Shown one piece after another: positions 1 through 64,000 of a DNA stretch of 64,000 bases. The stretch's first letter is position 1; every line of letters starts with the position of its first letter. Source of the DNA: Bacillus bingmayongensis (GTDB lineage Bacteria; Bacillota; Bacilli; Bacillales; Bacillaceae_G); the NCBI RefSeq assembly GCF_000299035.1, contig NZ_JH921518.1, positions 284,439-348,438 on the forward strand, given 5' to 3'. Under the pieces are notes generated by a model, which was not told where the DNA came from, did not search any database, and was given only the letters and a program-made list of their open reading frames with translations. The position numbers were made by a program, and so were the translations under genes.

Positions 1-2
1 GG

Positions 3-476
3 GTTACGGATGTGACAGAATTCCATTTATTCGGGAAGAAGCTCTATTTATCGCCAGTTTTAGATCTCTTTAATGGTGAAATCATTGCTTATAATATAGA
101 AACACGACCTGTATTTCCACTCGTTACAAAGATGTTAGATCAAGCGTTTGAGCGTTTAAACGAAGGTGATTCCCCTATACTCCATTCGGATCAAGGGTGG
201 CAATATCAAATGACTCAATACCAGCACTTACTTAAAGAACATCAAATTACGCAAAGTATGTCCCGTAAGGGCAACTGTTTAGATAACGCAGTCATTGAAA
301 ATTTCTTTGGGTTATTAAAATCTGAATTACTTTATCTACAAGAGTTCGAAAGCATGGAACATTTTACTTTGGAATTAGAAAAATATATTTACTATTACAA
401 TCACAAACGTATTAAGATAAAACTAAAAGGATTGATCCCTGTACAATACAGAATCCAATCCTTATTAGCTACTTAG
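3..476 (+). CDS. IS3-family transposase orfB, C-terminal part (5' end outside window)
   Basis: The frame is open from base 3, so the GTG at 12 is not the true start and the gene begins before the window. It carries an rve-type integrase core. The catalytic triad is visible: the first Asp in the codon at 9-11 (VTDVTEF), the second Asp in HSDQGWQYQ, and the Glu in [12 protein letters not shown], with the usual Lys/Arg-rich end ([20 protein letters not shown]). This pattern is typical of IS150-group OrfB, which moves the element by a copy-out circle intermediate and is normally made as a -1 frameshift fusion with OrfA. No frameshift or stop interrupts the visible part, so it could be active if the left part is whole. 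Confidence 0.9.
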
Positions 477-482
477 AATATT

Positions 483-507
483 TGTCTAACTTTTTGGGTT
501 CACTTCA
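483..507 (+). repeat. IS right terminal inverted repeat
   Basis: The stretch begins TGTCTAACTTTTTGGG and ends TTCA, directly after the transposase stop. It resembles the terminal repeats of IS150-group elements. The partner repeat is outside the window, so this rests on recognition and position. Confidence 0.6.
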
Positions 508-541
508 GATCCAAAGGGGTGTTTTTATAAACACCGTGACC

Positions 542-607
542 TTATTTAAAAGCGACAACATCACGAAAATCTATTTCTATATACTCTTTATTTACAAATT
601 CACTCAT
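542..607 (-). CDS. Possible 21-residue small protein or gene remnant beside the IS
   Basis: An ATG at 607 is preceded at good spacing by a strong GGAGGG site and opens a 21-codon frame starting MSEFVNKEYIEIDF and ending in TAA. It follows the terminator of the alpha/beta hydrolase on the same strand. A 7-bp stem with a 4-base loop (518-535) comes just after it, and then the IS end at 507. The family is not recognised. It may be a real small protein or the start of a gene whose remainder was lost near the IS insertion. The ribosome site is the main support. Confidence 0.35.
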   Translation of the reverse strand: MSEFVNKEYIEIDFRDVVAFK

Positions 608-631
608 GCTTTCCCTCCAAATTTCCAAAAA

Positions 632-664
632 GAAAACCCACTTCGGCAAAAGTGAGGTTTCTTT
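632..664 (-). terminator. Rho-independent terminator of the alpha/beta hydrolase
   Basis: A ten-pair stem with one bulge (arms 634-643 and 650-660) is followed on the minus strand by TTCTTTTT. Confidence 0.75.
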
Positions 665-1588
665 TTATATAATATGTTCATCTAACCAAGAAATCAAATC
701 TTGGAATACTTCATCTCTATTCACTTCATGGAACATTTCATGCCTTCCATTTTCATACAAACGAAGTGTTACATCTTTTACACCACATTTTTTATACATA
801 TCGTATACTTCTTTTACGCCTTTTCCCATGTCGCCTACTGGATCACGATCTCCAGAAAAAATATGTATGGGAAGGTCTTTCGGCGTTTTCTTATATTCCT
901 CTAGTTTATTCACTTCAAGCACACCATTAAATAATTCACGGTAAAAACTCGTTGAACAAATAAAACCACATAATGGATCTTCTATGTATCTATCAACTTG
1001 ATTTGTATCTGAAGAAAGCCAATCAAACTTTGTCCGATTCGGTTTAAAGTTCGAATTGAAATTCCCAAATGATAAAAAGTTCAACATTGGACTTTTTGTT
1101 TTTGCACCGCGAAGCTTCATTTCAATCGTTGCTACTTTATGACCTATTACACCTAAAAATCCAGGATTTCCGCCTGTCCCAGAAATAAGGAATCCATCAT
1201 ATAGTTCACCGCGCAGTTGCACAGCACGCCTTGATAAGAAAGAACCCATACTGTGCCCTAATAAAAAGAGCGGACAAGTATGTTCATTACGAATCAGTTC
1301 CGATACAAAGACTACGTCAGAAACAGCCTGATTCCAGCCATCATTTGGTTCAAAATGACCATAATCCTCTTCTTGTTTTGCTGTTTTCCCATGTCCCCGA
1401 TGATCATGAGCATACACACCATATCCAGCTTTCAATAAGGCATCAATGCATTCTGTATAGACACCAGCATGTTCCGTCATACCATGTGCAATCTGTACAA
1501 TTCCACGTGGTTCACTTTCCGGCAGCCACTTACGTAAATAAATTTCCGATCCATCCAATGCCGTAACAAAGCTTTCCTGTATGTCCAT
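665..1588 (-). CDS. Alpha/beta hydrolase, monoacylglycerol lipase/lysophospholipase type
   Basis: The 307-residue protein has the serine hydrolase fold. Features seen are an oxyanion-loop HGMTEHAG (~35-42), HDHRGHGKT (~61-69), the nucleophile elbow GHSMG (Ser113), a late Asp in FSGDRDPVG and the catalytic His in GRHEMFH. This spacing matches the PldB/monoglyceride lipase group (COG2267), which cleaves acyl esters of glycerolipids in the cytoplasm or at the membrane. The frame can be opened 12 codons earlier, but a GGAGGG site stands seven bases before the ATG at 1588, so that start is chosen. There is no signal peptide. The exact substrate is not predictable. The gene is monocistronic, with its own terminator and a bcr1-like repeat upstream. 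Confidence 0.85.
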   Translation of the reverse strand: MDIQESFVTALDGSEIYLRKWLPESEPRGIVQIAHGMTEHAGVYTECIDALLKAGYGVYAHDHRGHGKTAKQEEDYGHFEPNDGWNQAVSDVVFVSELIRNEHTCPLFLLGHSMGSFLSRRAVQLRGELYDGFLISGTGGNPGFLGVIGHKVATIEMKLRGAKTKSPMLNFLSFGNFNSNFKPNRTKFDWLSSDTNQVDRYIEDPLCGFICSTSFYRELFNGVLEVNKLEEYKKTPKDLPIHIFSGDRDPVGDMGKGVKEVYDMYKKCGVKDVTLRLYENGRHEMFHEVNRDEVFQDLISWLDEHII

Positions 1589-1701
1589 TTTGACACCCTC
1601 CAAATCCATTATGTATCTCTTCATAAAATGAATGAGTATTCATTATTCTTACTATGTATTATATGCAATTGTTGCCCTTATGACAAACACTGTATTTTCT
1701 A

Positions 1702-1856
1702 TTTACTCCACTATTCGCGGGCAGTAAAACTTTCACTTCAAAATCCGGTGAAAACGAAGAGGCTAGGTAAGATGCGGACTACTCGTAAAATCCCGATTGG
1801 TGAGGGCTAATAATCGATGCTGGATGAAGCCTTCACTGATTAAAGTTTCACTTTAT
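1702..1856 (+). repeat. bcr1-like dispersed repeat, copy 1 (155 bp)
   Basis: It is bounded by TTTAC (1702) and TTTAT (1856). It shares with the copies at 27970 and 52992 the blocks GGGCAGT, CTTCAAAAT, GATTGGTG and TTTCACTTTAT in the same order and spacing. Size and TTTAT ends agree with the bcr1 repeat known from the B. cereus group, a structured, transcribed, non-autonomous element. It lies between the hydrolase and dioxygenase promoters. Confidence 0.7.
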
Positions 1857-1939
1857 CAAACTATTCTCTTGACGAAAATAAAATAAAATTATATAGTTAC
1901 TTACATAAAGTAATCTATATATTTTAGGAGGTTTCACTT

Positions 1940-2701
1940 ATGATGCCATCATTATTTTTAGCACACGGCTCACCAATGCTTGCTATTCAAGATACAGATT
2001 ATACACGTTTTTTAAAAACACTCGGAGAAACATATAAACCAAAAGCAATTGTTATTTTTACAGCACACTGGGAAAGTGAAGTATTAACCATTTCATCTTC
2101 AGATGATGAATATGAAACAATTTATGATTTTGGCGGGTTCCCTCCCGAATTATATGAAATAAAATATAAAGCAAAAGGTTCTTCAGCCATTGCAACAATG
2201 CTAGAAACAAAATTTAAGAATAAAGGGATTCCAGTTCGCAAAGATACAACTCGAGGATTAGATCACGGTTCATGGACACTACTGCATCGTATGTATCCAA
2301 AAGCTGATATACCTGTCGTTCAAATTTCAGTACATCCTTTCCTTCCCGCAAAAGAGCAATATGAAATTGGACAGGCGATTCAAGGACTTGGACAAGAGGA
2401 TATTTTAGTAATCGGCAGCGGTGTTACTGTGCATAATTTACGCGCGCTCAAATGGGATCAAACAACACCTGAACGATGGGCTGTCGAATTTGATGACTGG
2501 ATTATAAATCATATGCAAAATAACGATAAAGATGCATTATTTAACTGGGAAAGTGCTGCTCCTCACGCACATTTAGCCGTTCCAAGAGCAGAGCATTTTG
2601 TCCCTCTTTTCATCGCTATGGGAAGTGGTAATACTGACGGAAAAGTCATTCATCGTAGCTATGAACTTGGAACATTAAGTTATCTTTGCTTTCAATTTTA
2701 A
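1940..2701 (+). CDS. Class III extradiol ring-cleavage dioxygenase (DODA/YgiD-LigB type)
   Basis: The 253-residue protein starts with MMPSLFLAHGSP, where His9 is the first metal ligand of the LigB-type fold. His43 (FTAHWES) and the DHGSW motif (~110) follow, as in YgiD/4,5-DOPA extradiol dioxygenases. These cytosolic non-heme metal enzymes open catechol-type rings; the natural substrate of the bacterial members is mostly unknown. An AGGAGG site lies before two adjacent ATGs, so the start could be one codon later. The gene stands alone and ends in a strong bidirectional terminator shared with the convergent MFS gene. Length is normal for the family. Confidence 0.85.
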   Translation: MMPSLFLAHGSPMLAIQDTDYTRFLKTLGETYKPKAIVIFTAHWESEVLTISSSDDEYETIYDFGGFPPELYEIKYKAKGSSAIATMLETKFKNKGIPVRKDTTRGLDHGSWTLLHRMYPKADIPVVQISVHPFLPAKEQYEIGQAIQGLGQEDILVIGSGVTVHNLRALKWDQTTPERWAVEFDDWIINHMQNNDKDALFNWESAAPHAHLAVPRAEHFVPLFIAMGSGNTDGKVIHRSYELGTLSYLCFQF

Positions 2702-2713
2702 TTGATTTTAATC

Positions 2714-2748
2714 AAAAAGGATGAAGCACCACTCGCTTCATCCTTTTT
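2714..2748. terminator. Bidirectional terminator between dioxygenase and MFS gene
   Basis: A perfect 14-pair stem (2714-2727 with 2735-2748) is flanked by A and T runs, so it can serve both convergent genes. Confidence 0.85.
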
Positions 2749-2786
2749 GGTTTACCCAGCATTAACGCTCTATATAATTCACCTCA

Positions 2787-4001
2787 TTAACTAACTTCCA
2801 AATGCTCTTTTTCTGATATCTCTGCGCTTTTACTATTGAAATATACCCAAATGCAGGCCATGAATAAAAGCGATGCTGTAGAGAAAAATACATATTGAAA
2901 TCCAGCATGTGCAGCAATTTGTCCACCGAGTACTGGTCCAATCATATTCCCTAAAAACTGAAAGGATTGATTATAACCAAAGACACGTCCAGTTACATGA
3001 TGTGGTGTATGTTGTTTTAGTAGAGTTTGTACGGAAGGTAACAATCCAGCTTGTGCAATCCCTAATAGAAAACGCAGTATTAATAATTGCCAAGCAGCTG
3101 TCACAAATGCTTGAGGGATAAAGATAATTCCTGCAACAAACAATGCTACAATTAAAGTTTTTTGAGGACCAATATGATCCGATAATCTTCCTAGTTTAGG
3201 AGCTGCTAAAATCACAGCTAAACCTGTCGCAGACATCACTGCCCCCGCAATTATTTCAATATGAGCTGTATGAGGACCCGCTAAATGTTTCACATACAAC
3301 GTAATAATAGGTTGTATTGACATATTTGCAAGTTGAATCATAAAAGTTGCTACAAATAAACTGATAATAAAGTGTTTTGCCGGAACCATCGTCCATACTT
3401 TTTTTGGTTGCTCTTTTTTCGCTTGAACAGAATGATTCGATTCATGTAAGAAGAAAAAAACAATTAAAAATGAAAGAAATAAAAAAGCACCCGTTATAAA
3501 AAATACGTGGCGCATTCCGATTAATTCAGACAAATACCCACCAAGCATTGGTCCAAGTAATGAACCACTTACACCGCCAGTTGATATAGTAGAAATCGCC
3601 CAACCTGAATGTTCTTTCGGTGTTTCTGCTGCAACGAATGTCATTGCAGTGGAGAGAAAACCAGATACAGCTCCCATTAAAAAACGGAGTGCGACTAATT
3701 GATACACATTTGTGACAAAACCCATGAGTGTCATAATAATCGCCATCCCAAGGCTTGCACGAATAAGCATCAATTTCCGTCCATGTATATCACCGAGTTT
3801 TCCCCATATTGGCGATACAATCGCGCCCATTAAAAAAGTGACCCCGAATGCAATTCCCGACCACTGTGCAATTTCGGATGTACCCGTTACGCCTAGATCC
3901 TCAATATAAAAGGATAAGAATGGTATCACTAAGCTCATACCTGCTGCAGTGGTAAAACAACCAAGCCAACAAATCATTAAATTTCTTTTCCAGCTGGCCA
4001 T
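2787..4001 (-). CDS. MFS multidrug-type efflux transporter (MdtG-like)
   Basis: The 404-residue membrane protein has about twelve hydrophobic segments in two halves. It opens MASWKRNLMICWLGCFTTAAGMS and carries the MFS loop motif GKLGDIHGRK between helices 2 and 3 and its second-half equivalent GRLSDHIG. This resembles MdtG/NorA-like drug:proton antiporters of the 12-helix group. The frame extends further upstream to 4163, but that part is un-MFS-like and overlaps a terminator. An AGAAGGTG site fits the ATG at 4001. It lies downstream of the E1/peptidase gene on the same strand behind a strong hairpin. A role as peptide exporter for that locus is possible but unproven. The substrate is unknown. 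Confidence 0.85.
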   Translation of the reverse strand: MASWKRNLMICWLGCFTTAAGMSLVIPFLSFYIEDLGVTGTSEIAQWSGIAFGVTFLMGAIVSPIWGKLGDIHGRKLMLIRASLGMAIIMTLMGFVTNVYQLVALRFLMGAVSGFLSTAMTFVAAETPKEHSGWAISTISTGGVSGSLLGPMLGGYLSELIGMRHVFFITGAFLFLSFLIVFFFLHESNHSVQAKKEQPKKVWTMVPAKHFIISLFVATFMIQLANMSIQPIITLYVKHLAGPHTAHIEIIAGAVMSATGLAVILAAPKLGRLSDHIGPQKTLIVALFVAGIIFIPQAFVTAAWQLLILRFLLGIAQAGLLPSVQTLLKQHTPHHVTGRVFGYNQSFQFLGNMIGPVLGGQIAAHAGFQYVFFSTASLLFMACIWVYFNSKSAEISEKEHLEVS

Positions 4002-4120
4002 TTTCACACCTTCTTTCTTAGATACCCATTCTACACCCTTCCGCTGAAAAAGTTTAGCAATATGATTCATAGATCGGACGATATTCAATGAAAAGCCATT
4101 CACGTTAAAAAAATGTAAGC

Positions 4121-4174
4121 AAAAATAAAAATTGCTAATAAAGATATATACCTTTATTAGCAATTTTTATTTTT
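4121..4174 (-). terminator. Terminator of the E1/peptidase gene
   Basis: A 23-pair perfect stem (4121-4143 with 4152-4174) overlaps the stop codon of the 4173 gene. It is AT-rich with A/T tails and separates that gene from the MFS gene. Confidence 0.8.
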
Positions 4175-6704
4175 AACTAGAATGGACTATATCTTCTAGT
4201 ACGAACAACTCAAGTTTATTCAAAATTTGGAGCAGTTCATGAATCGCTTGCTCCATAAATTCACCATAAGATATTCCATTTGACATAAAAACTAAAAACT
4301 CTTCCGTACGATACATCCTATTTAATAAAGCCTCTTGCATTTGAATATCTTTCGGAATCCTTGATATCACTTGTTCGCAACATAAGCCAATTGCCAATAA
4401 ATACGCAATTGGAGGTAAAACGTGATCTCCAAATTCAAAAATAAATGAAGTCTTCAAAAGTGGATTTAAATAGGAGTATGTTTCATTTTTAAATTTTATA
4501 TCTTCAAAAAATGGATGCTGATTATACTCTTCTCGAATTCTCAAAAAGTCTGTTGTGGAAATTTCTCCATGATTCTGCACATATTGTATTAAACTCGTTT
4601 CAAATAAATGAACCCCATATGTAGATAAAACAACTTGGTGTATTCTTTTTACATACTGCCTCGCAATTTCTTGCTTTAATTCTGAACTTATATCCTTATT
4701 CCGTAAAATGGCTTGAATACAAGTAATTTCAAAGTAGTATGCCATAATTTCATTTAGTAATTGAGTGCTATCATCAAAGAATGTGTGTCCATAACTTTGA
4801 TTAAAATACGCATGTCCTAATTCATGGCATAATATAAATAAACTATCTACATCTTCATGATAATTAAACAAGATTCTACTTTCTTTTATATTTGGAAAGT
4901 AGTATGTTTTATTCACTTCAATTTCATTGTACACTTGTACAAAATCATATTGAAACATTCTTTCAATATGATTAATCCAGCGCTCTTGTCCGATTTGTTC
5001 TAAACTGCTAAGTATTATTTCTTTTGCTTCATCAATAGAAATGACACTTCTTTCTTCTTCATTATAAGCTAAAAAATCCGCATGAATTTCTCCTGTTGAA
5101 TTTGGAAATATGATTGATAAACTTTTCGTAATAAGAGCATGGAAATTCTCCTGTAATTTCTCCTCAAATGTCTGTAACGTCTCTTTCTTCACTCCAAATA
5201 CTTCTAGGTAATATTCAGGTGTTTCCATAGATAAATATGCTTGCTTACTCTTTGTAAAAAACTGAAGAATTTCATTTCCTTTGCTTTGCAATAACTCGTA
5301 AACTCTTCTCTGCAATTCTTTCTTTTCCTCATAATTCTTTAAGTCACGCATCATTCCGAAAATTTCAGATATAGCATATGTCTCACCTTGATAGACAATT
5401 TTAAGCTCTCGAATGATTTGTAAGTACCGCTCATACTCTGCTGTATTTCCTTCCTGTTCTTCTATATTATGTAGAAGTCTAACAAAATCATGATACCTAT
5501 CCTCGAGTTCCAAAGTAGACAATTGATCCATATGAAGTAAAATGTCGAAAGCTTGATACATAGATAATATATCAATTTCAATTACTTTCGGAAGTATAGA
5601 TCCTTCAGCATACATTATGTTAGAAATTTCATCTATCTTACGCTTCATTTTTTCTTGTTGTAGAGGCATAATTGTTTGCAGCGATTGAATAAACGGATTG
5701 CGGGGAATGAACTCGTCATCGGCTGAAGTCCGGAAGTTTATAAAATCGAAGCTATACGCGCTTTTCATTGCATACTCATCATTGGCAATATCAGCAAATA
5801 TAATTCGACTAATAATAAGCGAAACAGCTAAACCTTGAATAATGGTTCCTCTATTTTCTCGAATCACATATTCTGTATCGTAATTTTGAAAACTATCCTC
5901 AAGTATTAAAGCACTATCATTGCTATTACTTACATGCAATACTTTTACGAAATCATTATGGTATCCCATTAGAAAATACTTAATTTTCTCTTCATCACAA
6001 TAGTTCATGATGTCTTTATGTAGTTGTAACGAAGCTTCATCAAAGCATCCAAAAATATAACTTATCTCATTTAATTTTAATTGTAATAAATCATTAATTG
6101 TTTCTATTTTCTTATCAAACACTTGAACTTTTACATAAGGATCCATTTTACCCACTCTCTCTTGGATAACATGGATTTTTTTCTTTTTAATATCGTCTGT
6201 TTGAAATATCGTTTGTGCTCTAATATTTTTAGGGTGAACCGTATCAAAATCAATTACAATAATCTCACCAACACCAAGTTTCGATAGCGTCATGCACAAT
6301 GTTGCTCCAATCGTACCAACTCCGATAACAACAGCCCTTATCTTCTTCATCTTATGAACAATTGTATCTGCATGTTTAGTGTGATCATGGGTACTGAAAT
6401 AGTTAAAATTTCTAAGATTAAATAACTGTTCTTCTTTATCTCCATCACAACGCTTTTCATATAGAAGTTGATTCTCATTTATAAACTGAATAATACTTTG
6501 TAATTCTTCATCATCTACTCCATTCATGTTCTTCCATGCATATATTTCTTCACGAACATCCCCTACAGGATTCTCTAAAATTTTTAATAATGACCATAGT
6601 TTTTGAAACTCATTTACTTCAATAATGCGCTCTTCCCCATCATAATAAACAACTTCATTTTTGTTAGGATATCCCCTAAAATTTAAACTTGTTTTCAATC
6701 TCAT
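4173..6704 (-). CDS. ThiF/E1-like adenylation domain fused to M3-like metallopeptidase; candidate RiPP maturase
   Basis: The protein has 843 residues and three visible parts. Residues 1-110 may be a small winged-helix peptide-binding (RRE-like) region. Residues ~120-330 are an E1/ThiF-like Rossmann domain, with G128-V-G-T-I-G133, an acidic strand VIDFDTV and NIRAQTIF, as in ThiF, MoeB and MccB; no CxxC zinc pairs were seen. The C-terminal half resembles M3 oligoendopeptidases, with zinc motif HELGH (627-631) and a downstream Glu in LNEIMAYYFE. E1-like enzymes adenylate a peptide C-terminal carboxylate; M3 enzymes cut short peptides. A GGAGAG site fits the ATG. The gene lies 58 bases after a 23-residue Cys-ending peptide gene. 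Inference: it modifies and trims that peptide. All catalytic motifs look intact. The domain order is unfamiliar to me, and no function should be treated as known. Confidence 0.75.
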   Translation of the reverse strand: MRLKTSLNFRGYPNKNEVVYYDGEERIIEVNEFQKLWSLLKILENPVGDVREEIYAWKNMNGVDDEELQSIIQFINENQLLYEKRCDGDKEEQLFNLRNFNYFSTHDHTKHADTIVHKMKKIRAVVIGVGTIGATLCMTLSKLGVGEIIVIDFDTVHPKNIRAQTIFQTDDIKKKKIHVIQERVGKMDPYVKVQVFDKKIETINDLLQLKLNEISYIFGCFDEASLQLHKDIMNYCDEEKIKYFLMGYHNDFVKVLHVSNSNDSALILEDSFQNYDTEYVIRENRGTIIQGLAVSLIISRIIFADIANDEYAMKSAYSFDFINFRTSADDEFIPRNPFIQSLQTIMPLQQEKMKRKIDEISNIMYAEGSILPKVIEIDILSMYQAFDILLHMDQLSTLELEDRYHDFVRLLHNIEEQEGNTAEYERYLQIIRELKIVYQGETYAISEIFGMMRDLKNYEEKKELQRRVYELLQSKGNEILQFFTKSKQAYLSMETPEYYLEVFGVKKETLQTFEEKLQENFHALITKSLSIIFPNSTGEIHADFLAYNEEERSVISIDEAKEIILSSLEQIGQERWINHIERMFQYDFVQVYNEIEVNKTYYFPNIKESRILFNYHEDVDSLFILCHELGHAYFNQSYGHTFFDDSTQLLNEIMAYYFEITCIQAILRNKDISSELKQEIARQYVKRIHQVVLSTYGVHLFETSLIQYVQNHGEISTTDFLRIREEYNQHPFFEDIKFKNETYSYLNPLLKTSFIFEFGDHVLPPIAYLLAIGLCCEQVISRIPKDIQMQEALLNRMYRTEEFLVFMSNGISYGEFMEQAIHELLQILNKLELFVLEDIVHSS

Positions 6705-6725
6705 ATTCTTCTCTCCATTTCATTG

Positions 6726-6757
6726 AAAAAGAAGGTGTTTTCACACCTTCTTCTTTT
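6726..6757 (-). terminator. Intercistronic terminator/attenuator between peptide gene and E1/peptidase gene
   Basis: GAAGGTGT (6731-6738) pairs with ACACCTTC (6743-6750), flanked by A and T runs. On the minus strand the stem is followed by TTTTTC, directly before the next gene's ribosome site. Such a leaky terminator after a precursor gene gives more peptide than enzyme, as in many bacteriocin operons (inference). Confidence 0.75.
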
Positions 6758-6762
6758 TAAAA

Positions 6763-6834
6763 CTAGCATAATAACAAACACACACATTGATTCTCTCGTT
6801 GCGTAGCTTTTTTAATTTTCACAGTTAGTTTCAT
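6763..6834 (-). CDS. Candidate RiPP precursor peptide, 23 residues, Cys-rich C-terminus
   Basis: The ATG at 6834 has an AGGGGG site seven bases upstream. The peptide begins MKLTVKIKK and ends CVCLLLC, with TAG directly after Cys23. A basic N-terminal half (possible leader), a polar linker and a short hydrophobic tail with three cysteines (17, 19, 23) fit a ribosomally made, post-translationally modified peptide. A terminator-like hairpin and then the E1/M3 fusion gene follow on the same strand. It is too short for ordinary gene callers. No known family is recognised. The alternative is a chance ORF or a leader peptide for attenuation, but the ribosome site, hairpin and partner gene together favour a true precursor. 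Confidence 0.6.
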   Translation of the reverse strand: MKLTVKIKKATQRENQCVCLLLC

Positions 6835-6873
6835 TTGAAGACCCCCTTTTTTATGTATTGGTAATACAAGGAT

Positions 6874-6903
6874 ATATTAACAATCATCACCTAATAACTT
6901 CAA
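6874..6903 (-). promoter_or_regulatory. Candidate sigma-A promoter of the peptide locus
   Basis: On the minus strand, TTGAAG (6898-6903) and TAATAT (6874-6879) are separated by 18 bases and lie about 40 bases before the peptide ATG. The match is partial (4/6 in each box). Confidence 0.3.
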
Positions 6904-7214
6904 CTCAATTCCACATATTCAGAATTTTCAGAGGTTGAGAAAACGCTTTCTAATGCCTATTACTTCTACCGTTCTATCATTTATTTCCCAATCAAAAACC
7001 ATTGGCACAATAGCGTTTTATATTTTATCAAGTGAAATATTTTATTCCAAAAATATAATATTTCCAAAATATTTCACTTCAAAATCATTATTCTCTATTG
7101 ATTAAAGAATTGAATACATACCACATTTTTCAAGATGAAACTAAAGTTTATAGAAGACCGTTATGTAACGAATTGACAAAATGATAAAATACAATGTCAA
7201 GGAGAAGTGGTGAT
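6904..7214. other. Gene-free stretch with one AT-rich inverted repeat
   Basis: No supported gene was found on either strand. A 13-pair inverted repeat (7030-7042 with 7067-7079, core AAGTGAAATATTT) could be an old terminator or a binding site. The last bases hold the ribosome site of the DinB pseudogene. Confidence 0.4.
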
Positions 7215-7509
7215 ATGCATTTTAATTTAAAAGAATCTATTAAAATACTGGAACGAGCACCACATACATTGGAGTATTTTTTTATCTGGTCTATCGGATG
7301 AATGGATATAATGTAATGACATCGATGGAACCTGGAATATTTCAGAAGTAATTGTTCACCTCATTGAAGGGGAAAAAAATAATTGAATACTAAGGTTGGA
7401 AATGATTCTTCAAGAAGATAAAAGTAAATCATTTCCAACATTTGATTGCTATTCTTGCCTAAATGAAGCTTGTGAAGGCTCAGTAGAACAAAAATTACTT
7501 CAGCATTAA
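7215..7509 (+). pseudogene. Decayed DinB-superfamily (YfiT-like) gene
   Basis: A good AGGAGAAG site and ATG (7215) begin MHFNLKESIKILERAPHTLEY, typical of small DinB-like metal-binding proteins. One extra T in the T-run near 7275 shifts the frame. After restoring it, SGLSDEW and GTWNISEVIVHLIEGE are readable but broken by an in-frame TAA and later a TGA before LRLEMILQ. The C-terminal half is missing. DinB-like proteins are four-helix-bundle thiol transferases or related enzymes of uncertain role. Three independent lesions show it is dead. Confidence 0.75.
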
Positions 7510-7563
7510 AACTCCGCATTTTCACTAGAGGGGCTTGATTAAACTTTATTCAAAACCCAAAAT

Positions 7564-7614
7564 AAAATGCTATAGAAACAATAGAAGAATTGCTTATTGT
7601 TTCTATAGCATTTT
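7564..7614 (-). terminator. Terminator of the Clp-N/GNAT gene
   Basis: A 20-pair perfect stem (7564-7583 with 7595-7614) ends at the stop codon of the following minus-strand gene. Confidence 0.85.
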
Positions 7615-8486
7615 CAATTTTCTACCCTATATTTAGGTATTACTTGTGCACGACAGCTCTTTTCATAAAATTCAAGCGGACCTGCTTGACCAATAATTGC
7701 ATATTCATAACCAATTTGCTTCATGTCAGACAAGCATTGATGTAATAATTCTTTCCCCACACCTTTTACACGATTATGTTTAGCTGTTCCCATTGGTCCA
7801 AACAGTCCTTTTCTTCCTCTTACAATATCATAACAAGCAAAACCGATAATTTTTTCATTTTGCTTTGCAATATAAATTGGTGGTTCTTTATATTCTTGAA
7901 AACCTTTACTCACCGTTTCAATCCATCGTTCACCAAATTCATACTTAACAAACTGGAGAAGCTCTTCTAAATCAGATTGAGTTACTCTTCTAATGTTATA
8001 AATTTGGTGATTCATCATTGATATTTCATCGTTTTTCAAATTCACAATCATATCTCTTGGTACTGATACAATCTGTAAAATACTTTGTTTCACACCTTCA
8101 CTTATTACATTTTGAATCTCCTCATCTAGCTGAAGAATCGAGCTTAAAACATGGCCTTCATTTACATATACTTGATTAAACTTTTCCATCTTACGCTTAG
8201 CTAATTGTAATATTTCTATTGTTTTATAAGAAACTTTATATCCTTGTACTTCTATATATCTTTTATCTTGAAAGTCCGTTTGTTGTAATTGTACGAATTT
8301 CGTTACAAAATCTATCCCTATATAATGAAATAAACACATATACAATTCACTACAAACCCCTGTTCCTTCTTTATAAGCTCCTATAAATAAATCTAACGGA
8401 CGAATGATATAATCATTATATTTAGATTCTTTGTTTGCAATTTGAAACATTCTATCTACTCGTTTTGTGCACTGGAATTCTCTCAT
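7614..8486 (-). CDS. GNAT acetyltransferase with N-terminal Clp-repeat-like domain
   Basis: The 290-residue protein has two parts. Residues 1-150 look like a ClpA/ClpC N-domain double repeat (a helical region with NEGHVLSSIL, as in Clp-N repeats). Residues ~165-290 are a GNAT fold: IRRVTQSDLEELLQF at strand 1, IYIAKQNEKIIGFACYD, an acetyl-CoA loop region KHNRVKGVGKELLHQCL, and FYEKSCRA near the end. GNAT enzymes move acetyl groups from acetyl-CoA to amines. The Clp-like part suggests substrate recognition or docking; the target is unknown. GGGAGA precedes the ATG. It sits 14 bases after the histidine kinase gene on the same strand and could be co-transcribed with the two-component system. Confidence 0.75.
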   Translation of the reverse strand: MREFQCTKRVDRMFQIANKESKYNDYIIRPLDLFIGAYKEGTGVCSELYMCLFHYIGIDFVTKFVQLQQTDFQDKRYIEVQGYKVSYKTIEILQLAKRKMEKFNQVYVNEGHVLSSILQLDEEIQNVISEGVKQSILQIVSVPRDMIVNLKNDEISMMNHQIYNIRRVTQSDLEELLQFVKYEFGERWIETVSKGFQEYKEPPIYIAKQNEKIIGFACYDIVRGRKGLFGPMGTAKHNRVKGVGKELLHQCLSDMKQIGYEYAIIGQAGPLEFYEKSCRAQVIPKYRVEN

Positions 8487-8500
8487 ACGTATTCTCCCTT

Positions 8501-9850
8501 TTACAGCAACTTTTTAAATATATACTTAACTCCCGTATCATCAGATTCTATATCCCATTCAATATCCATCTCTTTCGTCATAACTGCAATAATGGATAAT
8601 CCAATTCTCGCACCTTTATTTGGCGAATGAGTATTTTGAAAACCTGGTCCATGGTCAACAACTGTAATTGTTTTTTCCTCATGGTTTACATATACTCCTA
8701 TAAATTTCCCATCATCTGCATGCCTAACTACATTTTGAATTACATTATCTATAATTCTTTGAAACCAATTTTCATCGATATTCCAAAACAATTGCTTTTC
8801 TGGAATCACAATGTCAACCTCAAAACCTTTCTCATCTAATATGTCATACCATGATGCAACAAGCTTTCTCATTAAACGTGTCATATCCGTTCGTTCTGGA
8901 TGATATGGATATTTCTTTGCCGTTATTAAAGAATAAGATAATAAATTCTCAATTAATTCTGCCACATAATTAATTTTTTCGTCCATTAGCATCATTGTTT
9001 GATACCCTTTTACCGAAATAACTTCTTCTTTCAATGAATCTATTTGTGCACGCATTATCGTTAATGGTGTCCGTAAATCATGAGAAAGATCTGCAATTAA
9101 TTTTCTACGAAATTGTTCCTCTTCCTCCTCCTTCAATCGACTTTGCTGTAAAGCCTCTACCATACGATTAAAAGACTCTTCTAATAAGCCGATCTCGTCT
9201 TGCTTTGATATAGAAATTTTTGACGGAAGTGTCTGGTCTTGCGGAAGTTCCATTGCTTTTTGTAGCTTTAATAATCTTTTTCTAATCTTAAGAAAAAAGA
9301 TTATAGAGAAAATGATAAATACCGTAAAGCATCCAATAATAACCATTTCAAAAACAATTTCATATCTTTCACGTATTTGAGCAATTGGTGCCTTCACATA
9401 TTTCCTCGGAATTTGAAATACCATAAATGCCCCTTGCTTCTCTTTTCCAATATAAGATACAACTGTAAATGGATCCCCTTCAAAACTCCTTTTCATAAAT
9501 GCAACTGCATCACTTGCACTCCACTCCTGTGGAATATTTTGTTTTTCAGGAATTTGAAGGTTCGTTTTCCCTTGACTATCTAACCAAAACATTGATCCTT
9601 CTGGATATTTCCCTTGAAACTCTCGAAAGGTTCGCTCAATTCCTTCAGGATTTTTTTCGTGTAAATCTGTCGCTTTATTTCTCCATTCCTCTTCTATTTG
9701 CACACTCGAATACGCAACATTAAAATCTTCTATCCACTCGATATATTTAATGAAGAGAAACGAACTGAGTGGAACAACAAGAGGTAACAATAATATCGCT
9801 ACAAATATGATAAATAGGTACTTTCGTAACAGTGATGTACTTTTTATCAT
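8501..9850 (-). CDS. Sensor histidine kinase (HAMP/HisKA/HATPase)
   Basis: The 449-residue protein has a TM segment near 10-34, an extracytoplasmic sensor region, a second TM segment near 167-188, a HAMP-like linker with DEIGLLEESFNRM, a HisKA H-box LSHDLRTPLT, an N-box near DNVIQNVVRHADD and a G1 box VVDHGPGF. It autophosphorylates on His and passes phosphate to the response regulator encoded just upstream, whose stop overlaps its start by four bases. The pair is divergent from a BcrA/LanFEG-like ABC transporter. In Bacillus this layout often means sensing of a cell-envelope peptide antibiotic and induction of the transporter (inference). The stimulus is unknown. Confidence 0.9.
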   Translation of the reverse strand: MIKSTSLLRKYLFIIFVAILLLPLVVPLSSFLFIKYIEWIEDFNVAYSSVQIEEEWRNKATDLHEKNPEGIERTFREFQGKYPEGSMFWLDSQGKTNLQIPEKQNIPQEWSASDAVAFMKRSFEGDPFTVVSYIGKEKQGAFMVFQIPRKYVKAPIAQIRERYEIVFEMVIIGCFTVFIIFSIIFFLKIRKRLLKLQKAMELPQDQTLPSKISISKQDEIGLLEESFNRMVEALQQSRLKEEEEEQFRRKLIADLSHDLRTPLTIMRAQIDSLKEEVISVKGYQTMMLMDEKINYVAELIENLLSYSLITAKKYPYHPERTDMTRLMRKLVASWYDILDEKGFEVDIVIPEKQLFWNIDENWFQRIIDNVIQNVVRHADDGKFIGVYVNHEEKTITVVDHGPGFQNTHSPNKGARIGLSIIAVMTKEMDIEWDIESDDTGVKYIFKKLL

Positions 9851-10518
9851 GCTTTACACCGATAACCTATCCCACGTATGGTTTCTATTATTTGAGGGTT
9901 ACTTGGATTTCTTTCTATTTTTTCACGTAAATGTCGGATATGAACCATCAATGATTTATCCCCTTCCATGTAGGATTCATTCCATACTGCCTCAAAAATT
10001 TGTTCTTTCGTTAATGTACGATTCAAATTCTTCATCAAATAAAAAAAGATTTGATGCTGCTTTCCTGATAAAACAATTTCTTCACCCGTGTCTGTATCAA
10101 CAATTCGGTATTCTTTCATAAATACTTTTAAATGTTTCACATGTTGCACTTCTGCTCTATCTTTGTTGTACCGCCTTAATAAAACTTCAATACGTGCCAT
10201 TAACTCTTTTGGGTGGAATGGCTTTGTTATATAATCATCAGCAAATGTTAATCCATATATTTTATCTTCTAATGTTGTTCTTGCAGTCAGCATAATAATA
10301 GGGGTATCTGGATATTCCCTTTTAAACCGTTGACCAAGTGTAAAACCATCAAGACCTGGCAACATAACATCTAAAACAATAACATCTGCTATTTCACATA
10401 CTTCATTCGTACCATTCTCTGAAGTAAACCATGCAACTTCATACTCTTGTTTTTGCAATTCTCTTTTGACCCATTCCCCAATCTCGAGATCATCCTCAAC
10501 ATATAAAATGTGTGTCAT
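9847..10518 (-). CDS. OmpR/PhoB-family response regulator
   Basis: The 223-residue protein has a receiver domain with the phospho-acceptor Asp in VIVLDVMLPGLDG (~Asp51), the switch Thr in MLTART and Lys in DDYITKPF. A winged-helix DNA-binding domain follows, with the recognition segment DKSLMVHIRHLREKIE and the end RGIGYRC. It is the partner of the kinase with which it overlaps ATGA-style. The likely target is the divergent ABC transporter promoter in the 177-base gap up to 10696. The usual Gly before ADDY is Phe here (TFADDY), a minor oddity. Confidence 0.92.
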   Translation of the reverse strand: MTHILYVEDDLEIGEWVKRELQKQEYEVAWFTSENGTNEVCEIADVIVLDVMLPGLDGFTLGQRFKREYPDTPIIMLTARTTLEDKIYGLTFADDYITKPFHPKELMARIEVLLRRYNKDRAEVQHVKHLKVFMKEYRIVDTDTGEEIVLSGKQHQIFFYLMKNLNRTLTKEQIFEAVWNESYMEGDKSLMVHIRHLREKIERNPSNPQIIETIRGIGYRCKA

Positions 10519-10695
10519 TTTTTCACCTTCATATATAAATTTAACCTTTCTCTTCCATCATAAGGAATACAACACGATTTGAAAACTAGTACACTCCAAA
10601 ATTAGGGAATACTGTATAAATTTAAACAAATCTTAAACTCTTCTAACATTATCATTAACCTTTATTTCCTATACTTGATTTGAGGTGATAGGAAC

Positions 10696-11628
10696 ATGAA
10701 TTATATTTTGAAAACGACAGGGTTAACAAAAAAATATCGAAATGATTATGTAGTACATAACGTAGATTTAAAAATTCCAAAAGGAGAGATTTATGGATTT
10801 CTTGGGCCTAACGGAGCTGGTAAAACAACTAGCATTCGCATGTTATTAGGCCTTATTAAACCAACGCAAGGAAAGGTCGTGATATTTCAACAGGATTTGG
10901 CTAAAGAACGCTTATCCATATTATCTAAAATTGGAGCTCTCGTTGAAAATCCATCTTATTATGCCCACCTAAATGCCCTTGAGAATTTAGAGGTTTACCG
11001 GATTTTAAGAAATGCTCCGAAAGAAAAAATTGAGGAAGTGCTACAAATTGTCGGTTTACAACATGCTGCCAAACAAAAGGTAAAAGAATATTCATTAGGA
11101 ATGAAACAACGGTTAGGAATTGCCATTGCCTTACTTGGTGATCCGCAGCTATTAATTTTAGACGAGCCAACAAATGGACTTGATCCAGAAGGGATTCATG
11201 AAATTCGTATGCTAATTAAACAACTGGCAAAAGAAAGAGGAATTACCATCCTTATCTCTAGTCACTTATTAAGTGAAATTGATCAAATGGCAACTTATGT
11301 TGGAATCATTGCAAAAGGAAAGCTTATTTTTCAAGATAAAATAGAGATATTGCGCCAGCATGCTCAGCATTCTATTACACTCATGACAGACAAACCGAAT
11401 GCAGCTTGGAAGCTCATTCTCGCTAAAGGGATTCCTTCTATGCAAGAGGAGAATCAAATTATTCTATCAAATGTATCAAATGAAACTATTGGCGAAATTG
11501 TAAAAATACTTGTAACACATAACATTTCTGTATTCCGAATTGAAGAAAATAAAAAGTCACTCGAAGAAATATTCTTACAGCTTATAAAGGAGGAAGAGAC
11601 ACATGTACAAACGCCTCTTTCAATCTGA
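10696..11628 (+). CDS. ABC transporter ATPase, bacitracin/lantibiotic-resistance type
   Basis: The 310-residue protein has Walker A GPNGAGKTT (~38-46), Q-loop, signature YSLGMKQRLGIA, Walker B LLILDEPTNGLD and the switch His in ISSHLLSE. A ~90-residue C-terminal extension follows, as in BcrA and LanF proteins. It powers export or membrane clearance of an envelope-active peptide or other substrate through the two permeases encoded next. The permease start overlaps its end by 26 bases. The ribosome site is GAGGTGAT. It is divergent from a two-component system that probably controls it. LanFEG systems confer self-immunity to lantibiotics, but no lantibiotic genes are visible here. Confidence 0.88.
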   Translation: MNYILKTTGLTKKYRNDYVVHNVDLKIPKGEIYGFLGPNGAGKTTSIRMLLGLIKPTQGKVVIFQQDLAKERLSILSKIGALVENPSYYAHLNALENLEVYRILRNAPKEKIEEVLQIVGLQHAAKQKVKEYSLGMKQRLGIAIALLGDPQLLILDEPTNGLDPEGIHEIRMLIKQLAKERGITILISSHLLSEIDQMATYVGIIAKGKLIFQDKIEILRQHAQHSITLMTDKPNAAWKLILAKGIPSMQEENQIILSNVSNETIGEIVKILVTHNISVFRIEENKKSLEEIFLQLIKEEETHVQTPLSI

Positions 11629-12319
11629 GCTTTTAAAAATAAAAAGGAAGTGGATTTGGTTTTTAATCTTTTTAGGACCAATAGGTGTTATTTCTCTTCA
11701 AGCATGCAACTTTTTTCTTCGTTATGATTTTTTGACAAATAAATATGCGAAGGACTTATGGAGCGGCCTCATTTCTGAAGCTCAACCGCTTGCTCTCACA
11801 ACTCTTATATTAGGAATTACGATTGTTACTTCTTTAATTGCACACATAGAGCATCATTCTAGTTCATGGAAACATCTCTTATCCTTACCTATTAATAAAC
11901 GACACATTTTTCTAGTAAAATTCATACTGGTATTTTTCCTGCTTACTGTATCTTGTTCTTTATTATTGATTGGCATAGTTGGATTGGGCTTATCATTACA
12001 ATTCGATGCTTCAATTCCATGGCTTTCTATATTTAAAATGAGTTTCTATCCTTATTGGTCGGCACTGCCAATTGTAGCGCTACAACTATGGATTGCTATC
12101 ATATTTCAAAACCAAAGTATCGCATTTACAATCGGACTTTTAGGAACTATTTTTACAATGTTTTCAGTAGCTCTTCCCAATTGGTTCATATGGAGATGGC
12201 CAAGCCTACGTATTGACTGGGGGTCTCCACTTCTATGTGTAGCAATAGGCCTAATCGTTGGTATATGTATGTTATGTATTGAAACAGCAGATTTTATTAG
12301 AAGGGATGTGCATAAATAA
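11603..12319 (+). CDS. ABC transporter permease (LanE/BcrB-like), first of two
   Basis: The 238-residue protein has about six hydrophobic segments, an N-terminus MYKRLFQSELLKIKRKW and the early motif SSWKHLLSLPINKRHIF, characteristic of ABC-2 permeases of the LanE/G and BcrB group. It is membrane-embedded and pairs with the second permease (27% or so similar in layout, by eye only). A strong AAAGGAGG site lies inside the ATPase gene end, so the ATG at 11603 is secure. Its stop overlaps the next ATG (TAATG), showing translational coupling. Substrate unknown. Confidence 0.82.
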   Translation: MYKRLFQSELLKIKRKWIWFLIFLGPIGVISLQACNFFLRYDFLTNKYAKDLWSGLISEAQPLALTTLILGITIVTSLIAHIEHHSSSWKHLLSLPINKRHIFLVKFILVFFLLTVSCSLLLIGIVGLGLSLQFDASIPWLSIFKMSFYPYWSALPIVALQLWIAIIFQNQSIAFTIGLLGTIFTMFSVALPNWFIWRWPSLRIDWGSPLLCVAIGLIVGICMLCIETADFIRRDVHK

Positions 12320-13047
12320 TGCTTTGGCTTAAAACCATACAAGCTGAATTTTATAAAATTAAAAAAACCAAAATATGGACATTACTATTTTTAAGCCCGA
12401 TTTTAGCAGGAGTAATAGCTTATGCAAATGCCTCAAACTATCCCGATTATAAACATTGGGAGTTGATTTATAATATCATGATAATGGTACATGGTATGTT
12501 GCTTCTTCCATTATTAACAGGCATTTACACTGCATTTATTTGCCGATATGAGCATTCAAACGGGGGATGGAAACAACTTTTGGTGCAACCGATAGCAAGG
12601 TATCATACCTATATAACAAAATTTTTCTTTGTTCTCTTATTTGTAGGTACAATGCAAATTCTCTTCATTATAAGCTATGTTAGTGTTGGACAACTTTTAC
12701 ATATATCTGGTCCAGTCCCTCTCATTCCTACAATTAAAAGTATTATAGGCGGTTGGATTGCTACTCTACCTTTAATTGCCTTACAATTATGGGTTTCAAC
12801 CATCTGGTCTAGCTTTGCAGCACCGATTGCTTTAAATGTTATAGCTTCCATACCCGCTATGATAATTGCAAATTCTGCGAGGTTTGGTCCCATCTATCCA
12901 TGGTCCCAACCTTTTCTCGCAATGCTTCCTAAAGAAGGCTCTGGGCTGTTTTATATCTCTTTTCAAACACTAGTATTTGTCGTAATTGGGAGCTTTGTGA
13001 TTTTATTTATAGGTGGCTTTGTTCATTTTATGAAAAAAGCATATTAA
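12319..13047 (+). CDS. ABC transporter permease (LanG/BcrB-like), second of two
   Basis: The 242-residue polytopic protein begins MLWLKTIQAEFYKIKKTKIW and has the matching NGGWKQLLVQPIARYHTYITK segment after the second helix, so it is a paralogue of the preceding permease. Together with the ATPase they form a heterodimeric ABC-2 exporter or peptide-clearance pump. Its start lies in the stop codon of the previous gene. A strong terminator closes the operon at 13061-13098. The short ABC-2 permease lengths favour the LanFEG/BcrAB group over BceAB, whose permease is far larger. Confidence 0.82.
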   Translation: MLWLKTIQAEFYKIKKTKIWTLLFLSPILAGVIAYANASNYPDYKHWELIYNIMIMVHGMLLLPLLTGIYTAFICRYEHSNGGWKQLLVQPIARYHTYITKFFFVLLFVGTMQILFIISYVSVGQLLHISGPVPLIPTIKSIIGGWIATLPLIALQLWVSTIWSSFAAPIALNVIASIPAMIIANSARFGPIYPWSQPFLAMLPKEGSGLFYISFQTLVFVVIGSFVILFIGGFVHFMKKAY

Positions 13048-13060
13048 TTTTTTACATACA

Positions 13061-13098
13061 AATAGCCCAAAACTATTCCAAAACAGTTTTGGGCTATT
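13061..13098. terminator. Bidirectional terminator after the ABC operon
   Basis: A 14-pair perfect stem (13061-13074 with 13085-13098) lies between convergent genes. Confidence 0.85.
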
Positions 13099-13106
13099 CA
13101 GCCTAA

Positions 13107-13820
13107 CTAAACATACAAATTATATCCGTATATAATAGAAACAATTATTCCAACTACAAGTATCCCCGGCAATAAGTTTGCCACTTTAATTTTAATAAAA
13201 CCAAGTAAATTTAATCCGATTGCAAAAATCATAATCCCGCCAGTTGCAGTCATTTCTACGATAAACTGATTCATCAGCTTCTCTGGTACAAAACTATTAA
13301 TTTGCGTCGCGAAAATCGCAATACCTCCCTCATATAAAATGACTGGTATTGCTGAAAATAGTACGCCTATTCCGAGCGTTGTCGTTAAAATAAGAGAAAT
13401 AAATCCATCAATAATTGCTTTTGTAAATAACACATCATGATTTCCACGAATACCGCTATCTAAAGCTCCAAGTATTCCCATTGCTCCGATAGCAAAGATT
13501 AATGTAGCTGTTACAAATCCGATGGATATACTACCTTCTCCTTTTGCGCCAACCTTTTTTTCTAACCAATCTCCTAAACTCTTTAATTTCTCTTCTAACT
13601 CCAGCCATTCTCCAACCACTGCACCAATGACCAGACTTATAATTACAACAAGAAAGTTTTCACTTTTCAGTCCCATTTGAAGACCAAGTACAGTAACAGC
13701 TAAACCGATTGTATGCATAACTGTCCCCTTCATACTTTCTGGAATATTGCTTAATAGTTTACCTAATATAGTACCAATTATTATACAAATTCCATTCACT
13801 ACTGCTCCTAATATAACCAT
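13107..13820 (-). CDS. DUF554 family membrane protein (YdfK-like)
   Basis: The 237-residue hydrophobic protein starts MVILGAVVNGICIIIGTILGK and has Gly-rich helices with conserved segments (MGILGALDSGIRG, TATGGIMIFAIGLNLL) that mark the DUF554/YqgA family. These are putative inner-membrane transport proteins of unknown substrate. The open frame extends nine codons further upstream, but GGAGAAGG stands at proper distance from the ATG at 13820, so this start is preferred. The gene is monocistronic, between two convergent/divergent transcription units. Confidence 0.85.
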   Translation of the reverse strand: MVILGAVVNGICIIIGTILGKLLSNIPESMKGTVMHTIGLAVTVLGLQMGLKSENFLVVIISLVIGAVVGEWLELEEKLKSLGDWLEKKVGAKGEGSISIGFVTATLIFAIGAMGILGALDSGIRGNHDVLFTKAIIDGFISLILTTTLGIGVLFSAIPVILYEGGIAIFATQINSFVPEKLMNQFIVEMTATGGIMIFAIGLNLLGFIKIKVANLLPGILVVGIIVSIIYGYNLYV

Positions 13821-14170
13821 TATGCCTTCTCCATCCTCTTCAACCATTATTTTTTAAATTTTTATATCTACCATACAACAAAATAAAAGAAATTTTAACA
13901 GAATTTTCGAAACTTTATAAGTAAAATTAAGTTATGTATTGTATTCTTTCATCGTTTCATGTTACCGTAATATGGCATACACCATGAGAGGAGCTCTCAA
14001 TACATGCCTATAATCTAACAGAAGTATCTTTCATCCTACATATCATATCTAGCATACATAAACTAAACTATTAAGCACTTACTCATTTTCTTACACATTA
14101 TATGAAACTCTTATCAGCGGATTTTCTAAAAGTCAGTCATTATATAAAAATGAAAAAAGGAAAGATAACT
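13821..14170. other. Divergent intergenic region
   Basis: This is the promoter region for DUF554 (minus) and the CapA-like gene (plus). No RNA element, repeat or small gene is evident. An upstream in-frame ATG at 14102 lacks a ribosome site. Confidence 0.5.
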
Positions 14171-15274
14171 ATGACACCTTTATTTAAACGATTTATTTTA
14201 ATAGTAATTCTCATTACACCGATTGTTTTATTGATAAATAACTCCTTTACATCAAAAGCAAAAGATGCAGCTGGAGTAGAAAATAAAAAAGACAAAACAA
14301 AGACAACCGAAAAAAAGAAAAAGGAAGATCCTGAAATTACACTTACTTTCTCTGGTGATACAATGTTTGATTGGCAGTTACGACCGGTTATTCAAAAAAA
14401 CGGTGCGGATTATCCATTACAACATGTAAAAGATGAAATAACAAAAGCCGATATTTCCTTTGTAAACTTGGAATCTGCATTTACAACACGGGAGAAAAAG
14501 GCTCCTGGTCAGTTATTCTGGATTAAAAGCGATCCTTCCACATTACAAGCTATTAAAAACACAGGCTATGACATTGTGAATATTGGTAATAACCATACCC
14601 TTGACTACGGACAAGACGGATTAATGGATACGATCTCTCACGTAGAAAAACTAAAAATTCCTTATATTGGAGCTGGAAAAAATGCGGATGATGCATACAC
14701 AGCTAGGGAGATTACAGTAAAGGGAAAAAAATTCAAATTCCTTTCCTTTGTTCGTTTTATGCCTGACTTTACCTGGGTAGCCGGTAAAGACAAACCAGGT
14801 GTTGCAAATGGATATGATATCAATCTAGTAACAAAAACGATCAAAGAACAAAAAAAAGATGCCGATTATCTGATTGTCTATATGCATTGGGGCATTGAAA
14901 AATCAAATAGACCTGTAGACTATCAAAAACAATATGTTCCGAAAATGGTTGAAGCTGGCGCTGATGCAATTGTTGGGAGTCATCCACACTACCTGCAAGG
15001 ATTTGAATATTACAACAAGGTCCCTGTTGCTTATTCACTAGGAAACTTCTTATTCCCTAACTATGTGAAAGGAAAAAGTGCTGAAACAGGTGTATTAACC
15101 CTTACCTTTAAAGGAAAAGACGTACAAATGTCATTTAATCCTTACATCATTCGTAATGATCAAATTTCACCAGTCACCCCTGAGGAAAAGAAAAAAGCAT
15201 TACAATATTTACAAACCGTTTCAACTGATGTAGAAATTGATGAAACTGGAACAATTAAAAACAAACGTAGTTAG
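14171..15274 (+). CDS. CapA-family (poly-gamma-glutamate synthesis type) membrane-anchored protein
   Basis: The 367-residue protein has an N-terminal membrane segment (MTPLFKRFILIVILITP), a charged Lys-rich linker, then a PGA_cap metallophosphatase-like domain. Motifs seen are TFSGDTMFD, VNLESAFTT, NIGNNHTLDYGQDG, YMHWGIE and GSHPHYLQGFE. CapA/PgsA proteins take part in making or anchoring poly-gamma-glutamate outside the membrane, but stand-alone paralogues in the B. cereus group have no proven role. No capB/capC lie nearby. AAAGGA fits the ATG at 14171; ATGs at 14102 and 14150 lack such sites. It ends in a terminator shared with ilvA. Confidence 0.85.
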   Translation: MTPLFKRFILIVILITPIVLLINNSFTSKAKDAAGVENKKDKTKTTEKKKKEDPEITLTFSGDTMFDWQLRPVIQKNGADYPLQHVKDEITKADISFVNLESAFTTREKKAPGQLFWIKSDPSTLQAIKNTGYDIVNIGNNHTLDYGQDGLMDTISHVEKLKIPYIGAGKNADDAYTAREITVKGKKFKFLSFVRFMPDFTWVAGKDKPGVANGYDINLVTKTIKEQKKDADYLIVYMHWGIEKSNRPVDYQKQYVPKMVEAGADAIVGSHPHYLQGFEYYNKVPVAYSLGNFLFPNYVKGKSAETGVLTLTFKGKDVQMSFNPYIIRNDQISPVTPEEKKKALQYLQTVSTDVEIDETGTIKNKRS

Positions 15275-15277
15275 AAA

Positions 15278-15308
15278 AAAGGAAGCTTTTTAGTAAAAAG
15301 CTTCCTTT
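15278..15308. terminator. Bidirectional terminator between capA-like gene and ilvA
   Basis: A GGAAGC-cored stem with A and T flanks lies between two convergent genes. Confidence 0.8.
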
Positions 15309-15319
15309 CTGTTTGTATA

Positions 15320-16582
15320 TTAAATTAACAAATCAAACAAAACAGGATTTTTATTTAGCTCCATAAATTGAATATTATTTTCTTGAAAACGGGTAATTAA
15401 CGGTTCATAATCTTCTTTATGTTTTAGCTCTACCCCAACAAGCGCTGGCCCATTTTCTTTATTGTGTTTTTTAATATACTCAAAACGAGTGATGTCATCC
15501 TCTGGTCCTAAACCTTTATCAAGAAATTCTCGTAATGCTCCTGAACGCTGCGGGAATTCAATAATAAAATAATGTTTTAACCCTTCATAGATGAGAGAGC
15601 GTTCTTTCATTTCTTGCATTCTATCAATATCGTTATTGCCACCACTTAACGTACAAACAACGGTTTTCCCTTTAATTTCATCCTTATAAAAATCGAGTGC
15701 CGCAATTGAAAGAGCACCAGCTGGTTCAGCAACAATTGCATTTTTCTTATACAATTCTAAAATTGTTGTACAAATTTTCCCCTCTGGAATCAATACAATA
15801 TCATCCAACACTTCTTTACAAATTTCAAAAGTTAATTTTCCCACTTTTTTAACTGCTGTACCATCAACGAAACTATCAATTTTTTCTAGGGCGACGTTTT
15901 CATTTTGTAAAAAGGCTTCTTTCATCGATGCTGCTCCTTTTGGTTCCACACCGATTACTTTTGTATCGGGACTCACCCCTTTTACATATGTACCAATACC
16001 TGATGCTAAACCACCGCCACCAATTGCTGTAAAGACGTAATCAACATGTTTCTCCATATCATGTAACATTTCAACAGCGACCGTTCCTTGCCCTGCAATT
16101 ACATAAGGATCATCAAACGGATGAACAAACGTCATACTATTCTCCTCACAATAGCGCTGTGCTTCTTGGAAAGAGCTATCAAATGTGTCTCCGACTAATA
16201 CAATTTCTGCATAAACACCGCCAAAAAATTGTACTTGAGATACTTTCTGCTTAGGCGTTGTTGTTGGCATAAAAATTTTAGACTGAATCTTCAATAAATT
16301 ACACGTATAAGCAACCCCTTGCGCATGATTACCAGCACTCGCACATACAACCCCATTTTGTATTTGTTCTTTCGATAAGCTCTGAATTAAATTGTACGCT
16401 CCTCGAATTTTAAACGAGCGAATAACTTGTAAATCTTCTCGCTTTACATACACATCACATTCATACTTCTCAGATAATACTGAATCCCGTTGCAGTGGTG
16501 TTTTATTAATGATATCCTTCATGTGATTATGTGCAACAAGGATATCTTCAATTTTCACTCTCTCCCTTACTTTTTGCACCAT
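15320..16582 (-). CDS. ilvA: Threonine dehydratase (threonine ammonia-lyase), biosynthetic
   Basis: The 420-residue PLP enzyme deaminates threonine to 2-oxobutanoate, the first committed step to isoleucine. The PLP lysine is Lys58 in SFKIRGAYN; the Gly-rich phosphate loop is GGGGLASGIG and the Ser-rich end is CTLSGGNND. A C-terminal ACT-like regulatory domain (~340-420) includes FPQRSGALREFLD, where isoleucine feedback is expected. Length matches B. subtilis IlvA (about 422). It is the last gene of the ilvEBNCDA operon, 35 bases after ilvD, and shares its T-box control. Confidence 0.93.
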   Translation of the reverse strand: MVQKVRERVKIEDILVAHNHMKDIINKTPLQRDSVLSEKYECDVYVKREDLQVIRSFKIRGAYNLIQSLSKEQIQNGVVCASAGNHAQGVAYTCNLLKIQSKIFMPTTTPKQKVSQVQFFGGVYAEIVLVGDTFDSSFQEAQRYCEENSMTFVHPFDDPYVIAGQGTVAVEMLHDMEKHVDYVFTAIGGGGLASGIGTYVKGVSPDTKVIGVEPKGAASMKEAFLQNENVALEKIDSFVDGTAVKKVGKLTFEICKEVLDDIVLIPEGKICTTILELYKKNAIVAEPAGALSIAALDFYKDEIKGKTVVCTLSGGNNDIDRMQEMKERSLIYEGLKHYFIIEFPQRSGALREFLDKGLGPEDDITRFEYIKKHNKENGPALVGVELKHKEDYEPLITRFQENNIQFMELNKNPVLFDLLI

Positions 16583-16617
16583 CTCGTATCATTCCTTATC
16601 TCTTTTTTATATGAAAC

Positions 16618-18291
16618 TCAATCAAAATTTTGCATTTTCAGTACAGCGCCTGTATTCGCCGATGTCACCATTTGTGCGTAGCGCCCAAGCCATCCTGTTT
16701 TCACCTTTAACTCCGGTCTTTTCCATTCTTTCCGGCGCTTTTCTAATTCTTCATCACTTACTCTCACTTCAAGTAAACGTTCCTCTACATCAATACATAC
16801 GATATCTCCTTGCTCAAGAAGCGCAATCTCTCCGCCAGCAGCAGCTTCTGGTGAAATATGTCCTACTGAAATACCTCGTGATGCGCCTGAAAAACGACCA
16901 TCTGTTAACAGTGCAATATCTGCACCTAATCCCATACCAGCAATTGCTGAAGTTGGAGCTAACATTTCTGGCATACCAGGTCCACCTCTTGGTCCTTCAT
17001 AACGAATAACAACAACATCTCCTTTTTTCACTTTACCTAGCATAATCCCTGCAAGTGCCTCATCCTGGGAACCAAAAATGACACATGGTCCTTCAAATCG
17101 TTTTACCTCTGTTGCACCACTTTTAATGACAGCACCATCTTTGGCAAGGTTTCCTTTTAATATACGCAGGCCTCCTTCTTTACTATGAGGATTTTCAAGA
17201 GAGTGAATCACTTCTTTATCCTGAATTTTTGCTTGAGCAATGTTTTCTCTTAGTGTTTGACCAGTAGCTGTAATACGGTCAAGATGGAGGACCCCCTCTT
17301 TTCTACTTAACTCTTTTAAAATAGCACTGATGCCGCCCGCACGATCAATGTCTTCCATATGCCAATTAGATGCTGGACTCACTTTACATAAATGTGGCAC
17401 GCGTCTTGAAACCGCATCAATTCGGCTCATATCATAATCAAGCCCGGCCTCTTGTGCGATTGCTAACGTATGTAATACTGTATTCGTTGATCCACCCATC
17501 GCCATATCTAATGCAAACGCATCGTCAATTGCTTCTTCTGTCACGATGTCGCGTGGTTTAATATCTTGTTCAATTAATACTTTTAATTTTTCAGCTGCTT
17601 GTTTAATTAATTCCTCACGTCTTGGATCTGTCGCTAAAATACTCCCATTCCCTGGAAGTGCAAGCCCTAATACTTCACATAAGCAGTTCATTGAATTTGC
17701 AGTAAACATACCTGAACAAGAACCACAAGATGGACAACCGTGATCTTCAATATCCTTTAACTCTTCTTCTGAAATCTTCCCAGATTGATAAGCACCTACC
17801 CCTTCAAAAACAGAGCTTAAGTCGACTACTTCACCTTTAGATGTTTTTCCAGCTGCCATCGGTCCACCTGAAACAAATACAGTAGGGATGTTAACACGTA
17901 ATGCCGCCATCATCATACCTGGTGTAATTTTGTCACAGTTCGGGATACAAATCATTCCATCAAACCAATGTGCATTTACTACCGTTTCAACTGAATCCGC
18001 AATAATTTCACGGCTTGGCAGCGAATAGCGCATACCGATATGCCCCATCGCAATCCCATCATCTACCCCAATTGTATTAAACTCAAACGGAACCATTCCT
18101 GCTGCACGTACCGCTTCTTTTACAAGACGACCAAATTCATTTAAATGTTTATGACCTGGAATAATTTCAATAAAAGAATTGCAAATCGCTACAAATGGCT
18201 TATCAAAATCCTCATCTTTTAAACCAGTTGCTTTTAATAAACTACGATGTGGTGCTTTATCAAAACCCTTTTTAATCATGTCACTTCTCAT
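16618..18291 (-). CDS. ilvD: Dihydroxy-acid dehydratase
   Basis: The 557-residue protein dehydrates 2,3-dihydroxy-isovalerate and -methylvalerate to 2-oxo acids for valine/leucine and isoleucine. Iron-sulfur ligands are visible at Cys119 ([11 protein letters not shown]) and in [15 protein letters not shown] (~188-202). The C-terminal [10 protein letters not shown] active-site segment is present. Length is standard. It lies between ilvC and ilvA on the same strand with short gaps. Cytosolic and oxygen-sensitive by family. Confidence 0.95.
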
Positions 18292-18337
18292 CTTTTCAAG
18301 TCCCTTCTCTACACATTTTTACTCATCTAATTTCACT

Positions 18338-19363
18338 TTATTTTTTCACTAAACCTTCTCCTTCGGGACGTTGAATCCAAGTCATCATTTCACGAAGTTC
18401 AGATCCTACTTTTTCAAGTTGGTGATTTCTCTCTGCCTTTTTCATCGCATTATACGTTGGCCGTCCTGCTTGATTTTCCAAAATCCATTTCTTCGCAAAT
18501 TCTCCTTGCTGAATTTCTGTAAGAACTCGTTTCATTTCTTTCTTCGTTTCATCTGTAACAATTCTTGAGCCTGTTACATAATCACCAAATTCTGCCGTAT
18601 CTGAAATCGAATGACGCATGTTTGTCAATCCACCTTCGTACATTAAATCAACGATTAACTTAAGCTCATGTAAACATTCAAAATACGCAATTTCCGGACG
18701 ATATCCACCTTCTGTTAACGTTTCAAAACCCGCTTTTACAAGTGCAGTTACCCCGCCGCACAGTACGGCCTGTTCTCCAAATAAATCCGTTTCTGTTTCC
18801 TCTTGGAATGATGTTTCAATTACACCTGCACGTGTACAGCCAACTCCCTTGGCATATGCAAGCGCTACATCAAGAGCATTTCCAGTCGTATTTTGATAAA
18901 CAGCAACTAAAGCTGGAACCCCATTTCCTTCTTGAAATACGCGGCGAACAAGATGTCCTGGACTTTTTGGCGCAACCATCGCTACATCTACGTAACTTGG
19001 CGGCTCGATTTGTCCAAAGTGAATATTAAATCCATGTGAGAAAAGTAACATTTGTCCTTCGCGAAGATTCTCTTCTACTTCATTTCGATATACATGCGCT
19101 TGCTGTTCATCCGGTAGTAACACTTGTACAACATCTGCGGTTCGTACCGCTTCTGAAACCGACATTACTTCAAAACCATCTGCTTTCGCTACATTAAAAG
19201 ATTTTCCAGGACGAACACCAACTACAACACGAACACCGGAATCACGTAAATTTTGTGCTTGTGCATGACCTTGTGATCCATAACCAACTACCGCCACTGT
19301 TTTCCCTGCTAATACCTCTAAATTTGCATCTTGTTCATAATATGTTTTCATCTTTTCATACAC
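18338..19363 (-). CDS. ilvC: Ketol-acid reductoisomerase (NADP+)
   Basis: The 341-residue class I enzyme isomerises and reduces acetolactate and acetohydroxybutyrate. The Rossmann loop [14 protein letters not shown] (~26-39) and the KARI metal-site segments ([27 protein letters not shown]) are clear. It follows ilvN by three bases. B. cereus-group genomes commonly carry more than one ilvC; this is the copy in the full operon. Confidence 0.95.
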
Positions 19364-19366
19364 TCC

Positions 19367-19606
19367 TTATAATTTATTTACTTGCAATACATCAATTAAC
19401 TTTTTCAACTGATTTACGAGCAGTGTTGCTTCATTTTCGGTACAAACTGCTGTAAGTTTCATTTCCGAAACATCTCTTGTTTCTCTTTCATTTAAGTCTA
19501 AAGAAGAAATATTATAGCCACGCCGGGCAAATATCCCACTTACTCTTAGTAAAACACCAGGATCATTATTGACAACGAGAGAAAAAGTATGACTCATTCT
19601 TCCCAC
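19367..19606 (-). CDS. ilvN: Acetolactate synthase small (regulatory) subunit, single ACT domain
   Basis: The 79-residue protein begins MGRMSHTFSLVVNNDPGVLLRVSGIFARRGYN, the ACT fold of IlvN/IlvH that binds valine and controls the catalytic subunit. It is about half the usual 160-170 residues: only the ACT domain remains, without the C-terminal helical domain, similar to the short E. coli IlvN/IlvM type. It overlaps the 3' end of ilvB by 13 bases (translational coupling) and precedes ilvC. No frameshift is seen that would restore a longer product, so the short form seems genuine. Confidence 0.9.
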   Translation of the reverse strand: MGRMSHTFSLVVNNDPGVLLRVSGIFARRGYNISSLDLNERETRDVSEMKLTAVCTENEATLLVNQLKKLIDVLQVNKL

Positions 19607-21318
19607 CTCTTCATAATCATTTCATGATTCCCTTTATTAGGAGGAACCATAGGAAATACGTTTTCGCCCTCCTCTACACAAAAATCAACAACAACGGGTC
19701 CTTGATGACAAAATGCTTCTAACATGACTTGTTTCGCTTCAATCGGATTTGTAGCACGCAAACCTTTTACTCCGTATGCTTCTGCTACTTTTACAAAATC
19801 AGGTGATCCAATCTGTGATTCTGATAAACGATTTTCATAGAACATCTCTTGCCATTGCCGTACCATGCCTAAAAATTTGTTATTGATAATAAAAACTTTC
19901 ACTGGAATATTATTTTCAGCAATTGTTTGCAATTCTTGAATGTTCATTTGAAATGAAGCATCTCCTGCAATACAGACAACTGGCTTATCCTCAAAGGCAA
20001 GCTGAGCACCAATTGCTGCAGGAAATCCAAATCCCATCGTTCCTAGTCCACCAGATGTAAGAAATGTTCGAGGTTTCTTCGCCTTATAAAAATGTGCTGC
20101 CCACATTTGATGCTGCCCAACTTCTGTGGTCACAATTGCTTTACCATTTGTTAATTCACTTATTAAATGAATCACGTGCTGCGGCTTTAATTTTGATTCA
20201 TTCTGTTCATATGAAAGTGGGTATTCTTCTTGCCACGCTCTTACTCTCTCTATCCATGCATCAGTTTGACATTCCACTCTCATATTTCTTAACATGTGTA
20301 ACGACCGCTTCACATCCCCTACAACCGGGTATTCTACAGTTACATTTTTATGAAGTTCAGCCGGATCAATATCGATATGTACCTTTTTCGAATGAGGTGA
20401 AAATAACTCTAGCTTTCCTGTGACTCGGTCATCGAAACGAACTCCAAATGCAAGAAGCAAATCACATTCCGTTACTGCCATATTTGCAGCATACGTGCCA
20501 TGCATACCGAGCATTCCTAAAAACAGTGGATCCCCAGGTGGATAAGCACCCAGTCCCATTAAAGTTGAAACGACTGGAATACGGTTCTGTCTTGCAAATG
20601 TTAGAAGCTCTTCGGAGGCACCTGCATGAATGACACCGCCACCGATATATAGTAGCGGGCGCTCTGCTTTTGAAATTGCCTCCGCCACGTTCTCCAGCTG
20701 CATCTTGTCTGGTTCAATCCGTGGCTTATAACCCGGAATTTGAACTTCTCCTTCAAAAAAGTTCGTTACATCTGCATTTTGAACATCCTTTGGAATATCA
20801 ATTAATACTGGGCCTGGCCGTCCGCTTTTAGCAATATAATATGCTTCTTGCAATATACGTGATAATTGATTTACATCCCGCACTTGATAATTATGTTTTG
20901 TAACCGGCATTGTAATTCCCATAACATCCGCTTCTTGAAATCCATCTTTTCCAATGAGAGGTGTCGCTACTTGACCGGTAATGACAACTAAAGGAATCGA
21001 ATCCATATACGCATCTGATAAACCAGTAACTAAGTTTGTAGCCCCTGGGCCAGAGGTAGCAAATACTACCCCGACCTCTCCAGAAGCTCTCGCATATCCT
21101 TCCGCAGCGTGAATAGCAGCTTGTTCATGACGTGTTAATACATGTTTTAAGCCACTGCCATACAGTGCGTCGTAAACTGGTAAAATAGCTCCGCCCGGAT
21201 AGCCAAACACTGTTGTTACACCTAATTTCTTTAAACATTGAATCACATGTCCGGCACCTGTGACTTTTTTTACTTCTCCGCGATATGCTTCATCACACAC
21301 TGCATGTTGCTTTACCAT
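19594..21318 (-). CDS. ilvB: Acetolactate synthase large (catalytic) subunit
   Basis: The 574-residue ThDP enzyme condenses pyruvate with pyruvate or 2-oxobutanoate. Seen are the N-terminal glutamate motif RHEQAAIHAAEGYAR, the FAD/quinone-binding middle domain, and the ThDP-Mg motif starting GDASFQMN and ending IINN. It lies 25 bases after ilvE and overlaps ilvN. Length and motifs fit anabolic AHAS, not the FAD-independent AlsS type (inference). Confidence 0.95.
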   Translation of the reverse strand: MVKQHAVCDEAYRGEVKKVTGAGHVIQCLKKLGVTTVFGYPGGAILPVYDALYGSGLKHVLTRHEQAAIHAAEGYARASGEVGVVFATSGPGATNLVTGLSDAYMDSIPLVVITGQVATPLIGKDGFQEADVMGITMPVTKHNYQVRDVNQLSRILQEAYYIAKSGRPGPVLIDIPKDVQNADVTNFFEGEVQIPGYKPRIEPDKMQLENVAEAISKAERPLLYIGGGVIHAGASEELLTFARQNRIPVVSTLMGLGAYPPGDPLFLGMLGMHGTYAANMAVTECDLLLAFGVRFDDRVTGKLELFSPHSKKVHIDIDPAELHKNVTVEYPVVGDVKRSLHMLRNMRVECQTDAWIERVRAWQEEYPLSYEQNESKLKPQHVIHLISELTNGKAIVTTEVGQHQMWAAHFYKAKKPRTFLTSGGLGTMGFGFPAAIGAQLAFEDKPVVCIAGDASFQMNIQELQTIAENNIPVKVFIINNKFLGMVRQWQEMFYENRLSESQIGSPDFVKVAEAYGVKGLRATNPIEAKQVMLEAFCHQGPVVVDFCVEEGENVFPMVPPNKGNHEMIMKRWEE

Positions 21319-21343
21319 TTCATTAACTCCTTCCCCCTGTTTG

Positions 21344-22243
21344 TTAAGCTAAGCTTTCTGCAAGTCCCGGAACGCGCACTCCTCGCTCTCTCGTTAACTT
21401 TTTAAATTCTTCCGTTAACTGTTTTGTTACTTCTCCTGGTTTTCCATTTCCGATTTCTCTTGAATCCACTTTTACAACTGGAATTAATTCCGCTGCAGTT
21501 CCTGTTAAAAATACTTCATCTGCTACATATACATCGTGACGAGTAAATGGTCTTTCTTCACAAGGAATATTTAGCCGTTCACAAAGTTCAATGACACTAT
21601 TTCTTGTAATTCCTTCAAGAGCCCCTAAATATGCAGGTGGCGTTACTACTTTTCCATCTTTCACAACGAACACATTATCTCCCGATCCTTCGCAAACATA
21701 TCCTTGTTGATTTAACATAAGCGCTTCTAGTACACCTGCTTGTGCTGCTTCAATCTTTACTAATACGTTATTTAAATAATTCATCGACTTAATACGTGGA
21801 TCAAGTGCATCTGGCATATTTCGGCGAGATGCAACAGATACAACGCTAAGACCGTTATCATAAAATTCTTGCGGGAACAACTTTAATTGTTCAGCAATGA
21901 TGATGACACTTGGTTTCGTACAGCTTCTTGGATCCAGTCCTAAATCCCCTTTTCCTCTTGAAACAATTAATCTAATATATGCATCTGCATATTCATTTTT
22001 CTGTAGTGTCTGTAAAACCGCTTGCTCCATCTCTTCGATTGTCATCGGGATCGTTAGTAAAATCGATTTCGCAGATTCATATAAACGCTTTAAATGCTCT
22101 TTTAAGCAAAATACATTTCCGCCGTAGCTACGAATCCCCTCAAATACGCCGTCTCCATATAAAAAACCATGATCGTAAACAGATACAACAGCCTTTTCTT
22201 TTTCTACTAATTCCCCATTCATATAGATATACTGGTTTCCCAT
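21344..22243 (-). CDS. ilvE: Branched-chain amino acid aminotransferase
   Basis: The 299-residue fold-type IV PLP enzyme transfers amino groups between glutamate and the 2-oxo acids of Ile, Val and Leu. Features are YDHGFLYGDGVFEGIR (~23-38), the PLP Lys in RIKSMNYLNNVL and the C-terminal EVFLTGTAAELIPV. It is the first gene of the operon, with GAGGAG before the ATG and two T-boxes immediately upstream. Operon order ilvE-B-N-C-D-A makes a complete Ile/Val pathway. Confidence 0.95.
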   Translation of the reverse strand: MGNQYIYMNGELVEKEKAVVSVYDHGFLYGDGVFEGIRSYGGNVFCLKEHLKRLYESAKSILLTIPMTIEEMEQAVLQTLQKNEYADAYIRLIVSRGKGDLGLDPRSCTKPSVIIIAEQLKLFPQEFYDNGLSVVSVASRRNMPDALDPRIKSMNYLNNVLVKIEAAQAGVLEALMLNQQGYVCEGSGDNVFVVKDGKVVTPPAYLGALEGITRNSVIELCERLNIPCEERPFTRHDVYVADEVFLTGTAAELIPVVKVDSREIGNGKPGEVTKQLTEEFKKLTRERGVRVPGLAESLA

Positions 22244-22344
22244 CCTACATCGCTCCTCTTTTTTATCTCTTTATGTGCAACCCATATTTTTATCGATTGC
22301 TGAGAAGAATATATTTATCTAAATCTTCTGTAAATTAATTATAA

Positions 22345-22640
22345 AAATATCCTCGTCTCAGCAATCGATTTTCTACAAACGTGTAGCAATCCATTGCTGA
22401 GACGAGGGAATCGTGGTACCACTCAGCTTCCTTATACTTCTCGCGAAATACAAGCTCTGTAAGTCCTATTAGACTTTTGTTCTTTTATCGTGAACAACTC
22501 CGCTGCTCTCTACTCAGTTTTTTCGAAGGCAGTGCTCTGAGGTGATCTTCAATCGATACAATTGTTACCACCCTCTCAGCCAAGGGGCAGCTCTCTGAAA
22601 CAATTTATATCGTTTACTCTCCTCTTCTTTGCATTCTTCT
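22345..22640 (-). promoter_or_regulatory. T-box riboswitch 2 (proximal) of the ilv operon, Ile (ATC) specifier
   Basis: On the minus strand a stem I region is followed by the specifier context TTGAAG-ATC-ACCTCAGAGC, then the T-box GAGTGGTACCACGA near 22410-22427. A terminator follows with arms CTCGTCTCAGCAATGG and its complement (about 22350-22408). The specifier was placed by alignment with the asnA T-box in this window, where the same slot reads AAC. Uncharged tRNA-Ile should stabilise the antiterminator and allow readthrough into ilvE. Confidence 0.85.
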
Positions 22641-22654
22641 ATTCTCTTTTCTAA

Positions 22655-22950
22655 AGTAAAAACTCTCGCCTCAGCAATCAATCACTACATCATAGTAGCT
22701 TTGATTGCCGAGGCGAGAGTTTCGCGTTACCACTCAGCTTCCTTATACTTCTCACGAAATATAAGCTCTATAGGTCCTGTCAGACCCTCGTCCATTTATC
22801 GGAGACGATACCGCCGCTCTCTACTCAGTTTCCCTTTCGCAAGCGATGCTCCGAGGTGATCTTCAATGATTCGATCGTTGCCACCCTCACAGCCACGGGG
22901 TAGCTCTCTGAAACTTTCATAATCATCTACTTTCCTCTTCTTTGCACATA
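22655..22950 (-). promoter_or_regulatory. T-box riboswitch 1 (distal) of the ilv operon, Ile (ATC) specifier
   Basis: This is a second complete T-box directly upstream of the first. The specifier context is TTGAAG-ATC-ACCTCGGAGC, the T-box is GAGTGGTAACGCGA (about 22721-22736), and the terminator arms are CTCTCGCCTCGGCAATCA with its complement (about 22660-22712). It is highly similar to the proximal copy over the whole length, so it is a duplication. Both must be bound for full-length transcripts. Confidence 0.85.
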
Positions 22951-23000
22951 CCATATATAAAAGTTAGAAAATTCTTAATTAACTTTAAGTTGTTACACGT

Positions 23001-23030
23001 ATTATAGGACTTTGCTCTTTTCATTGTCAA
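23001..23030 (-). promoter_or_regulatory. Consensus sigma-A promoter of the ilv leader
   Basis: On the minus strand a perfect TTGACA (23025-23030) and a perfect TATAAT (23001-23006) are 18 bases apart. The start would be near 22994, giving a leader of about 750 bases. A weak CodY-like site (11/15) lies at 22959-22973. Confidence 0.85.
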
Positions 23031-23197
23031 CATATTTTTTGAAAATTTATTTTTAATTTTATAATTAAAATATTTTTATCAAAATAAAAAGGGAATGAAT
23101 CTCAATCGAATACTCATATATTACTTAAGGCTCGTCTATTCACATAAGAAAAGACAGCTTCATACATATGTAAATTTACTAAGGAGATGATGCGAAT

Positions 23198-23956
23198 ATG
23201 TTAAAAGGAAAAGTTGCATTAGTTACTGGAGCAAGCCGTGGAATTGGACGTGCTATTGCGAAACGTTTAGCAAACGATGGCGCATTAGTCGCTGTTCATT
23301 ATGGAAATCGTAAAAGTGATGCAGAAGAAACAGTGCAGGAAATTCAAGCGGATGGCGGTTCAGCTTTTTCTATTAGAGCTAATCTTGAATCATTACACGG
23401 TGTAGAATCCCTTTACAAATCTTTAGATTCTGAATTACAAAATCGCACTAGTGAGGCTCATTTTGATATTTTAATAAACAACGCCGGAATTGGTCCTGGA
23501 GCTTTCATCGAAGAAACAACTGAAGATTTTTTTGATAGAATCATTTCCGTAAATGCCAAAGCACCTTTCTTCTTAATACAGCAGGCATTACCTCGATTAC
23601 GTGATGAAGGCCGTATCATTAACATTTCATCGGCTGCAACACGAATTTCTTTACCGGATTTCGTTGCCTACAGCATGACGAAAGGTGCAATCAATACAAT
23701 GACTTTCACGCTAGCAAAACAGCTTGGAGCACGAGGGATTACAGTAAACGCAATCCTTCCAGGTTTTATTAAAACCGACATGAATGCTGAACTTTTAAGT
23801 GATCCTATGATGAAACGATATGCAACTGAAATCTCTGCTTTCGGCCGTTTAGGAGAAGTAGAAGATATTGCAGATACTGCTGCATTTCTCGCTTCCTCTG
23901 ACAGTCGCTGGGTTACTGGTCAATTAATTGATGTGAGCGGTGGTTCTTGCTTATAA
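23198..23956 (+). CDS. Short-chain dehydrogenase/reductase (FabG-like)
   Basis: The 252-residue Rossmann enzyme has the classical SDR motifs: TGASRGIG (10-17) for NAD(P), NNAG, a catalytic Ser in INISSAATR, and Tyr/Lys in YSMTKGA. The C-terminus [13 protein letters not shown] is typical. It is likely NADPH-dependent and resembles beta-ketoacyl-ACP reductases, but with no fatty-acid genes nearby the substrate is open. AAGGAGATGAT precedes the ATG. It is upstream of msrA on the same strand, about 90 bases apart. Confidence 0.87.
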
Positions 23957-24047
23957 AAAAACATATAGTTTTAAATCTTTTTTATTGCGCAATATAATAA
24001 TTTATATAATACTAGATAAAACATATCTATTTAGGAGGATTACAGCA

Positions 24048-24584
24048 ATGACAGAAAAAACATACGAACTCGCAACCTTTGCAGGCGGCTGCTTTTGGTG
24101 CATGGTAAAACCATTTGATGAACTTCCAGGCATTCAAAAAGTTGTTTCAGGCTATGCCGGTGGCCACATCCCAAACCCAACATACGAACAAGTAAAATCT
24201 GGAACATCCGGACATTTAGAAGTTGTTCAAATTACATTCGATCCTTCTATTTTCCCTTATCAAAAATTACTAGATTTATATTGGCCACAAATTGATCCGA
24301 CTGATGATGGTGGACAATTTTTTGACCGCGGTCCATCTTATCGCACAGCTATTTTTTACCACAATGAAAGTCAAAAAGAGCTAGCTGAAAAGTCAAAGCA
24401 AACACTAGCAGAAAGCGGTATGTTTAAAGCTCCAATCGTAACAGAAATTCGTCCGGCGGCTCCTTTCTATGAAGCAGAAGAATATCATCAACATTTTTAT
24501 AAAAAGAATCCTGAGAAATATGCTCAAGAACGTAAAGAGTCTGGTCGTGAAGATTTTATTAAGGTAAATTGGCAAAAGAAATAA
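24048..24584 (+). CDS. msrA: Peptide methionine (S)-S-oxide reductase
   Basis: The 178-residue protein carries the MsrA catalytic motif GGCFWC with Cys15 as nucleophile, plus [16 protein letters not shown] and [13 protein letters not shown]. It reduces the S-epimer of methionine sulfoxide in proteins and free methionine, repairing oxidative damage with thioredoxin. The open frame reaches back to 23940 inside the SDR gene, but TTAGGAGG lies before the ATG at 24048, which gives the canonical N-terminus. No msrB domain is fused. Confidence 0.95.
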
Positions 24585-24599
24585 TGAATGAACATCTTT

Positions 24600-24634
24600 A
24601 AAGCCGATGAAAAACTATTTCATCGGCTTTTTTA
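24600..24634 (+). terminator. Terminator of msrA
   Basis: AAAGCCGATGAAA pairs with its complement ending in a T-run. Confidence 0.85.
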
Positions 24635-24658
24635 TATTTTAGTATAATAATCATCATC

Positions 24659-25603
24659 TTACTTATTCATTTCATTTTTCAACTGCAAAGCAATCAAACT
24701 AGCAAAATCATGCACTAGTGTCGCAGCTAATAAAGAAGTAATTTGAGCTTGGTCATATGGTGGTAACACTTCCACTAAATCGAATCCAATATAATTAAAT
24801 CCACTTAATGAACGCACCATATTTAGCGTCTCTCGACTGTTAAAACCTCCTACTTCTAACGTACCTGTACCCGGTGCACAAGATGGGTCTACAAAATCAA
24901 TATCAAACGTCAAGAAACATGGCGTATCCCCAATTGTTGCTCGCATTTGCTGAAGAACACTTTCAAAACCACGATCACATAATTCGGCTGTCGTAATGAC
25001 GTTATATCCCAAATCATTACTAGCTTCTATATCCCCAGGGTGATTCAATGTTCCTCGAATTCCAATTTGGAATACTTTGTCTGGTTGTAGCAATCCCTCC
25101 TCATGCGCACGTATAAATGGTGAACCATGCCAATATTTTTCCTCATAATATGTATCCCATGTATCTGTGTGCGAATCGAAATGAATCATCGCTACAGGTC
25201 CATGAACTTTCGCTGCTGCACGAAGACTTGCTAATGTAACAGAATGATCTCCTCCAAGACCTATTGGAATGATTCCTTGCTTCATTAATCCAAAAACAGC
25301 TTCTTCAATTAAATCATAGCTACGGTGAATATTGTGTGGGATAACAGAAACATCCCCAATATCAATCGCATTTGTGTCATCAAACGGGTATACATGATGA
25401 ATTGGATGATATGGAAACAGCGTCATAGATGCTTGACGAATAGCTTGCGGAGCAAAACGCGCACCAACGCGAAAAGAAGCAGCAGTATCAAAAGGCATTC
25501 CTAAAATAGCAACCTTTGCTTGCTCATTACTTGATGATAATCTCATAAATGTACCTGTCGTACAAAACTCTGGTTTTACATCTGGCGTTAGTGGATATTT
25601 CAT
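24659..25603 (-). CDS. Arginase/agmatinase-family ureohydrolase
   Basis: The 314-residue protein has the two-manganese motifs of the family: GGDHSVT, HFDSHTDTWD and FDIDFVDPSCAPGTGT. The family hydrolyses agmatine, arginine, guanidinobutyrate or formiminoglutamate to urea (or formamide) and an amine or acid. The motif set is agmatinase-like, but the protein is longer than B. subtilis SpeB (about 290) and no speA or hut genes adjoin, so the substrate is uncertain and no symbol is given. It is monocistronic. Confidence 0.85.
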   Translation of the reverse strand: MKYPLTPDVKPEFCTTGTFMRLSSSNEQAKVAILGMPFDTAASFRVGARFAPQAIRQASMTLFPYHPIHHVYPFDDTNAIDIGDVSVIPHNIHRSYDLIEEAVFGLMKQGIIPIGLGGDHSVTLASLRAAAKVHGPVAMIHFDSHTDTWDTYYEEKYWHGSPFIRAHEEGLLQPDKVFQIGIRGTLNHPGDIEASNDLGYNVITTAELCDRGFESVLQQMRATIGDTPCFLTFDIDFVDPSCAPGTGTLEVGGFNSRETLNMVRSLSGFNYIGFDLVEVLPPYDQAQITSLLAATLVHDFASLIALQLKNEMNK

Positions 25604-25772
25604 TCCTTATTTCCCCTTTATAAACATGATTTTTACATCCAAAAAAACTTCTCTTAAATAATTTTTTCTTTTATTACAATGCAAAAACCGTGCCATACCA
25701 AAAAGCGATTCATTTCTCTCTTTATTCCCTTTTTCACTTATGCAAAATCGAATAAATCATGCGATAACGCAT

Positions 25773-25804
25773 AAAAAAGGACGAAAAACATTCGTCCTTT
25801 TTGT
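25773..25804 (-). terminator. Terminator of the EF-G-binding protein gene
   Basis: AAAAGGACGAA pairs with TTCGTCCTTTT around a 5-base loop. Confidence 0.8.
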
Positions 25805-25832
25805 TTTCTATATTTATCACTACAACTATAAG

Positions 25833-26471
25833 TTATTTTCTCAATCGCTCAATAAAATCATCTAACTTATCAAGCGATTTCATATTCTGATTACACGCTA
25901 TACTATCTTGACAAATATAATTTCCTTTTTTAACAAAAGTACCTGGTACATTCCCTTTTATTTCAACTAGAAACATACCTACTTCTTCATGCCCATGGCA
26001 CAATGCACAAATGCCTTTTTTATTTATACTTTGGAACGTTCCTTGCAAGCCAACAAACTTATTTTTATTTCTTGCTATAATAAACTTTCTGCCCGTTCCT
26101 TTATCAATCCAACCTAGATACGACATTTCTTTCATATTTATTTCTTCCATTTCAGGAAGCTTCAATTTTTTAGCCTTAGGAAATAATTTTTTTAACATTT
26201 GCTGCGTAACTTCCTGAAACGGAATGACATACGGATTTAACTTGAATAAAAATGCTTCCGCATCCTCTCTATTTTCAACCGTCAAAATCGTATCAATTAA
26301 TTCTTTTTGTTCAACAGTAAGATTTTCAAAAACATGTAACACTTTTTCTATCGCAAGAGACTTTAGAGCAGCAATAACACCTCTATCATTTGCTGTTGCA
26401 TGCCCATTCGCTAGAATATGAGCTTGTGATTTTATAAAATTATATTGATCACTTCTAATAAACGCTTCCAT
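25833..26471 (-). CDS. FusB/FusC-family EF-G-binding protein
   Basis: The 212-residue protein has a helical N-terminal part and a C-terminal treble-clef zinc finger. Two cysteines are in CALCHGHEE and two in YICQDSIACNQN, the arrangement of FusB/FusC. These bind elongation factor G and free it from fusidic acid-stalled ribosomes; chromosomal homologues in bacilli may aid EF-G turnover without giving strong resistance. The frame begins six codons earlier, but GGAGTG precedes the ATG at 26471. The gene is monocistronic. Confidence 0.85.
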   Translation of the reverse strand: MEAFIRSDQYNFIKSQAHILANGHATANDRGVIAALKSLAIEKVLHVFENLTVEQKELIDTILTVENREDAEAFLFKLNPYVIPFQEVTQQMLKKLFPKAKKLKLPEMEEINMKEMSYLGWIDKGTGRKFIIARNKNKFVGLQGTFQSINKKGICALCHGHEEVGMFLVEIKGNVPGTFVKKGNYICQDSIACNQNMKSLDKLDDFIERLRK

Positions 26472-26570
26472 TGTTATCACTCCATACAAATTGTTAATCT
26501 CTTATTATTTTATACAATGATTTCAATTTATAAAATGCAGAAAATAATTTAGAAACAAAGTTTACATAAA

Positions 26571-26606
26571 AAGCACTGATTATTTCATATGAAATAATCA
26601 GTGCTT
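26571..26606 (-). terminator. Terminator of the CD3324-like gene
   Basis: AAGCACTGATTATTTC pairs perfectly with its complement across a 4-base loop. Confidence 0.85.
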
Positions 26607-26615
26607 ACGTCATTT

Positions 26616-26879
26616 TTATTTAGAATACACTATTTTTTTAATTGTTTCACTCGAAAGAAAATATTCTTCAGCTAATTGATGAATAGATACTCCACTTTTA
26701 AATGCATATTTAATCGCTCGATTCCGCTCATCAAGTTGCTTTCTTCCTCCAGATCGTGTACCCCATTTATAATGTGTATTTTCCTGTTTTGGAATATAGA
26801 TTGTTTCACCTTGCACATACTTTTGAATTTCTATAATTAAATTTTCCGGTAAAACAGCAGCTGCTTTTACGTATTTCAT
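26616..26879 (-). CDS. Small HTH protein, CD3324/Mor-like family
   Basis: The 87-residue protein starts MKYVKAAAVLPENLIIEIQKYVQGE, followed by IYIPK and a C-terminal helix-turn-helix (IHQLAEEYFLSSETIKKIVYS). This is the pattern of CD3324-type small proteins, related to the Mor transcription-activator DNA-binding domain. It probably binds DNA as a small regulator; its targets are unknown. The middle is rich in basic residues (RSGGRKQLDERNRAIKYAF). Confidence 0.8.
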   Translation of the reverse strand: MKYVKAAAVLPENLIIEIQKYVQGETIYIPKQENTHYKWGTRSGGRKQLDERNRAIKYAFKSGVSIHQLAEEYFLSSETIKKIVYSK

Positions 26880-26980
26880 TTCTGCTCGCCCCTTATTTTT
26901 TATGGTTCATTTCAATAAGGTGCAAAGCCAAATATAAAAGAAATGATACGAGCTCATTTTGGCGATTGTATATTACTTGT

Positions 26981-27064
26981 CTACCTCACGCAAAGTATCG
27001 CCATTTTCATACTTGGCTTTGCATGAGACGCTGCAGTGTCTGGCAATTGTATTGTAATCGCCAT
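26981..27064 (-). CDS. Possible 27-residue small ORF overlapping an inverted repeat
   Basis: The ATG at 27064 follows a near-perfect TTAGGAGGTGTT ribosome site. The peptide begins MAITIQLPDTAASHA and ends in VR then TAG. Its 3' half lies in the right arm of a 15-base imperfect inverted repeat (26921-26935 with 27009-27023). It may be a truncated gene or a true small protein. No family is recognised; the strong ribosome site is the only firm evidence. Confidence 0.35.
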   Translation of the reverse strand: MAITIQLPDTAASHAKPSMKMAILCVR

Positions 27065-27210
27065 ATCAACACCTCCTAATATACCTTTTGATTCTTATTA
27101 TATGACAACTTTTTCTTTCTTGCATCCTAATGATCTTTAAACAAGCAGCAATTTATTCTTTTTGATATAATACATACGAATGAAAATGAAAAATATTGTG
27201 AGGTCGCTTT

Positions 27211-27909
27211 ATGAAAAAAAGAATCATTACATCATTAATTATACTAATCACTCTTCTTATCTTACTATTCGGAGCCTATAAACTCATGAATTCACGATCG
27301 TATCAATTATTTGGTGAATTAACAAATCGAGTAGAAACAAATCAGAAAGTCGTTGCTCTGACTTTTGATGATGGGCCTACAAAAAATGTAGAACAAATAT
27401 TACCACTCTTAGATAAATATAATGCTAAAGCTACTTTTTTTGTAATTGGAAATGAATTAGAGAAAAACTTACAATTAGGACAAACTATCGTGCAGTCCGG
27501 ACATCAACTTGGAAATCATACGTACTCTCATAACCGAATGGTTCTCAAAACACCTTCTTTTATTAAAGATGAAATTGAAAAGACCAATACACTCATTCGT
27601 AAAACAGGTTATACAGATCAAATTGATTTTCGGCCACCAAATGGGAAAAAATTAATTGGTCTACCCTATTATTTAAACAAGCAGCACATCGAAACAATTA
27701 CATGGGATATTGAACCTGATACTTATTATGTTTCTACTTCTGATAAAGTAGACTATGTAAACAACAATGTAAAACCAGGTTCTATCATTTTGTTACATTC
27801 TATGTATGATGATTCAGGTAATGCCTTACAAACTATTGAAGATATTTTAGATTCTTTATCTAAAAAAGGATATCAATTTGTTACAGTAAATGAATTGCAG
27901 AAAAGATAA
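27211..27909 (+). CDS. Polysaccharide deacetylase (NodB/CE4), membrane-anchored
   Basis: The 232-residue protein has an N-terminal membrane segment (~4-25), then a NodB domain. The catalytic base and metal Asp are in TFDDGP, the metal histidines in GNHTYSH, and FRPPNG and a late VLLH-like IILLHS motif follow. CE4 enzymes remove N-acetyl groups from peptidoglycan or chitin-type sugars outside the membrane, giving lysozyme resistance or wall remodelling. The B. cereus group has many paralogues; which one this is cannot be told by eye. A terminator and a bcr1-like repeat follow. Confidence 0.88.
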   Translation: MKKRIITSLIILITLLILLFGAYKLMNSRSYQLFGELTNRVETNQKVVALTFDDGPTKNVEQILPLLDKYNAKATFFVIGNELEKNLQLGQTIVQSGHQLGNHTYSHNRMVLKTPSFIKDEIEKTNTLIRKTGYTDQIDFRPPNGKKLIGLPYYLNKQHIETITWDIEPDTYYVSTSDKVDYVNNNVKPGSIILLHSMYDDSGNALQTIEDILDSLSKKGYQFVTVNELQKR

Positions 27910-27930
27910 TTTAAAATTATCCATTCAATA

Positions 27931-27963
27931 AAAAGGCCCTAACATATGTTAGAGCCTTTTCTA
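27931..27963 (+). terminator. Terminator of the polysaccharide deacetylase gene
   Basis: AAAAGGC and CTAACAT pair with the downstream arm; a T-rich tail follows. Confidence 0.8.
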
Positions 27964-27969
27964 TTTCTT

Positions 27970-28125
27970 TTTATCCCGCATTAACGGGCAGTAAGCCCCC
28001 ACCTCAAAATTTAGCGAAAGCAAAGAAGTTAGGTGGAGAATCAACTGCCCGTAAAAGCCCGATTGGTGCGGGCTGATAATCAGTGGGGATGAAGAAAATC
28101 CCCACTGATTAAAGTTTCACTTTAT
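27970..28125 (+). repeat. bcr1-like dispersed repeat, copy 2 (156 bp)
   Basis: TTTAT stands at both ends (27970-27974 and 28121-28125). Internally AACGGGCAGT pairs with ACTGCCCGT, and TCAGTGGGGAT with its downstream complement, so the RNA would fold into hairpins. The right TTTAT contains the stop codon of the sodium-dependent transporter gene, so the element sits directly at that gene's end. Confidence 0.75.
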
Positions 28126-29459
28126 ATAATTCCAATCACATCTAAAAATACGATAATAATGGCGATTGGTGCTACATAGCGCAGTAAAAACAACCACAAT
28201 ACAAATAGTTTATATCCTTTGTTTTTACTTACTCCCAGTTCTTTCATTAATACATCCTTCTTCATTTTTAACGGCACGAAGATTGCAACTAATAATACGC
28301 CAAGCGGCATCAGAACGTTACTTACTGCAAAGTCTGCTAAATCAAAAATGGTTTTTCCAAACAGTTTCATATCACTTAACACACCATATGATAGTGCCGA
28401 TGGAATCCCAACAACAAAAATTAATAATCCAACAATCAATGCCATTTCTTCGCGTTTCCCTTTACCTTTTGTTGTTAAAGAAGCAACGCTAATTTCTAAC
28501 ATAGAAATTGCTGATGTTATAGTCGCAAAGAAGAATAGTAATAAGAAAACAATGAAGAATAGTTTTCCGAATGCCATTTTACTAAAAATAGCTGGCAATA
28601 CGATAAATAGTAATCCTGGTCCTTGAGACGGCTGCATTCCAAATGCAAATACAACCGGGAAAATTGCAAGTCCAGCAAGCAATGTAATAATAAGTGTCAA
28701 ACCAACAATTGAAAATGCTGAACGCGGTAAACTTTCTTCTTTCGGTAAATATGAACTGTAAGTTACCATTACTGCTACCCCGACAGATAATGAGAAGAAT
28801 GATTGTCCCATCGCATATAAAACAATTTCAGACGTTACATGCGAGAAATCCGGTTGTAAGAAAAAGCGAACACCTTCCCCTGCTCCATCTAATGTAAGGG
28901 CACGAACAATTAACACAAAGAATAAAACGAATAGTGCTGGCATAAAATATTTATTTACTTTTTCAACACCGTTTTGCACGCCTTTACTTACGATAAAAAT
29001 AGTAATAAGAATAAATAATAGCTGTGATCCAACTGCTAAATATGGATTAGAAATGATTTCACCAAATGTTGCTTCATATGCACCATTCCCTTCCCATAAT
29101 CTACCTGTAATTGCATTCCATAAATATAATAAAATCCAACCTCCTACAACGCTGTAGAAAGAAAGTAATATGAAACATGTTACAATTCCTAACTTACCAA
29201 CCCACGGCCATAATGTATTAGGAGCAATTTCTCTATACGCATCAACAGCCTCTTTTTGTGTACTTCTTCCAATTACAAATTCCGCTAATAATAAAGGTAA
29301 ACCAATCAGTAAAGTAAAACCGATGAAAATAAGAAAGAACGCACCGCCTCCTCCAATACCGGCCATATATGGGAACTTCCAAATTGCGCCAAGGCCAATT
29401 GCTGAACCTGCTGCAGCTAAAATGAAACCTAATTTCGATGTCCATTGCTGTGAATTCAT
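28122..29459 (-). CDS. Sodium-dependent (NSS/SNF-family) amino acid transporter
   Basis: The 445-residue membrane protein has about eleven helices. The first carries the NSS signature [22 protein letters not shown], and [10 protein letters not shown] follows. NSS proteins take up amino acids with sodium (LeuT, MhsT, TnaT types). Its leader is a T-box whose specifier slot reads TTC, so phenylalanine or a related aromatic amino acid is the likely cargo (inference). The stop codon lies inside a bcr1-like repeat. Confidence 0.9.
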
Positions 29460-29573
29460 CTTTTTATCTCCTCTCTTCTTCTATTTTTTCCTTTTATTAC
29501 ATTTCATTCTTAATCGTATTGTTCTAGCCTCTTCCCTTTCTAATACAACCACTTCCTTTCAAAAATAAAAAAT

Positions 29574-29990
29574 CGCCCCTACAAAACGTAGGGACGATGA
29601 AAATATCGCGGTACCACCCTAGTTGTGAAGAATGCTAAGAAACCACCGAAATAAAAAACGTCCCTACGTAAAACGTAGGGACGATAAAATATCGCGGTAC
29701 CACCCTAGTTATGAAGATACAACAAGAATAACCCTAAAATAAAAAACGCCCCTACGTAAAAACGTAGGGACGATATATATCGCGGTACCACCCTAGTTGT
29801 GAAAAAATTCTTCACCACTTTATTTGATAACGGTATACACTACCGTCTTTCATTTCCTCACAATGTGAGATTTATGAAAGATGCTCCAGGACGAACTTCA
29901 TGAATAATCTATATACTGATTCACACCAACCATCAGCTCTCTGACATAGGGAGATTTTCACTACTTTACCCTTTCATTGCTCAACTATAT
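29574..29990 (-). promoter_or_regulatory. T-box leader with one stem I and three antiterminator/terminator modules; Phe (TTC) specifier
   Basis: One stem I region (about 29865-29990) has the specifier context CATGAAG-TTC-GTCCTGGAGC. Downstream the T-box core CTAGGGTGGTACCGCG occurs three times (about 29780-29797, 29692-29709, 29608-29623). Each is followed by a terminator with a CGTAGGGAC-type arm (29749-29772, 29660-29683, 29576-29595). The linkers between modules are only about 35 bases and hold no second stem I. Confidence 0.85.
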
Positions 29991-30013
29991 GTTTTCCGAA
30001 TTGATTACTATCA

Positions 30014-30042
30014 TTTTTATCACACATTAAAAATAGTGTCAA
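30014..30042 (-). promoter_or_regulatory. Candidate sigma-A promoter of the T-box/NSS gene
   Basis: On the minus strand TTGACA (30037-30042) and TAAAAA (30014-30019) are 17 bases apart, just upstream of stem I. Confidence 0.6.
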
Positions 30043-30216
30043 CTAGTTTTTTGAATATTTATGTATCACAATCTTATTTTTTCACTATAAAAATTCAAAA
30101 TATGACTTTTCTATGAATACTATTGCACCACTTACGTTTTATACTTTATTAAATACACTGACAGGTTTATAGTAATATAGGATGATTGTAACAGAGTACG
30201 AGTAGGAGGAAAGGTT

Positions 30217-31851
30217 TTGTCTACTTCAAAAGTTTTAAAAGGGACTGCTTTACTAAGCGGTGCCACAATGATTTCGCGTATTTTAGGTTTTATATACTTC
30301 TTCCCTTTTCAACTATTAGTTGGTGAACAAGGGGTTGCATTATATGCATATGCATATTCTTGGTATGGTATCTTACTTAGTTTTTCAACAGCTGGTATTC
30401 CAATTGCTGTATCGAAATTTGTTGCTAAGTACAATGCACTGGGTGACTATAATACAAGTAAAAAACTATATAATTCTAGTGTAAAAATCATGATGCTTAT
30501 GGGGTTCGCCGGATTTTTAATCTTATTTATCGGAGCTCCTTATGTATCTCAGTTTATTATTCGCTCAAAAACACCAGATCCGGGGTTTATCGCTGATGTA
30601 ACACTTACAATGCGAGCATTAAGTTTTGCACTCATTATCGTCCCAGCGATGAGTGTAACACGTGGATATTTCCAAGGATTTCAACATATGAAACCAAGTG
30701 CTGTTTCTCAAGTTGTAGAACAAATTGCACGTGTCGTTTTCATTTTAGTTGGTAGTTTTATCGTTTCAAAATTACTAGGTGGTTCCGTTGCTTCTTCCGT
30801 TGCAGTTGCTACATTTGGAGCTGTTATCGGAGCAATTGCTAGTATCTCCATTTTAATCATGTATTGGAAAAAATATAATCATTTAAAGCCACCTACAGGC
30901 GAACTAAAAACAAGGGCTTCAAACGTTTCATTAAAAAACATTTACATGGAGCTACTTCGTTACGCAATCCCAATTGTTTTCGTAGGGATCGCCATTCCAC
31001 TTTATACTTTAGTGGATCAATATACAGTTGCTGATGCACTAAGAGCAATTGGAACACCGCTTGAAACAGCAAACGCGATTTTTGCTTATATAACGAACTA
31101 TGCTCAAAAATTAATCATGATTCCCGCTTCACTCGCGACTGGATTTTCACTTACGATTATTCCAGCAATAACAAAATCATTTACAAGCGGAAAGCTAGAG
31201 GAATTACAAGAACAAATCACAAAGATTTTCCAAGTGTTATTATTCTTTACAATCCCTGCTGCATTCGGACTCGCTAGCATCGCATACGATGCATTCCGTA
31301 TGGTTTATATGAGTCCAGATACTGCACTGGGCGGATCACAATATTTAATTTCTTATGCACCATCAGCTGTATTAAGTGCGATTTTCACTGTTTCTGCAGC
31401 CATTTTACAAGGGATTGATTATCAGCGAAAAACAATGATTGCCTTCTCCGTTGGTATTCTTGTAAAAGTTGTAGTGAATACGCCACTTCTATACTTATTA
31501 GGTGGACATGGAGCGGTGCTTGGAACAATTCTTGGATATCTCGTTTCTGATATCATTATGCTATATTGCATCGTCAAGTTTGCAAAATTTGATATTGCAG
31601 AAACAGCTAAAACAGTATTTCTTATTACAATTTACTCTGCAGCAATGTCCGCTGTCGTAATGGGATTAAAAGCGATTATCGGATGGCTCATCCCTGGACA
31701 ACCTTATATTGAATCACTATTAATCGTTATCATTTGCGGCGCGGTTGGAGGACTTGTCTATCTTTTATTCGTATTAACAAGTGGCCTTGCTTCGCACATT
31801 CTCGGTGATCGTATTCAACGATTACCTGTACTAGGAAAGTTCATAAAATAA
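30217..31851 (+). CDS. MOP-family lipid II flippase, MurJ/YtgP-like
   Basis: The 544-residue polytopic protein has about fourteen hydrophobic segments and opens STSKVLKGTALLSGATMISRILGFIYFFP, typical of the SpoVB/YtgP branch of polysaccharide flippases. B. subtilis YtgP (MurJ) has the same length and moves lipid II across the membrane in wall synthesis. The start is TTG at 30217, set by AGGAGG at proper spacing; no closer ATG fits. SpoVB-like paralogues exist, so MurJ activity is inferred. A strong terminator follows. Confidence 0.85.
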   Translation: MSTSKVLKGTALLSGATMISRILGFIYFFPFQLLVGEQGVALYAYAYSWYGILLSFSTAGIPIAVSKFVAKYNALGDYNTSKKLYNSSVKIMMLMGFAGFLILFIGAPYVSQFIIRSKTPDPGFIADVTLTMRALSFALIIVPAMSVTRGYFQGFQHMKPSAVSQVVEQIARVVFILVGSFIVSKLLGGSVASSVAVATFGAVIGAIASISILIMYWKKYNHLKPPTGELKTRASNVSLKNIYMELLRYAIPIVFVGIAIPLYTLVDQYTVADALRAIGTPLETANAIFAYITNYAQKLIMIPASLATGFSLTIIPAITKSFTSGKLEELQEQITKIFQVLLFFTIPAAFGLASIAYDAFRMVYMSPDTALGGSQYLISYAPSAVLSAIFTVSAAILQGIDYQRKTMIAFSVGILVKVVVNTPLLYLLGGHGAVLGTILGYLVSDIIMLYCIVKFAKFDIAETAKTVFLITIYSAAMSAVVMGLKAIIGWLIPGQPYIESLLIVIICGAVGGLVYLLFVLTSGLASHILGDRIQRLPVLGKFIK

Positions 31852-31893
31852 AAATAAGAGATGTAACTTTACGAATAGTTACATCTCTTATTT
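31851..31893. terminator. Bidirectional terminator after the flippase gene
   Basis: AATAAGAGATGTAACT pairs with AGTTACATCTCTTATT, with A and T flanks, between convergent genes. Confidence 0.85.
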
Positions 31894-31894
31894 T

Positions 31895-32719
31895 TTACTT
31901 TGCATACTTAATACGCTTTTGTTGTTCGGCAATATTGCATTCAGGAGCATATGTACGAACTAATTCCAATACTTCTTGGACTAATATCTCCAATTCTCGC
32001 ACGCTACGCTCTGGATTCCCAATCAATATATTCGTCATCCGCTCATATAAATTTGTAGGTTTCATATTCATTCTTTCAGTATTGTAAGACATCCACTTAA
32101 AAGATGGATGATGCACATATATTTTATTTAAACCGAATAAAACGCCAAATAAATCTCTTTGGACCTCACAAATGACATCATAAAGCATAAGCCAATCGTT
32201 TCGTTTCAAAAGTGCCTCGCGATTATGCCATCGGTTACTTAACCAAAGGTTTTCTGAAATCATTCGGTTCGTTAGTTTTTCCGGATATATCGCAACTCTA
32301 TCTTTTAGCTCATTCACTTTCATTTTTCCATACAAACTAACACCATCAGCAACGGATGATGTAATACATTGTTTCTCATAATTTATATCATATTGATCTA
32401 CAACATCTGAAATAAACCTTTCTACTGTCTCTGTTAAAAAGCTACTGATTTCTAGTTTAATTCCTTCTTTCGTCAAATACGTTTCCGACCATTCTTCCTC
32501 TTCATACGGATGATAAGATAATATAGTTCCATCAATACTATGAATCGGATATTGACGATCTTCATCCTCTGGTGGAACTGACCAGAGAATATATAACTCA
32601 ATGTCCGAATGTTCGTCCTCTAATTTTCTTGCTACAGACCCTGCTAAAATAATAGCTTCTACTTTAGAATTTTGCTTATAAATCTCTGCCATTTCTATTG
32701 CTTTCTCTATTAACTGCAT
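31895..32719 (-). CDS. Nucleotidyltransferase-domain protein
   Basis: The 274-residue protein has a minimal nucleotidyltransferase motif near the N-terminus: LAGSVARKLEDEHSDIELY, i.e. GS followed by an acidic pair (Asp39, Glu41) in place of the more usual DxD. The rest is helical with many Trp/Arg residues (ENLWLSNRWHNREALLKRND), like aminoglycoside adenylyltransferase relatives. It could transfer a nucleotide to a small molecule, protein or RNA; no resistance phenotype should be assumed. Monocistronic. Confidence 0.75.
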   Translation of the reverse strand: MQLIEKAIEMAEIYKQNSKVEAIILAGSVARKLEDEHSDIELYILWSVPPEDEDRQYPIHSIDGTILSYHPYEEEEWSETYLTKEGIKLEISSFLTETVERFISDVVDQYDINYEKQCITSSVADGVSLYGKMKVNELKDRVAIYPEKLTNRMISENLWLSNRWHNREALLKRNDWLMLYDVICEVQRDLFGVLFGLNKIYVHHPSFKWMSYNTERMNMKPTNLYERMTNILIGNPERSVRELEILVQEVLELVRTYAPECNIAEQQKRIKYAK

Positions 32720-32783
32720 TCTTTTTCTCCTTTCACCTCATTTTATTATTTCTATATCAAACTTCCATTTTCCTTTTCTTACA

Positions 32784-32809
32784 AAAAAGAGTATGCACGA
32801 CGCATACTC
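32784..32809 (-). terminator. Terminator of the cysteine synthase gene
   Basis: GAGTATGC pairs with GCATACTC around 5 bases; a T-run follows on the minus strand. Confidence 0.8.
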
Positions 32810-32821
32810 TCTCAATATATA

Positions 32822-33739
32822 TTATTCAAACAAGCCCATACTCAAATATCGTTCACCTGTATCAGGTGCAATACATAATACTTTCTTACCCGCACCTAAT
32901 TGATTCGCTATCATGATTGCGGCATAGACTGACGCACCTGAAGAAGGTCCTACTAATATCCCCTCTTGCTTTGCTAGATTCCTCATTGTACTAAGCGCTT
33001 CTTCATCCGCAATTTGAATGATTTCATTATATATTTCCGTATTTAAGTTTTTCGGAATAAACCCTGGGCTTGTTCCAACTAGTTTATGAGGCCCCGGCAC
33101 ACCACCAGATAACACAGGAGAGCCTTTCGGTTCAACTACTGCAATATATAAATTTGGTAGTTTCTCTTTCAATGTTTCCCCTGTGCCAGTAATGGTTCCA
33201 CCAGTTCCAGCAGTCGCTACAAATGCATCTAACTCTCCATCCATTTGTTCATAAATTTCAAGAGCTGTTGTATAGCGATGAATATTCGGGTTTGCTGGAT
33301 TTTCAAATTGCTGCGGAATAAAACTGTTTGGTATTTGTTTTTGTAATTCTACCGCCCTCGCAATTGCTCCTGGCATTCTTTGTTCTGCCGCCGTCAAAAC
33401 AACTTCTGCTCCATATGCCTTAAGCAAATTAATCCGTTCTTTTGACATATTATCCGGCATAATTAAAATGGCTTTATACCCTTTCGCAGCTGCATTCATT
33501 GCTAAGCCAATTCCTGTATTCCCACTCGTTGGTTCAATAATCGTATCACCTGGCTTAATGAGCCCTTGCTCTTCCGCCATATGAATTAAATTATACGCAG
33601 CGCGGTCTTTCACACTCCGAGACGGATTAAACATTTCTAATTTCACATATACATCAGCTGCATCTTCTGGAACAAATCGTGATAATCGTACGACTGGTGT
33701 ATCTCCAATTAATTCTGTAACATTGTGACATCGTTTCAT
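32822..33739 (-). CDS. Cysteine synthase family PLP enzyme (O-acetylserine sulfhydrylase)
   Basis: The 305-residue fold-type II enzyme has the PLP lysine Lys44 in NPSRSVKDRAAYN, the substrate loop TSGNTGIGLA and the phosphate loop GTGGTITGTG. It makes cysteine from O-acetylserine and sulfide. The sequence resembles YtkP-type second copies as much as CysK, so no symbol is assigned. It lies 15 bases after an MFS transporter gene and is probably co-transcribed with it. Confidence 0.88.
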   Translation of the reverse strand: MKRCHNVTELIGDTPVVRLSRFVPEDAADVYVKLEMFNPSRSVKDRAAYNLIHMAEEQGLIKPGDTIIEPTSGNTGIGLAMNAAAKGYKAILIMPDNMSKERINLLKAYGAEVVLTAAEQRMPGAIARAVELQKQIPNSFIPQQFENPANPNIHRYTTALEIYEQMDGELDAFVATAGTGGTITGTGETLKEKLPNLYIAVVEPKGSPVLSGGVPGPHKLVGTSPGFIPKNLNTEIYNEIIQIADEEALSTMRNLAKQEGILVGPSSGASVYAAIMIANQLGAGKKVLCIAPDTGERYLSMGLFE

Positions 33740-33754
33740 AGCGCGTCTCCTATT

Positions 33755-34963
33755 CTATTGTAATTTTCGATCGCTTGGCAGTAACCATGACGTTAGCCCA
33801 ATTAATGGTAAACAACTACATAATACCATAATAAATTGCAAACTATACACGTCTGCTAATTTACCAAGAACAACGGCTCCTAATGCTCCAAGGCCAAATG
33901 CAAGACCCACAATTAATCCTGACACCATTCCAACTTTTCCCGGAACAAGTTCCTGTGCATACACAACAATAACACTAAAGCTACTAGAGCTAATAAAACC
34001 GATACATAAAAATAACGGTACAACCCACACTAGAGAAACATGTGGTAATAAAAGTGCAAGCGGTGCAGAACCTAGCATTGAAAATACAATAATAGTTTTC
34101 TTACCAAATCGATCTGCTAATGGTCCACCAAAGAATGTACCCAGTACCCCAGCAATCATAAATGCAAATACGAAGTACTGTGCATTTTTAATAGATAAAC
34201 CGTAATGCTCGATTAAATAAAACTGATAGAAGTTCCCAATGCCAGCTCCATACCAAGAACGAACAAAGGTTAAGAAAACAAGAAGAACAATTACAAATTT
34301 AATATGCGAACTAACAATTGCATTCTCAGCCTCAAGTGCAGCTCGCTTCTTTCTTCGCACTGCACCATTTACTAACTCATTTTTGTACCAGTTTGAAACA
34401 AAAATTAATAATACAATACCTACCGCCGCAAAAGCTGTGAATCCCAGTGATCCAATTTGCCCAAGCGGAACAAAAATTAACGCTGTAAAAATCGGTGCAA
34501 GAGAATTCCCTGTATTCCCTCCTACTTGATAAATGGATTGCGCTAGCCCACGTTTTGCACCAGCTGCCATATAAGCAACACGTGCTCCTTCAGGATGAAA
34601 AACAGCTGATCCTAATCCAATAAATAAAACAGAAATAATAACGATAATAAAGTTTGGTGCAAACGCGAGTCCAATCATCCCAAGCATACTTGAAAACATA
34701 CCGAGTGGTAATAAAAATGGCGATGGCTTCTTATCTGAATACATCCCAAACACCGGCTGCATAATCGATGACGTCATATTTAACGCAAATGCGATCCATC
34801 CTACCTGCATATAGGATAAATTCATCGATTTTTCCAAAATAGGAAACAGCGCCGGTACAACAGCCTGCATCGAGTCATTTAAAAAATGACCGAAACTAAT
34901 CGCAAATAAAATACGATAAATCGTAGGTGAGGCTACTGTATTTTCCTTTGAAACTGCCTGCAT
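33755..34963 (-). CDS. MFS transporter, fosmidomycin-resistance (Fsr) type
   Basis: The 402-residue membrane protein has two six-helix halves. Near the N-terminus FGHFLNDSMQAVVPALFPIL, and GMYSDKKPSPFLLP after helix 2, are marks of the Fsr/YfnC group. GGPLADRFGKK is the second-half MFS loop. It is a proton-coupled exporter by family, with unknown substrate. Co-transcription with the cysteine synthase gene hints at a thiol or amino-acid link, but this is weak. Divergent from oppA. Confidence 0.85.
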   Translation of the reverse strand: MQAVSKENTVASPTIYRILFAISFGHFLNDSMQAVVPALFPILEKSMNLSYMQVGWIAFALNMTSSIMQPVFGMYSDKKPSPFLLPLGMFSSMLGMIGLAFAPNFIIVIISVLFIGLGSAVFHPEGARVAYMAAGAKRGLAQSIYQVGGNTGNSLAPIFTALIFVPLGQIGSLGFTAFAAVGIVLLIFVSNWYKNELVNGAVRRKKRAALEAENAIVSSHIKFVIVLLVFLTFVRSWYGAGIGNFYQFYLIEHYGLSIKNAQYFVFAFMIAGVLGTFFGGPLADRFGKKTIIVFSMLGSAPLALLLPHVSLVWVVPLFLCIGFISSSSFSVIVVYAQELVPGKVGMVSGLIVGLAFGLGALGAVVLGKLADVYSLQFIMVLCSCLPLIGLTSWLLPSDRKLQ

Positions 34964-35211
34964 ATTTCACTCTCCCCTTTCCTAAAAACAGAAGATATAA
35001 CTAATTAACATTACACTTATTGTAATAATTTCTGATTTTTAAATATTTTCTATTCTATAATGGTTTTATCTCTTTTTCCAGCAACACAACTTCGATTTCA
35101 TATTCGCGCCTCAAACAATTATATTTATATAGGTTTTATAGGAATTAATTGTAGAAATTTTCTTTCTCTTCTTTTATACTGAAATACAGATGAAGGGAAA
35201 GGATGGAAACT

Positions 35212-36852
35212 ATGAAGAAAAAGACAAAAGGGATAGTTGCACTCTCACTCACGTTATCAGTATTTTTATCTGCATGTGGACAAAAACAAGAAACGACATC
35301 TAGCTCAGAAAAGAAAAAAATAGCTTCAAAGCAAGTCCTAAACATTGTAGAATCCGGGGAAATTTCTACGCTTGACTCATCGATTGCATCTGATGGCTTC
35401 TCTTATGCGGCATTAAATAATGTGATGGAAGGACTATACATGCCTGGCCCTGATAACAAACCCGTGCCAGGTGCAGCTGAATCTTATAAATTAAGCGAAG
35501 ATGGAAAAATATATACATTTAAACTTCACGACTCAAAATGGTCAAATGGGGATCCTGTAACTGCACATGATTTCGAGTATGCATGGAAGCGCGCTGTCAA
35601 TCCTGAAACTGGCTCTGAATATGCACATATTATGTTCGACATTAAAAACGCTGAAAAAATTAATAAAAAAGAACTACCAATCGATTCATTGGGCGTCAAA
35701 GCTCTCGACGATAAGACGCTTGAAGTGCAACTAGAGCACCCTGTACCATACTTTTTAGGTTTAATGGGATTTGCAACATTTTATCCTCAAAATCAAAAAG
35801 TAGTCGAAGCACAAAGGAAAAATTATGGACTTGAAGCCGTGAATGCAGTCTATAATGGACCGTTCGTTTTAAGCGAATGGAAGCATGATGTGAGCTATAA
35901 GATGAGAAAGAACCCAAATTACTGGGATAATAAAAACGTAAAATTAAATGAAATTAATGTAAATATCGTGAAAGATACTTCAACGGCTGTTAACTTATTT
36001 GAAAGTAAACAAGTAGACCGTATCATTATTAATTCAGAGTTCGTAGATAAATATCAAAAAGACCCAAGTTTAAAGAAAAAAGCACGACCTTCTATGACCT
36101 TTTTCCGATTCAATCAAAAACATCAATTATTAGCAAATAAAAATGCTCGAAAAGCTATCTCTCTTGCATTTGATAAAAAAGGCGTAGCAAATACGATTTT
36201 AAATAACGGCTCTTCTCCAGCAAACGCCCTTATTCCAAAAGGATTTGTAAAAGGGCCTGACAATAAAGATTTTCGCAGTACGAGTAATGTAAACCTTGAA
36301 ACAAATGTGAAAGAAGCAAAAAAACTATGGGAAGCAGCAAAAAAAGAAACAAATATACAAAATGTTTCTCTTTCTATTTTAACAACTGATGAATCGAATG
36401 ATAAAAAGATTAGTGAATACCTAAAAGGTGAACTAGAGAAAAACTTACCTGGTTTAAAAATTACACTAAGTCCTCTTCCAGTAAAAACGTTCTTAGACCG
36501 GGAAGGAAACGGCGATTTTGAAATTTCACTTTCTACATGGGGTGCTGACTATCCAGATCCAATGACATTTTTAGACATGTTTGTAACAGATGGTTCCTTC
36601 AATAGAATGAACTATTCAAACGAACAATACGATGAATTGATTCAAATGGCCGGCTCTTCTTTAGTAAATGACTTACCAGCAAGATGGAAAGCGTTTCAAG
36701 ATGCTGAAAAGATTTTAGTTGAAGACGATGCCGCAATCGCTCCAATCTTCCAATCAGGACTTGTTTACTTAGAACGTCCAACTGTACAAGATGTTGTTGT
36801 TCGTCCATTCGCAGGGATTTATTCTTACAAATGGGCTTACATGACGGAGTAA
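35212..36852 (+). CDS. Oligopeptide ABC transporter substrate-binding lipoprotein (OppA-like)
   Basis: The 546-residue protein has a lipoprotein signal peptide ending FLSAC (lipid-carrying Cys at ~22) and the SBP_bac_5 motif AESYKLSEDGKIYTFKLHDSKWSNGDPVTAHDFEYAWKRA split over residues ~85-125 (only landmarks given). It is anchored outside the membrane and captures peptides for an Opp/App permease; no permease genes are adjacent, so it is an orphan that must share one. An ATG three codons earlier exists, but AAAGGATG fits the start at 35212. Confidence 0.9.
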   Translation: MKKKTKGIVALSLTLSVFLSACGQKQETTSSSEKKKIASKQVLNIVESGEISTLDSSIASDGFSYAALNNVMEGLYMPGPDNKPVPGAAESYKLSEDGKIYTFKLHDSKWSNGDPVTAHDFEYAWKRAVNPETGSEYAHIMFDIKNAEKINKKELPIDSLGVKALDDKTLEVQLEHPVPYFLGLMGFATFYPQNQKVVEAQRKNYGLEAVNAVYNGPFVLSEWKHDVSYKMRKNPNYWDNKNVKLNEINVNIVKDTSTAVNLFESKQVDRIIINSEFVDKYQKDPSLKKKARPSMTFFRFNQKHQLLANKNARKAISLAFDKKGVANTILNNGSSPANALIPKGFVKGPDNKDFRSTSNVNLETNVKEAKKLWEAAKKETNIQNVSLSILTTDESNDKKISEYLKGELEKNLPGLKITLSPLPVKTFLDREGNGDFEISLSTWGADYPDPMTFLDMFVTDGSFNRMNYSNEQYDELIQMAGSSLVNDLPARWKAFQDAEKILVEDDAAIAPIFQSGLVYLERPTVQDVVVRPFAGIYSYKWAYMTE

Positions 36853-36945
36853 AAAAGGGAACCGCCCAATACTATGCCATGTACAAAATGTAAACATACA
36901 CGACCTCTTTACAATCAATTTTCATATATAATATTGCTCATTATA

Positions 36946-36981
36946 AAAAGTACATCACTCCATTAGTCGTGATGTACTTTT
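36946..36981. terminator. Bidirectional terminator between oppA-like and ABC-F genes
   Basis: A 13-pair stem (36946-36958 with 36969-36981) lies between convergent genes. Confidence 0.85.
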
Positions 36982-36998
36982 CTTCTAATCAACTTTAA

Positions 36999-38561
36999 TT
37001 ATAATTCCCTTTTTTCCTTTAAAAGCTTTTGAAATTCTATTTCTAATTCTTCAGACGGTTCGATACTTAAGCGACTTAACACTTCCGATATTTTTGTTTC
37101 AAGTAAAAGACGCTTATCTTCTTTCATATCTCGCGTCTTTTCCACTTGACCTAGTTTATATTGCTGATAGTTTCCTTCAAATAATTCCATCTTTTGATTA
37201 CGAATCACTAAAATTCGCGTAGCGATATTTTCGATAAACCGGCGATCATGTGAGACAAAGATTACACTCCCTTCATACCCTTTTAGAAGAGACTCTAATG
37301 CCTCAACAGCTTCCATATCAAGAAAGTTCGTCGGTTCATCTAAAACTAAAGTATTAATATCACTTAAAAATAGCTTTGTTAATGCTACTTTCACTCGTTC
37401 ACCGCCACTCAAAACCCCTACAAGTTTATACACATCATCTCTAAAGAAATGCATTCTCGCAAGAACCGTTCGAATCAGTGTTTCATCCTGCTTTGAAGAG
37501 GACTGGACATTTTCAATAATTGATTTTTCGGTATCTAATATGTTTAAATTCTGGCTAAAATAGCCGATTTTCATAGCTGGGGAAATTCTAATTCCATACT
37601 CTTGATTTATGATTTTTTTTACAAGTGTCGTTTTCCCGCTCCCATTTGAACCGATAATTGCTAATTTATCCCCGCCCCGAATATGAAAACTTGTTTTGTT
37701 CCAAAGTACACGTTTATCAATTTTCCCTGCTACATCAGTTACTCGAAGAATAATTCGGTTTTTAAATGTTTCTGCATTCGGCAAATTCATCTTAATTGGT
37801 GAGAGCTCTTTTACTTTTTCTACCTTTTCAAGCTTTTCTAATCTCGTTTCAATGGCCGTTGCTGTTTTTTGCAGCTTCTTTTGCTTTTTGGCAAAGTATG
37901 GCTTTGCTCCTGTAATTCTCGCTTCGGATTTACTTACCTTTTTTGGCGTCTTTGTTGCTCTTTCAGCTTTTTTCTCTTTTAATTTCAATGCTTCTTCTAG
38001 CTGCTTTTTCTTTTTTTCATATGTTTCATAAGCTAATTGCTCCTGTTGCCTCTCTACTTCTTTTTGTTTTACATAATCGCTATAGTTACCCGTATACTCT
38101 TTTATTTTCCCTTCATTCAATTCCCATATGGTCGTGCAAAGAGTATCTAAAAATGCCCGGTCATGTGAAATAATAATAAATGCCCCCTGCCACTTCCTTA
38201 GTTTCTTCTCCAACCATTCGATATGCTCTGTATCAAGATTTGTTGTTGGTTCGTCTGCTAGTAAAAGTTCCGGGTCTTTCACAAGAGCTTTTTGAATATA
38301 TTCTTGCGTCACTTCACCACCACTTTTTGTTGTATTTGTTCGTTTAAGCTGCGGTAAAAGTTCACACCTAGTATGTTGAATCACTTTCCCTTCTTCTGGG
38401 GAAATCTTTTCAGCTAGAATTTGAAGTAACGTCGTTTTCCCACTTCCATTTCTACCAACTAATCCAATTCGAGCATTTTTATGGATTTGCAGTTGATCCA
38501 CATCTAATAATAAACGATCCTGTACATAGTACTTTATATGATTTGCTTCTAATAAAAACAT
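36999..38561 (-). CDS. ABC-F ribosomal protection protein (antibiotic-resistance type)
   Basis: The 520-residue cytosolic protein has two ABC domains and no membrane part. Site 1 shows GRNGSGKTT (~37-45), a shortened signature KSGGEVTQEYIQKAL and Walker B LLLADEPTTNLD. A long Lys/Glu-rich interdomain linker (~160-275) follows. Site 2 shows GSNGSGKTT, LSGGERVKVALTKLF and LVLDEPTNFLD. ABC-F proteins bind the ribosomal E site and displace antibiotics that target the 50S subunit (Vga, Msr, VmlR). The short first domain and attenuator leader support a resistance rather than housekeeping role. Drug specificity cannot be read from sequence. Confidence 0.88.
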   Translation of the reverse strand: MFLLEANHIKYYVQDRLLLDVDQLQIHKNARIGLVGRNGSGKTTLLQILAEKISPEEGKVIQHTRCELLPQLKRTNTTKSGGEVTQEYIQKALVKDPELLLADEPTTNLDTEHIEWLEKKLRKWQGAFIIISHDRAFLDTLCTTIWELNEGKIKEYTGNYSDYVKQKEVERQQEQLAYETYEKKKKQLEEALKLKEKKAERATKTPKKVSKSEARITGAKPYFAKKQKKLQKTATAIETRLEKLEKVEKVKELSPIKMNLPNAETFKNRIILRVTDVAGKIDKRVLWNKTSFHIRGGDKLAIIGSNGSGKTTLVKKIINQEYGIRISPAMKIGYFSQNLNILDTEKSIIENVQSSSKQDETLIRTVLARMHFFRDDVYKLVGVLSGGERVKVALTKLFLSDINTLVLDEPTNFLDMEAVEALESLLKGYEGSVIFVSHDRRFIENIATRILVIRNQKMELFEGNYQQYKLGQVEKTRDMKEDKRLLLETKISEVLSRLSIEPSEELEIEFQKLLKEKREL

Positions 38562-38594
38562 AATAACATCTCCTTTTTATCAAGTTTCGGAGAC

Positions 38595-38803
38595 AAAAAA
38601 TGCCCCCTATATCCATTCAGAATAGGAGGCATAAATTATTATATAGGTGTACACAAAAAGAGACTACCCCTTTTAGATCCAACTATAAAAAGCCAATCCT
38701 ATTCTGAAAAACGCAAATTGAAGGCATCACAAATAACAGCGTGATCATCTGCTAAAAAACCTTCAATTGTTTGCTTTCGTAAATAGGATTAGTACTTCAT
38801 GTA
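38595..38803 (-). promoter_or_regulatory. Transcription attenuator leader of the ABC-F gene
   Basis: The minus-strand RNA has: a 3-codon ORF; arm AATCCTATT (38782-38790) pairing with AATAGGATT (38695-38703); a nested stem AATTGAAGG/CCTTCAATT (38716-38724 with 38760-38768); and a terminator TGCCTCCTAT/ATAGGGGGCA (38601-38610 with 38622-38631) followed by TTTTTT. A competing antiterminator exists: CAGAATAGGA (38697-38706) is perfectly complementary to TCCTATTCTG (38618-38627) in the terminator's 5' arm and loop. Mutually exclusive pairings are the hallmark of attenuation. Confidence 0.8.
38789..38800 (-). CDS. Leader peptide Met-Lys-Tyr of the ABC-F attenuator
   Basis: ATG-AAG-TAC-TAA lies after a GAAGGGTGA ribosome site. 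Its stop codon overlaps the 5' arm AATCCTATT of the first leader stem. A ribosome stalled by a drug on this ORF would cover the arm, free AATAGGATT and favour the antiterminator. Confidence 0.6.
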   Translation of the reverse strand: MKY

Positions 38804-38848
38804 ATTGGGTCACCCTTCCGTTCTTTTAATTTCATTAACGTTATTTTT

Positions 38849-38878
38849 AGTATAGCTAGAAATTTCAAATAAAATCAA
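38849..38878 (-). promoter_or_regulatory. Candidate sigma-A promoter of the ABC-F leader
   Basis: On the minus strand TTGATT (38873-38878) and TATACT (38849-38854) are 18 bases apart, placing the start about 40 bases before the leader ORF. Confidence 0.6.
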
Positions 38879-38890
38879 TGTTTTTTTATT

Positions 38891-40150
38891 TTAAATAACA
38901 AAACGATTATACTTCTCAAAATCACTCGTCTTACATTCAAGTGAAATCTTCGTACCTTCATTTTCATAACTTGTTGAAACAACATGTGCATGATCATTGA
39001 AATAAGAAACGATTTGTCCTTGGTCATAAGGAATGAGCATTTCACACTTCGTATACTCTTTATAAATGTGTGAACGAATCATTTCTACAAGTTCTTCCAT
39101 ACCAATTTGTTGTTTTGCTGATAGGTATACACGATTATCTTGCACTTTTGGAATTTCAACATCCATCATATCTGATTTATTATAAGCATAAATCGTCGGG
39201 ATATTTTCAACCCCAATTTGTTTTAGTGTTTGGTTTGTAATCTCAATTAATTGTTCATAATTTGGATTTGCATAATCGACCACATGAATCAATAAATCTG
39301 CCTCCGCTACTTCTTCTAATGTAGAACGGAATGCTTTCACAAGATGGTGCGGTAACTTACTTACAAAACCAACTGTATCTGTTAATAAAAACGATTTATT
39401 ATCTGGAAGTTCAATATTTCGCACTGATGTTTCCAGCGTCGCAAACAACATATCTTTTTCAAATACTTGTTTCTCTACGGAACCGTTAAAAATCTCAAGC
39501 ATCGTATTCATAATTGTTGATTTCCCCGCATTTGTATATCCTACTAATGAAACAACAGGGATTTCATTTTTCTTACGCTGTTTACGCTGCGTTTGACGCT
39601 GCGCAACAAGCGCTTCTAACTCTTTATTTAATACTGCAATCTGTTCCTCAATTTTACGACGATCGAGCTCTAATTTCTTCTCACCGACACCTTTGTTTTT
39701 CGTACCAACGCCGCCGCTTTGTCTTCCTAAAGATTCACGAAGACCAATTAAACGAGGCATCATATATTGCAAGTGTGCGACCTCAACTTGCAGCTGTGCT
39801 TCTTTCGTCTTAGCACGCTGCGCAAAAATATCTAAAATCAAAATCGTACGATCAATGACTTTACAGTCTAAATCAGCTTCTAGATTTCGAATTTGCGAAG
39901 GTGATAATTCATCATTAAAAATAACCATATTCGCATCTGCTTCCTTCACAAAAGCAGACACTTCTTCAATTTTCCCTTTTCCAATGTAATGTGATGGATT
40001 CACGCGGTGTAAATTTTGCGTAACTTGCCCTACAATTTCCACATCACAAGCTTCCGCAAGGTTTGTTAACTCCTCCATCGAATATTCAAAATCACTTTCA
40101 TTATTTAAATTCACTCCGACTACTATCGCCTTTTGTACTAGTTCTTCCAT
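38891..40150 (-). CDS. hflX: Ribosome-associated GTPase HflX
   Basis: The 419-residue protein has an N-terminal ~180-residue HflX domain (HYIGKGKIEEV, FNDELSPSQIRNLE, ILDIFAQRAKTKEAQLQVELA-like region), a coiled linker, then a G domain: GYTNAGKST, the DTVGF G3 motif and NKSD. HflX binds the 50S subunit and splits stalled or drug-bound 70S ribosomes. Its ATG follows GGAGGAATAAATAT. An upstream leader ORF and terminator suggest induction when translation is disturbed. Adjacent ABC-F and HflX genes form a ribosome-rescue neighbourhood. Confidence 0.93.
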   Translation of the reverse strand: MEELVQKAIVVGVNLNNESDFEYSMEELTNLAEACDVEIVGQVTQNLHRVNPSHYIGKGKIEEVSAFVKEADANMVIFNDELSPSQIRNLEADLDCKVIDRTILILDIFAQRAKTKEAQLQVEVAHLQYMMPRLIGLRESLGRQSGGVGTKNKGVGEKKLELDRRKIEEQIAVLNKELEALVAQRQTQRKQRKKNEIPVVSLVGYTNAGKSTIMNTMLEIFNGSVEKQVFEKDMLFATLETSVRNIELPDNKSFLLTDTVGFVSKLPHHLVKAFRSTLEEVAEADLLIHVVDYANPNYEQLIEITNQTLKQIGVENIPTIYAYNKSDMMDVEIPKVQDNRVYLSAKQQIGMEELVEMIRSHIYKEYTKCEMLIPYDQGQIVSYFNDHAHVVSTSYENEGTKISLECKTSDFEKYNRFVI

Positions 40151-40154
40151 ATAT

Positions 40155-40253
40155 TTATTCCTCCATTTCGATTACGCAAAATAAAAAACACAGACCACTG
40201 CCTGTGTTTTTCGTAAACGGATGAGAGTACGACAAATAAACAAAAGAAAGCAT
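40155..40253 (-). CDS. 32-residue leader ORF upstream of hflX
   Basis: The ATG at 40253 follows a GGAAG site. The peptide begins MLSFVYLSYSHPF, ends CVIEMEE, and its TAA lies within the hflX ribosome-site spacer (GAGGAATAA). The ORF runs through the terminator at 40183-40211, so translation of it would melt that hairpin and couple to hflX. It may be a regulatory leader peptide rather than a functional product. Confidence 0.45.
   Translation of the reverse strand: MLSFVYLSYSHPFTKNTGSGLCFLFCVIEMEE
40183..40211 (-). terminator. Terminator/attenuator hairpin just upstream of hflX
   Basis: AAAACACAG pairs with CTGTGTTTT, followed on the minus strand by TTTTTTATTTT, only about 33 bases before the hflX ATG. 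Confidence 0.7.
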
Positions 40254-40354
40254 CGTTGCTTCCAAATTGCTACATGGTCAATACGTTATAAATGATATAC
40301 GTATTCCTAAAAAGCATACACATATATCACATCATTCTATTATAAAGGCAAAAC

Positions 40355-40560
40355 AAAAAGAGGGTGTATTCGTCCCTCCCTCTTTTCACATATCAGTTCA
40401 ATAAAGGGTTCCTTTAAAATAGGCAGACCAATCCCGTTCACTCTGCACACAGACAGAGCCTTTGAGCGCTATTCAATTATCGGCACAAAGTATTGAGACG
40501 TAATCTGATAAAAATCAAAGGAGACCCCTCCGTTCATTAAAAGTTACATAAAGCTTAGCA
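40355..40560 (-). ncRNA. Candidate structured RNA of about 200 nt, rod-like fold, own terminator
   Basis: No ORF fills this stretch between ppk2 and hflX. Visible minus-strand pairings are a terminator AAAAGAGGG/CCCTCTTTT (about 40355-40385), apical CTCTG/CAGAG, and long-range ATCAG/CTGAT, TCAATA/TATTGA and CTTT/AAAG nested with internal loops. Length and nested rod shape resemble 6S RNA, but sequence identity to 6S was not established. It could also be an unassigned leader or small RNA. Confidence 0.45.
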
Positions 40561-40685
40561 TAATTATGCTGATTTCACAAGAATAAACTTCAATTATGGG
40601 CATAAACAAAATCACTAATTTTCTATTGCATTCTTCATTTTTCGCATACACTTCATATGATGAATAGAATTCATCCCCCGAAAAT

Positions 40686-41483
40686 TCAATGGCTTATGCC
40701 TTGCGCTTGTTCGCTCTCCTCTTTTATTTCAAAATAGTATGATGGCAGTTCTATTCCGTGTTCTATAAAATAATCCTCAATTAATGAAATGATTACTTTC
40801 AATGTTTTCACGCGTGCGTATAATTTATCATTACTAGCGATAATATTCCATTTTGCATTCGGTTTATCTGTTTTCTCAAACATGTCTTCCATTACCCGGG
40901 CGTATTCATCCCACTTTTCACGATTGCGCCAATCCTCATCCGTAATTTTCCATCTCTTCAAAGGATTGTTCTCTCGATCTTTAAATCGTGCCAGCTGCTC
41001 ATCTTTACTAATATGGTAGAAAAATTTTGCTACTATGTAATGATCATCTGTTAATAGTTTTTCGAAATCATTGATTTCATCGTATGCTCTCGTCCATTCT
41101 TCCTTTGTAGCAAACCCCTCTACACGCTCAACCAATACACGACCATACCAAGAGCGATCAAAAATCGTAATTTGACCATACTGGGGAATTTTTCGCCAAA
41201 AGCGTTGCAAATAATGATAACGCTTTTCATGAGGAGCAGGTGCACCAATTGGATTTACTTGGAAGCCACGCGGATCAAGATGCTCAGTAATCCGTTTAAT
41301 TGCTCCCCCTTTTCCAGCGGCATCCCAACCTTCCATCGCCATAATAACGGCTATTTTTTCTTTTTGTAAAATTTGCTGCAATGCTAATAAGCGCCTTTGA
41401 TACTTTTCAAGCTTCTTATTATATTTTGATTTTGATTCCATTTTTTTCGTTAAATCTATTTGGGCAAGACGATCTTTTGTCAT
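40686..41483 (-). CDS. Polyphosphate kinase 2 family (PPK2) phosphotransferase
   Basis: The 265-residue protein has the PPK2 P-loop MEGWDAAGKGGAIKR (~46-60), the lid-like segment PAPHEKRYHYLQRFW and Walker B FDRSWYGRVLVERVEGF. PPK2 enzymes use polyphosphate to phosphorylate nucleoside mono- or diphosphates (or the reverse). The short single-domain form fits class I-III enzymes; the preferred nucleotide is not readable. A GAGGATTATTTT site precedes the ATG. Monocistronic. Confidence 0.88.
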   Translation of the reverse strand: MTKDRLAQIDLTKKMESKSKYNKKLEKYQRRLLALQQILQKEKIAVIMAMEGWDAAGKGGAIKRITEHLDPRGFQVNPIGAPAPHEKRYHYLQRFWRKIPQYGQITIFDRSWYGRVLVERVEGFATKEEWTRAYDEINDFEKLLTDDHYIVAKFFYHISKDEQLARFKDRENNPLKRWKITDEDWRNREKWDEYARVMEDMFEKTDKPNAKWNIIASNDKLYARVKTLKVIISLIEDYFIEHGIELPSYYFEIKEESEQAQGISH

Positions 41484-42006
41484 AAAATAATCCTCATTTT
41501 CCTATGATAACAATATTTTAACATAATTTCCCTTTCTGTACTTCTATTCAAATAATAAGACTAGTAAAACTGGAAGCTGTTGCAAAAAAGCTTTGAAAAT
41601 ACATGGTTGATATTGCAATGTTGCTACATTCTAAAGCATTCCACGTGGTGTAGTACTTGTAGTAAATTAACCATGCATTTGCAATATATTTCCTCTTCAT
41701 CCCCTAAACATTGCTATTATTCATACGAAACGAAAGAAGATAGAGAAGAGGCCAACTTTTTCAAAAAAAGGTTGGCCCATCCATTATAATTTCAGCTCTT
41801 CTATACGAAGAAGATCGATAGTCGCTTATGAACTCCTTTGCCCCTTAGTTTTCGCGTTACATTACTAATATGATTGCGGACAAGCCTTCTAATAAAATAC
41901 AACTCTAATCAGCATAAGGGTATCCTCTACTAAACAGAGATATACCCCTCACAATTTTATAAAATTCATGTTGTATAGTGACTTCTTTGATTTCTTTTAG
42001 CAAATA
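41484..42006. other. Gene-poor region with several hairpins
   Basis: Three inverted repeats stand out: 41610-41620 with 41675-41686 (ATATTGCA core), 41750-41761 with 41766-41777 (GGCCAAC core, terminator-like), and 41918-41955 (GGGTAT/ATACCC). A 50-codon minus-strand frame crosses the first repeat but its ribosome site is too close to the ATG. Nothing else could be supported. Confidence 0.4.
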
Positions 42007-43278
42007 CTATCCATCACTTTTCCGAGACCAAATCACAACAGGAATGAGCAATAAAGCTAAAGCTCCTCCAGCTAATGATAATGCTGCATAACTCGAATTC
42101 GCTACTACCATGCCTGACATCGCTCCCCCAGAAGCTCCTGCCAGCGCAATAAAAACATCTACTTTCCCTTGTGTCTTTGCACGCGTTAAAGGTTCTGTTG
42201 CATCAACAATTTGGGCAGTACCACTTATTAATCCAAGGTTCCATCCTAAACCAAGTAAAGAAAGAGCAATGATCAGGAGTATTAAAGAATCGTTCGGTGC
42301 AATGGCAGCTACCACACCCGCACTAAGTAGTATGACTCCGGAAGCAATACTCATTGCCATTCGACCAATCTTATCAACAAGGATTCCTGTAACAAGTGAC
42401 GGAAGGTACATCGCTCCTACATGAAATCCAATAACAAGACCTACTTCATGTAATCCATGACCATGGTGTTCCATATGTACGGGAGTCATCGTCATAATTG
42501 CTACCATGACAATTTGAGTAAGTATCATAACGATTGCCCCGACTGTAACACCTCTTGTATTTACTTTCGGTTTGTTAGTTATCGCATGCCCTTTCTTTGT
42601 ATGTTCCTGTTTATATGTTTCTATCATGTTCGCTATTATTAATGGATCTGGGCGAAGCATAACGAACAGTACGAGACCTGCTAACAAAAATGCAGCTGCT
42701 GATAATATGAACGGACCAGCAAGTTCAGGAATACTAAGAGAAAGAGCGAATTTCCCCATTACACCTACTAAATTTGGTCCCGCAACTGCACCAAAAGTCG
42801 TCATAACCATTGTAATACTAATCGCGGTTGCCCTTTGTTTCTTATTTGCTAAATCTGTACCAGCATAACGAGCTTGTAAATTTGTGGCTGTACCTGCACC
42901 ATAAATGAGTAAGGAAGCAAGTAAGAGAATAATACTATTTATTAAAGCTGCGATTACGACACCAATAGCCCCAATCCCACCTACCATAAATCCTGTCGCA
43001 AGCCCTATCCTGCGCCCATAACGTTGAGAAATCCTTCCTACTATTAAAGCTGCTCCTGCAGATCCCATTGTAAACATAGCTGCTGGCAATCCTGCGAATG
43101 CATCTGTCCCAAGCATTTGCTGTGCAAGTAGCGCACCTACCGTAATTCCAGCTGCTAACCCCGCACCACCAAACATTTGTGAAATACTTACGATTACTAA
43201 CGTTCGTTTATATAGCTTTTGTTGTTCTTCTGCTGTATACATATGACTCCTTATTGAACCATCAGCTTTATCAAGCAT
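42007..43278 (-). CDS. MFS transporter, unknown substrate
   Basis: The 423-residue membrane protein has twelve predicted helices. Seen are GRISQRYGRRIGLATGF (MFS loop after helix 2) and VDKIGRMAMSIASG in the second half. A short soluble N-terminus (SIRSHMYTAEEQQKLYKRTLV) and a His-rich loop (MTPVHMEHHGHGLHEVG) are notable; the latter could bind a metal. It is monocistronic with GGATGGTGAG before the ATG. Confidence 0.83.
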   Translation of the reverse strand: MLDKADGSIRSHMYTAEEQQKLYKRTLVIVSISQMFGGAGLAAGITVGALLAQQMLGTDAFAGLPAAMFTMGSAGAALIVGRISQRYGRRIGLATGFMVGGIGAIGVVIAALINSIILLLASLLIYGAGTATNLQARYAGTDLANKKQRATAISITMVMTTFGAVAGPNLVGVMGKFALSLSIPELAGPFILSAAAFLLAGLVLFVMLRPDPLIIANMIETYKQEHTKKGHAITNKPKVNTRGVTVGAIVMILTQIVMVAIMTMTPVHMEHHGHGLHEVGLVIGFHVGAMYLPSLVTGILVDKIGRMAMSIASGVILLSAGVVAAIAPNDSLILLIIALSLLGLGWNLGLISGTAQIVDATEPLTRAKTQGKVDVFIALAGASGGAMSGMVVANSSYAALSLAGGALALLLIPVVIWSRKSDG

Positions 43279-43386
43279 TTTCTCACCATCCTTATCAAAA
43301 ATCTCCTTTTTTTAAATGTACTATGGTTAATGTTTCATATTCAATAGCATTTTCATTTGTTCTTTTAGTCCTAAAAGAGAAAAACA

Positions 43387-43428
43387 AAAAAACGCCCTAA
43401 ATACTTTGATTTAGGACAGTTTTTTTAG
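43387..43428 (-). terminator. Hairpin downstream of the PAP2 phosphatase gene
   Basis: CCTAAAT pairs with ATTTAGG, extended by A/T runs, followed by T-rich sequence on both sides. Confidence 0.6.
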
Positions 43429-43439
43429 GTACAAATGTA

Positions 43440-44003
43440 TTAGTGTTCTCCTTGAAAAATAGGTCTTGTAATGAATGTAGCGACAGGACGTATTTTAAAT
43501 ACAACATACTGTGTAAATAGCGCTATCAATACTCCATGTACAATCCCTGCAATTACATCAAGTGGATAATGTACGCCTACCCATACTCTCGAAAAAGCTA
43601 CACCTAGCGCTAAGAAAAACCAAGTATATTTAAAACGATATGCAGATAGCAATAATGTAGCTGCGATCACAATAGCTGATGTTGCATGATCACTTGGGAA
43701 AGAAGAGTTAGCAGCGTGATCTACGAGTTGTGTGATGTTATGTGAAACAAAAGGTCGATCCCTATACAGAAATTGTTCAATAATTCTATTCATCGAATAC
43801 GCTAAAGTAAATGCGACCATCGCTTGAAAAGCCATTACACGAAAATTAGGTTTATTCCTTATCCATAACAGGACGAGTAATAATATGAAAGCATATTGTA
43901 CATATTCTGCAAATAGTATCATTACATTATCTATTAATGGATATTGCTGTACTTTATTATTTATAAAATTGAACCATTCATAATCTAAATCTTTAAAATT
44001 CAT
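43440..44003 (-). CDS. PAP2-family phosphatase, undecaprenyl-diphosphatase (BcrC-like)
   Basis: The 187-residue membrane protein has the three PAP2 motifs: the RDRPF region, SSFPSDHATSA with the catalytic His, and SRVWVGVHYPLD with the nucleophilic His. This is the BcrC/YbjG layout. Such enzymes dephosphorylate undecaprenyl diphosphate on the outer membrane face, recycle the wall carrier and lower bacitracin sensitivity. BcrC assignment is by motif and size. No bacitracin ABC genes adjoin it. Confidence 0.87.
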   Translation of the reverse strand: MNFKDLDYEWFNFINNKVQQYPLIDNVMILFAEYVQYAFILLLVLLWIRNKPNFRVMAFQAMVAFTLAYSMNRIIEQFLYRDRPFVSHNITQLVDHAANSSFPSDHATSAIVIAATLLLSAYRFKYTWFFLALGVAFSRVWVGVHYPLDVIAGIVHGVLIALFTQYVVFKIRPVATFITRPIFQGEH

Positions 44004-44493
44004 TACATACTCTCCTTTATTGCTATAGAGAGTCCACGCTACATTTCAACAAAATATACCTTTGGACTCTAATAAATTCTTATTATATTTTTTTATTGTT
44101 TCCACCTACAAATCATAATCTATTCAATTTTAATAAGATTACTCACAATGTACTATCTTATTTTGTGACATTAACATTACATTTTTGTAAGGTTCTTTTT
44201 TCATTTTGATCGTTCTACTTATCTAAAGTTTTATATAAAAAATTCAATGTTAACAAATACACTAAGATTCACATTTATTTTTAATAAAAAACAAAAAGAA
44301 TTTGTGAAATTTTCACACGTTATCATTTACTATCCAGATGTGTGTTTTACAATTTTTCAGCAAGATCGAAGAATAGAACTCAATATGACTTATTCCCAAG
44401 CTGTATATGTAGTATACGATGTACCAGCATACTTCTTTTAATTACACCTAGTTCATCATTATGTGGCCGTACTCCATATTACTAAATAAAAAT
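44004..44493. other. Gene-free intergenic region
   Basis: It holds the promoter side of the PAP2 gene and AT-rich filler. A 64-codon plus-strand frame (44247-44441) has no ribosome site and no recognisable family and was not accepted. Confidence 0.4.
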
Positions 44494-44523
44494 GAAAAAA
44501 GATGCCATTGGCATCTTTTTTCA
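44494..44523 (-). terminator. Terminator of the amino acid permease gene
   Basis: AAAAAAGATGCC pairs with GGCATCTTTTTT around a 3-base loop. Confidence 0.85.
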
Positions 44524-44539
44524 TAACATGTATCTACTA

Positions 44540-45937
44540 TTATTTTTTATCTCCAGCCAAATTACTTCTATTTTTTCCATATAACATATAAATAACTAGT
44601 CCAAGAATCATCCAAATCATAAAGCGAATCCAGGTAATTTCAGGAAGGCTGATAATAAGATAAAATGAAAAACCAATCCCAATTAAAGGAATCAAAGGAA
44701 CTAAAGGTGTCTTAAATTTTCTTTCTAAATCCGGTCGTTTTTTTCGTAACACAATGATAGATGAACAAATTAAAATAAACGCTGACAATGTACCGATATT
44801 AACTAATTCCGCCACTTCATTAATAGGAGTAACACCTGAAATAATTGCAGTAATAACTCCAATTATTAAAGTTGGACGATGTGGTGTCTTATATTTTGGA
44901 TGTACTTTTGTAAACCACCTTGGTAACAAACCATCTCTACTCATAGCAAACCATATTCTTGAACCAGCAAGCATAAAGGAGAATAAAACAGAAAGAATAC
45001 CTGTAATAGCTGCAGCAGAAATGAATAAAGTAATCCACTTTAATCCAACATCACTAAAAATTTTAGCTACTGGTGCTGCATTATTCAATGTATGATATGG
45101 TGCCATACCTGTAATTACTAAAGACATTCCAACATATAGACATAACGCAATAACTAAAGAAATTACTACAGCTCTTGGTAAATCACGTTGTGGATTTTTT
45201 GCTTCTTCTGCCGCTGTAGTTAATGTATCGTAACCAAATACAGCAAAAAATACAAGAGCTGCCCCACTCATTACACCATTGAAGCCAAAAGGCATAAAAG
45301 GATGCCAATTAGCAGAATCAATATAGAAACTTCCTACAGCAATTACTACTAAAATAATACTTAACTTAATAATAACCATAAGGGTATTAAATTTAGATCC
45401 CCACTCCATACCTAATGTTAACAAACCGGCAATAGCAAGACTTATTATCATTGCAATTAAATCTACTCTATGACCAGCACCTGTACCTGGAGCGCCTTGA
45501 GCCCAAACAGGAATATGAATTCCAATTTGTTGCAGCAATTCTTGCATATAACCAGACCACCCGATGGCAACTACTCCAACTACTAAAATATATTCGAGTA
45601 AAAGATCCCATCCAATTAGCCAAGCTACACCTTCCCCCAGTACAGCATAGCTGTATGTATAAGCACTTCCAGCAACAGGAATTAATCCGGCAAATTCCGC
45701 ATAACATAATGCAGCAGATGCACTAGCTAATCCTGCAATGATAAAAGATAAAATAACTGCAGGTCCTGCGTGTTCAGAGGCCGCTACACCAGTTAATACA
45801 AAGATACCTACCCCAATAATACCTCCTAAACCAATTGCAGTAAGTTGCCACAATCCTAGAACTCGATTCAATCCATTACTTTTGCGACCTTCTTTTTGCA
45901 ATTGGTCTATAGATTTCCTTCGAATGAAAGCGTTCAT
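44540..45937 (-). CDS. APC-superfamily amino acid permease (YfnA/CAT-like)
   Basis: The 465-residue protein has about twelve helices and opens with LGLWQLTAIGLGGIIGVGIFVLTG, the substrate-binding helix 1 of APC/cationic-type permeases. FFAVFGYDTLTTAAEEAKNPQRDLP is the helix 6/loop signature. It takes up an amino acid with protons by family; substrate unknown. GGAGGAAATAGA precedes the ATG at 45937; the longer frame to 45982 lacks a site. Monocistronic. Confidence 0.88.
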   Translation of the reverse strand: MNAFIRRKSIDQLQKEGRKSNGLNRVLGLWQLTAIGLGGIIGVGIFVLTGVAASEHAGPAVILSFIIAGLASASAALCYAEFAGLIPVAGSAYTYSYAVLGEGVAWLIGWDLLLEYILVVGVVAIGWSGYMQELLQQIGIHIPVWAQGAPGTGAGHRVDLIAMIISLAIAGLLTLGMEWGSKFNTLMVIIKLSIILVVIAVGSFYIDSANWHPFMPFGFNGVMSGAALVFFAVFGYDTLTTAAEEAKNPQRDLPRAVVISLVIALCLYVGMSLVITGMAPYHTLNNAAPVAKIFSDVGLKWITLFISAAAITGILSVLFSFMLAGSRIWFAMSRDGLLPRWFTKVHPKYKTPHRPTLIIGVITAIISGVTPINEVAELVNIGTLSAFILICSSIIVLRKKRPDLERKFKTPLVPLIPLIGIGFSFYLIISLPEITWIRFMIWMILGLVIYMLYGKNRSNLAGDKK

Positions 45938-46192
45938 TCTATTTCCTCCTACGATGATATTGAAAAATATGTTGAATTTCAATTATTTTAGCGCAATTAT
46001 GTATTTTTATTCAATTCTTTTTATTACTAAATTTGATATGAAAAATATTCCAAATTAAAACATTACCAATATTCATATGTATCACTCCTTCTGTACAATG
46101 CTACAAGAATAAAAAACAAACGCATATTTTTTCAAAAATCACACATATTAACTAAAAACTACTATTTTCAATGAATTGGAGACCTATCTATT

Positions 46193-46660
46193 ATGAAAAG
46201 AAAAATAATATCCTTAGTCATTGTTATATGTTTAGCACTTCCTTTGCAAACAAGTGCTTATACATTTCAAGAACTACCCGTTGCCTCAAAGTCTAAGCAA
46301 TGGTATATCGAAATTGATAAATCTAACAGCACCAATCCAAAGACTTTACAGCCAAAACAAGGCATTTTTGATACATACTACCTACTTGTAAAAAATATCG
46401 GTAAAAACGTATCTAATGTATCAGTTGAAATACGCCACAATAATCCAAAATCAAAAGCCGCTTTCAAGCCATTCAGCAAGTCTGATATGAGTGTGTCATG
46501 CAGCCAAACGAGTTTTACAGAAATGAAATTCCCATTATTTGAAGATACCAATTCATTTGAAGTTGTTATTAGCTGGGAAGAAAATCAATTTAGTTATAAC
46601 GGTCACCCAGAAAAAACAGAACAGCAATTTACACAAACATTCGTATTTCACGAACAGTAA
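46193..46660 (+). CDS. Secreted protein of unknown function
   Basis: The 155-residue protein has a clear signal peptide (MKRKIISLVIVICLALPLQTSA, cut near residue 22; a basic start then a hydrophobic core). The mature part is polar, with a single Cys (SVSCSQ) and beta-rich character (DTYYLLVKNIGKNVSNVSVEIRH), which may form an immunoglobulin-like sandwich. No family is recognised. GGAG stands about ten bases before the ATG. Monocistronic with a terminator. Confidence 0.7.
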   Translation: MKRKIISLVIVICLALPLQTSAYTFQELPVASKSKQWYIEIDKSNSTNPKTLQPKQGIFDTYYLLVKNIGKNVSNVSVEIRHNNPKSKAAFKPFSKSDMSVSCSQTSFTEMKFPLFEDTNSFEVVISWEENQFSYNGHPEKTEQQFTQTFVFHEQ

Positions 46661-46692
46661 GCTCTGCCATTTAGCAGAGCTTACTTATTTTT
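46659..46692. terminator. Terminator between secreted protein and MFS gene
   Basis: AAGCTCTGC pairs with GCAGAGCTT, followed by ACTTATTTTTT. Confidence 0.8.
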
Positions 46693-46704
46693 TATAAGCA
46701 TATA

Positions 46705-47967
46705 TTAATCAAATTGACGAATACTCGGAACAAGTAGCGCTATTGCTACTACTACAATGGCTGCAATGGCTAGAATAAGAATTGTCACAACGCCCCCGAT
46801 TATATTCGCCAACCAGCCAACGACTAAATATCCTAACGGTAATAATGCAAAAGACCCTAACATATCAAGACTTGCCACTCTTCCAAATGCTTCTTCTGGC
46901 ACAAGTTCTTGCAAGCTCGTTTCCCATATTAAACCAAAAATCATAATTCCAAACCCTTCGATTGCCATTAGCCCTATTAATCCGGGAGCCCACGAAACAA
47001 AAGGCATTATTAAAAGTGCCGACCCACTAATAAGGACACCTCCATAAGCGAGCAATCCTCGTCTATGCCACTTCTGTTTTCCACCGAAAATAAGAGCTGC
47101 AACCACAGCACCTCCTCCAGAACATGCCATTCCAAGTCCATAGACAAAAGGTTCAAAATGATGATGTACATTAAATAGCCATGGGATTAATACAACTATA
47201 ATTCCTGCGTAACAAATATTAATAAATGAAAATGCTAAAATTGTAATCCATAACCATGGATGGCTTTTTAAGACAACAATACCTTCCGTAAAATCTTTTT
47301 TAAAATTCATTTTATGATCTGCTGTTTTCTGTACCTTTTTAGCTGTTACATCTTTTAAAAATAATAAACAAATAAATGACAGCAAATAAGTTACTGCATC
47401 TAAGCCAAATCCGACCCCAGCCGATGTGACCGAAACAATAAGACCACCAAGCGCCGGACCAATTAAACGGACACCTTGATTACTCATTTGTGTTAATGCG
47501 TTAGCTGCATTACGGATTTCCGGTACAAACACCCTCGCCCGCACTGCCGAATATGCAGGTTGAAATAATCCTTCCATTAGCCCATACATTGCTACTAATA
47601 CATATAAAATAGTGATTGTTAAAGTTTCTGTAAAAATAAGTACCGCAAGAGTTGTCATTAATATGCATCGAACAATATCGGTAAATAACATTAATTTAAC
47701 TCGATTTATACGATCAACGATTAACCCTGAAAACGGTAAAACAAGAATATTCGGCAGCATATACATAGCCATCGTCATTCCCATAACAACTGTTGAACCT
47801 GTTAACGTATATACTACTACCGGAAGAATTACCATTGTAATAGAACTTCCCAGAACGGAAAGCAGTTGACCAATCCATAAGAAAGTAAAAGGACGTGATT
47901 TTGTAACAGGTAACAATAAATTGCTTACATAACTCCCCTTATTTTCCGTTTGTACCTCTCCTTGCAT
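46705..47967 (-). CDS. MFS transporter (MefA/enterobactin-exporter-like)
   Basis: The 420-residue membrane protein opens PFTFLWIGQLLSVLGSSITMVILPVVVYTLTGS, with LPFSGLIVDRINRVKLM as the loop after helix 2. This is typical of the MFS_3/MefA/TetV-like drug exporter group. ARVFVPEIRNAANALTQMSNQGVRLIGPALGG is also group-characteristic (positions ~145-175). It exports unknown small molecules. GAGGAAGGGG precedes the ATG. Confidence 0.83.
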   Translation of the reverse strand: MQGEVQTENKGSYVSNLLLPVTKSRPFTFLWIGQLLSVLGSSITMVILPVVVYTLTGSTVVMGMTMAMYMLPNILVLPFSGLIVDRINRVKLMLFTDIVRCILMTTLAVLIFTETLTITILYVLVAMYGLMEGLFQPAYSAVRARVFVPEIRNAANALTQMSNQGVRLIGPALGGLIVSVTSAGVGFGLDAVTYLLSFICLLFLKDVTAKKVQKTADHKMNFKKDFTEGIVVLKSHPWLWITILAFSFINICYAGIIVVLIPWLFNVHHHFEPFVYGLGMACSGGGAVVAALIFGGKQKWHRRGLLAYGGVLISGSALLIMPFVSWAPGLIGLMAIEGFGIMIFGLIWETSLQELVPEEAFGRVASLDMLGSFALLPLGYLVVGWLANIIGGVVTILILAIAAIVVVAIALLVPSIRQFD

Positions 47968-48165
47968 ATGTATCCCCTTCCTCTAAACAGCTTCCTTCTT
48001 TTTCCTTACATTATAACATTTAATTTTCTTTTTTTTCTCATAATTAAGACTTTTGATATACAAAACATCAATACATTTCAATATAAAATAACACTTATAA
48101 ACGATCTATTTCTATATTTTTATCCAGATTAAATGGTTTTAATTTTCCGAATATTAACGAAGTAC

Positions 48166-48194
48166 TTGATTTCCTAAAATATTTTAATTATTAT
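48166..48194 (+). promoter_or_regulatory. Candidate sigma-A promoter of the lysine riboswitch/lysC
   Basis: TTGATT (48166-48171) and TATTAT (48189-48194) are 17 bases apart, about 50 bases before the aptamer. Confidence 0.5.
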
Positions 48195-48247
48195 AAAACA
48201 AATGTTACCAATAACTTCATAAACCAAACACTCTCGCCCAAAACGTG

Positions 48248-48428
48248 AGATAGAGGTTGCAGCGCTTATAAGTATTTTAAAGGAGACACAGAGATGTCGA
48301 TGAGTTTAGAAAAAAGGAAGTGTTGCCGAAATTGATAAATTTCTCTGCATTTATCAATTGGGGCTGTTTTCGAATAGAGACAGAACTGTCATATATACAG
48401 ACGTGTATGTATGAAGAGCTATCTACAA
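48248..48428 (+). promoter_or_regulatory. Lysine riboswitch (L box)
   Basis: The aptamer opens GATAGAGGTTGC and closes GAAGAGCTATCT, forming P1. In between are GGAGACACAGAGATGTCGATG, split as GGAGACAC and GATGTCGATGAG, then AAGTGTTGCCGAA with a stem TTGATAAAT/ATTTATCAA, then GGGGCTG and a final stem around ACAGACGTGTATGT. These are the conserved L-box blocks. Lysine binding would favour the downstream terminator and switch lysC off. Confidence 0.9.
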
Positions 48429-48466
48429 AAAAGAGATATCATTCTTTATATGATATTCCTTTTTTG
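48429..48466 (+). terminator. Riboswitch expression-platform terminator
   Basis: GATATCA pairs with TGATATT directly after the aptamer and is followed by CCTTTTTTGG. Confidence 0.65.
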
Positions 48467-48512
48467 GCGGTTTTTTTATTAGCTCCTTTTTCTGTTTCCC
48501 TTTTCCTGTAAC

Positions 48513-48548
48513 AGCACCATCCTCACCTATTTGAGATGGTGTTTTTTG
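48513..48548 (+). terminator. Second hairpin in the lysC leader
   Basis: CACCATC pairs with GATGGTG, followed by TTTTTTG, about 110 bases before lysC. It may be an extra terminator. Confidence 0.55.
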
Positions 48549-48660
48549 TTTTTCTTTGTGGTAACTACAGGAATATTGGGATTTATACTTTTCCTCCCAT
48601 ATGTGTTTTACACACCTTTCCTGCTCTATTCATAAAAATGGACGAAAGAAGGAGTTTATA

Positions 48661-49890
48661 ATGGAAACAATTGTGCAAAAATTTGGTGGTACTTCTGTCG
48701 GAAGTATCCAACGCATTCAACATGTAGCAGATTTAATTATTGAAGAATATGAACGAGGTCATAGCGTTGTTACAGTTGTCTCTGCAATGGGAAAAAGTAC
48801 AGATGAACTCGTTGCACTTGCTACCGCTATTACAGAAAATCCGAGTAAACGTGAAATGGATATGCTTCTAACAACTGGTGAACAAGTTACTATTTCTTTA
48901 TTAACAATAGCACTGCAAGCAAAAGGATACGACGCTATTTCACTAACTGGTTGGCAAGCTGGTATTACGACAGAATCTGTGCATAGTAGCGCACGGATTA
49001 CTGATATTAATACAGAACGTATTCAATCACATTTACAAAAAGGTACGATTGTAATTGTTGCTGGTTTCCAAGGATTAAGTGAGGAAAACGAAATTACAAC
49101 ACTTGGTCGCGGTGGTTCTGATACAACTGCTGTTGCATTGGCCGCTGTGCTTAAAGCGAAAAAATGTGATATTTACACAGACGTAACAGGTGTATACACG
49201 ACTGACCCACGCGTCGTAAAAGACGCTTATAAACTCGATGAAATTTCTTATGATGAAATGTTAGAGCTCGCAAATCTTGGTGCTGGTGTTTTGCATCCAC
49301 GCGCTGTTGAATTTGCAAAAAATCATAACGTAATTTTAGAAGTTCGTTCAAGTATGGAACAAGAAAACGGAACAATTGTAAGGGGAGAATGTAACATGGA
49401 ACAACAATCAATCGTAAAAGGTATTGCATTTGAAGATAATATTACACGTGTAACAATTAAAGGATTAAAACAAGGATCACTTTCAACTGTTTTCTCTACA
49501 TTGGCCGCTGCTCATATTAATGTAGATATTATTATTCAAAGCATTACAAATGAAGGCACTGTACATCTATCCTTTTCTATTCATTCTAATGACTTAAGAG
49601 AAACGCTAGAAGTATTAGAACAAAATCAAGAAGCACTTCAATATGAATCTGTAGAATATGAAAATCATCTAGCTAAAGTATCTATTGTCGGATCTGGCAT
49701 GGTATCCAATCCAGGTGTTGCCGCTGACATGTTCTCTACATTAAAAGACGAAAATATTCATATTAAAATGGTAAGTACATCTGAAATTAAAGTCTCTGTT
49801 GTCATTGATCGCCTTCATTTAGTAGATGGTGTAGAAGCACTTCATCAATCGTTTATGGCCAAAATTGAACCATTAGTACAGATGAATTAA
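48661..49890 (+). CDS. lysC: Aspartokinase, lysine-riboswitch controlled (LysC type)
   Basis: The 409-residue enzyme phosphorylates aspartate, the first step to lysine, threonine and methionine. It opens METIVQKFGGTSVGS, has TTLGRGGSDTTAVALAA (~160-176) and two C-terminal ACT domains (~265-405). AAGGAG precedes the ATG; upstream frame extension to 48601 is not used. Inside the gene AGGGGAG precedes an in-frame ATG at 49396, which matches the internal start that yields the beta subunit in B. subtilis LysC, so an alpha2beta2 enzyme is expected. A terminator follows. Confidence 0.93.
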   Translation: METIVQKFGGTSVGSIQRIQHVADLIIEEYERGHSVVTVVSAMGKSTDELVALATAITENPSKREMDMLLTTGEQVTISLLTIALQAKGYDAISLTGWQAGITTESVHSSARITDINTERIQSHLQKGTIVIVAGFQGLSEENEITTLGRGGSDTTAVALAAVLKAKKCDIYTDVTGVYTTDPRVVKDAYKLDEISYDEMLELANLGAGVLHPRAVEFAKNHNVILEVRSSMEQENGTIVRGECNMEQQSIVKGIAFEDNITRVTIKGLKQGSLSTVFSTLAAAHINVDIIIQSITNEGTVHLSFSIHSNDLRETLEVLEQNQEALQYESVEYENHLAKVSIVGSGMVSNPGVAADMFSTLKDENIHIKMVSTSEIKVSVVIDRLHLVDGVEALHQSFMAKIEPLVQMN

Positions 49891-49903
49891 ATTCATTTTC
49901 ATA

Positions 49904-49941
49904 ATAACAACAAAGAGCATAGTCTTTGTTGTTATTTTTTA
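49904..49941 (+). terminator. Terminator of lysC
   Basis: ATAACAACAAAGA pairs with TCTTTGTTGTTAT, then a T-run. Confidence 0.88.
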
Positions 49942-50035
49942 TCTAGCAAAAACGTAATTATGTTAAACTATTATATATGAAATATTTTCCAAGTAATTTC
50001 TGATGATACAAAAAATATGTAAGGGTGGATACATA

Positions 50036-50755
50036 ATGAGAACAGAAAAAATCCTTTTAGTAGATGATGAGCAAGGCATACTAGATATGTTAGTAGTTAC
50101 CCTAAAGAAAGAAAGCTTCATTCATATAACAACCGCTCTAAACGGAATGGACACGTTAAATCTAGTTAAAAATCGTTCATTCGATATCATCTTACTCGAT
50201 GTTATGCTACCAGATATAGACGGCTTCGAATTATGTAGACAAATACGAAACTATACAAATACCCCCATTCTATTTGTGACAGCGCGCTCTAGTGACTTAG
50301 ATAAATTAACAGGTTTAGGGATTGGCGGGGACGATTACATAACAAAGCCATTTAATCCTTTAGAAGTCGCTGCACGAATTAATGTCCAACTACGTAGACA
50401 AAATATGATAAAAGAAAATCGCAATGAAGAAAATTTGAACCTACATTTCGAATCCTTTTCTCTATATCCTAGCGAGGGACTGATAACTGTAAACGGAGAA
50501 TCTGTACATTGCACTGCTAAAGAACTAGAATTACTTACTTTCTTATGCACACATCCAAATCGAATTTTCACTGCTGAACAATTGTATGAACAAGTATGGG
50601 GACTGACTTCCATGGGTGATGATAAAACAGTAGTGATGCATATTTCTAAATTACGTAAAAAAATAGAAGAAGATCCTAAATCTCCTACATACATTGTTAA
50701 CTTGAGAGGAATTGGCTATAAATTTATCTCGCATACTAAGGAGCAACAAAAATGA
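50036..50755 (+). CDS. OmpR/PhoB-family response regulator
   Basis: The 239-residue protein has a receiver domain with Asp in IILLDVMLPDIDG (~Asp53), FVTARSSD and GDDYITKPFNP, then a winged-helix domain with DKTVVMHISKLRKKIEEDP and RGIGYKF. The start at 50036 follows AAGGGTGG; the frame also opens 11 codons earlier without support. It overlaps the kinase gene by ATGA and is its partner. It may control envelope or drug-response genes, but no adjacent target is obvious. Confidence 0.9.
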   Translation: MRTEKILLVDDEQGILDMLVVTLKKESFIHITTALNGMDTLNLVKNRSFDIILLDVMLPDIDGFELCRQIRNYTNTPILFVTARSSDLDKLTGLGIGGDDYITKPFNPLEVAARINVQLRRQNMIKENRNEENLNLHFESFSLYPSEGLITVNGESVHCTAKELELLTFLCTHPNRIFTAEQLYEQVWGLTSMGDDKTVVMHISKLRKKIEEDPKSPTYIVNLRGIGYKFISHTKEQQK

Positions 50756-51843
50756 AAATTGGTTTTCGACTAGGCTTTCATTTTATTCGTAGTTTATTTA
50801 TCGGTACTTTTTTTATGGGTATTTTCATGGCAATCTTCATGGAAGGTATACTACCTCTTATCGGAATAAATAAAGATAACAAGGACACGGAAGCTCTTAT
50901 CGTTTTTTGTCTATTTATATGTACTCTTATTTTAGGTGCTATTATATATGGATGGCATATCGGGAAACCTTTATTCCGAATAATTTCATGGATTAACCAT
51001 CTAGCAGAAGGCTCTTATGTAACGCCAGAAAGTACGAAACAAATGTACAATAAAAAAACAGGAAAATTAAAAGGCCCTTATCGCTTATATAAAGACGTAT
51101 TTCTAAATATAGAACATTTAACAAATAGATTACGAGAAATAGAGAATGAACGTGAACAACTTGAGAAAATGAAACGTGAATGGATGGCAGGAATCTCTCA
51201 TGATCTCAAAACACCGCTTACCTATATTACAGGATACAGCGCGCTTATGCTATCGCCAGACCATACTTGGAGTCAAGAAGAAAAAGAAAAGTTCTTGCAA
51301 GAAATTCAACAAAAAGGAGATCATATGAAAGAATTAATTGAAGACTTAAACCTCTCTTTTCGCCTTCAAGATTCACAGATCCCATTAAGAAAAGAAAAAA
51401 TAAACATCGTTGAATTCACAAGAAGGCTGATAGCTGATATAACAAACGACCCACGATCTCAGCACTATCATTTTAGTTTTCAATCAGATAAAACAAACAT
51501 AATGATTCCTATTGATACAAAATTATTGCACCGTTCTTTACAAAATTTATTTATGAATGCTATTTTACACAATCCAGTGGAAACAACAATTCATACATCC
51601 ATTTTATTAAATAATGATGTTCATATTATAATAGAAGATACTGGTGCTGGTATGGATGAGAAGACCGTCCAAAATCTATTTAAGCAATACTATCGAGGTA
51701 CAACGACAAACGTTTCAAGTGAAGGTACTGGTCTCGGTATGGCTATCGCTCATAAAATCATAACAGCACATGGTGGGACAATTCATGTAGCTAGTGAAAT
51801 CGGAAAAGGCTCAAAAATTCATATCACACTTCCAAACCGATAA
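50752..51843 (+). CDS. Sensor histidine kinase
   Basis: The 363-residue kinase has two membrane segments (~13-40 and ~55-75) with only a short outside loop, suggesting it senses within the membrane or via a partner. A HAMP-like linker, the H-box GISHDLKTPLTYITG, the N-box NLFMNAILHNP and the G-box IIEDTGAGMDE and GTGLGMAIAHKI follow. It phosphorylates the response regulator encoded just before it. A terminator ends the two-gene operon. Confidence 0.9.
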   Translation: MKIGFRLGFHFIRSLFIGTFFMGIFMAIFMEGILPLIGINKDNKDTEALIVFCLFICTLILGAIIYGWHIGKPLFRIISWINHLAEGSYVTPESTKQMYNKKTGKLKGPYRLYKDVFLNIEHLTNRLREIENEREQLEKMKREWMAGISHDLKTPLTYITGYSALMLSPDHTWSQEEKEKFLQEIQQKGDHMKELIEDLNLSFRLQDSQIPLRKEKINIVEFTRRLIADITNDPRSQHYHFSFQSDKTNIMIPIDTKLLHRSLQNLFMNAILHNPVETTIHTSILLNNDVHIIIEDTGAGMDEKTVQNLFKQYYRGTTTNVSSEGTGLGMAIAHKIITAHGGTIHVASEIGKGSKIHITLPNR

Positions 51844-51924
51844 CCTTATTATGAAGTAATCAAACATATAGTTTAAATGAAGCGAAGGTTTTTCTAGCAC
51901 ATATAAAACAATATTTACACATTA

Positions 51925-51966
51925 AAAAACAATTTCCCCTTTTATACAGGAGAAATTGTTTTTTAT
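51925..51966 (+). terminator. Terminator of the second two-component operon
   Basis: AAAAAACAATTTC pairs with GAAATTGTTTTTT; a T-run follows. Confidence 0.8.
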
Positions 51967-52013
51967 TTTTGAAAATCAACTTATTATAAAAAACTTTCAT
52001 CAGGGCCTTATTT

Positions 52014-52931
52014 TCAGCTTCCGAAAAAGATACCCACTAGAGAATAAATAATAATTGTGGAAAATAAAATCGTCATATGGAAAAGTGAAAAAATAAACAA
52101 TGATTTTGCCCATTTCTCTGAATCCATTTTTTTATAACCATAAATACTTAAAATAAGCCATAAAATACTTAAAATAAGCGATACTAACATAAGGCCAATA
52201 CTCAATGAACCTAAAAGAACACTTATTATAATTAAAATAATTAAATACACATTCGTTTGTATATATGTTCTTTTAATCCCTTTCACTACTGGAAGCATCG
52301 GAACATTTGCAGCTTTATACTCCTCATGTTTGCGAATGGCTATCGCATAGAAATGAGGCATTTGCCAAATAATCATGATAATAAAAAGACCGATAATAGC
52401 TGGATGCGTTATATCTGGATACATAGCCGCCCAACCGATGAGCGGTGGCATTGCTCCTGAAACACTTCCAATCTCTGTATTATAAATTGTTCTTCTTTTA
52501 CTCCACATTGTATATGGTACAATGTACAAAAATAAACCTAAAAATCCTAATAATGCTGCTAAATATGTAGTTAGCGCAAGAAATACTAAACCGGAGATTG
52601 TCATCAATATGCCAAGCCATAGTACCGTCTTAGGACTTATGTCTCCGGTTACAGTTGGTCTATTTTTTGTTCTCTCCATGATAGAATCAATATCACGATC
52701 ATACAGATTATTAAAAGCTCCTGCTGCACCTATTATTAAAATTGAACCGATAAAAGCAAATATAATTTCTGGAATTTTCTCAAACGGGCTAATTTGATAT
52801 TTATATAAAGCCAGTGTCAATCCAGCAAACATTGGGACCAAATTCGATTTAATAATTCCGGTCTTAACAGTTTGGGCCAAAATTTCCGATAGTTGTCTTT
52901 TGGAATTTGTTAATTCTTTTTTCCCTCCCAT
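52014..52931 (-). CDS. ctaB: Protoheme IX farnesyltransferase (heme O synthase)
   Basis: The 305-residue UbiA-family membrane enzyme attaches a farnesyl group to heme B to make heme O for cytochrome oxidases. The Mg-prenyl-diphosphate motif NNLYDRDIDSIMERTKNRP (~74-92) and the second Asp-rich region near YKAANVPMLPVVKG are visible, with about nine helices. No cta oxidase genes adjoin, so it is an isolated and perhaps second copy in the genome (inference). A bcr1-like repeat lies 60 bases upstream. Confidence 0.9.
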   Translation of the reverse strand: MGGKKELTNSKRQLSEILAQTVKTGIIKSNLVPMFAGLTLALYKYQISPFEKIPEIIFAFIGSILIIGAAGAFNNLYDRDIDSIMERTKNRPTVTGDISPKTVLWLGILMTISGLVFLALTTYLAALLGFLGLFLYIVPYTMWSKRRTIYNTEIGSVSGAMPPLIGWAAMYPDITHPAIIGLFIIMIIWQMPHFYAIAIRKHEEYKAANVPMLPVVKGIKRTYIQTNVYLIILIIISVLLGSLSIGLMLVSLILSILWLILSIYGYKKMDSEKWAKSLFIFSLFHMTILFSTIIIYSLVGIFFGS

Positions 52932-52991
52932 GATATCCTTTCCTCCTTCTACTAGATTATCTTACTACAATAAAAAAATTTATTCCTACTT

Positions 52992-53137
52992 TTTATCCCA
53001 CAATTTTAGGGCAGTGAGACTCCTACTTCAAAATTCAGCAACAGCAAAGAAGGTAGATGAGAAATCAACTGCCCATAAAAGCCAGATTGGTGAAGGTTAA
53101 TAATCGGTTAGGGGATAAAGCCCCTCTTTCACTTTAT
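52992..53137 (+). repeat. bcr1-like dispersed repeat, copy 3 (146 bp)
   Basis: TTTAT stands at both ends. Blocks AGGGCAGTGAG, CTTCAAAATTCAGC, AGCAAAGAAGGTAGATG, CAACTGCCCAT, AGATTGGTG and CACTTTAT match the other copies in order. It lacks about ten bases (the ACTGATTAAAG block) near the right end. Confidence 0.72.
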
Positions 53138-53183
53138 TTTCCCTCTATATATCGTTCAAAAATTATATACTAATTCGAACTTA

Positions 53184-53199
53184 TATACTACTCGGTATA
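53184..53199. promoter_or_regulatory. Candidate operator of the TetR gene
   Basis: TATAC and GTATA half-sites, six bases apart, form a palindrome about 45 bases before the TetR start, where autorepression is usual. Confidence 0.35.
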
Positions 53200-53241
53200 T
53201 TAATACCATATGATATACTTGTCAAGAGAAGGGGGAATACG

Positions 53242-53856
53242 ATGAGGCGACGAAGATTAACACAAAAACAACGAAAACAAGAAACACGACAATTACTTTT
53301 AGAGTCCGCTTTTGAAACCTTCGCTAAATTAGGATTCCACGGAGCATCTGTTGATAAGATTGCAGAATATGCTGGATTTAGTAAAGGTGCCGTTTATGCT
53401 CATTTTCATACGAAGGAAGAACTTTTTCTAGCTATTGTAGAACGACAAATGAATTTATATGTACAAGACATCCGTGAAGTAATAGAACAGCAGCAATCAC
53501 TAGCAAGTTTTATTGAAACAATGGATCAGTATTCTCATTCCATTAGACAGAAAACAAAAACATGGAGCATGCTTAGTATGGAATTTCTTCTGTATGCAAT
53601 GCGTGAAGAATCTGTGCGAGATAAATGGGCAAGAATGATCACAGACGCAGTAGAACAAATTTCCAAGTCTATTGAAAATTTAGTACAAAACGAAGATTAT
53701 AAATGTACTTTATCAGCCGAAGAAGTAGCATGGACTATGCTTTCCTTAGAAAATGGCATGTCCATATTTTATAACATAAATCAGCAATATATTCCTATTA
53801 ATTTATATAGAAAAGCACTACAAAACATACTTCTATCCTCTGATGAAGAAATTTGA
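53242..53856 (+). CDS. TetR/AcrR-family transcriptional regulator
   Basis: The 204-residue protein has a Lys/Arg-rich N-terminus and a TetR helix-turn-helix (SAFETFAKLGFHGASVDKIAEYAGFSKGAVYAHF, residues ~20-53, the recognition end being SKGAVYAHF). A helical ligand-binding domain follows. It probably represses itself and unknown targets; no transporter adjoins in a way that proves a target. GAAGGGGGAA precedes the ATG. Confidence 0.9.
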   Translation: MRRRRLTQKQRKQETRQLLLESAFETFAKLGFHGASVDKIAEYAGFSKGAVYAHFHTKEELFLAIVERQMNLYVQDIREVIEQQQSLASFIETMDQYSHSIRQKTKTWSMLSMEFLLYAMREESVRDKWARMITDAVEQISKSIENLVQNEDYKCTLSAEEVAWTMLSLENGMSIFYNINQQYIPINLYRKALQNILLSSDEEI

Positions 53857-53876
53857 AAAATTCTCTTATTACATAG

Positions 53877-53914
53877 TAAAAAGCACATTTTAACTAGATT
53901 TAAAATGTGCTTTT
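53877..53914 (+). terminator. Terminator of the TetR gene
   Basis: AAAAGCACATTTTAA pairs with TTAAAATGTGCTTTT. Confidence 0.85.
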
Positions 53915-53985
53915 CATCCCCTCTTTTCTTTTACTAACAATGATGTAATCTTAGATATTATCAAAATATGCCTTATATATGTATG

Positions 53986-54789
53986 TTAGTTATTACGCTT
54001 TAACTCAATCGTTCCTGTCATAGATTGCACGATTAACTTTGCATCATTTTCTTTTCCACTTCCTATATGCCCTCTTACTTTATGGTCGTTTCCTTTTTCA
54101 CCCGATGAAAGTGAAAATTCATTTTTGATTTGACCCGCACGTGTTGACAAGTCAACCTCTAGATTTGTTGGCTCTTTCTTAAAGTTTATATTTATATGAG
54201 ATGATTCGGTTTTTATTTCACTTTCATTTTTTAGATTTGAAGCAGCGGATACATTCACCTCTCCCGTATTGTTTTGAATATCAAAGCTACCCTCTATTCC
54301 CTGTAGTGTAATCCCTCCTGAGTTAGAAACTCCTTTTATATGATTTCCTTTATAATCCTTTATTGTCATATTACTTGAATCGCTGTACAAATCCAATTGC
54401 TTTGATGTTATATTCTCTCCTATTACCTCTCCTGATTCTGTTTTAATATCTATTTTTTCATATGCTTTTTCGGGAAGATATATATGTACTGTAGCTGTTT
54501 TCAAATTCACAATAGACGACGAATTCTCTGTAATAATCTCTAGTTTCTCCCCATCTTCTTTTACTTTAAGATCTTTCATCTCTCCTGTATCAACCTTAAT
54601 ATCTTTTCCTGTTGTAGAGTGAAGTTTAATATTTTGTCCTGCTGTTTTTACATAAATCTCATTTATATTTTCCGCAGCGAACTTTTTGGAGACTGGTGCT
54701 GCATTCTCTTTTGTATCACAAGCTACTAAACACAAAGTCATTACACTTATGAATGAAAACAAATACATTTTATCTTTTATACTCTTCAT
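53986..54789 (-). CDS. DUF4097-type beta-repeat lipoprotein
   Basis: The 267-residue protein has a lipoprotein signal with LVAC (lipid-carrying Cys ~24). The mature part consists of short beta-helix repeats (IDIKTESGEVIGENI, LDLYSDSSNMTIKDY, IKGVSNSGGITLQGI), typical of DUF4097 adhesin-like proteins. It is the third gene after an ABC ATPase and permease (21-base gap), so it probably sits outside the membrane as part of the same system. Function unknown; envelope stress link is a family-level guess. Confidence 0.8.
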   Translation of the reverse strand: MKSIKDKMYLFSFISVMTLCLVACDTKENAAPVSKKFAAENINEIYVKTAGQNIKLHSTTGKDIKVDTGEMKDLKVKEDGEKLEIITENSSSIVNLKTATVHIYLPEKAYEKIDIKTESGEVIGENITSKQLDLYSDSSNMTIKDYKGNHIKGVSNSGGITLQGIEGSFDIQNNTGEVNVSAASNLKNESEIKTESSHININFKKEPTNLEVDLSTRAGQIKNEFSLSSGEKGNDHKVRGHIGSGKENDAKLIVQSMTGTIELKRNN

Positions 54790-54810
54790 TTCACCACTCC
54801 TCTTGACTAC

Positions 54811-56385
54811 TTATTTGAACATTAGCCGTAATCTTCCTATTTGTTGCAGCTGTCCCATCATTGCGATACATAATAATACAATCGACATAGACAAATAAAG
54901 AATGAAATATGATGTTGATACTCCTAAAAAGTCCAAATACGGAAGATTGTTCACTGGCCCTAAATACCACCACAGCATATACAACACTTCAAATAATTTT
55001 CGAGTCCGACTCCATACACCAAGTGTCAATGCTAGTGTTGAAATGAATACTATGCCACTAAACCAAGAGAGCAGAAATGAAATATCTTCAATTAATATAA
55101 CTTGAATAATAATACCACTGGAGATGATCAGGCCTACTATAATACCTGAAATCCACGTTGTAAAAAACTTATAAAAAGGGGAACAACTTGAATAAATGAT
55201 TTGATCTGTCTTATAAAACTGTTCTCTCGTCATCATCTGCGACCAAATAGCAATTGGCCAAATCATAATAATAGGTAGCCATCCTTTTGATATATCTACT
55301 GGACATATCAATCCAAATGCAATAAGCCCAATCGCAATTACGTACCACCAAATCGTAAAACCTTTTAACATAATCGATAGCTCAGCTTCAATTAAACGAA
55401 ACATATTAATACTTTTTGTTCTCATTATAGAAGTGAATATAAAAGAGTTTTGATTTTGTTGGTTCACAGCGGTTGCTTTCATACTCCCCTCAAACTGCCT
55501 TACCTTTCCCTTTTCCTTAGGAAACGTACAAAACCTATTAAATACAAGGGAAGTTATCCAAATGAATGACAGCGCTATCCCAAGCCAAGTCAAACTTGTT
55601 ACAAGTATTTCAGCACTCCAAGTTACTCCATCCCAGTGAAATGTTTTTATCTTTCCTTCTACTGGGTTATAACCAAAACCTCCGCCACCTTTTCCTCTTA
55701 AAAATTCATACTCTCGGATTGCATCATGTATCATATCTGAACGAATAACCCCCAAACCAAATATATCCAAATAGCGATTTGGGACTTCAAATGACATAAT
55801 TGCTAATAAAACCCATAAGAAAAAGAATACAATATTGCCTATTACACCTTTCAAACCAGGAAAGACATCAAAAAAAGTTGTCAATGCCGCAAGAAGAACT
55901 AGCGAAGGAAATACAATATAAAAGAGTGGATACAAATAACCACCTAATTGAAATGAAAGGTCTTCCCCACGTATAAATTGCATCGCTATAAAAGCAACGA
56001 TAAATACCGTCTCAATAGCTACTAAAACAATAAAATTAGAAATCGTTTTACTAAAAATATATTGAAATTTACTTATAGGTGACGCTGCAATTAATTGTCC
56101 TACTCCTAACCGTTGATCGTCTGAAATTTGACTTCTTAACATATAAAAACCAAGCAACCAAATAAACAAAGTAGACGTCATTGCTCCCATTCCACCAAGC
56201 CAAGTTGAATTATATACACCTCTAACTCCGCCAAGATAAAATACTTCATACCCTGCTGAAGCTGCTGGTACACAAGCATACCCAAAAAGAGTGGTTAATC
56301 CGATTACAATTAAAAATGGATAACTTCTCATTTGTCTAATTAAATTATTTTTAATAAAATAATTTAGATTATATACATTGTTCAA
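54811..56385 (-). CDS. ABC-2 type transporter permease
   Basis: The 524-residue membrane protein has about twelve hydrophobic segments. SYPFLIVIGLTTLFGYACVP begins the first helix, and a second half restarts near MFRLIEAELSIMLKGFTIWWYV, so two permease units are fused. The frame extends to 56445, but GGGAGGACATAAAA sits before a TTG at 56385, overlapping the ATPase end by 17 bases, and is preferred. It works with the preceding ATPase and following lipoprotein; substrate unknown. Confidence 0.82.
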   Translation of the reverse strand: MNNVYNLNYFIKNNLIRQMRSYPFLIVIGLTTLFGYACVPAASAGYEVFYLGGVRGVYNSTWLGGMGAMTSTLFIWLLGFYMLRSQISDDQRLGVGQLIAASPISKFQYIFSKTISNFIVLVAIETVFIVAFIAMQFIRGEDLSFQLGGYLYPLFYIVFPSLVLLAALTTFFDVFPGLKGVIGNIVFFFLWVLLAIMSFEVPNRYLDIFGLGVIRSDMIHDAIREYEFLRGKGGGGFGYNPVEGKIKTFHWDGVTWSAEILVTSLTWLGIALSFIWITSLVFNRFCTFPKEKGKVRQFEGSMKATAVNQQNQNSFIFTSIMRTKSINMFRLIEAELSIMLKGFTIWWYVIAIGLIAFGLICPVDISKGWLPIIMIWPIAIWSQMMTREQFYKTDQIIYSSCSPFYKFFTTWISGIIVGLIISSGIIIQVILIEDISFLLSWFSGIVFISTLALTLGVWSRTRKLFEVLYMLWWYLGPVNNLPYLDFLGVSTSYFILYLSMSIVLLCIAMMGQLQQIGRLRLMFK

Positions 56386-57259
56386 TTTTATGTCCTCCCT
56401 TCGAAGAAACATAATAAAGATAAGCATCTTCAAGAGAGGCTTCAATCATAAATGCTTTTTTACTAGGCGCATTATTTGAAACAATACGTGCATGAATTCC
56501 ATCACTCCGGTGAACTGCACTGCTTACTATATATTTCTTTTGAGCATGATTTAACTCAGAAGCTGGTATAACCCATTCCCATACTTTTCCCTCTACATGC
56601 TTTAATAGTTTTTCAGGACGCATATGAGCTAGTACATTCCCTTTTGATAGTATAGCGATACCTGTCGCAATCGATTCAATATCCGTTACAATATGTGTCG
56701 ATAAAATAACAATTCTATCCGTAGAAAGACTAGATAATAAGTTTCTAAATCTAATCCTTTCTTCAGGATCTAACCCTACAGTTGGCTCATCTACAATCAA
56801 TAATTTCGGGTCATTTAATAAAGCCTGTGCAATTCCAATTCTTTGCTTCATTCCACCAGAGTATCCACCTAATAGTCTTTTCCTATCATTTGTTAAATTT
56901 AGCGCTTCAAGTAGTTCGTTGATCCGCTTTTTTGAAGAGCTCATTGATAATCCTTTCATCGCTGCGATATATTCTAAAAATTCTACTGCATTCATATTTG
57001 GATAGACGCCAAAGTCTTGCGGTAAATATCCGAGCTCTGAACGTAACAACTTCGGTTTCTTTTGAATATTTTCTCCATCCCATATTACGCTACCAGTCGT
57101 CGGTTGTTCAATTGTGGCTAGTATACGCATAAGTGTAGACTTCCCCGCACCGTTCGGGCCTAAAAGCCCTAACACTCCTGGTTTCAAATGCAAACTACAA
57201 TCATTCAATGCTATTTTCCCGCCGTATTTTTTTGTTACATGGTCAATTATTAATTCCAT
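56369..57259 (-). CDS. ABC transporter ATPase
   Basis: The 296-residue protein has Walker A GPNGAGKST, signature YSGGMKQRIGIAQALL, Walker B LLIVDEPTVGLDPEER and switch His in STHIVTD. It powers the adjacent permease. GGAGGAAATGTG precedes the ATG at 57259, while the longer frame has none. First gene of a three-gene operon (ATPase, permease, DUF4097 lipoprotein). Confidence 0.9.
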   Translation of the reverse strand: MELIIDHVTKKYGGKIALNDCSLHLKPGVLGLLGPNGAGKSTLMRILATIEQPTTGSVIWDGENIQKKPKLLRSELGYLPQDFGVYPNMNAVEFLEYIAAMKGLSMSSSKKRINELLEALNLTNDRKRLLGGYSGGMKQRIGIAQALLNDPKLLIVDEPTVGLDPEERIRFRNLLSSLSTDRIVILSTHIVTDIESIATGIAILSKGNVLAHMRPEKLLKHVEGKVWEWVIPASELNHAQKKYIVSSAVHRSDGIHARIVSNNAPSKKAFMIEASLEDAYLYYVSSKGGHKIEQCI

Positions 57260-57378
57260 CACATTTCCTCCTAACCTTATGAAACAAGCATAAATTTTTA
57301 TCATTTACGTTTTCTTGTTTTCATTGTAGGCGGTGAAAGTAAAATCTAAGTAAAATCTAGAGAAAATTAGCTTAAAAT

Positions 57379-57432
57379 ATACAGTGAAACTTTAATCAGC
57401 AGGGAGCTTACCGCCCATTAATGTGCAATAAA
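57379..57432 (-). repeat. Internally deleted bcr1-like repeat remnant (54 bp)
   Basis: On the minus strand it starts TTTAT, reads ATTAATGGGCGGTAAG (left end of the repeat), then jumps to CTGATTAAAGTTTCAC and TGTAT (right end). About 100 internal bases are missing compared with the copy at 27970. Confidence 0.6.
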
Positions 57433-57451
57433 ATGCAAACATCAAACAAAT

Positions 57452-59467
57452 TTATATTTTCTCAAATACAAGCAAACATGTACTATTTGGTAATGCCATT
57501 TGTTCGCCTTGCTCATCATACAATGTAACTTTTGATGATAAATGTTCTATGTAACCTTCTAAAAGATACTGCTTCGCTTCGATTACTTTTACATTCTCTG
57601 AACCGATAACACTCTCTACAAAACCAATATATTCTTGAAGTGTGAATACACCAAATTGTTCCTGCACTTCGTGTGGGTACGCTTCCTCCCCCCACGTGTA
57701 TGTATATAAAAATTCCATTGCATCATTAATCGGCATCCTTACCCGATCTACGTCTAATATATTTAACCTAATTTGTCGTCCTTTGAAATCACGTTGATAG
57801 TTTTTTAAGAAAGGTATTGCGGTTTCATCATGAAAATACAATTCACACCATTCTTCACTTTCTGTTTTTACTCCATCACGAATAATCCAACGTCCACCAG
57901 GGATCAATACTTGAAATACACTCTTCACCAAACGTTCCATTGTTGCAATATTAAACTTCTTACCTTCTGTTTCTCCATAAGAAAAGATCTCATGATTCAC
58001 TGAACCACAATGAACTGTAGAAATACTTTCTGGATGAAACGTTTCTGCAAGATGCAAAGCATCTCCTAATGTAACTTCCCAGGCGTAGCCTTTTTCGTAT
58101 TTATCATTTGTTAATTTCTCAATTACATTTCGCGATAAATCTACCCCAATAACCGATTTATTCGGATAAGTCTCTTTGAATTTATTCATCATCGCACCCC
58201 CACCAGGGCCAATTTCTATTATTGTATCTCCCACCACATATGGAAGAACTACAACCTTATCATCGACGCTACCATTCATATGTGAAAGATATTCTTCTTC
58301 ATTTTCCAAGCGATCAAATGCATCCCGGCGCAATCCAAATATTTCACATAACATCATGACAGCTTGTTCATAATGAGCATTATTTTCTTTTTTACAAGCT
58401 AAACAAAATTCGATGAGCGTTTTTCCAACTTCACTTGTTCCAAAACCAATTGTTAATACATTTTCAGTTTCCTTTAATTCAGGATACATTTCTGATTTAG
58501 GAATTTGACTCATATTTAGTAATTCTACTACGGACACACTTCGCAATACTTTTTCAATTGCTCGTTTCGTATAAATATTTAAGTATTTTTCTCCATCTCT
58601 CTCATAATACAATGCGTCCATAAGAGGCTGGAAACTGATTTGATCTATATTCTTCTGAGTAATATGTTGATAGGCTAATGCAAATACTTTCACGAATTCT
58701 TCGAAACTAAAATGAGTTAATGCTGCTTCTACATACCAAAGATCATAATTAAATAGAACTGTAAACATTTCTTCTAACCTATCGTTCATAATTGAATCAT
58801 ACTCTTGAATAAAATATGTATCGTTAGGTGAGGCATTTGTGCGTAACCGCCGAATTCTTTCCTTAACACTATATTCAATCAGGTCTCCGCAAAGTATTTG
58901 TTCAATACGTTCATATACCTCTTCTTGTACTCTTTTCCATAACTTATCAGACACCCCAGTAATAATACATTCATTTAAAACACGCAACACTTCACGCAGT
59001 TCATCTTTTGGAATTACACCTTGTTTCCATAATCTTACCAATTCGTTATGAGAAGTCATGGATACTTCTCCTCGTAAAACTTGTCCTATTAATCCATGTG
59101 TACGAATAAGCGTAAACGTTACATCATCATATGGAAAATAGCGTCTATAAATATAAGCTGAATCTTCGTTATGTGCTAAAAACGATACTCCTAAATCCTT
59201 CCACTTCTTGCGCTGCGTTACAGAACCACACTTCGATACTTCACTCCAACACAATACAGTTTCTACACGAGCACGAATACCATATGAAACATTCATCTTT
59301 TCTAAATGCCTTAGCGTCCGTTCCACATACTCTAATACACTTCGGTAATTCCTTTCTATACTTACTGTCCCATATTCCTCCAATAAAAACCCCAACCATA
59401 TATTTGCTTCTTTCGTATACACGTTTCCATTTCGTGCTTCTTCTATTGCATGTAAACTATGTAACAT
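57452..59467 (-). CDS. Large protein with C-terminal SAM-dependent methyltransferase domain
   Basis: The 671-residue protein is mainly helical in its first ~400 residues, with no recognised domain. A class I methyltransferase fold follows: motif I TIIEIGPGGGAMM (~424-436), an acidic strand-2 end VIGVDLS, and GDALHLAETF. The tail (~590-671) includes YTYTWGEEAYPHEVQEQFG. It should bind S-adenosylmethionine and methylate an unknown small molecule or peptide, with the N-terminal half perhaps selecting the substrate. Monocistronic. The family is not recognised beyond the fold. Confidence 0.75.
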   Translation of the reverse strand: MLHSLHAIEEARNGNVYTKEANIWLGFLLEEYGTVSIERNYRSVLEYVERTLRHLEKMNVSYGIRARVETVLCWSEVSKCGSVTQRKKWKDLGVSFLAHNEDSAYIYRRYFPYDDVTFTLIRTHGLIGQVLRGEVSMTSHNELVRLWKQGVIPKDELREVLRVLNECIITGVSDKLWKRVQEEVYERIEQILCGDLIEYSVKERIRRLRTNASPNDTYFIQEYDSIMNDRLEEMFTVLFNYDLWYVEAALTHFSFEEFVKVFALAYQHITQKNIDQISFQPLMDALYYERDGEKYLNIYTKRAIEKVLRSVSVVELLNMSQIPKSEMYPELKETENVLTIGFGTSEVGKTLIEFCLACKKENNAHYEQAVMMLCEIFGLRRDAFDRLENEEEYLSHMNGSVDDKVVVLPYVVGDTIIEIGPGGGAMMNKFKETYPNKSVIGVDLSRNVIEKLTNDKYEKGYAWEVTLGDALHLAETFHPESISTVHCGSVNHEIFSYGETEGKKFNIATMERLVKSVFQVLIPGGRWIIRDGVKTESEEWCELYFHDETAIPFLKNYQRDFKGRQIRLNILDVDRVRMPINDAMEFLYTYTWGEEAYPHEVQEQFGVFTLQEYIGFVESVIGSENVKVIEAKQYLLEGYIEHLSSKVTLYDEQGEQMALPNSTCLLVFEKI

Positions 59468-59636
59468 ACTTTTCTCCCCTTTTGGTTATCTAAAAAACGT
59501 TCTGTCACAGACATCTATAAATGAAATGCGTAACCTGTATCTTAATAGGCTAATTACTACATACATGTTATTTAAAATTCCAGTCTACCATACAATTAGC
59601 TGTTATTTTTTGATAATGTACGTATTTACGAAACGT

Positions 59637-59713
59637 AAAAAACATCCAAAAATATCATGTGCCTCTTTTCCTCTGCTCTACCTTCAGAAAAAGATATCCT
59701 TTGATATTTCGGA
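59637..59713. repeat. Long imperfect inverted repeat
   Basis: AAAAAACATCC plus AAATATCA at 59637-59657 pair with TGATATTT plus GGATGTTTTTT at 59692-59713, leaving a ~35-base loop. It lies in a 365-base gene-free gap and may be an old terminator or a small-RNA hairpin. The rest of the gap (59468-59832) shows nothing supportable. Confidence 0.5.
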
Positions 59714-59832
59714 TGTTTTTTAAATCTTTACACTTCAAAACTAATGAATAGGTAAAGCTAGTTTAAATCATTCTTTTTGTAGACTTATAAATCGTCAATC
59801 CTCGTTCAAAAAGTAGTTCCATTCATTCTTCA

Positions 59833-60816
59833 TTAAAACAAGTGAATATTTTCCTTCTTACACGCTTCACGCATATCATCAGGCCACACAGAAGATTGAA
59901 CTTCACCGATGTGCGCCTTACGTAAGAAATACATGCACATTCTGGATTGTCCAATACCGCCACCAATTGTAAGCGGAAGCACGTCTTCTAAAATTCCTTT
60001 ATGGAAATCGTACTCACGTTTGAAATCTTCACCTGTCTTTGTTAACTGTTCATCAAGTGATTTACTATCAACACGAATCCCCATTGATGATAATTCAAAT
60101 GAAGATTGTAGTACTGGATGCCAGAATAAGATGTCCCCGTTTAATTTCCAATCATCGTAATCAGATGCGCGTCCATCATGTTTTTCACCAGAGCGAAGTG
60201 CATCCCCAATTCCAATAATAAAGACTGCACCATGTTCTTTCGCAATCGCATGCTCACGATCTTTCGGTGTTAACTCTGGATATTTATCTTCTAATTCTTG
60301 AGATGTAATAAATACGATTTCTTCTGGTAAGAATTTCCCAAGGAACGGATATTTTTCAAACAAATGATCTTCTAAATCTTTGAATATTCCATAAATTGTT
60401 CGTACAGTTTCTTGTAAGTAATCTACTGTACGCCATTCTTTTTGAAGGATTTTTTCCCAATCCCATTGGTCAACATAAATGGAATGTGTTGCATCAAGTT
60501 CCTCATCACGGCGAATTGCGTTCATGTTTGTATATAAACCTTCACCAACTTCATAACCATATTCATGTAATGCAAGTCGTTTCCATTTCGATAGTGAGTG
60601 AACAATTTCTAGTTCTTCTCCTGAATGAAGCATATCAAATTCAATTGGGCGTTCTACACCGTTTAAGTGATCGTTTAAACCTGATTTTTTCGTTACGAAT
60701 AGTGGTGCAGATACGCGGAATAGTCCAAGTCGTTTTGCTAATTGATCCTCAAAAAATGTTTTAACTTCCTTAATTGCGATTTGTGTCTCTCTTATTGTCA
60801 TTAATGATTGATACAT
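59833..60816 (-). CDS. asnA: Aspartate--ammonia ligase (asparagine synthetase A)
   Basis: The 327-residue cytosolic enzyme makes asparagine from aspartate, ammonia and ATP. It is related to class II aminoacyl-tRNA synthetases. Seen are the N-terminal helix, [13 protein letters not shown], the ammonia/ATP-site segment [12 protein letters not shown] and the [14 protein letters not shown] motif 3-like end. The leader is a T-box with an asparagine specifier. Length matches E. coli AsnA (330). Confidence 0.95.
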
Positions 60817-60861
60817 GTTGGTTTCCTCCTAAAATGTTTGGATGTAGTGGAAAGAAGCCAA

Positions 60862-61165
60862 CAAAAAAAGCCCTTCTTTCCCAAAAAACTGGGACGAAAG
60901 GCTTTGGTTCCGCGGTACCACCCAAATTAGCAACAGAGGTTGCTCACTTATTCAGTACGGAGATTAAAGAAATCTCGATACTGTTCTTCTTGTAACGGCG
61001 AAGTTCCCGGCTAAGTCTACTTTCCTCTAAAGGATTTCGGTTAGCGACTCCAGGAGGTTCTTCATAACAGGCTTCGTATCAGGCTCACACCACCCCTGAC
61101 TCGCTTCGACTACATCCTACTACTACTCGTCCTTTCACAGTCGTTTTGTTGTCACATCTCTGAAA
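60862..61165 (-). promoter_or_regulatory. T-box riboswitch of asnA, Asn (AAC) specifier
   Basis: The specifier context is TATGAAG-AAC-CTCCTGGAGTC. The T-box AATTTGGGTGGTACCGCGG lies at about 60910-60928 and the terminator (GCCCTTCTTTCCC arm with GGG-ACGAAAGGC) at about 60862-60907. AAC fits an asparagine synthetase and validates the alignment used for the other T-boxes here. Confidence 0.92.
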
Positions 61166-61181
61166 CATTTTATTAATGATT

Positions 61182-61209
61182 ATTCTATACAAAAAAATAA
61201 GAAAGTCAA
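61182..61209 (-). promoter_or_regulatory. Candidate sigma-A promoter of asnA
   Basis: On the minus strand TTGACT (61204-61209) and TAGAAT (61182-61187) are 16 bases apart, just before the T-box. Confidence 0.6.
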
Positions 61210-61279
61210 CAAAAAGTTTAAAAATATTTTTCAATTCTTTATTTTATGGCTTTATCGATTCTTTAAAACCTTATGAGAG

Positions 61280-61390
61280 TTAGCGATTCTTTTGTGGTTT
61301 CAATCCCAAAAATGCTTTACTCAAAGTAACCATCATGTATATCACAAGAAGGATGATTGTCCGAAAAACAGAATCTACTGTATTTCTCAT
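61280..61390 (-). CDS. Small single-span membrane protein, 36 residues
   Basis: The ATG at 61390 follows AAAGGAATTT. The peptide starts MRNTVDSVF, has a hydrophobic core RTIILLVIYMMVTLS (~10-24) and a basic tail KPQKNR, so it should span the membrane once with a positive end. No family is recognised. Small size and lack of a partner make the call moderate. No overlapping gene competes with it. Confidence 0.5.
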   Translation of the reverse strand: MRNTVDSVFRTIILLVIYMMVTLSKAFLGLKPQKNR

Positions 61391-61646
61391 ATTTTAAATT
61401 CCTTTACTACATTTTTTATATTTCGTATGTAGTAATGTTCTACAAATCGAATAGATCTATACAAATTTTAATAATGATTCATAATGCAACAAATTTCTGT
61501 CCATTTTGTGATATACTATAACATTCTGGTTGTTCGTCTTATAGGCAACTGATAAGAAGTAACATAGTCATGGATTAAAATTTTATTTCAAAGACATTGA
61601 CTACTATCGAAATAGATTTTCTATAGAATAGTAACGGAGTGATGAT

Positions 61647-61781
61647 ATGAGTAAAACGAAAGCAAAAGCAAAAAAGGGAACAGGCCAAGGAACAGGTAGC
61701 AAAGGTTGGAACCGTTGGCAGTCTAGCGCTAAGAAAAAAAAGAATGCCAAACCTTATAAAAGTAAAGGTACTAAAAAATAA
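61647..61781 (+). CDS. Small basic protein (DUF3934-like), 44 residues
   Basis: GGAGTGATGAT precedes the ATG. The peptide starts MSKTKAKAKKGTGQGTG, contains GWNRWQSSAKKKK and ends SKGTKK. About 40% of residues are Lys/Arg. This composition and the GWNRWQSS core match the short DUF3934-type proteins of Bacillus as I recall them. It may bind nucleic acid; function unknown. It is divergent from the 36-residue ORF. Confidence 0.65.
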   Translation: MSKTKAKAKKGTGQGTGSKGWNRWQSSAKKKKNAKPYKSKGTKK

Positions 61782-61881
61782 CTAAAAAACCTGGTAGTAG
61801 CAAGTAATCCGAAACATGATAACTAGCGCTAATAGCCACTTACTTTAAACGAAGAAAAATGGGATTATTACGTTCCTAATG

Positions 61882-61924
61882 AAAAAAGCTATTCTTTCGC
61901 ATTTAGGAAAGAATAGCTTTTTAT
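61882..61924. terminator. Bidirectional terminator before the SNF2 gene end
   Basis: AAAAAGCTATTCTTTC pairs with GAAAGAATAGCTTTTT around an 8-base loop. Confidence 0.85.
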
Positions 61925-61953
61925 TTCCTCTAAACCCTCCAACGGTTACCATG

Positions 61954-64000
61954 TTAGATCATAAGAATATCCCGAATTTCTTCCTCCGTAATTGAAGACA
62001 ACTTCTCTTGTCCTGACTCAATGATTTCTGCAATTAAATCCTTCTTTTTTTCCTGAAGCTCATGCATTTTTTCTTCAATTGTGCCATGTGCTACTAATTT
62101 AATGACTTGCACAGTATTTTTTTGTCCCATTCGATATGCACGGTCTGCCGCTTGCTGTTCAACAGCAGGATTCCACCATAAATCGTACAGTATAACCGTA
62201 TCAGCACCCGTTAAATTAAGTCCGGTTCCACCAGCCTTTAAAGAGATAAGGAATAAATCGCCTTCTCCCTTATTAAATCGATTGCATAGTTCTACACGAT
62301 CAGCTGATGGTGTATTCCCATCTAAATAAAAATACGGGACAGCTTGACGATTTAACTCACGTCCAATAATGGAAAGCATCTTCGTAAATTGTGAAAAAAT
62401 AAGAATTCGCTTCCCTGTACTTCTGCACTCCTCAACAATTTCGAGTAGCTGTTCAAATTTGGCTGAGCTCCCCTTATAATCATCAACAAACAACGCCGGG
62501 TGGCAACAAACTTGCCGAAGCCTCGTTAAACCAGCCAAAATTCTAATTTTATTTTTACGCAATGTATCTTTGTCTAAATGTTTTAACGTTTCTTCTCTTA
62601 GCTTTGCTAAATAAGCTGCATAAAGTTTTTTTTGATCTGGTAGTAGTTCAGACGATTGTAAGTGCTCTATTTTCTCCGGTAATTCTTGCAAGACATCTTC
62701 TTTTAAACGACGTAATACAAACGGCTTCACTCGTTTTGCAATGTTTTCACGCCTCAAGTCTCCAAACTCTTTTCTTCCTGGAAGCAATTCCGGGAATACT
62801 ACATGAAAAATGGACCAAAGTTCCTCTAATGAATTCTCTACAGGAGTTCCGGTCAGTGCAAAACGATACTCTGCTTGAATCGTTTTCACTGCCTTTGCAG
62901 TTTGCGTCGTATGATTTTTAAACGCTTGCGCCTCATCCAAAAATAACGTATGAAATGGCTGTGCATATAGCCTTACATCTCTTCGCAATAAAGGATATGA
63001 CGTAATAATAACGTCAAACTTTGTAACATCTTTTAAAATATTTCGGCGCTCTGTTTGATTTCCATCGACGATAACAGCTCGTATATCAGGAGCAAATTTC
63101 TTTAGTTCACTCAGCCAGTTATAAACTAAAGAAGACGGCGATACGACTAAAACAGGTAGTTTCTTCTCTCGAATTTCAGGCAAAATGGAAGCGATAAAAG
63201 TAATGCTTTGCAGCGTTTTACCAAGTCCCATATCATCTGCTAATATGCCACCAAAACGATAATATGCGAGTGTCTTCATCCATTCAAACCCATATTTTTG
63301 ATACTCTCTAAGTACCGTAGTTAAGCTGTCCGGTACAGTAAACTTTAGATTTCTAGGGTTTTGAATGTTTTCCACCAATTTTTGAACAGATTGATCTACA
63401 CTCAAAACATTTCCTTCCTGAAGCGAACTCATCCATTTCACACTGCGAATTAGTGGTACATCCACTTCCTCGCCTTGTAATATGTCTTTTCGAATACCCG
63501 ATTCCTTTATAAACTGATTGATTTCATTAAACTCCTTACTCTCTAATGATAATAATGAACCGTTTGCTAATCGATAATACTTACGTTTCTCTTCAAGTGC
63601 AGCCAATACATTTTTAATATCAGACTCAGGAATCCCCTTTATATCAAAACGGAATGATAACCAATCTATTCGGTCTTTCCGCCTTACCCTTATCATAGGC
63701 CCGCTATTCCCTCGATGAATTCGTAACTTAATAGCAGTTGTCGCATAAATCTCCAGTAAACTCTTTAACTTCGGAACGACGTGATATAAGAAATTATATT
63801 CTGCTTCCTCATTATGCATAAAATAACCACCTTCTGTCTTCGCGAAGGCACTATTATTCATAATTTCTAAAATTTCTTGTTCTTTTTTCTCATCTCGATT
63901 GAAAACTGATGGTTGTCCATCCCCTTCTAACGGATTGATAACAACATTTCCATATTGGAATTCTAGTCCGGCAAGTAATCGATTCTTGACTCGATCTAAA
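61954..64000 (-). CDS. SNF2-family DEAD-like helicase/ATPase, 5' end outside window
   Basis: The reading frame is open to the window edge, so the ATG at 63861 is not the true start. The SNF2 ATPase core is complete: DDMGLGKT (motif I), LFLDEAQAFKN (motif II, DEAQ), ALTGTPVEN (motif III), and in the second lobe LIFSQFTKML, SLKAGGTGLNL and AADRAYRMGQ (motif VI). The part upstream matches SNF2-associated regions (HVVPKLKSLLEIYATTAIKL). These proteins translocate on double-stranded DNA; bacterial members (YwqA/RapA-like) act on transcription or repair. About 682 residues are visible. Confidence 0.9.
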   Translation of the reverse strand, partial: LDRVKNRLLAGLEFQYGNVVINPLEGDGQPSVFNRDEKKEQEILEIMNNSAFAKTEGGYFMHNEEAEYNFLYHVVPKLKSLLEIYATTAIKLRIHRGNSGPMIRVRRKDRIDWLSFRFDIKGIPESDIKNVLAALEEKRKYYRLANGSLLSLESKEFNEINQFIKESGIRKDILQGEEVDVPLIRSVKWMSSLQEGNVLSVDQSVQKLVENIQNPRNLKFTVPDSLTTVLREYQKYGFEWMKTLAYYRFGGILADDMGLGKTLQSITFIASILPEIREKKLPVLVVSPSSLVYNWLSELKKFAPDIRAVIVDGNQTERRNILKDVTKFDVIITSYPLLRRDVRLYAQPFHTLFLDEAQAFKNHTTQTAKAVKTIQAEYRFALTGTPVENSLEELWSIFHVVFPELLPGRKEFGDLRRENIAKRVKPFVLRRLKEDVLQELPEKIEHLQSSELLPDQKKLYAAYLAKLREETLKHLDKDTLRKNKIRILAGLTRLRQVCCHPALFVDDYKGSSAKFEQLLEIVEECRSTGKRILIFSQFTKMLSIIGRELNRQAVPYFYLDGNTPSADRVELCNRFNKGEGDLFLISLKAGGTGLNLTGADTVILYDLWWNPAVEQQAADRAYRMGQKNTVQVIKLVAHGTIEEKMHELQEKKKDLIAEIIESGQEKLSSITEEEIRDILMI

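Follow-up and report, generated by a model that had tools for sequence, protein, structure and literature searches.

The question raised by this locus is whether a short gene with a cysteine-rich end and the large enzyme gene behind it together produce a modified peptide and, if so, by which chemistry. The locus lies in a 64,000-nucleotide stretch of Bacillus bingmayongensis DNA, referred to here as the window. A preliminary description had proposed an undescribed RiPP locus, in which a small precursor is processed by a fusion of an E1-like enzyme and an M3 peptidase. Our analysis indicates that this is very probably a RiPP locus with C-terminal activation. The precursor and the single E1-peptidase enzyme were recovered, but ThiF-like RiPPs are already an established class with several chemistries, as described in PMC12250964 and PMC12150305, and the locus is thus a variant rather than an unknown kind. 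It is best filed as kin to the MccB, PaaA, GrcB, EnfB, and IndF systems, with the C-x-C-L-x-x-C tail and the built-in M3-like protease as its new features. The coordinates are collected in Table 1.

Table 1. Features of the locus, in positions of the window.
Feature	Positions	Strand	Basis
MFS efflux transporter (MdtG-like), downstream	2787..4001	-	Family matches, terminator scan
Strong terminator-like hairpin, 3' of enzyme gene	4124..4171	-	Terminator scan; fold z -9.96
RRE-like/ThiF-E1/M3-like peptidase fusion, 843 aa	4173..6704	-	One open frame; family, PDB, and alignment matches
M3-like metallopeptidase core, residues 545-739	4488..5072	-	TIGR02290 and pairwise match
HELGH zinc motif, residues 627-631	4812..4826	-	Translation and alignment
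ThiF/E1 adenylation domain, residues 117-244	5973..6356	-	Pfam PF00899 and alignment
Predicted leader-binding (RRE-like) N-terminal domain, residues 1-84	6453..6704	-	
Stable RNA hairpin, between peptide and enzyme genes	6726..6755	-	Fold z -4.74
Precursor peptide gene, 23 aa, MKLTVKIKKATQRENQCVCLLLC; tail C-x-C-L-x-x-C	6763..6834	-	Open reading frame and short-ORF scans
Ribosome-site-like AAAGGGGG, 5' of peptide gene	6842..6849	-	Sequence inspection and short-ORF scan

The 23-residue Cys-tailed peptide gene was found as first described, with its strong ribosome site immediately upstream and a stop codon directly after the final Cys of the tail CVCLLLC. An ending of the form C-x-C-x(3)-C occurred in 2 of 5152 short ORFs from 39 sequences (2 of 3633 for the first 29 of them), and both ORFs lay directly 5' of genes for ThiF-HELGH proteins. 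The chance level in first-order Markov DNA was 1 in 49,725 ORFs; the occurrence of this tail before a ThiF-HELGH gene is above chance. Three more Cys-final ORFs in the 39 sequences carried three Cys in their last seven residues at a different spacing. One is on the plus strand of the window, ending at 25234 opposite an arginase gene, and another is on a viral contig. The third, from Streptomyces, ends at position 3779 of its sequence within an annotated regulator gene, but a stand-alone ThiF gene follows at a distance of only about 170 bases; this ORF was read as a chance occurrence instead of a precursor. A visual likeness between the window and Exiguobacterium leaders was given no weight because equally high scores arose in 77 of 2000 shuffles.

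The second tail of this form belongs to Ligilactobacillus salivarius. Its plasmid pLMP1046 encodes a 724-aa homologue of both halves of the enzyme, preceded by a short ORF ending in CFCLAFC, and the Cys spacing is identical in the two Cys-tailed members (n = 2). The recurrence of a Cys-ending ORF upstream of fusion homologues, which the preliminary description had named as a check, was therefore observed in the single available case. The two enzymes matched over residues 3-313 (tblastn, E = 3e-16), and their peptidase halves matched by BLASTP (E = 6e-5), with 0 of 500 shuffles equally good. Identity in the MAFFT alignment was 26 to 27%, with HELGH and Glu652 kept. A ThiF-HExxH protein of L. 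plantarum follows a peptide without Cys that ends in WILI (...IWILI), and this tail resembles the published Ind and Enf tails more than the window peptide does. Kinship of the second half of the L. plantarum protein to the window half was unsupported (17 of 500 shuffles equally good), and against the L. salivarius half 182 of 500 shuffles were equally good. NCBIfam gave no match for the second half of either lactobacillar protein.

Further members were sought in several collections, in which negatives carry little weight for Bacillota genomes. The E1 part matched 301 plasmid records; two sets of 60 were listed, and 19 plasmid loci were inspected. ThiF-HExxH proteins among these loci were recognized by annotated gene length and aligned sequences, with a Salmonella locus (L024) outside the call, and were found only in L. 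salivarius and the L. plantarum group (L003, L007, and L026). The window peptidase half recovered two stand-alone M3 proteins from plasmids but not the L. salivarius protein, the L. salivarius half recovered only pLMP1046 itself, and the peptide alone matched no plasmid. Genome contigs gave a single Arthrobacter ThiF match without HExxH in its open frame. Six viral contigs matched the E1 part, all lacking HExxH in the open frame, and six phage records matched the E1 part only. In the phylum of Arthrobacter, 251 of 296 genomes matched, and among the matches listed each spanned one half only, with no fusion. Neither a ThiF-M3 fusion nor a C-x-C-L-x-x-C precursor was found described in the available portions of the literature. 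The system may already be in print in the original GrcB and EnfB papers or among the further candidate clusters to which the IndF paper points in its supplements.

The 843-residue protein is encoded in a single open frame with the G128-x-G-x-x-G nucleotide motif and an intact HELGH, as first reported. Its residues 1-84 likely form a leader-binding, RRE-like domain. The fold ranking of residues 1-95 placed the MccB N-terminal domain on top at a low Z, in lists where the lack of a family does not exclude it. Foldseek with the N-terminal model returned nothing under E = 0.001, hhalign among RRE regions gave no useful match, and AlphaFold2 modeled the entire protein with a pLDDT of 35.3. The adjoining region matched ThiF (PF00899, residues 117-244) with an E value of 2.6e-26. 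Most ATP-site residues are present; D152, Q164, K176, and D222 are identical in 9 of 9 aligned E1s, including MccB of the mcc operon, whereas position 163 is Ala in the window enzyme and Arg in the six other aligned enzymes. In line with the comparison to MccB and PaaA in the preliminary description, MccB was the best PDB match of the E1 part (E = 7.7e-14, or 1.2e-19 with a two-sequence profile), and PaaA was also among the matches. An E1 tree of 9 rows with long branches, drawn up without the Salmonella row, united the window, L. salivarius, and L. plantarum (L003) enzymes with support of 95/96.

HELGH followed by Glu652 was present within M3-like sequence, and this Glu is common to the window, L. 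salivarius, and L. plantarum (L003) proteins and a stand-alone M3 protein (L002). The M3 label is based on local matches: TIGR02290 over residues 545-739 (E = 2.7e-11, far short of the family cut-off; 2.9e-11 with the half alone), oligoendopeptidase F in the PDB (2qr4; E = 2.8e-5), and a stand-alone M3 peptidase in a pairwise comparison (E = 2e-13). However, the Pfam M3 model (PF01432) matched none of the window, L. salivarius, and L. plantarum (L003) proteins up to an E value of 1, and the half is thus at best a diverged relative of peptidase family M3. It shares HELGH, the downstream Glu, and local similarity with M3B oligoendopeptidases of the PepF type but differs from them in its divergence, its fusion behind an E1 domain, and its score below the family cut-off.

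Between the two genes, a terminator-like hairpin had been reported. A stable hairpin is present (-17.1 kcal/mol, with 0 of 200 shuffles equally good), but because the terminator scan called it on the plus strand only, it is better described on the coding strand as a hairpin whose 3' arm is rich in U than as a textbook terminator. Hairpins also lie between precursor and enzyme genes in the L. salivarius locus (z = -5.88) and in the mccA-mccB stretch of the mcc plasmid control (z = -3.89), where a terminator separating mccA and mccB is documented in PMC6495379. By analogy, the window hairpin may set the ratio of peptide to enzyme.

Among the neighbors, the downstream MFS protein is a possible exporter of the peptide product. 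Its membership in the operon was rejected as proven, given the terminator between the genes and the lack of close kinship to the L. salivarius MFS, whose gene overlaps the fusion gene by 4 bases. The family scan covered 18 window proteins, a selection of the ORFs that included the fusion and the peptide. It found no radical SAM, sulfur carrier, rhodanese, or AgrB-like family and no E2, cyclase, ubiquitin-like, or JAB family among them.

As a whole, the reading that we consider reasonably probable is a small operon for a RiPP of the ThiF-like adenylyltransferase type, with a thiolactone-forming scheme. The RRE-like N terminus would bind the N-terminal part of the peptide (MKLTVKIKKATQR...), and the ThiF/E1 domain would activate Cys23 at its C-terminal carboxylate by ATP-dependent adenylation. 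Attack by the thiol of an internal Cys would release AMP and close a thiolactone macrocycle of five residues via Cys19 or seven via Cys17. Leader removal would fall to the M3-like domain of this enzyme, and export of the product, possibly a signal or an antibacterial, to a transporter. Taken separately, the specific proposal that a Cys thiol captures the activated C terminus as a thiolactone or thioester has slightly less than an even chance.

Several described systems offer parallels to this scheme. MccB forms C-terminal thioesters with external thiols if the last Asn is changed to Gly (PMC13255007). GRC RiPPs (GrcA/GrcB) carry a thiolactone made by a ThiF-like enzyme, as proposed here; GrcB forms it between Glu35 and Cys39 in a precursor of 39 residues (PMC12250964), and this i, i+4 spacing equals that of Cys19 and Cys23. 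The acyl partner is Glu in GRC, however, whereas the window peptide has Cys at -5, and GRC clusters contain radical SAM enzymes. Ind RiPPs of Streptococcus pneumoniae (IndA/IndF/IndP) share a ThiF-like enzyme, a zinc peptidase, and a precursor with the window system and, by our proposal, the joining of the C-terminal carboxylate to an internal side chain and leader removal by the peptidase. According to PMC12150305, IndF links Trp to the C-terminal Ile, and leader cleavage was seen with an S. equi homologue of the peptidase from the cluster, which acts faster on modified peptide. The Ind product is a Trp-Ile indolylamide in NWYFI and the peptidase a separate M16 enzyme, in contrast to the Cys tail and fused M3-like peptidase of the window. 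The enterofaecin system (EnfA/EnfB) likewise has an RRE-bearing ThiF-like enzyme that modifies a short precursor at its C-terminal end, as predicted here, but uses a WWIVI motif, gives an imide or amide, and has no described fused peptidase. The Trp and C-terminal Ile motif of Ind and enterofaecin is found in neither the window nor the L. salivarius peptide. Staphylococcal autoinducing peptides (AgrD/AgrB) are made by AgrB, a membrane peptidase; no AgrB-like family was seen among the 18 scanned window proteins. A five-residue Cys-to-C-terminus thiolactone would equal these peptides, which are named in PMC12250964, in ring size. We tentatively suggest that one RRE-E1-M3 protein could be an ATP-driven cytosolic maker of such autoinducer-like, five-residue Cys-to-C-terminal-Cys thiolactones, clipping the leader as well.

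Alternatively, the Cys tail might be activated without thiolactone formation, giving an imide, a C-terminal amide, a thiocarboxylate, or an intermolecular thioester, possibly with a disulfide. ThiF-like enzymes do lead from one acyl-adenylate to very different products, such as the imide or amide of EnfB (PMC12250964), but three Cys at fixed positions in two distant members fit thiol chemistry and the scan of 18 window proteins revealed no sulfur carrier or rhodanese, and this outcome appears somewhat unlikely. A microcin C-like peptide-nucleotide, in which the E1 joins a nucleotide to the C terminus of a Trojan-horse antibiotic and the M3 half trims it or gives self-immunity, is improbable. 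Microcin C of E. coli (MccA/MccB) shares the ThiF/E1 fold, a similar N-terminal domain, and the short upstream precursor, MccB is the nearest solved relative of the E1 half, and the order of precursor, hairpin, and E1, with the adjoining MFS in L. salivarius, matches the mcc plasmid control. However, the chemistry of microcin C takes place on the side chain of an Asn at the C terminus (PMC13255007 and PMC12150305), whereas both members here end in Cys; the same short-ORF scan recovered the 7-aa, Asn-ending MccA (MRTGNAN) from the mcc plasmid. MccB also lacks a peptidase and has Arg in place of Ala163, and besides a GNAT-family gene (7614-8486) no further microcin C-type genes were seen among the scanned window proteins.

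The short ORF could also be a regulatory leader of the enzyme gene, a Cys- or Leu-sensing attenuator, instead of a precursor. Its Cys/Leu-rich end followed by a hairpin agrees with this, but the family matches of the enzyme point to no Cys or Leu metabolism gene, the Cys spacing is the same in both loci, and precursors next to the enzyme gene are usual in the ThiF-like class. A known riboswitch or T-box was rejected as well, as no Rfam element reached the gathering score at the locus, and attenuation is highly improbable. Finally, an E1-based conjugation or anti-phage module (CBASS Cap2-like or Bub-like), with the metallopeptidase reversing conjugation, is scarcely credible: PADLOC E1-E2 models do recognize the adenylation fold (best E = 4.3e-13 in the window and 8.6e-17 in L. 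salivarius), but all of the matches listed are confined to the E1 fold and the stretch before it (about 170 residues at most), the E2, cyclase, and ubiquitin-like families are absent from the 18 scanned proteins, and the peptidase is HELGH/M3-like, not JAB, and an E1-E2 defense system was rejected.

ThiF-like enzymes lead from one acyl-adenylate intermediate to many bond types, and each subfamily described in the papers cited here forms a different one. In this locus, a cysteine probably serves as the nucleophile, and one polypeptide seems to combine modification with leader cutting. If the one-protein scheme tentatively suggested above is true, the window host and a lactic acid bacterium would share a new C-x-C-L-x-x-C RiPP subclass, and molecules shaped like autoinducing peptides would be made by a route with no relation to AgrB. 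Such a compact two-gene system, making and releasing a modified and perhaps cyclic peptide, would be of use in enzymology and a possible source of a new signal or antibacterial.

A short Cys-ended peptide ORF, a hairpin, and a ThiF/HELGH fusion gene had been read from the window in the preliminary description, and this observation was confirmed by ORF, folding, and Pfam/NCBIfam analyses. The peptide itself matched no Pfam or NCBIfam model, and Rfam at its gathering score placed no element at the peptide-enzyme locus. The 58-nt gap between the two genes holds a hairpin of -17.1 kcal/mol (z -4.74), which was equaled by 0 of 200 shuffles. The GC content was 30 to 32% in the enzyme region and 37 to 39% in the 2-4 kb downstream stretch with the MFS gene. 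Composition does not set the locus apart, since the opposite flank (7-9 kb) was also at about 30%.

Features of the window and of related plasmid loci
Sequence	Feature	Position	Strand	Remark
Window	Peptide ORF, 23 codons	6834-6763	-	Ends CVCLLLC; AAAGGGGG ahead of start
Window	Enzyme ORF, 843 aa	6704-4173	-	
Window	Long terminator-like hairpin	4171-4124	-	3' of enzyme ORF
Window	MFS gene	4001-2787	-	Behind the terminator-like hairpin
Window	Broken-looking remnant	7194-7525		Between GNAT gene and peptide gene
Window	Two-component system	10518-8501		
Window	ABC transporter and two ABC-2 permeases	10696-13047		Like lantibiotic-protection modules
Window	T-box leader(s)	22395-22951	-	
Window	T-box leader(s)	29763-29986	-	
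Window	T-box leader(s)	60887-61147	-	
Window	Lysine riboswitch	48243-48429	+	
L003 (L. plantarum pKM2-1; near copies L007, L026)	ThiF-HExxH protein, Rgg-type regulator, MFS gene	5799-7734		Upstream peptide ...SIWILI
L004 (Exiguobacterium alkaliphilum pE73)	Three identical Asn-ended ORFs in a row	5353-5648	-	MKTVVIKKNSVRAKVVLGYN

The ThiF domain spans residues 117 to 244 of the enzyme (Pfam, E 2.6e-26). In a PDB search, three MccB sequences were the top matches (best E 7.7e-14), followed by ThiF, with PaaA also among the matches; a profile of the window and Ligilactobacillus salivarius proteins matched MccB at E 1.2e-19, ubiquitin E1s next, and PaaA at 3.7e-10. Nine E1 sequences were aligned, including MccB from the mcc plasmid (L022), whose MccA, MRTGNAN, was recovered as a control by the short-ORF scan used for the window. 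D152, Q164, K176, and D222 were identical in 9/9, and an Ala was common to the window, L. salivarius (L001), and L003 proteins where the other six have Arg. For IndF, which lies outside the alignment, PMC12150305 names K179 and Q167 as alpha-phosphate contacts; compared by number, these two are 12 residues apart, as are K176 and Q164. In the peptidase half, an M3 oligoendopeptidase model matched residues 545 to 739 (NCBIfam, E 2.7e-11, far below the model cut-off), and the Pfam M3 model was not reported for the enzyme. Over some 220 residues, this half aligned at 28% with a free-standing M3 peptidase from Alkalihalophilus pseudofirmus (E 2e-13), with HELGH and a later Glu (E652) kept.

By tblastn of 72,556 plasmid records, one protein related in both halves was found, of 724 aa, on L. 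salivarius pLMP1046. Its E1 part matched residues 3 to 313 at E 3e-16, and the peptidase halves aligned by BLASTP at E 6e-5, with 27% over 183 residues around HELGH; in a separate shuffle test, 0 of 500 shuffles reached the alignment score of the two halves. Identity by MAFFT was 26 to 27%. The kinship is distant: this protein was not among the matches of the plasmid search with the window peptidase half, and its own peptidase half had no NCBIfam match. Among the matches listed for 296 genomes of the Arthrobacter phylum, only one-half matches were seen. Whether a Cys-ending ORF recurs had been asked beforehand, and one lies directly upstream of the enzyme in the one both-half homologue found (n=1): 34 aa from the best ribosome site, MKKEELKNEVLKELATLVDEDVQSKDVCFCLAFC, or 48 aa when read from the earliest start. 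It is missing from the pLMP1046 gene table, which is itself incomplete. The peptide ORF is followed by a strongly folding gap (z -5.88), the enzyme, and an MFS gene overlapping the enzyme by 4 bases; the window MFS protein is not close kin to this one (E 0.32).

Short ORFs of 15 to 80 aa were counted in six frames of 39 sequences (355,247 bases), which include near-duplicates (L003/L026, the similar L007, and L035/L038). Cys-ended ORFs numbered 135 of 5152, and the C-x-C-x(3)-C end occurred in 2/5152, the window and L. salivarius peptides; the case is carried by these two Cys-tailed members (n=2). In the first 29 sequences the count was 2/3633, and in first-order Markov copies of these it was 1/49,725.

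The interpretation as a RiPP locus held up largely, but the system is best placed within an existing class, the ThiF-like RiPPs, rather than outside known kinds. In these, according to PMC12250964 and PMC12150305, a carboxylate near the precursor end is adenylated and a nucleophile displaces AMP: the Asn side chain in microcin C, the Cys thiol in GRC, the indole in Ind, and the backbone amide in enterofaecin. We infer that the window system probably works similarly. Because only three Cys and one Leu are shared at the ends of the two peptides, a Cys thiol would be the natural nucleophile; Cys at -5 would give a five-residue ring and Cys at -7 a seven-residue ring. With Cys at -5, the Glu-Cys bond of GRC cannot form in that shape. 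MccB is described in PMC13255007 as able to pass the activated end to thiols. The Ind leader is cut by a zinc peptidase that prefers the modified peptide (PMC12150305). In the window, the leader would be cut by the peptidase half of the modifying enzyme itself. The intergenic hairpin recalls the mccA-mccB terminator (PMC6495379) and may keep peptide output high and enzyme output low.

Between 1.7 and 6.2 kb upstream of the peptide gene are the two-component system and the ABC module. The module's ATPase matched TIGR03740 at E 9.4e-78 and its permeases gave E 7.8e-11 and 2.6e-13, each match scoring under its model cut-off. Both systems may serve peptide immunity or general peptide-antibiotic resistance, or be unrelated to the peptide. 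The remnant, whose start we take to resemble a DinB-family protein, suggests local gene turnover. Elsewhere, the window carries a lysine riboswitch and four T-box leaders, of which two form a tandem ahead of the ilv-like genes at 16.6-22.3 kb.

Other ThiF loci carried other tails. The 617-aa ThiF-HEVFH protein of L003 clustered with the window and L. salivarius proteins in the E1 tree (nine rows, long branches; support 95/96), and shuffle comparison gave no demonstrable relation of its second half to theirs. Its upstream ORF, MKQSKTMIFIKTAILAFSIWILI, places a Trp at the fourth position from its end; IndA has the core EDTTNWYFI, whose Trp is bonded to the last Ile (PMC12150305), and EnfA bears WWIVI (PMC12250964). 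This locus may encode a pathway of Ind/enterofaecin type that carries a fused peptidase of its own. The three Exiguobacterium ORFs lie on the strand opposite the ThiF-like enzyme and diverge from it; they may be three precursor copies of a microcin C-like system. The Macrococcoides caseolyticum ThiF locus has an Asn-ended short ORF, MENNKKEVLDILDFVDIDIAYTINEPGRN; that strain's cluster is counted as GRC-like in the review PMC12250964. In several further ThiF loci examined, no clear precursor was recognised. Tails thus differ between subgroups, with the Cys tail marking the window's subgroup, which speaks against Cys being used by every ThiF-HExxH protein.
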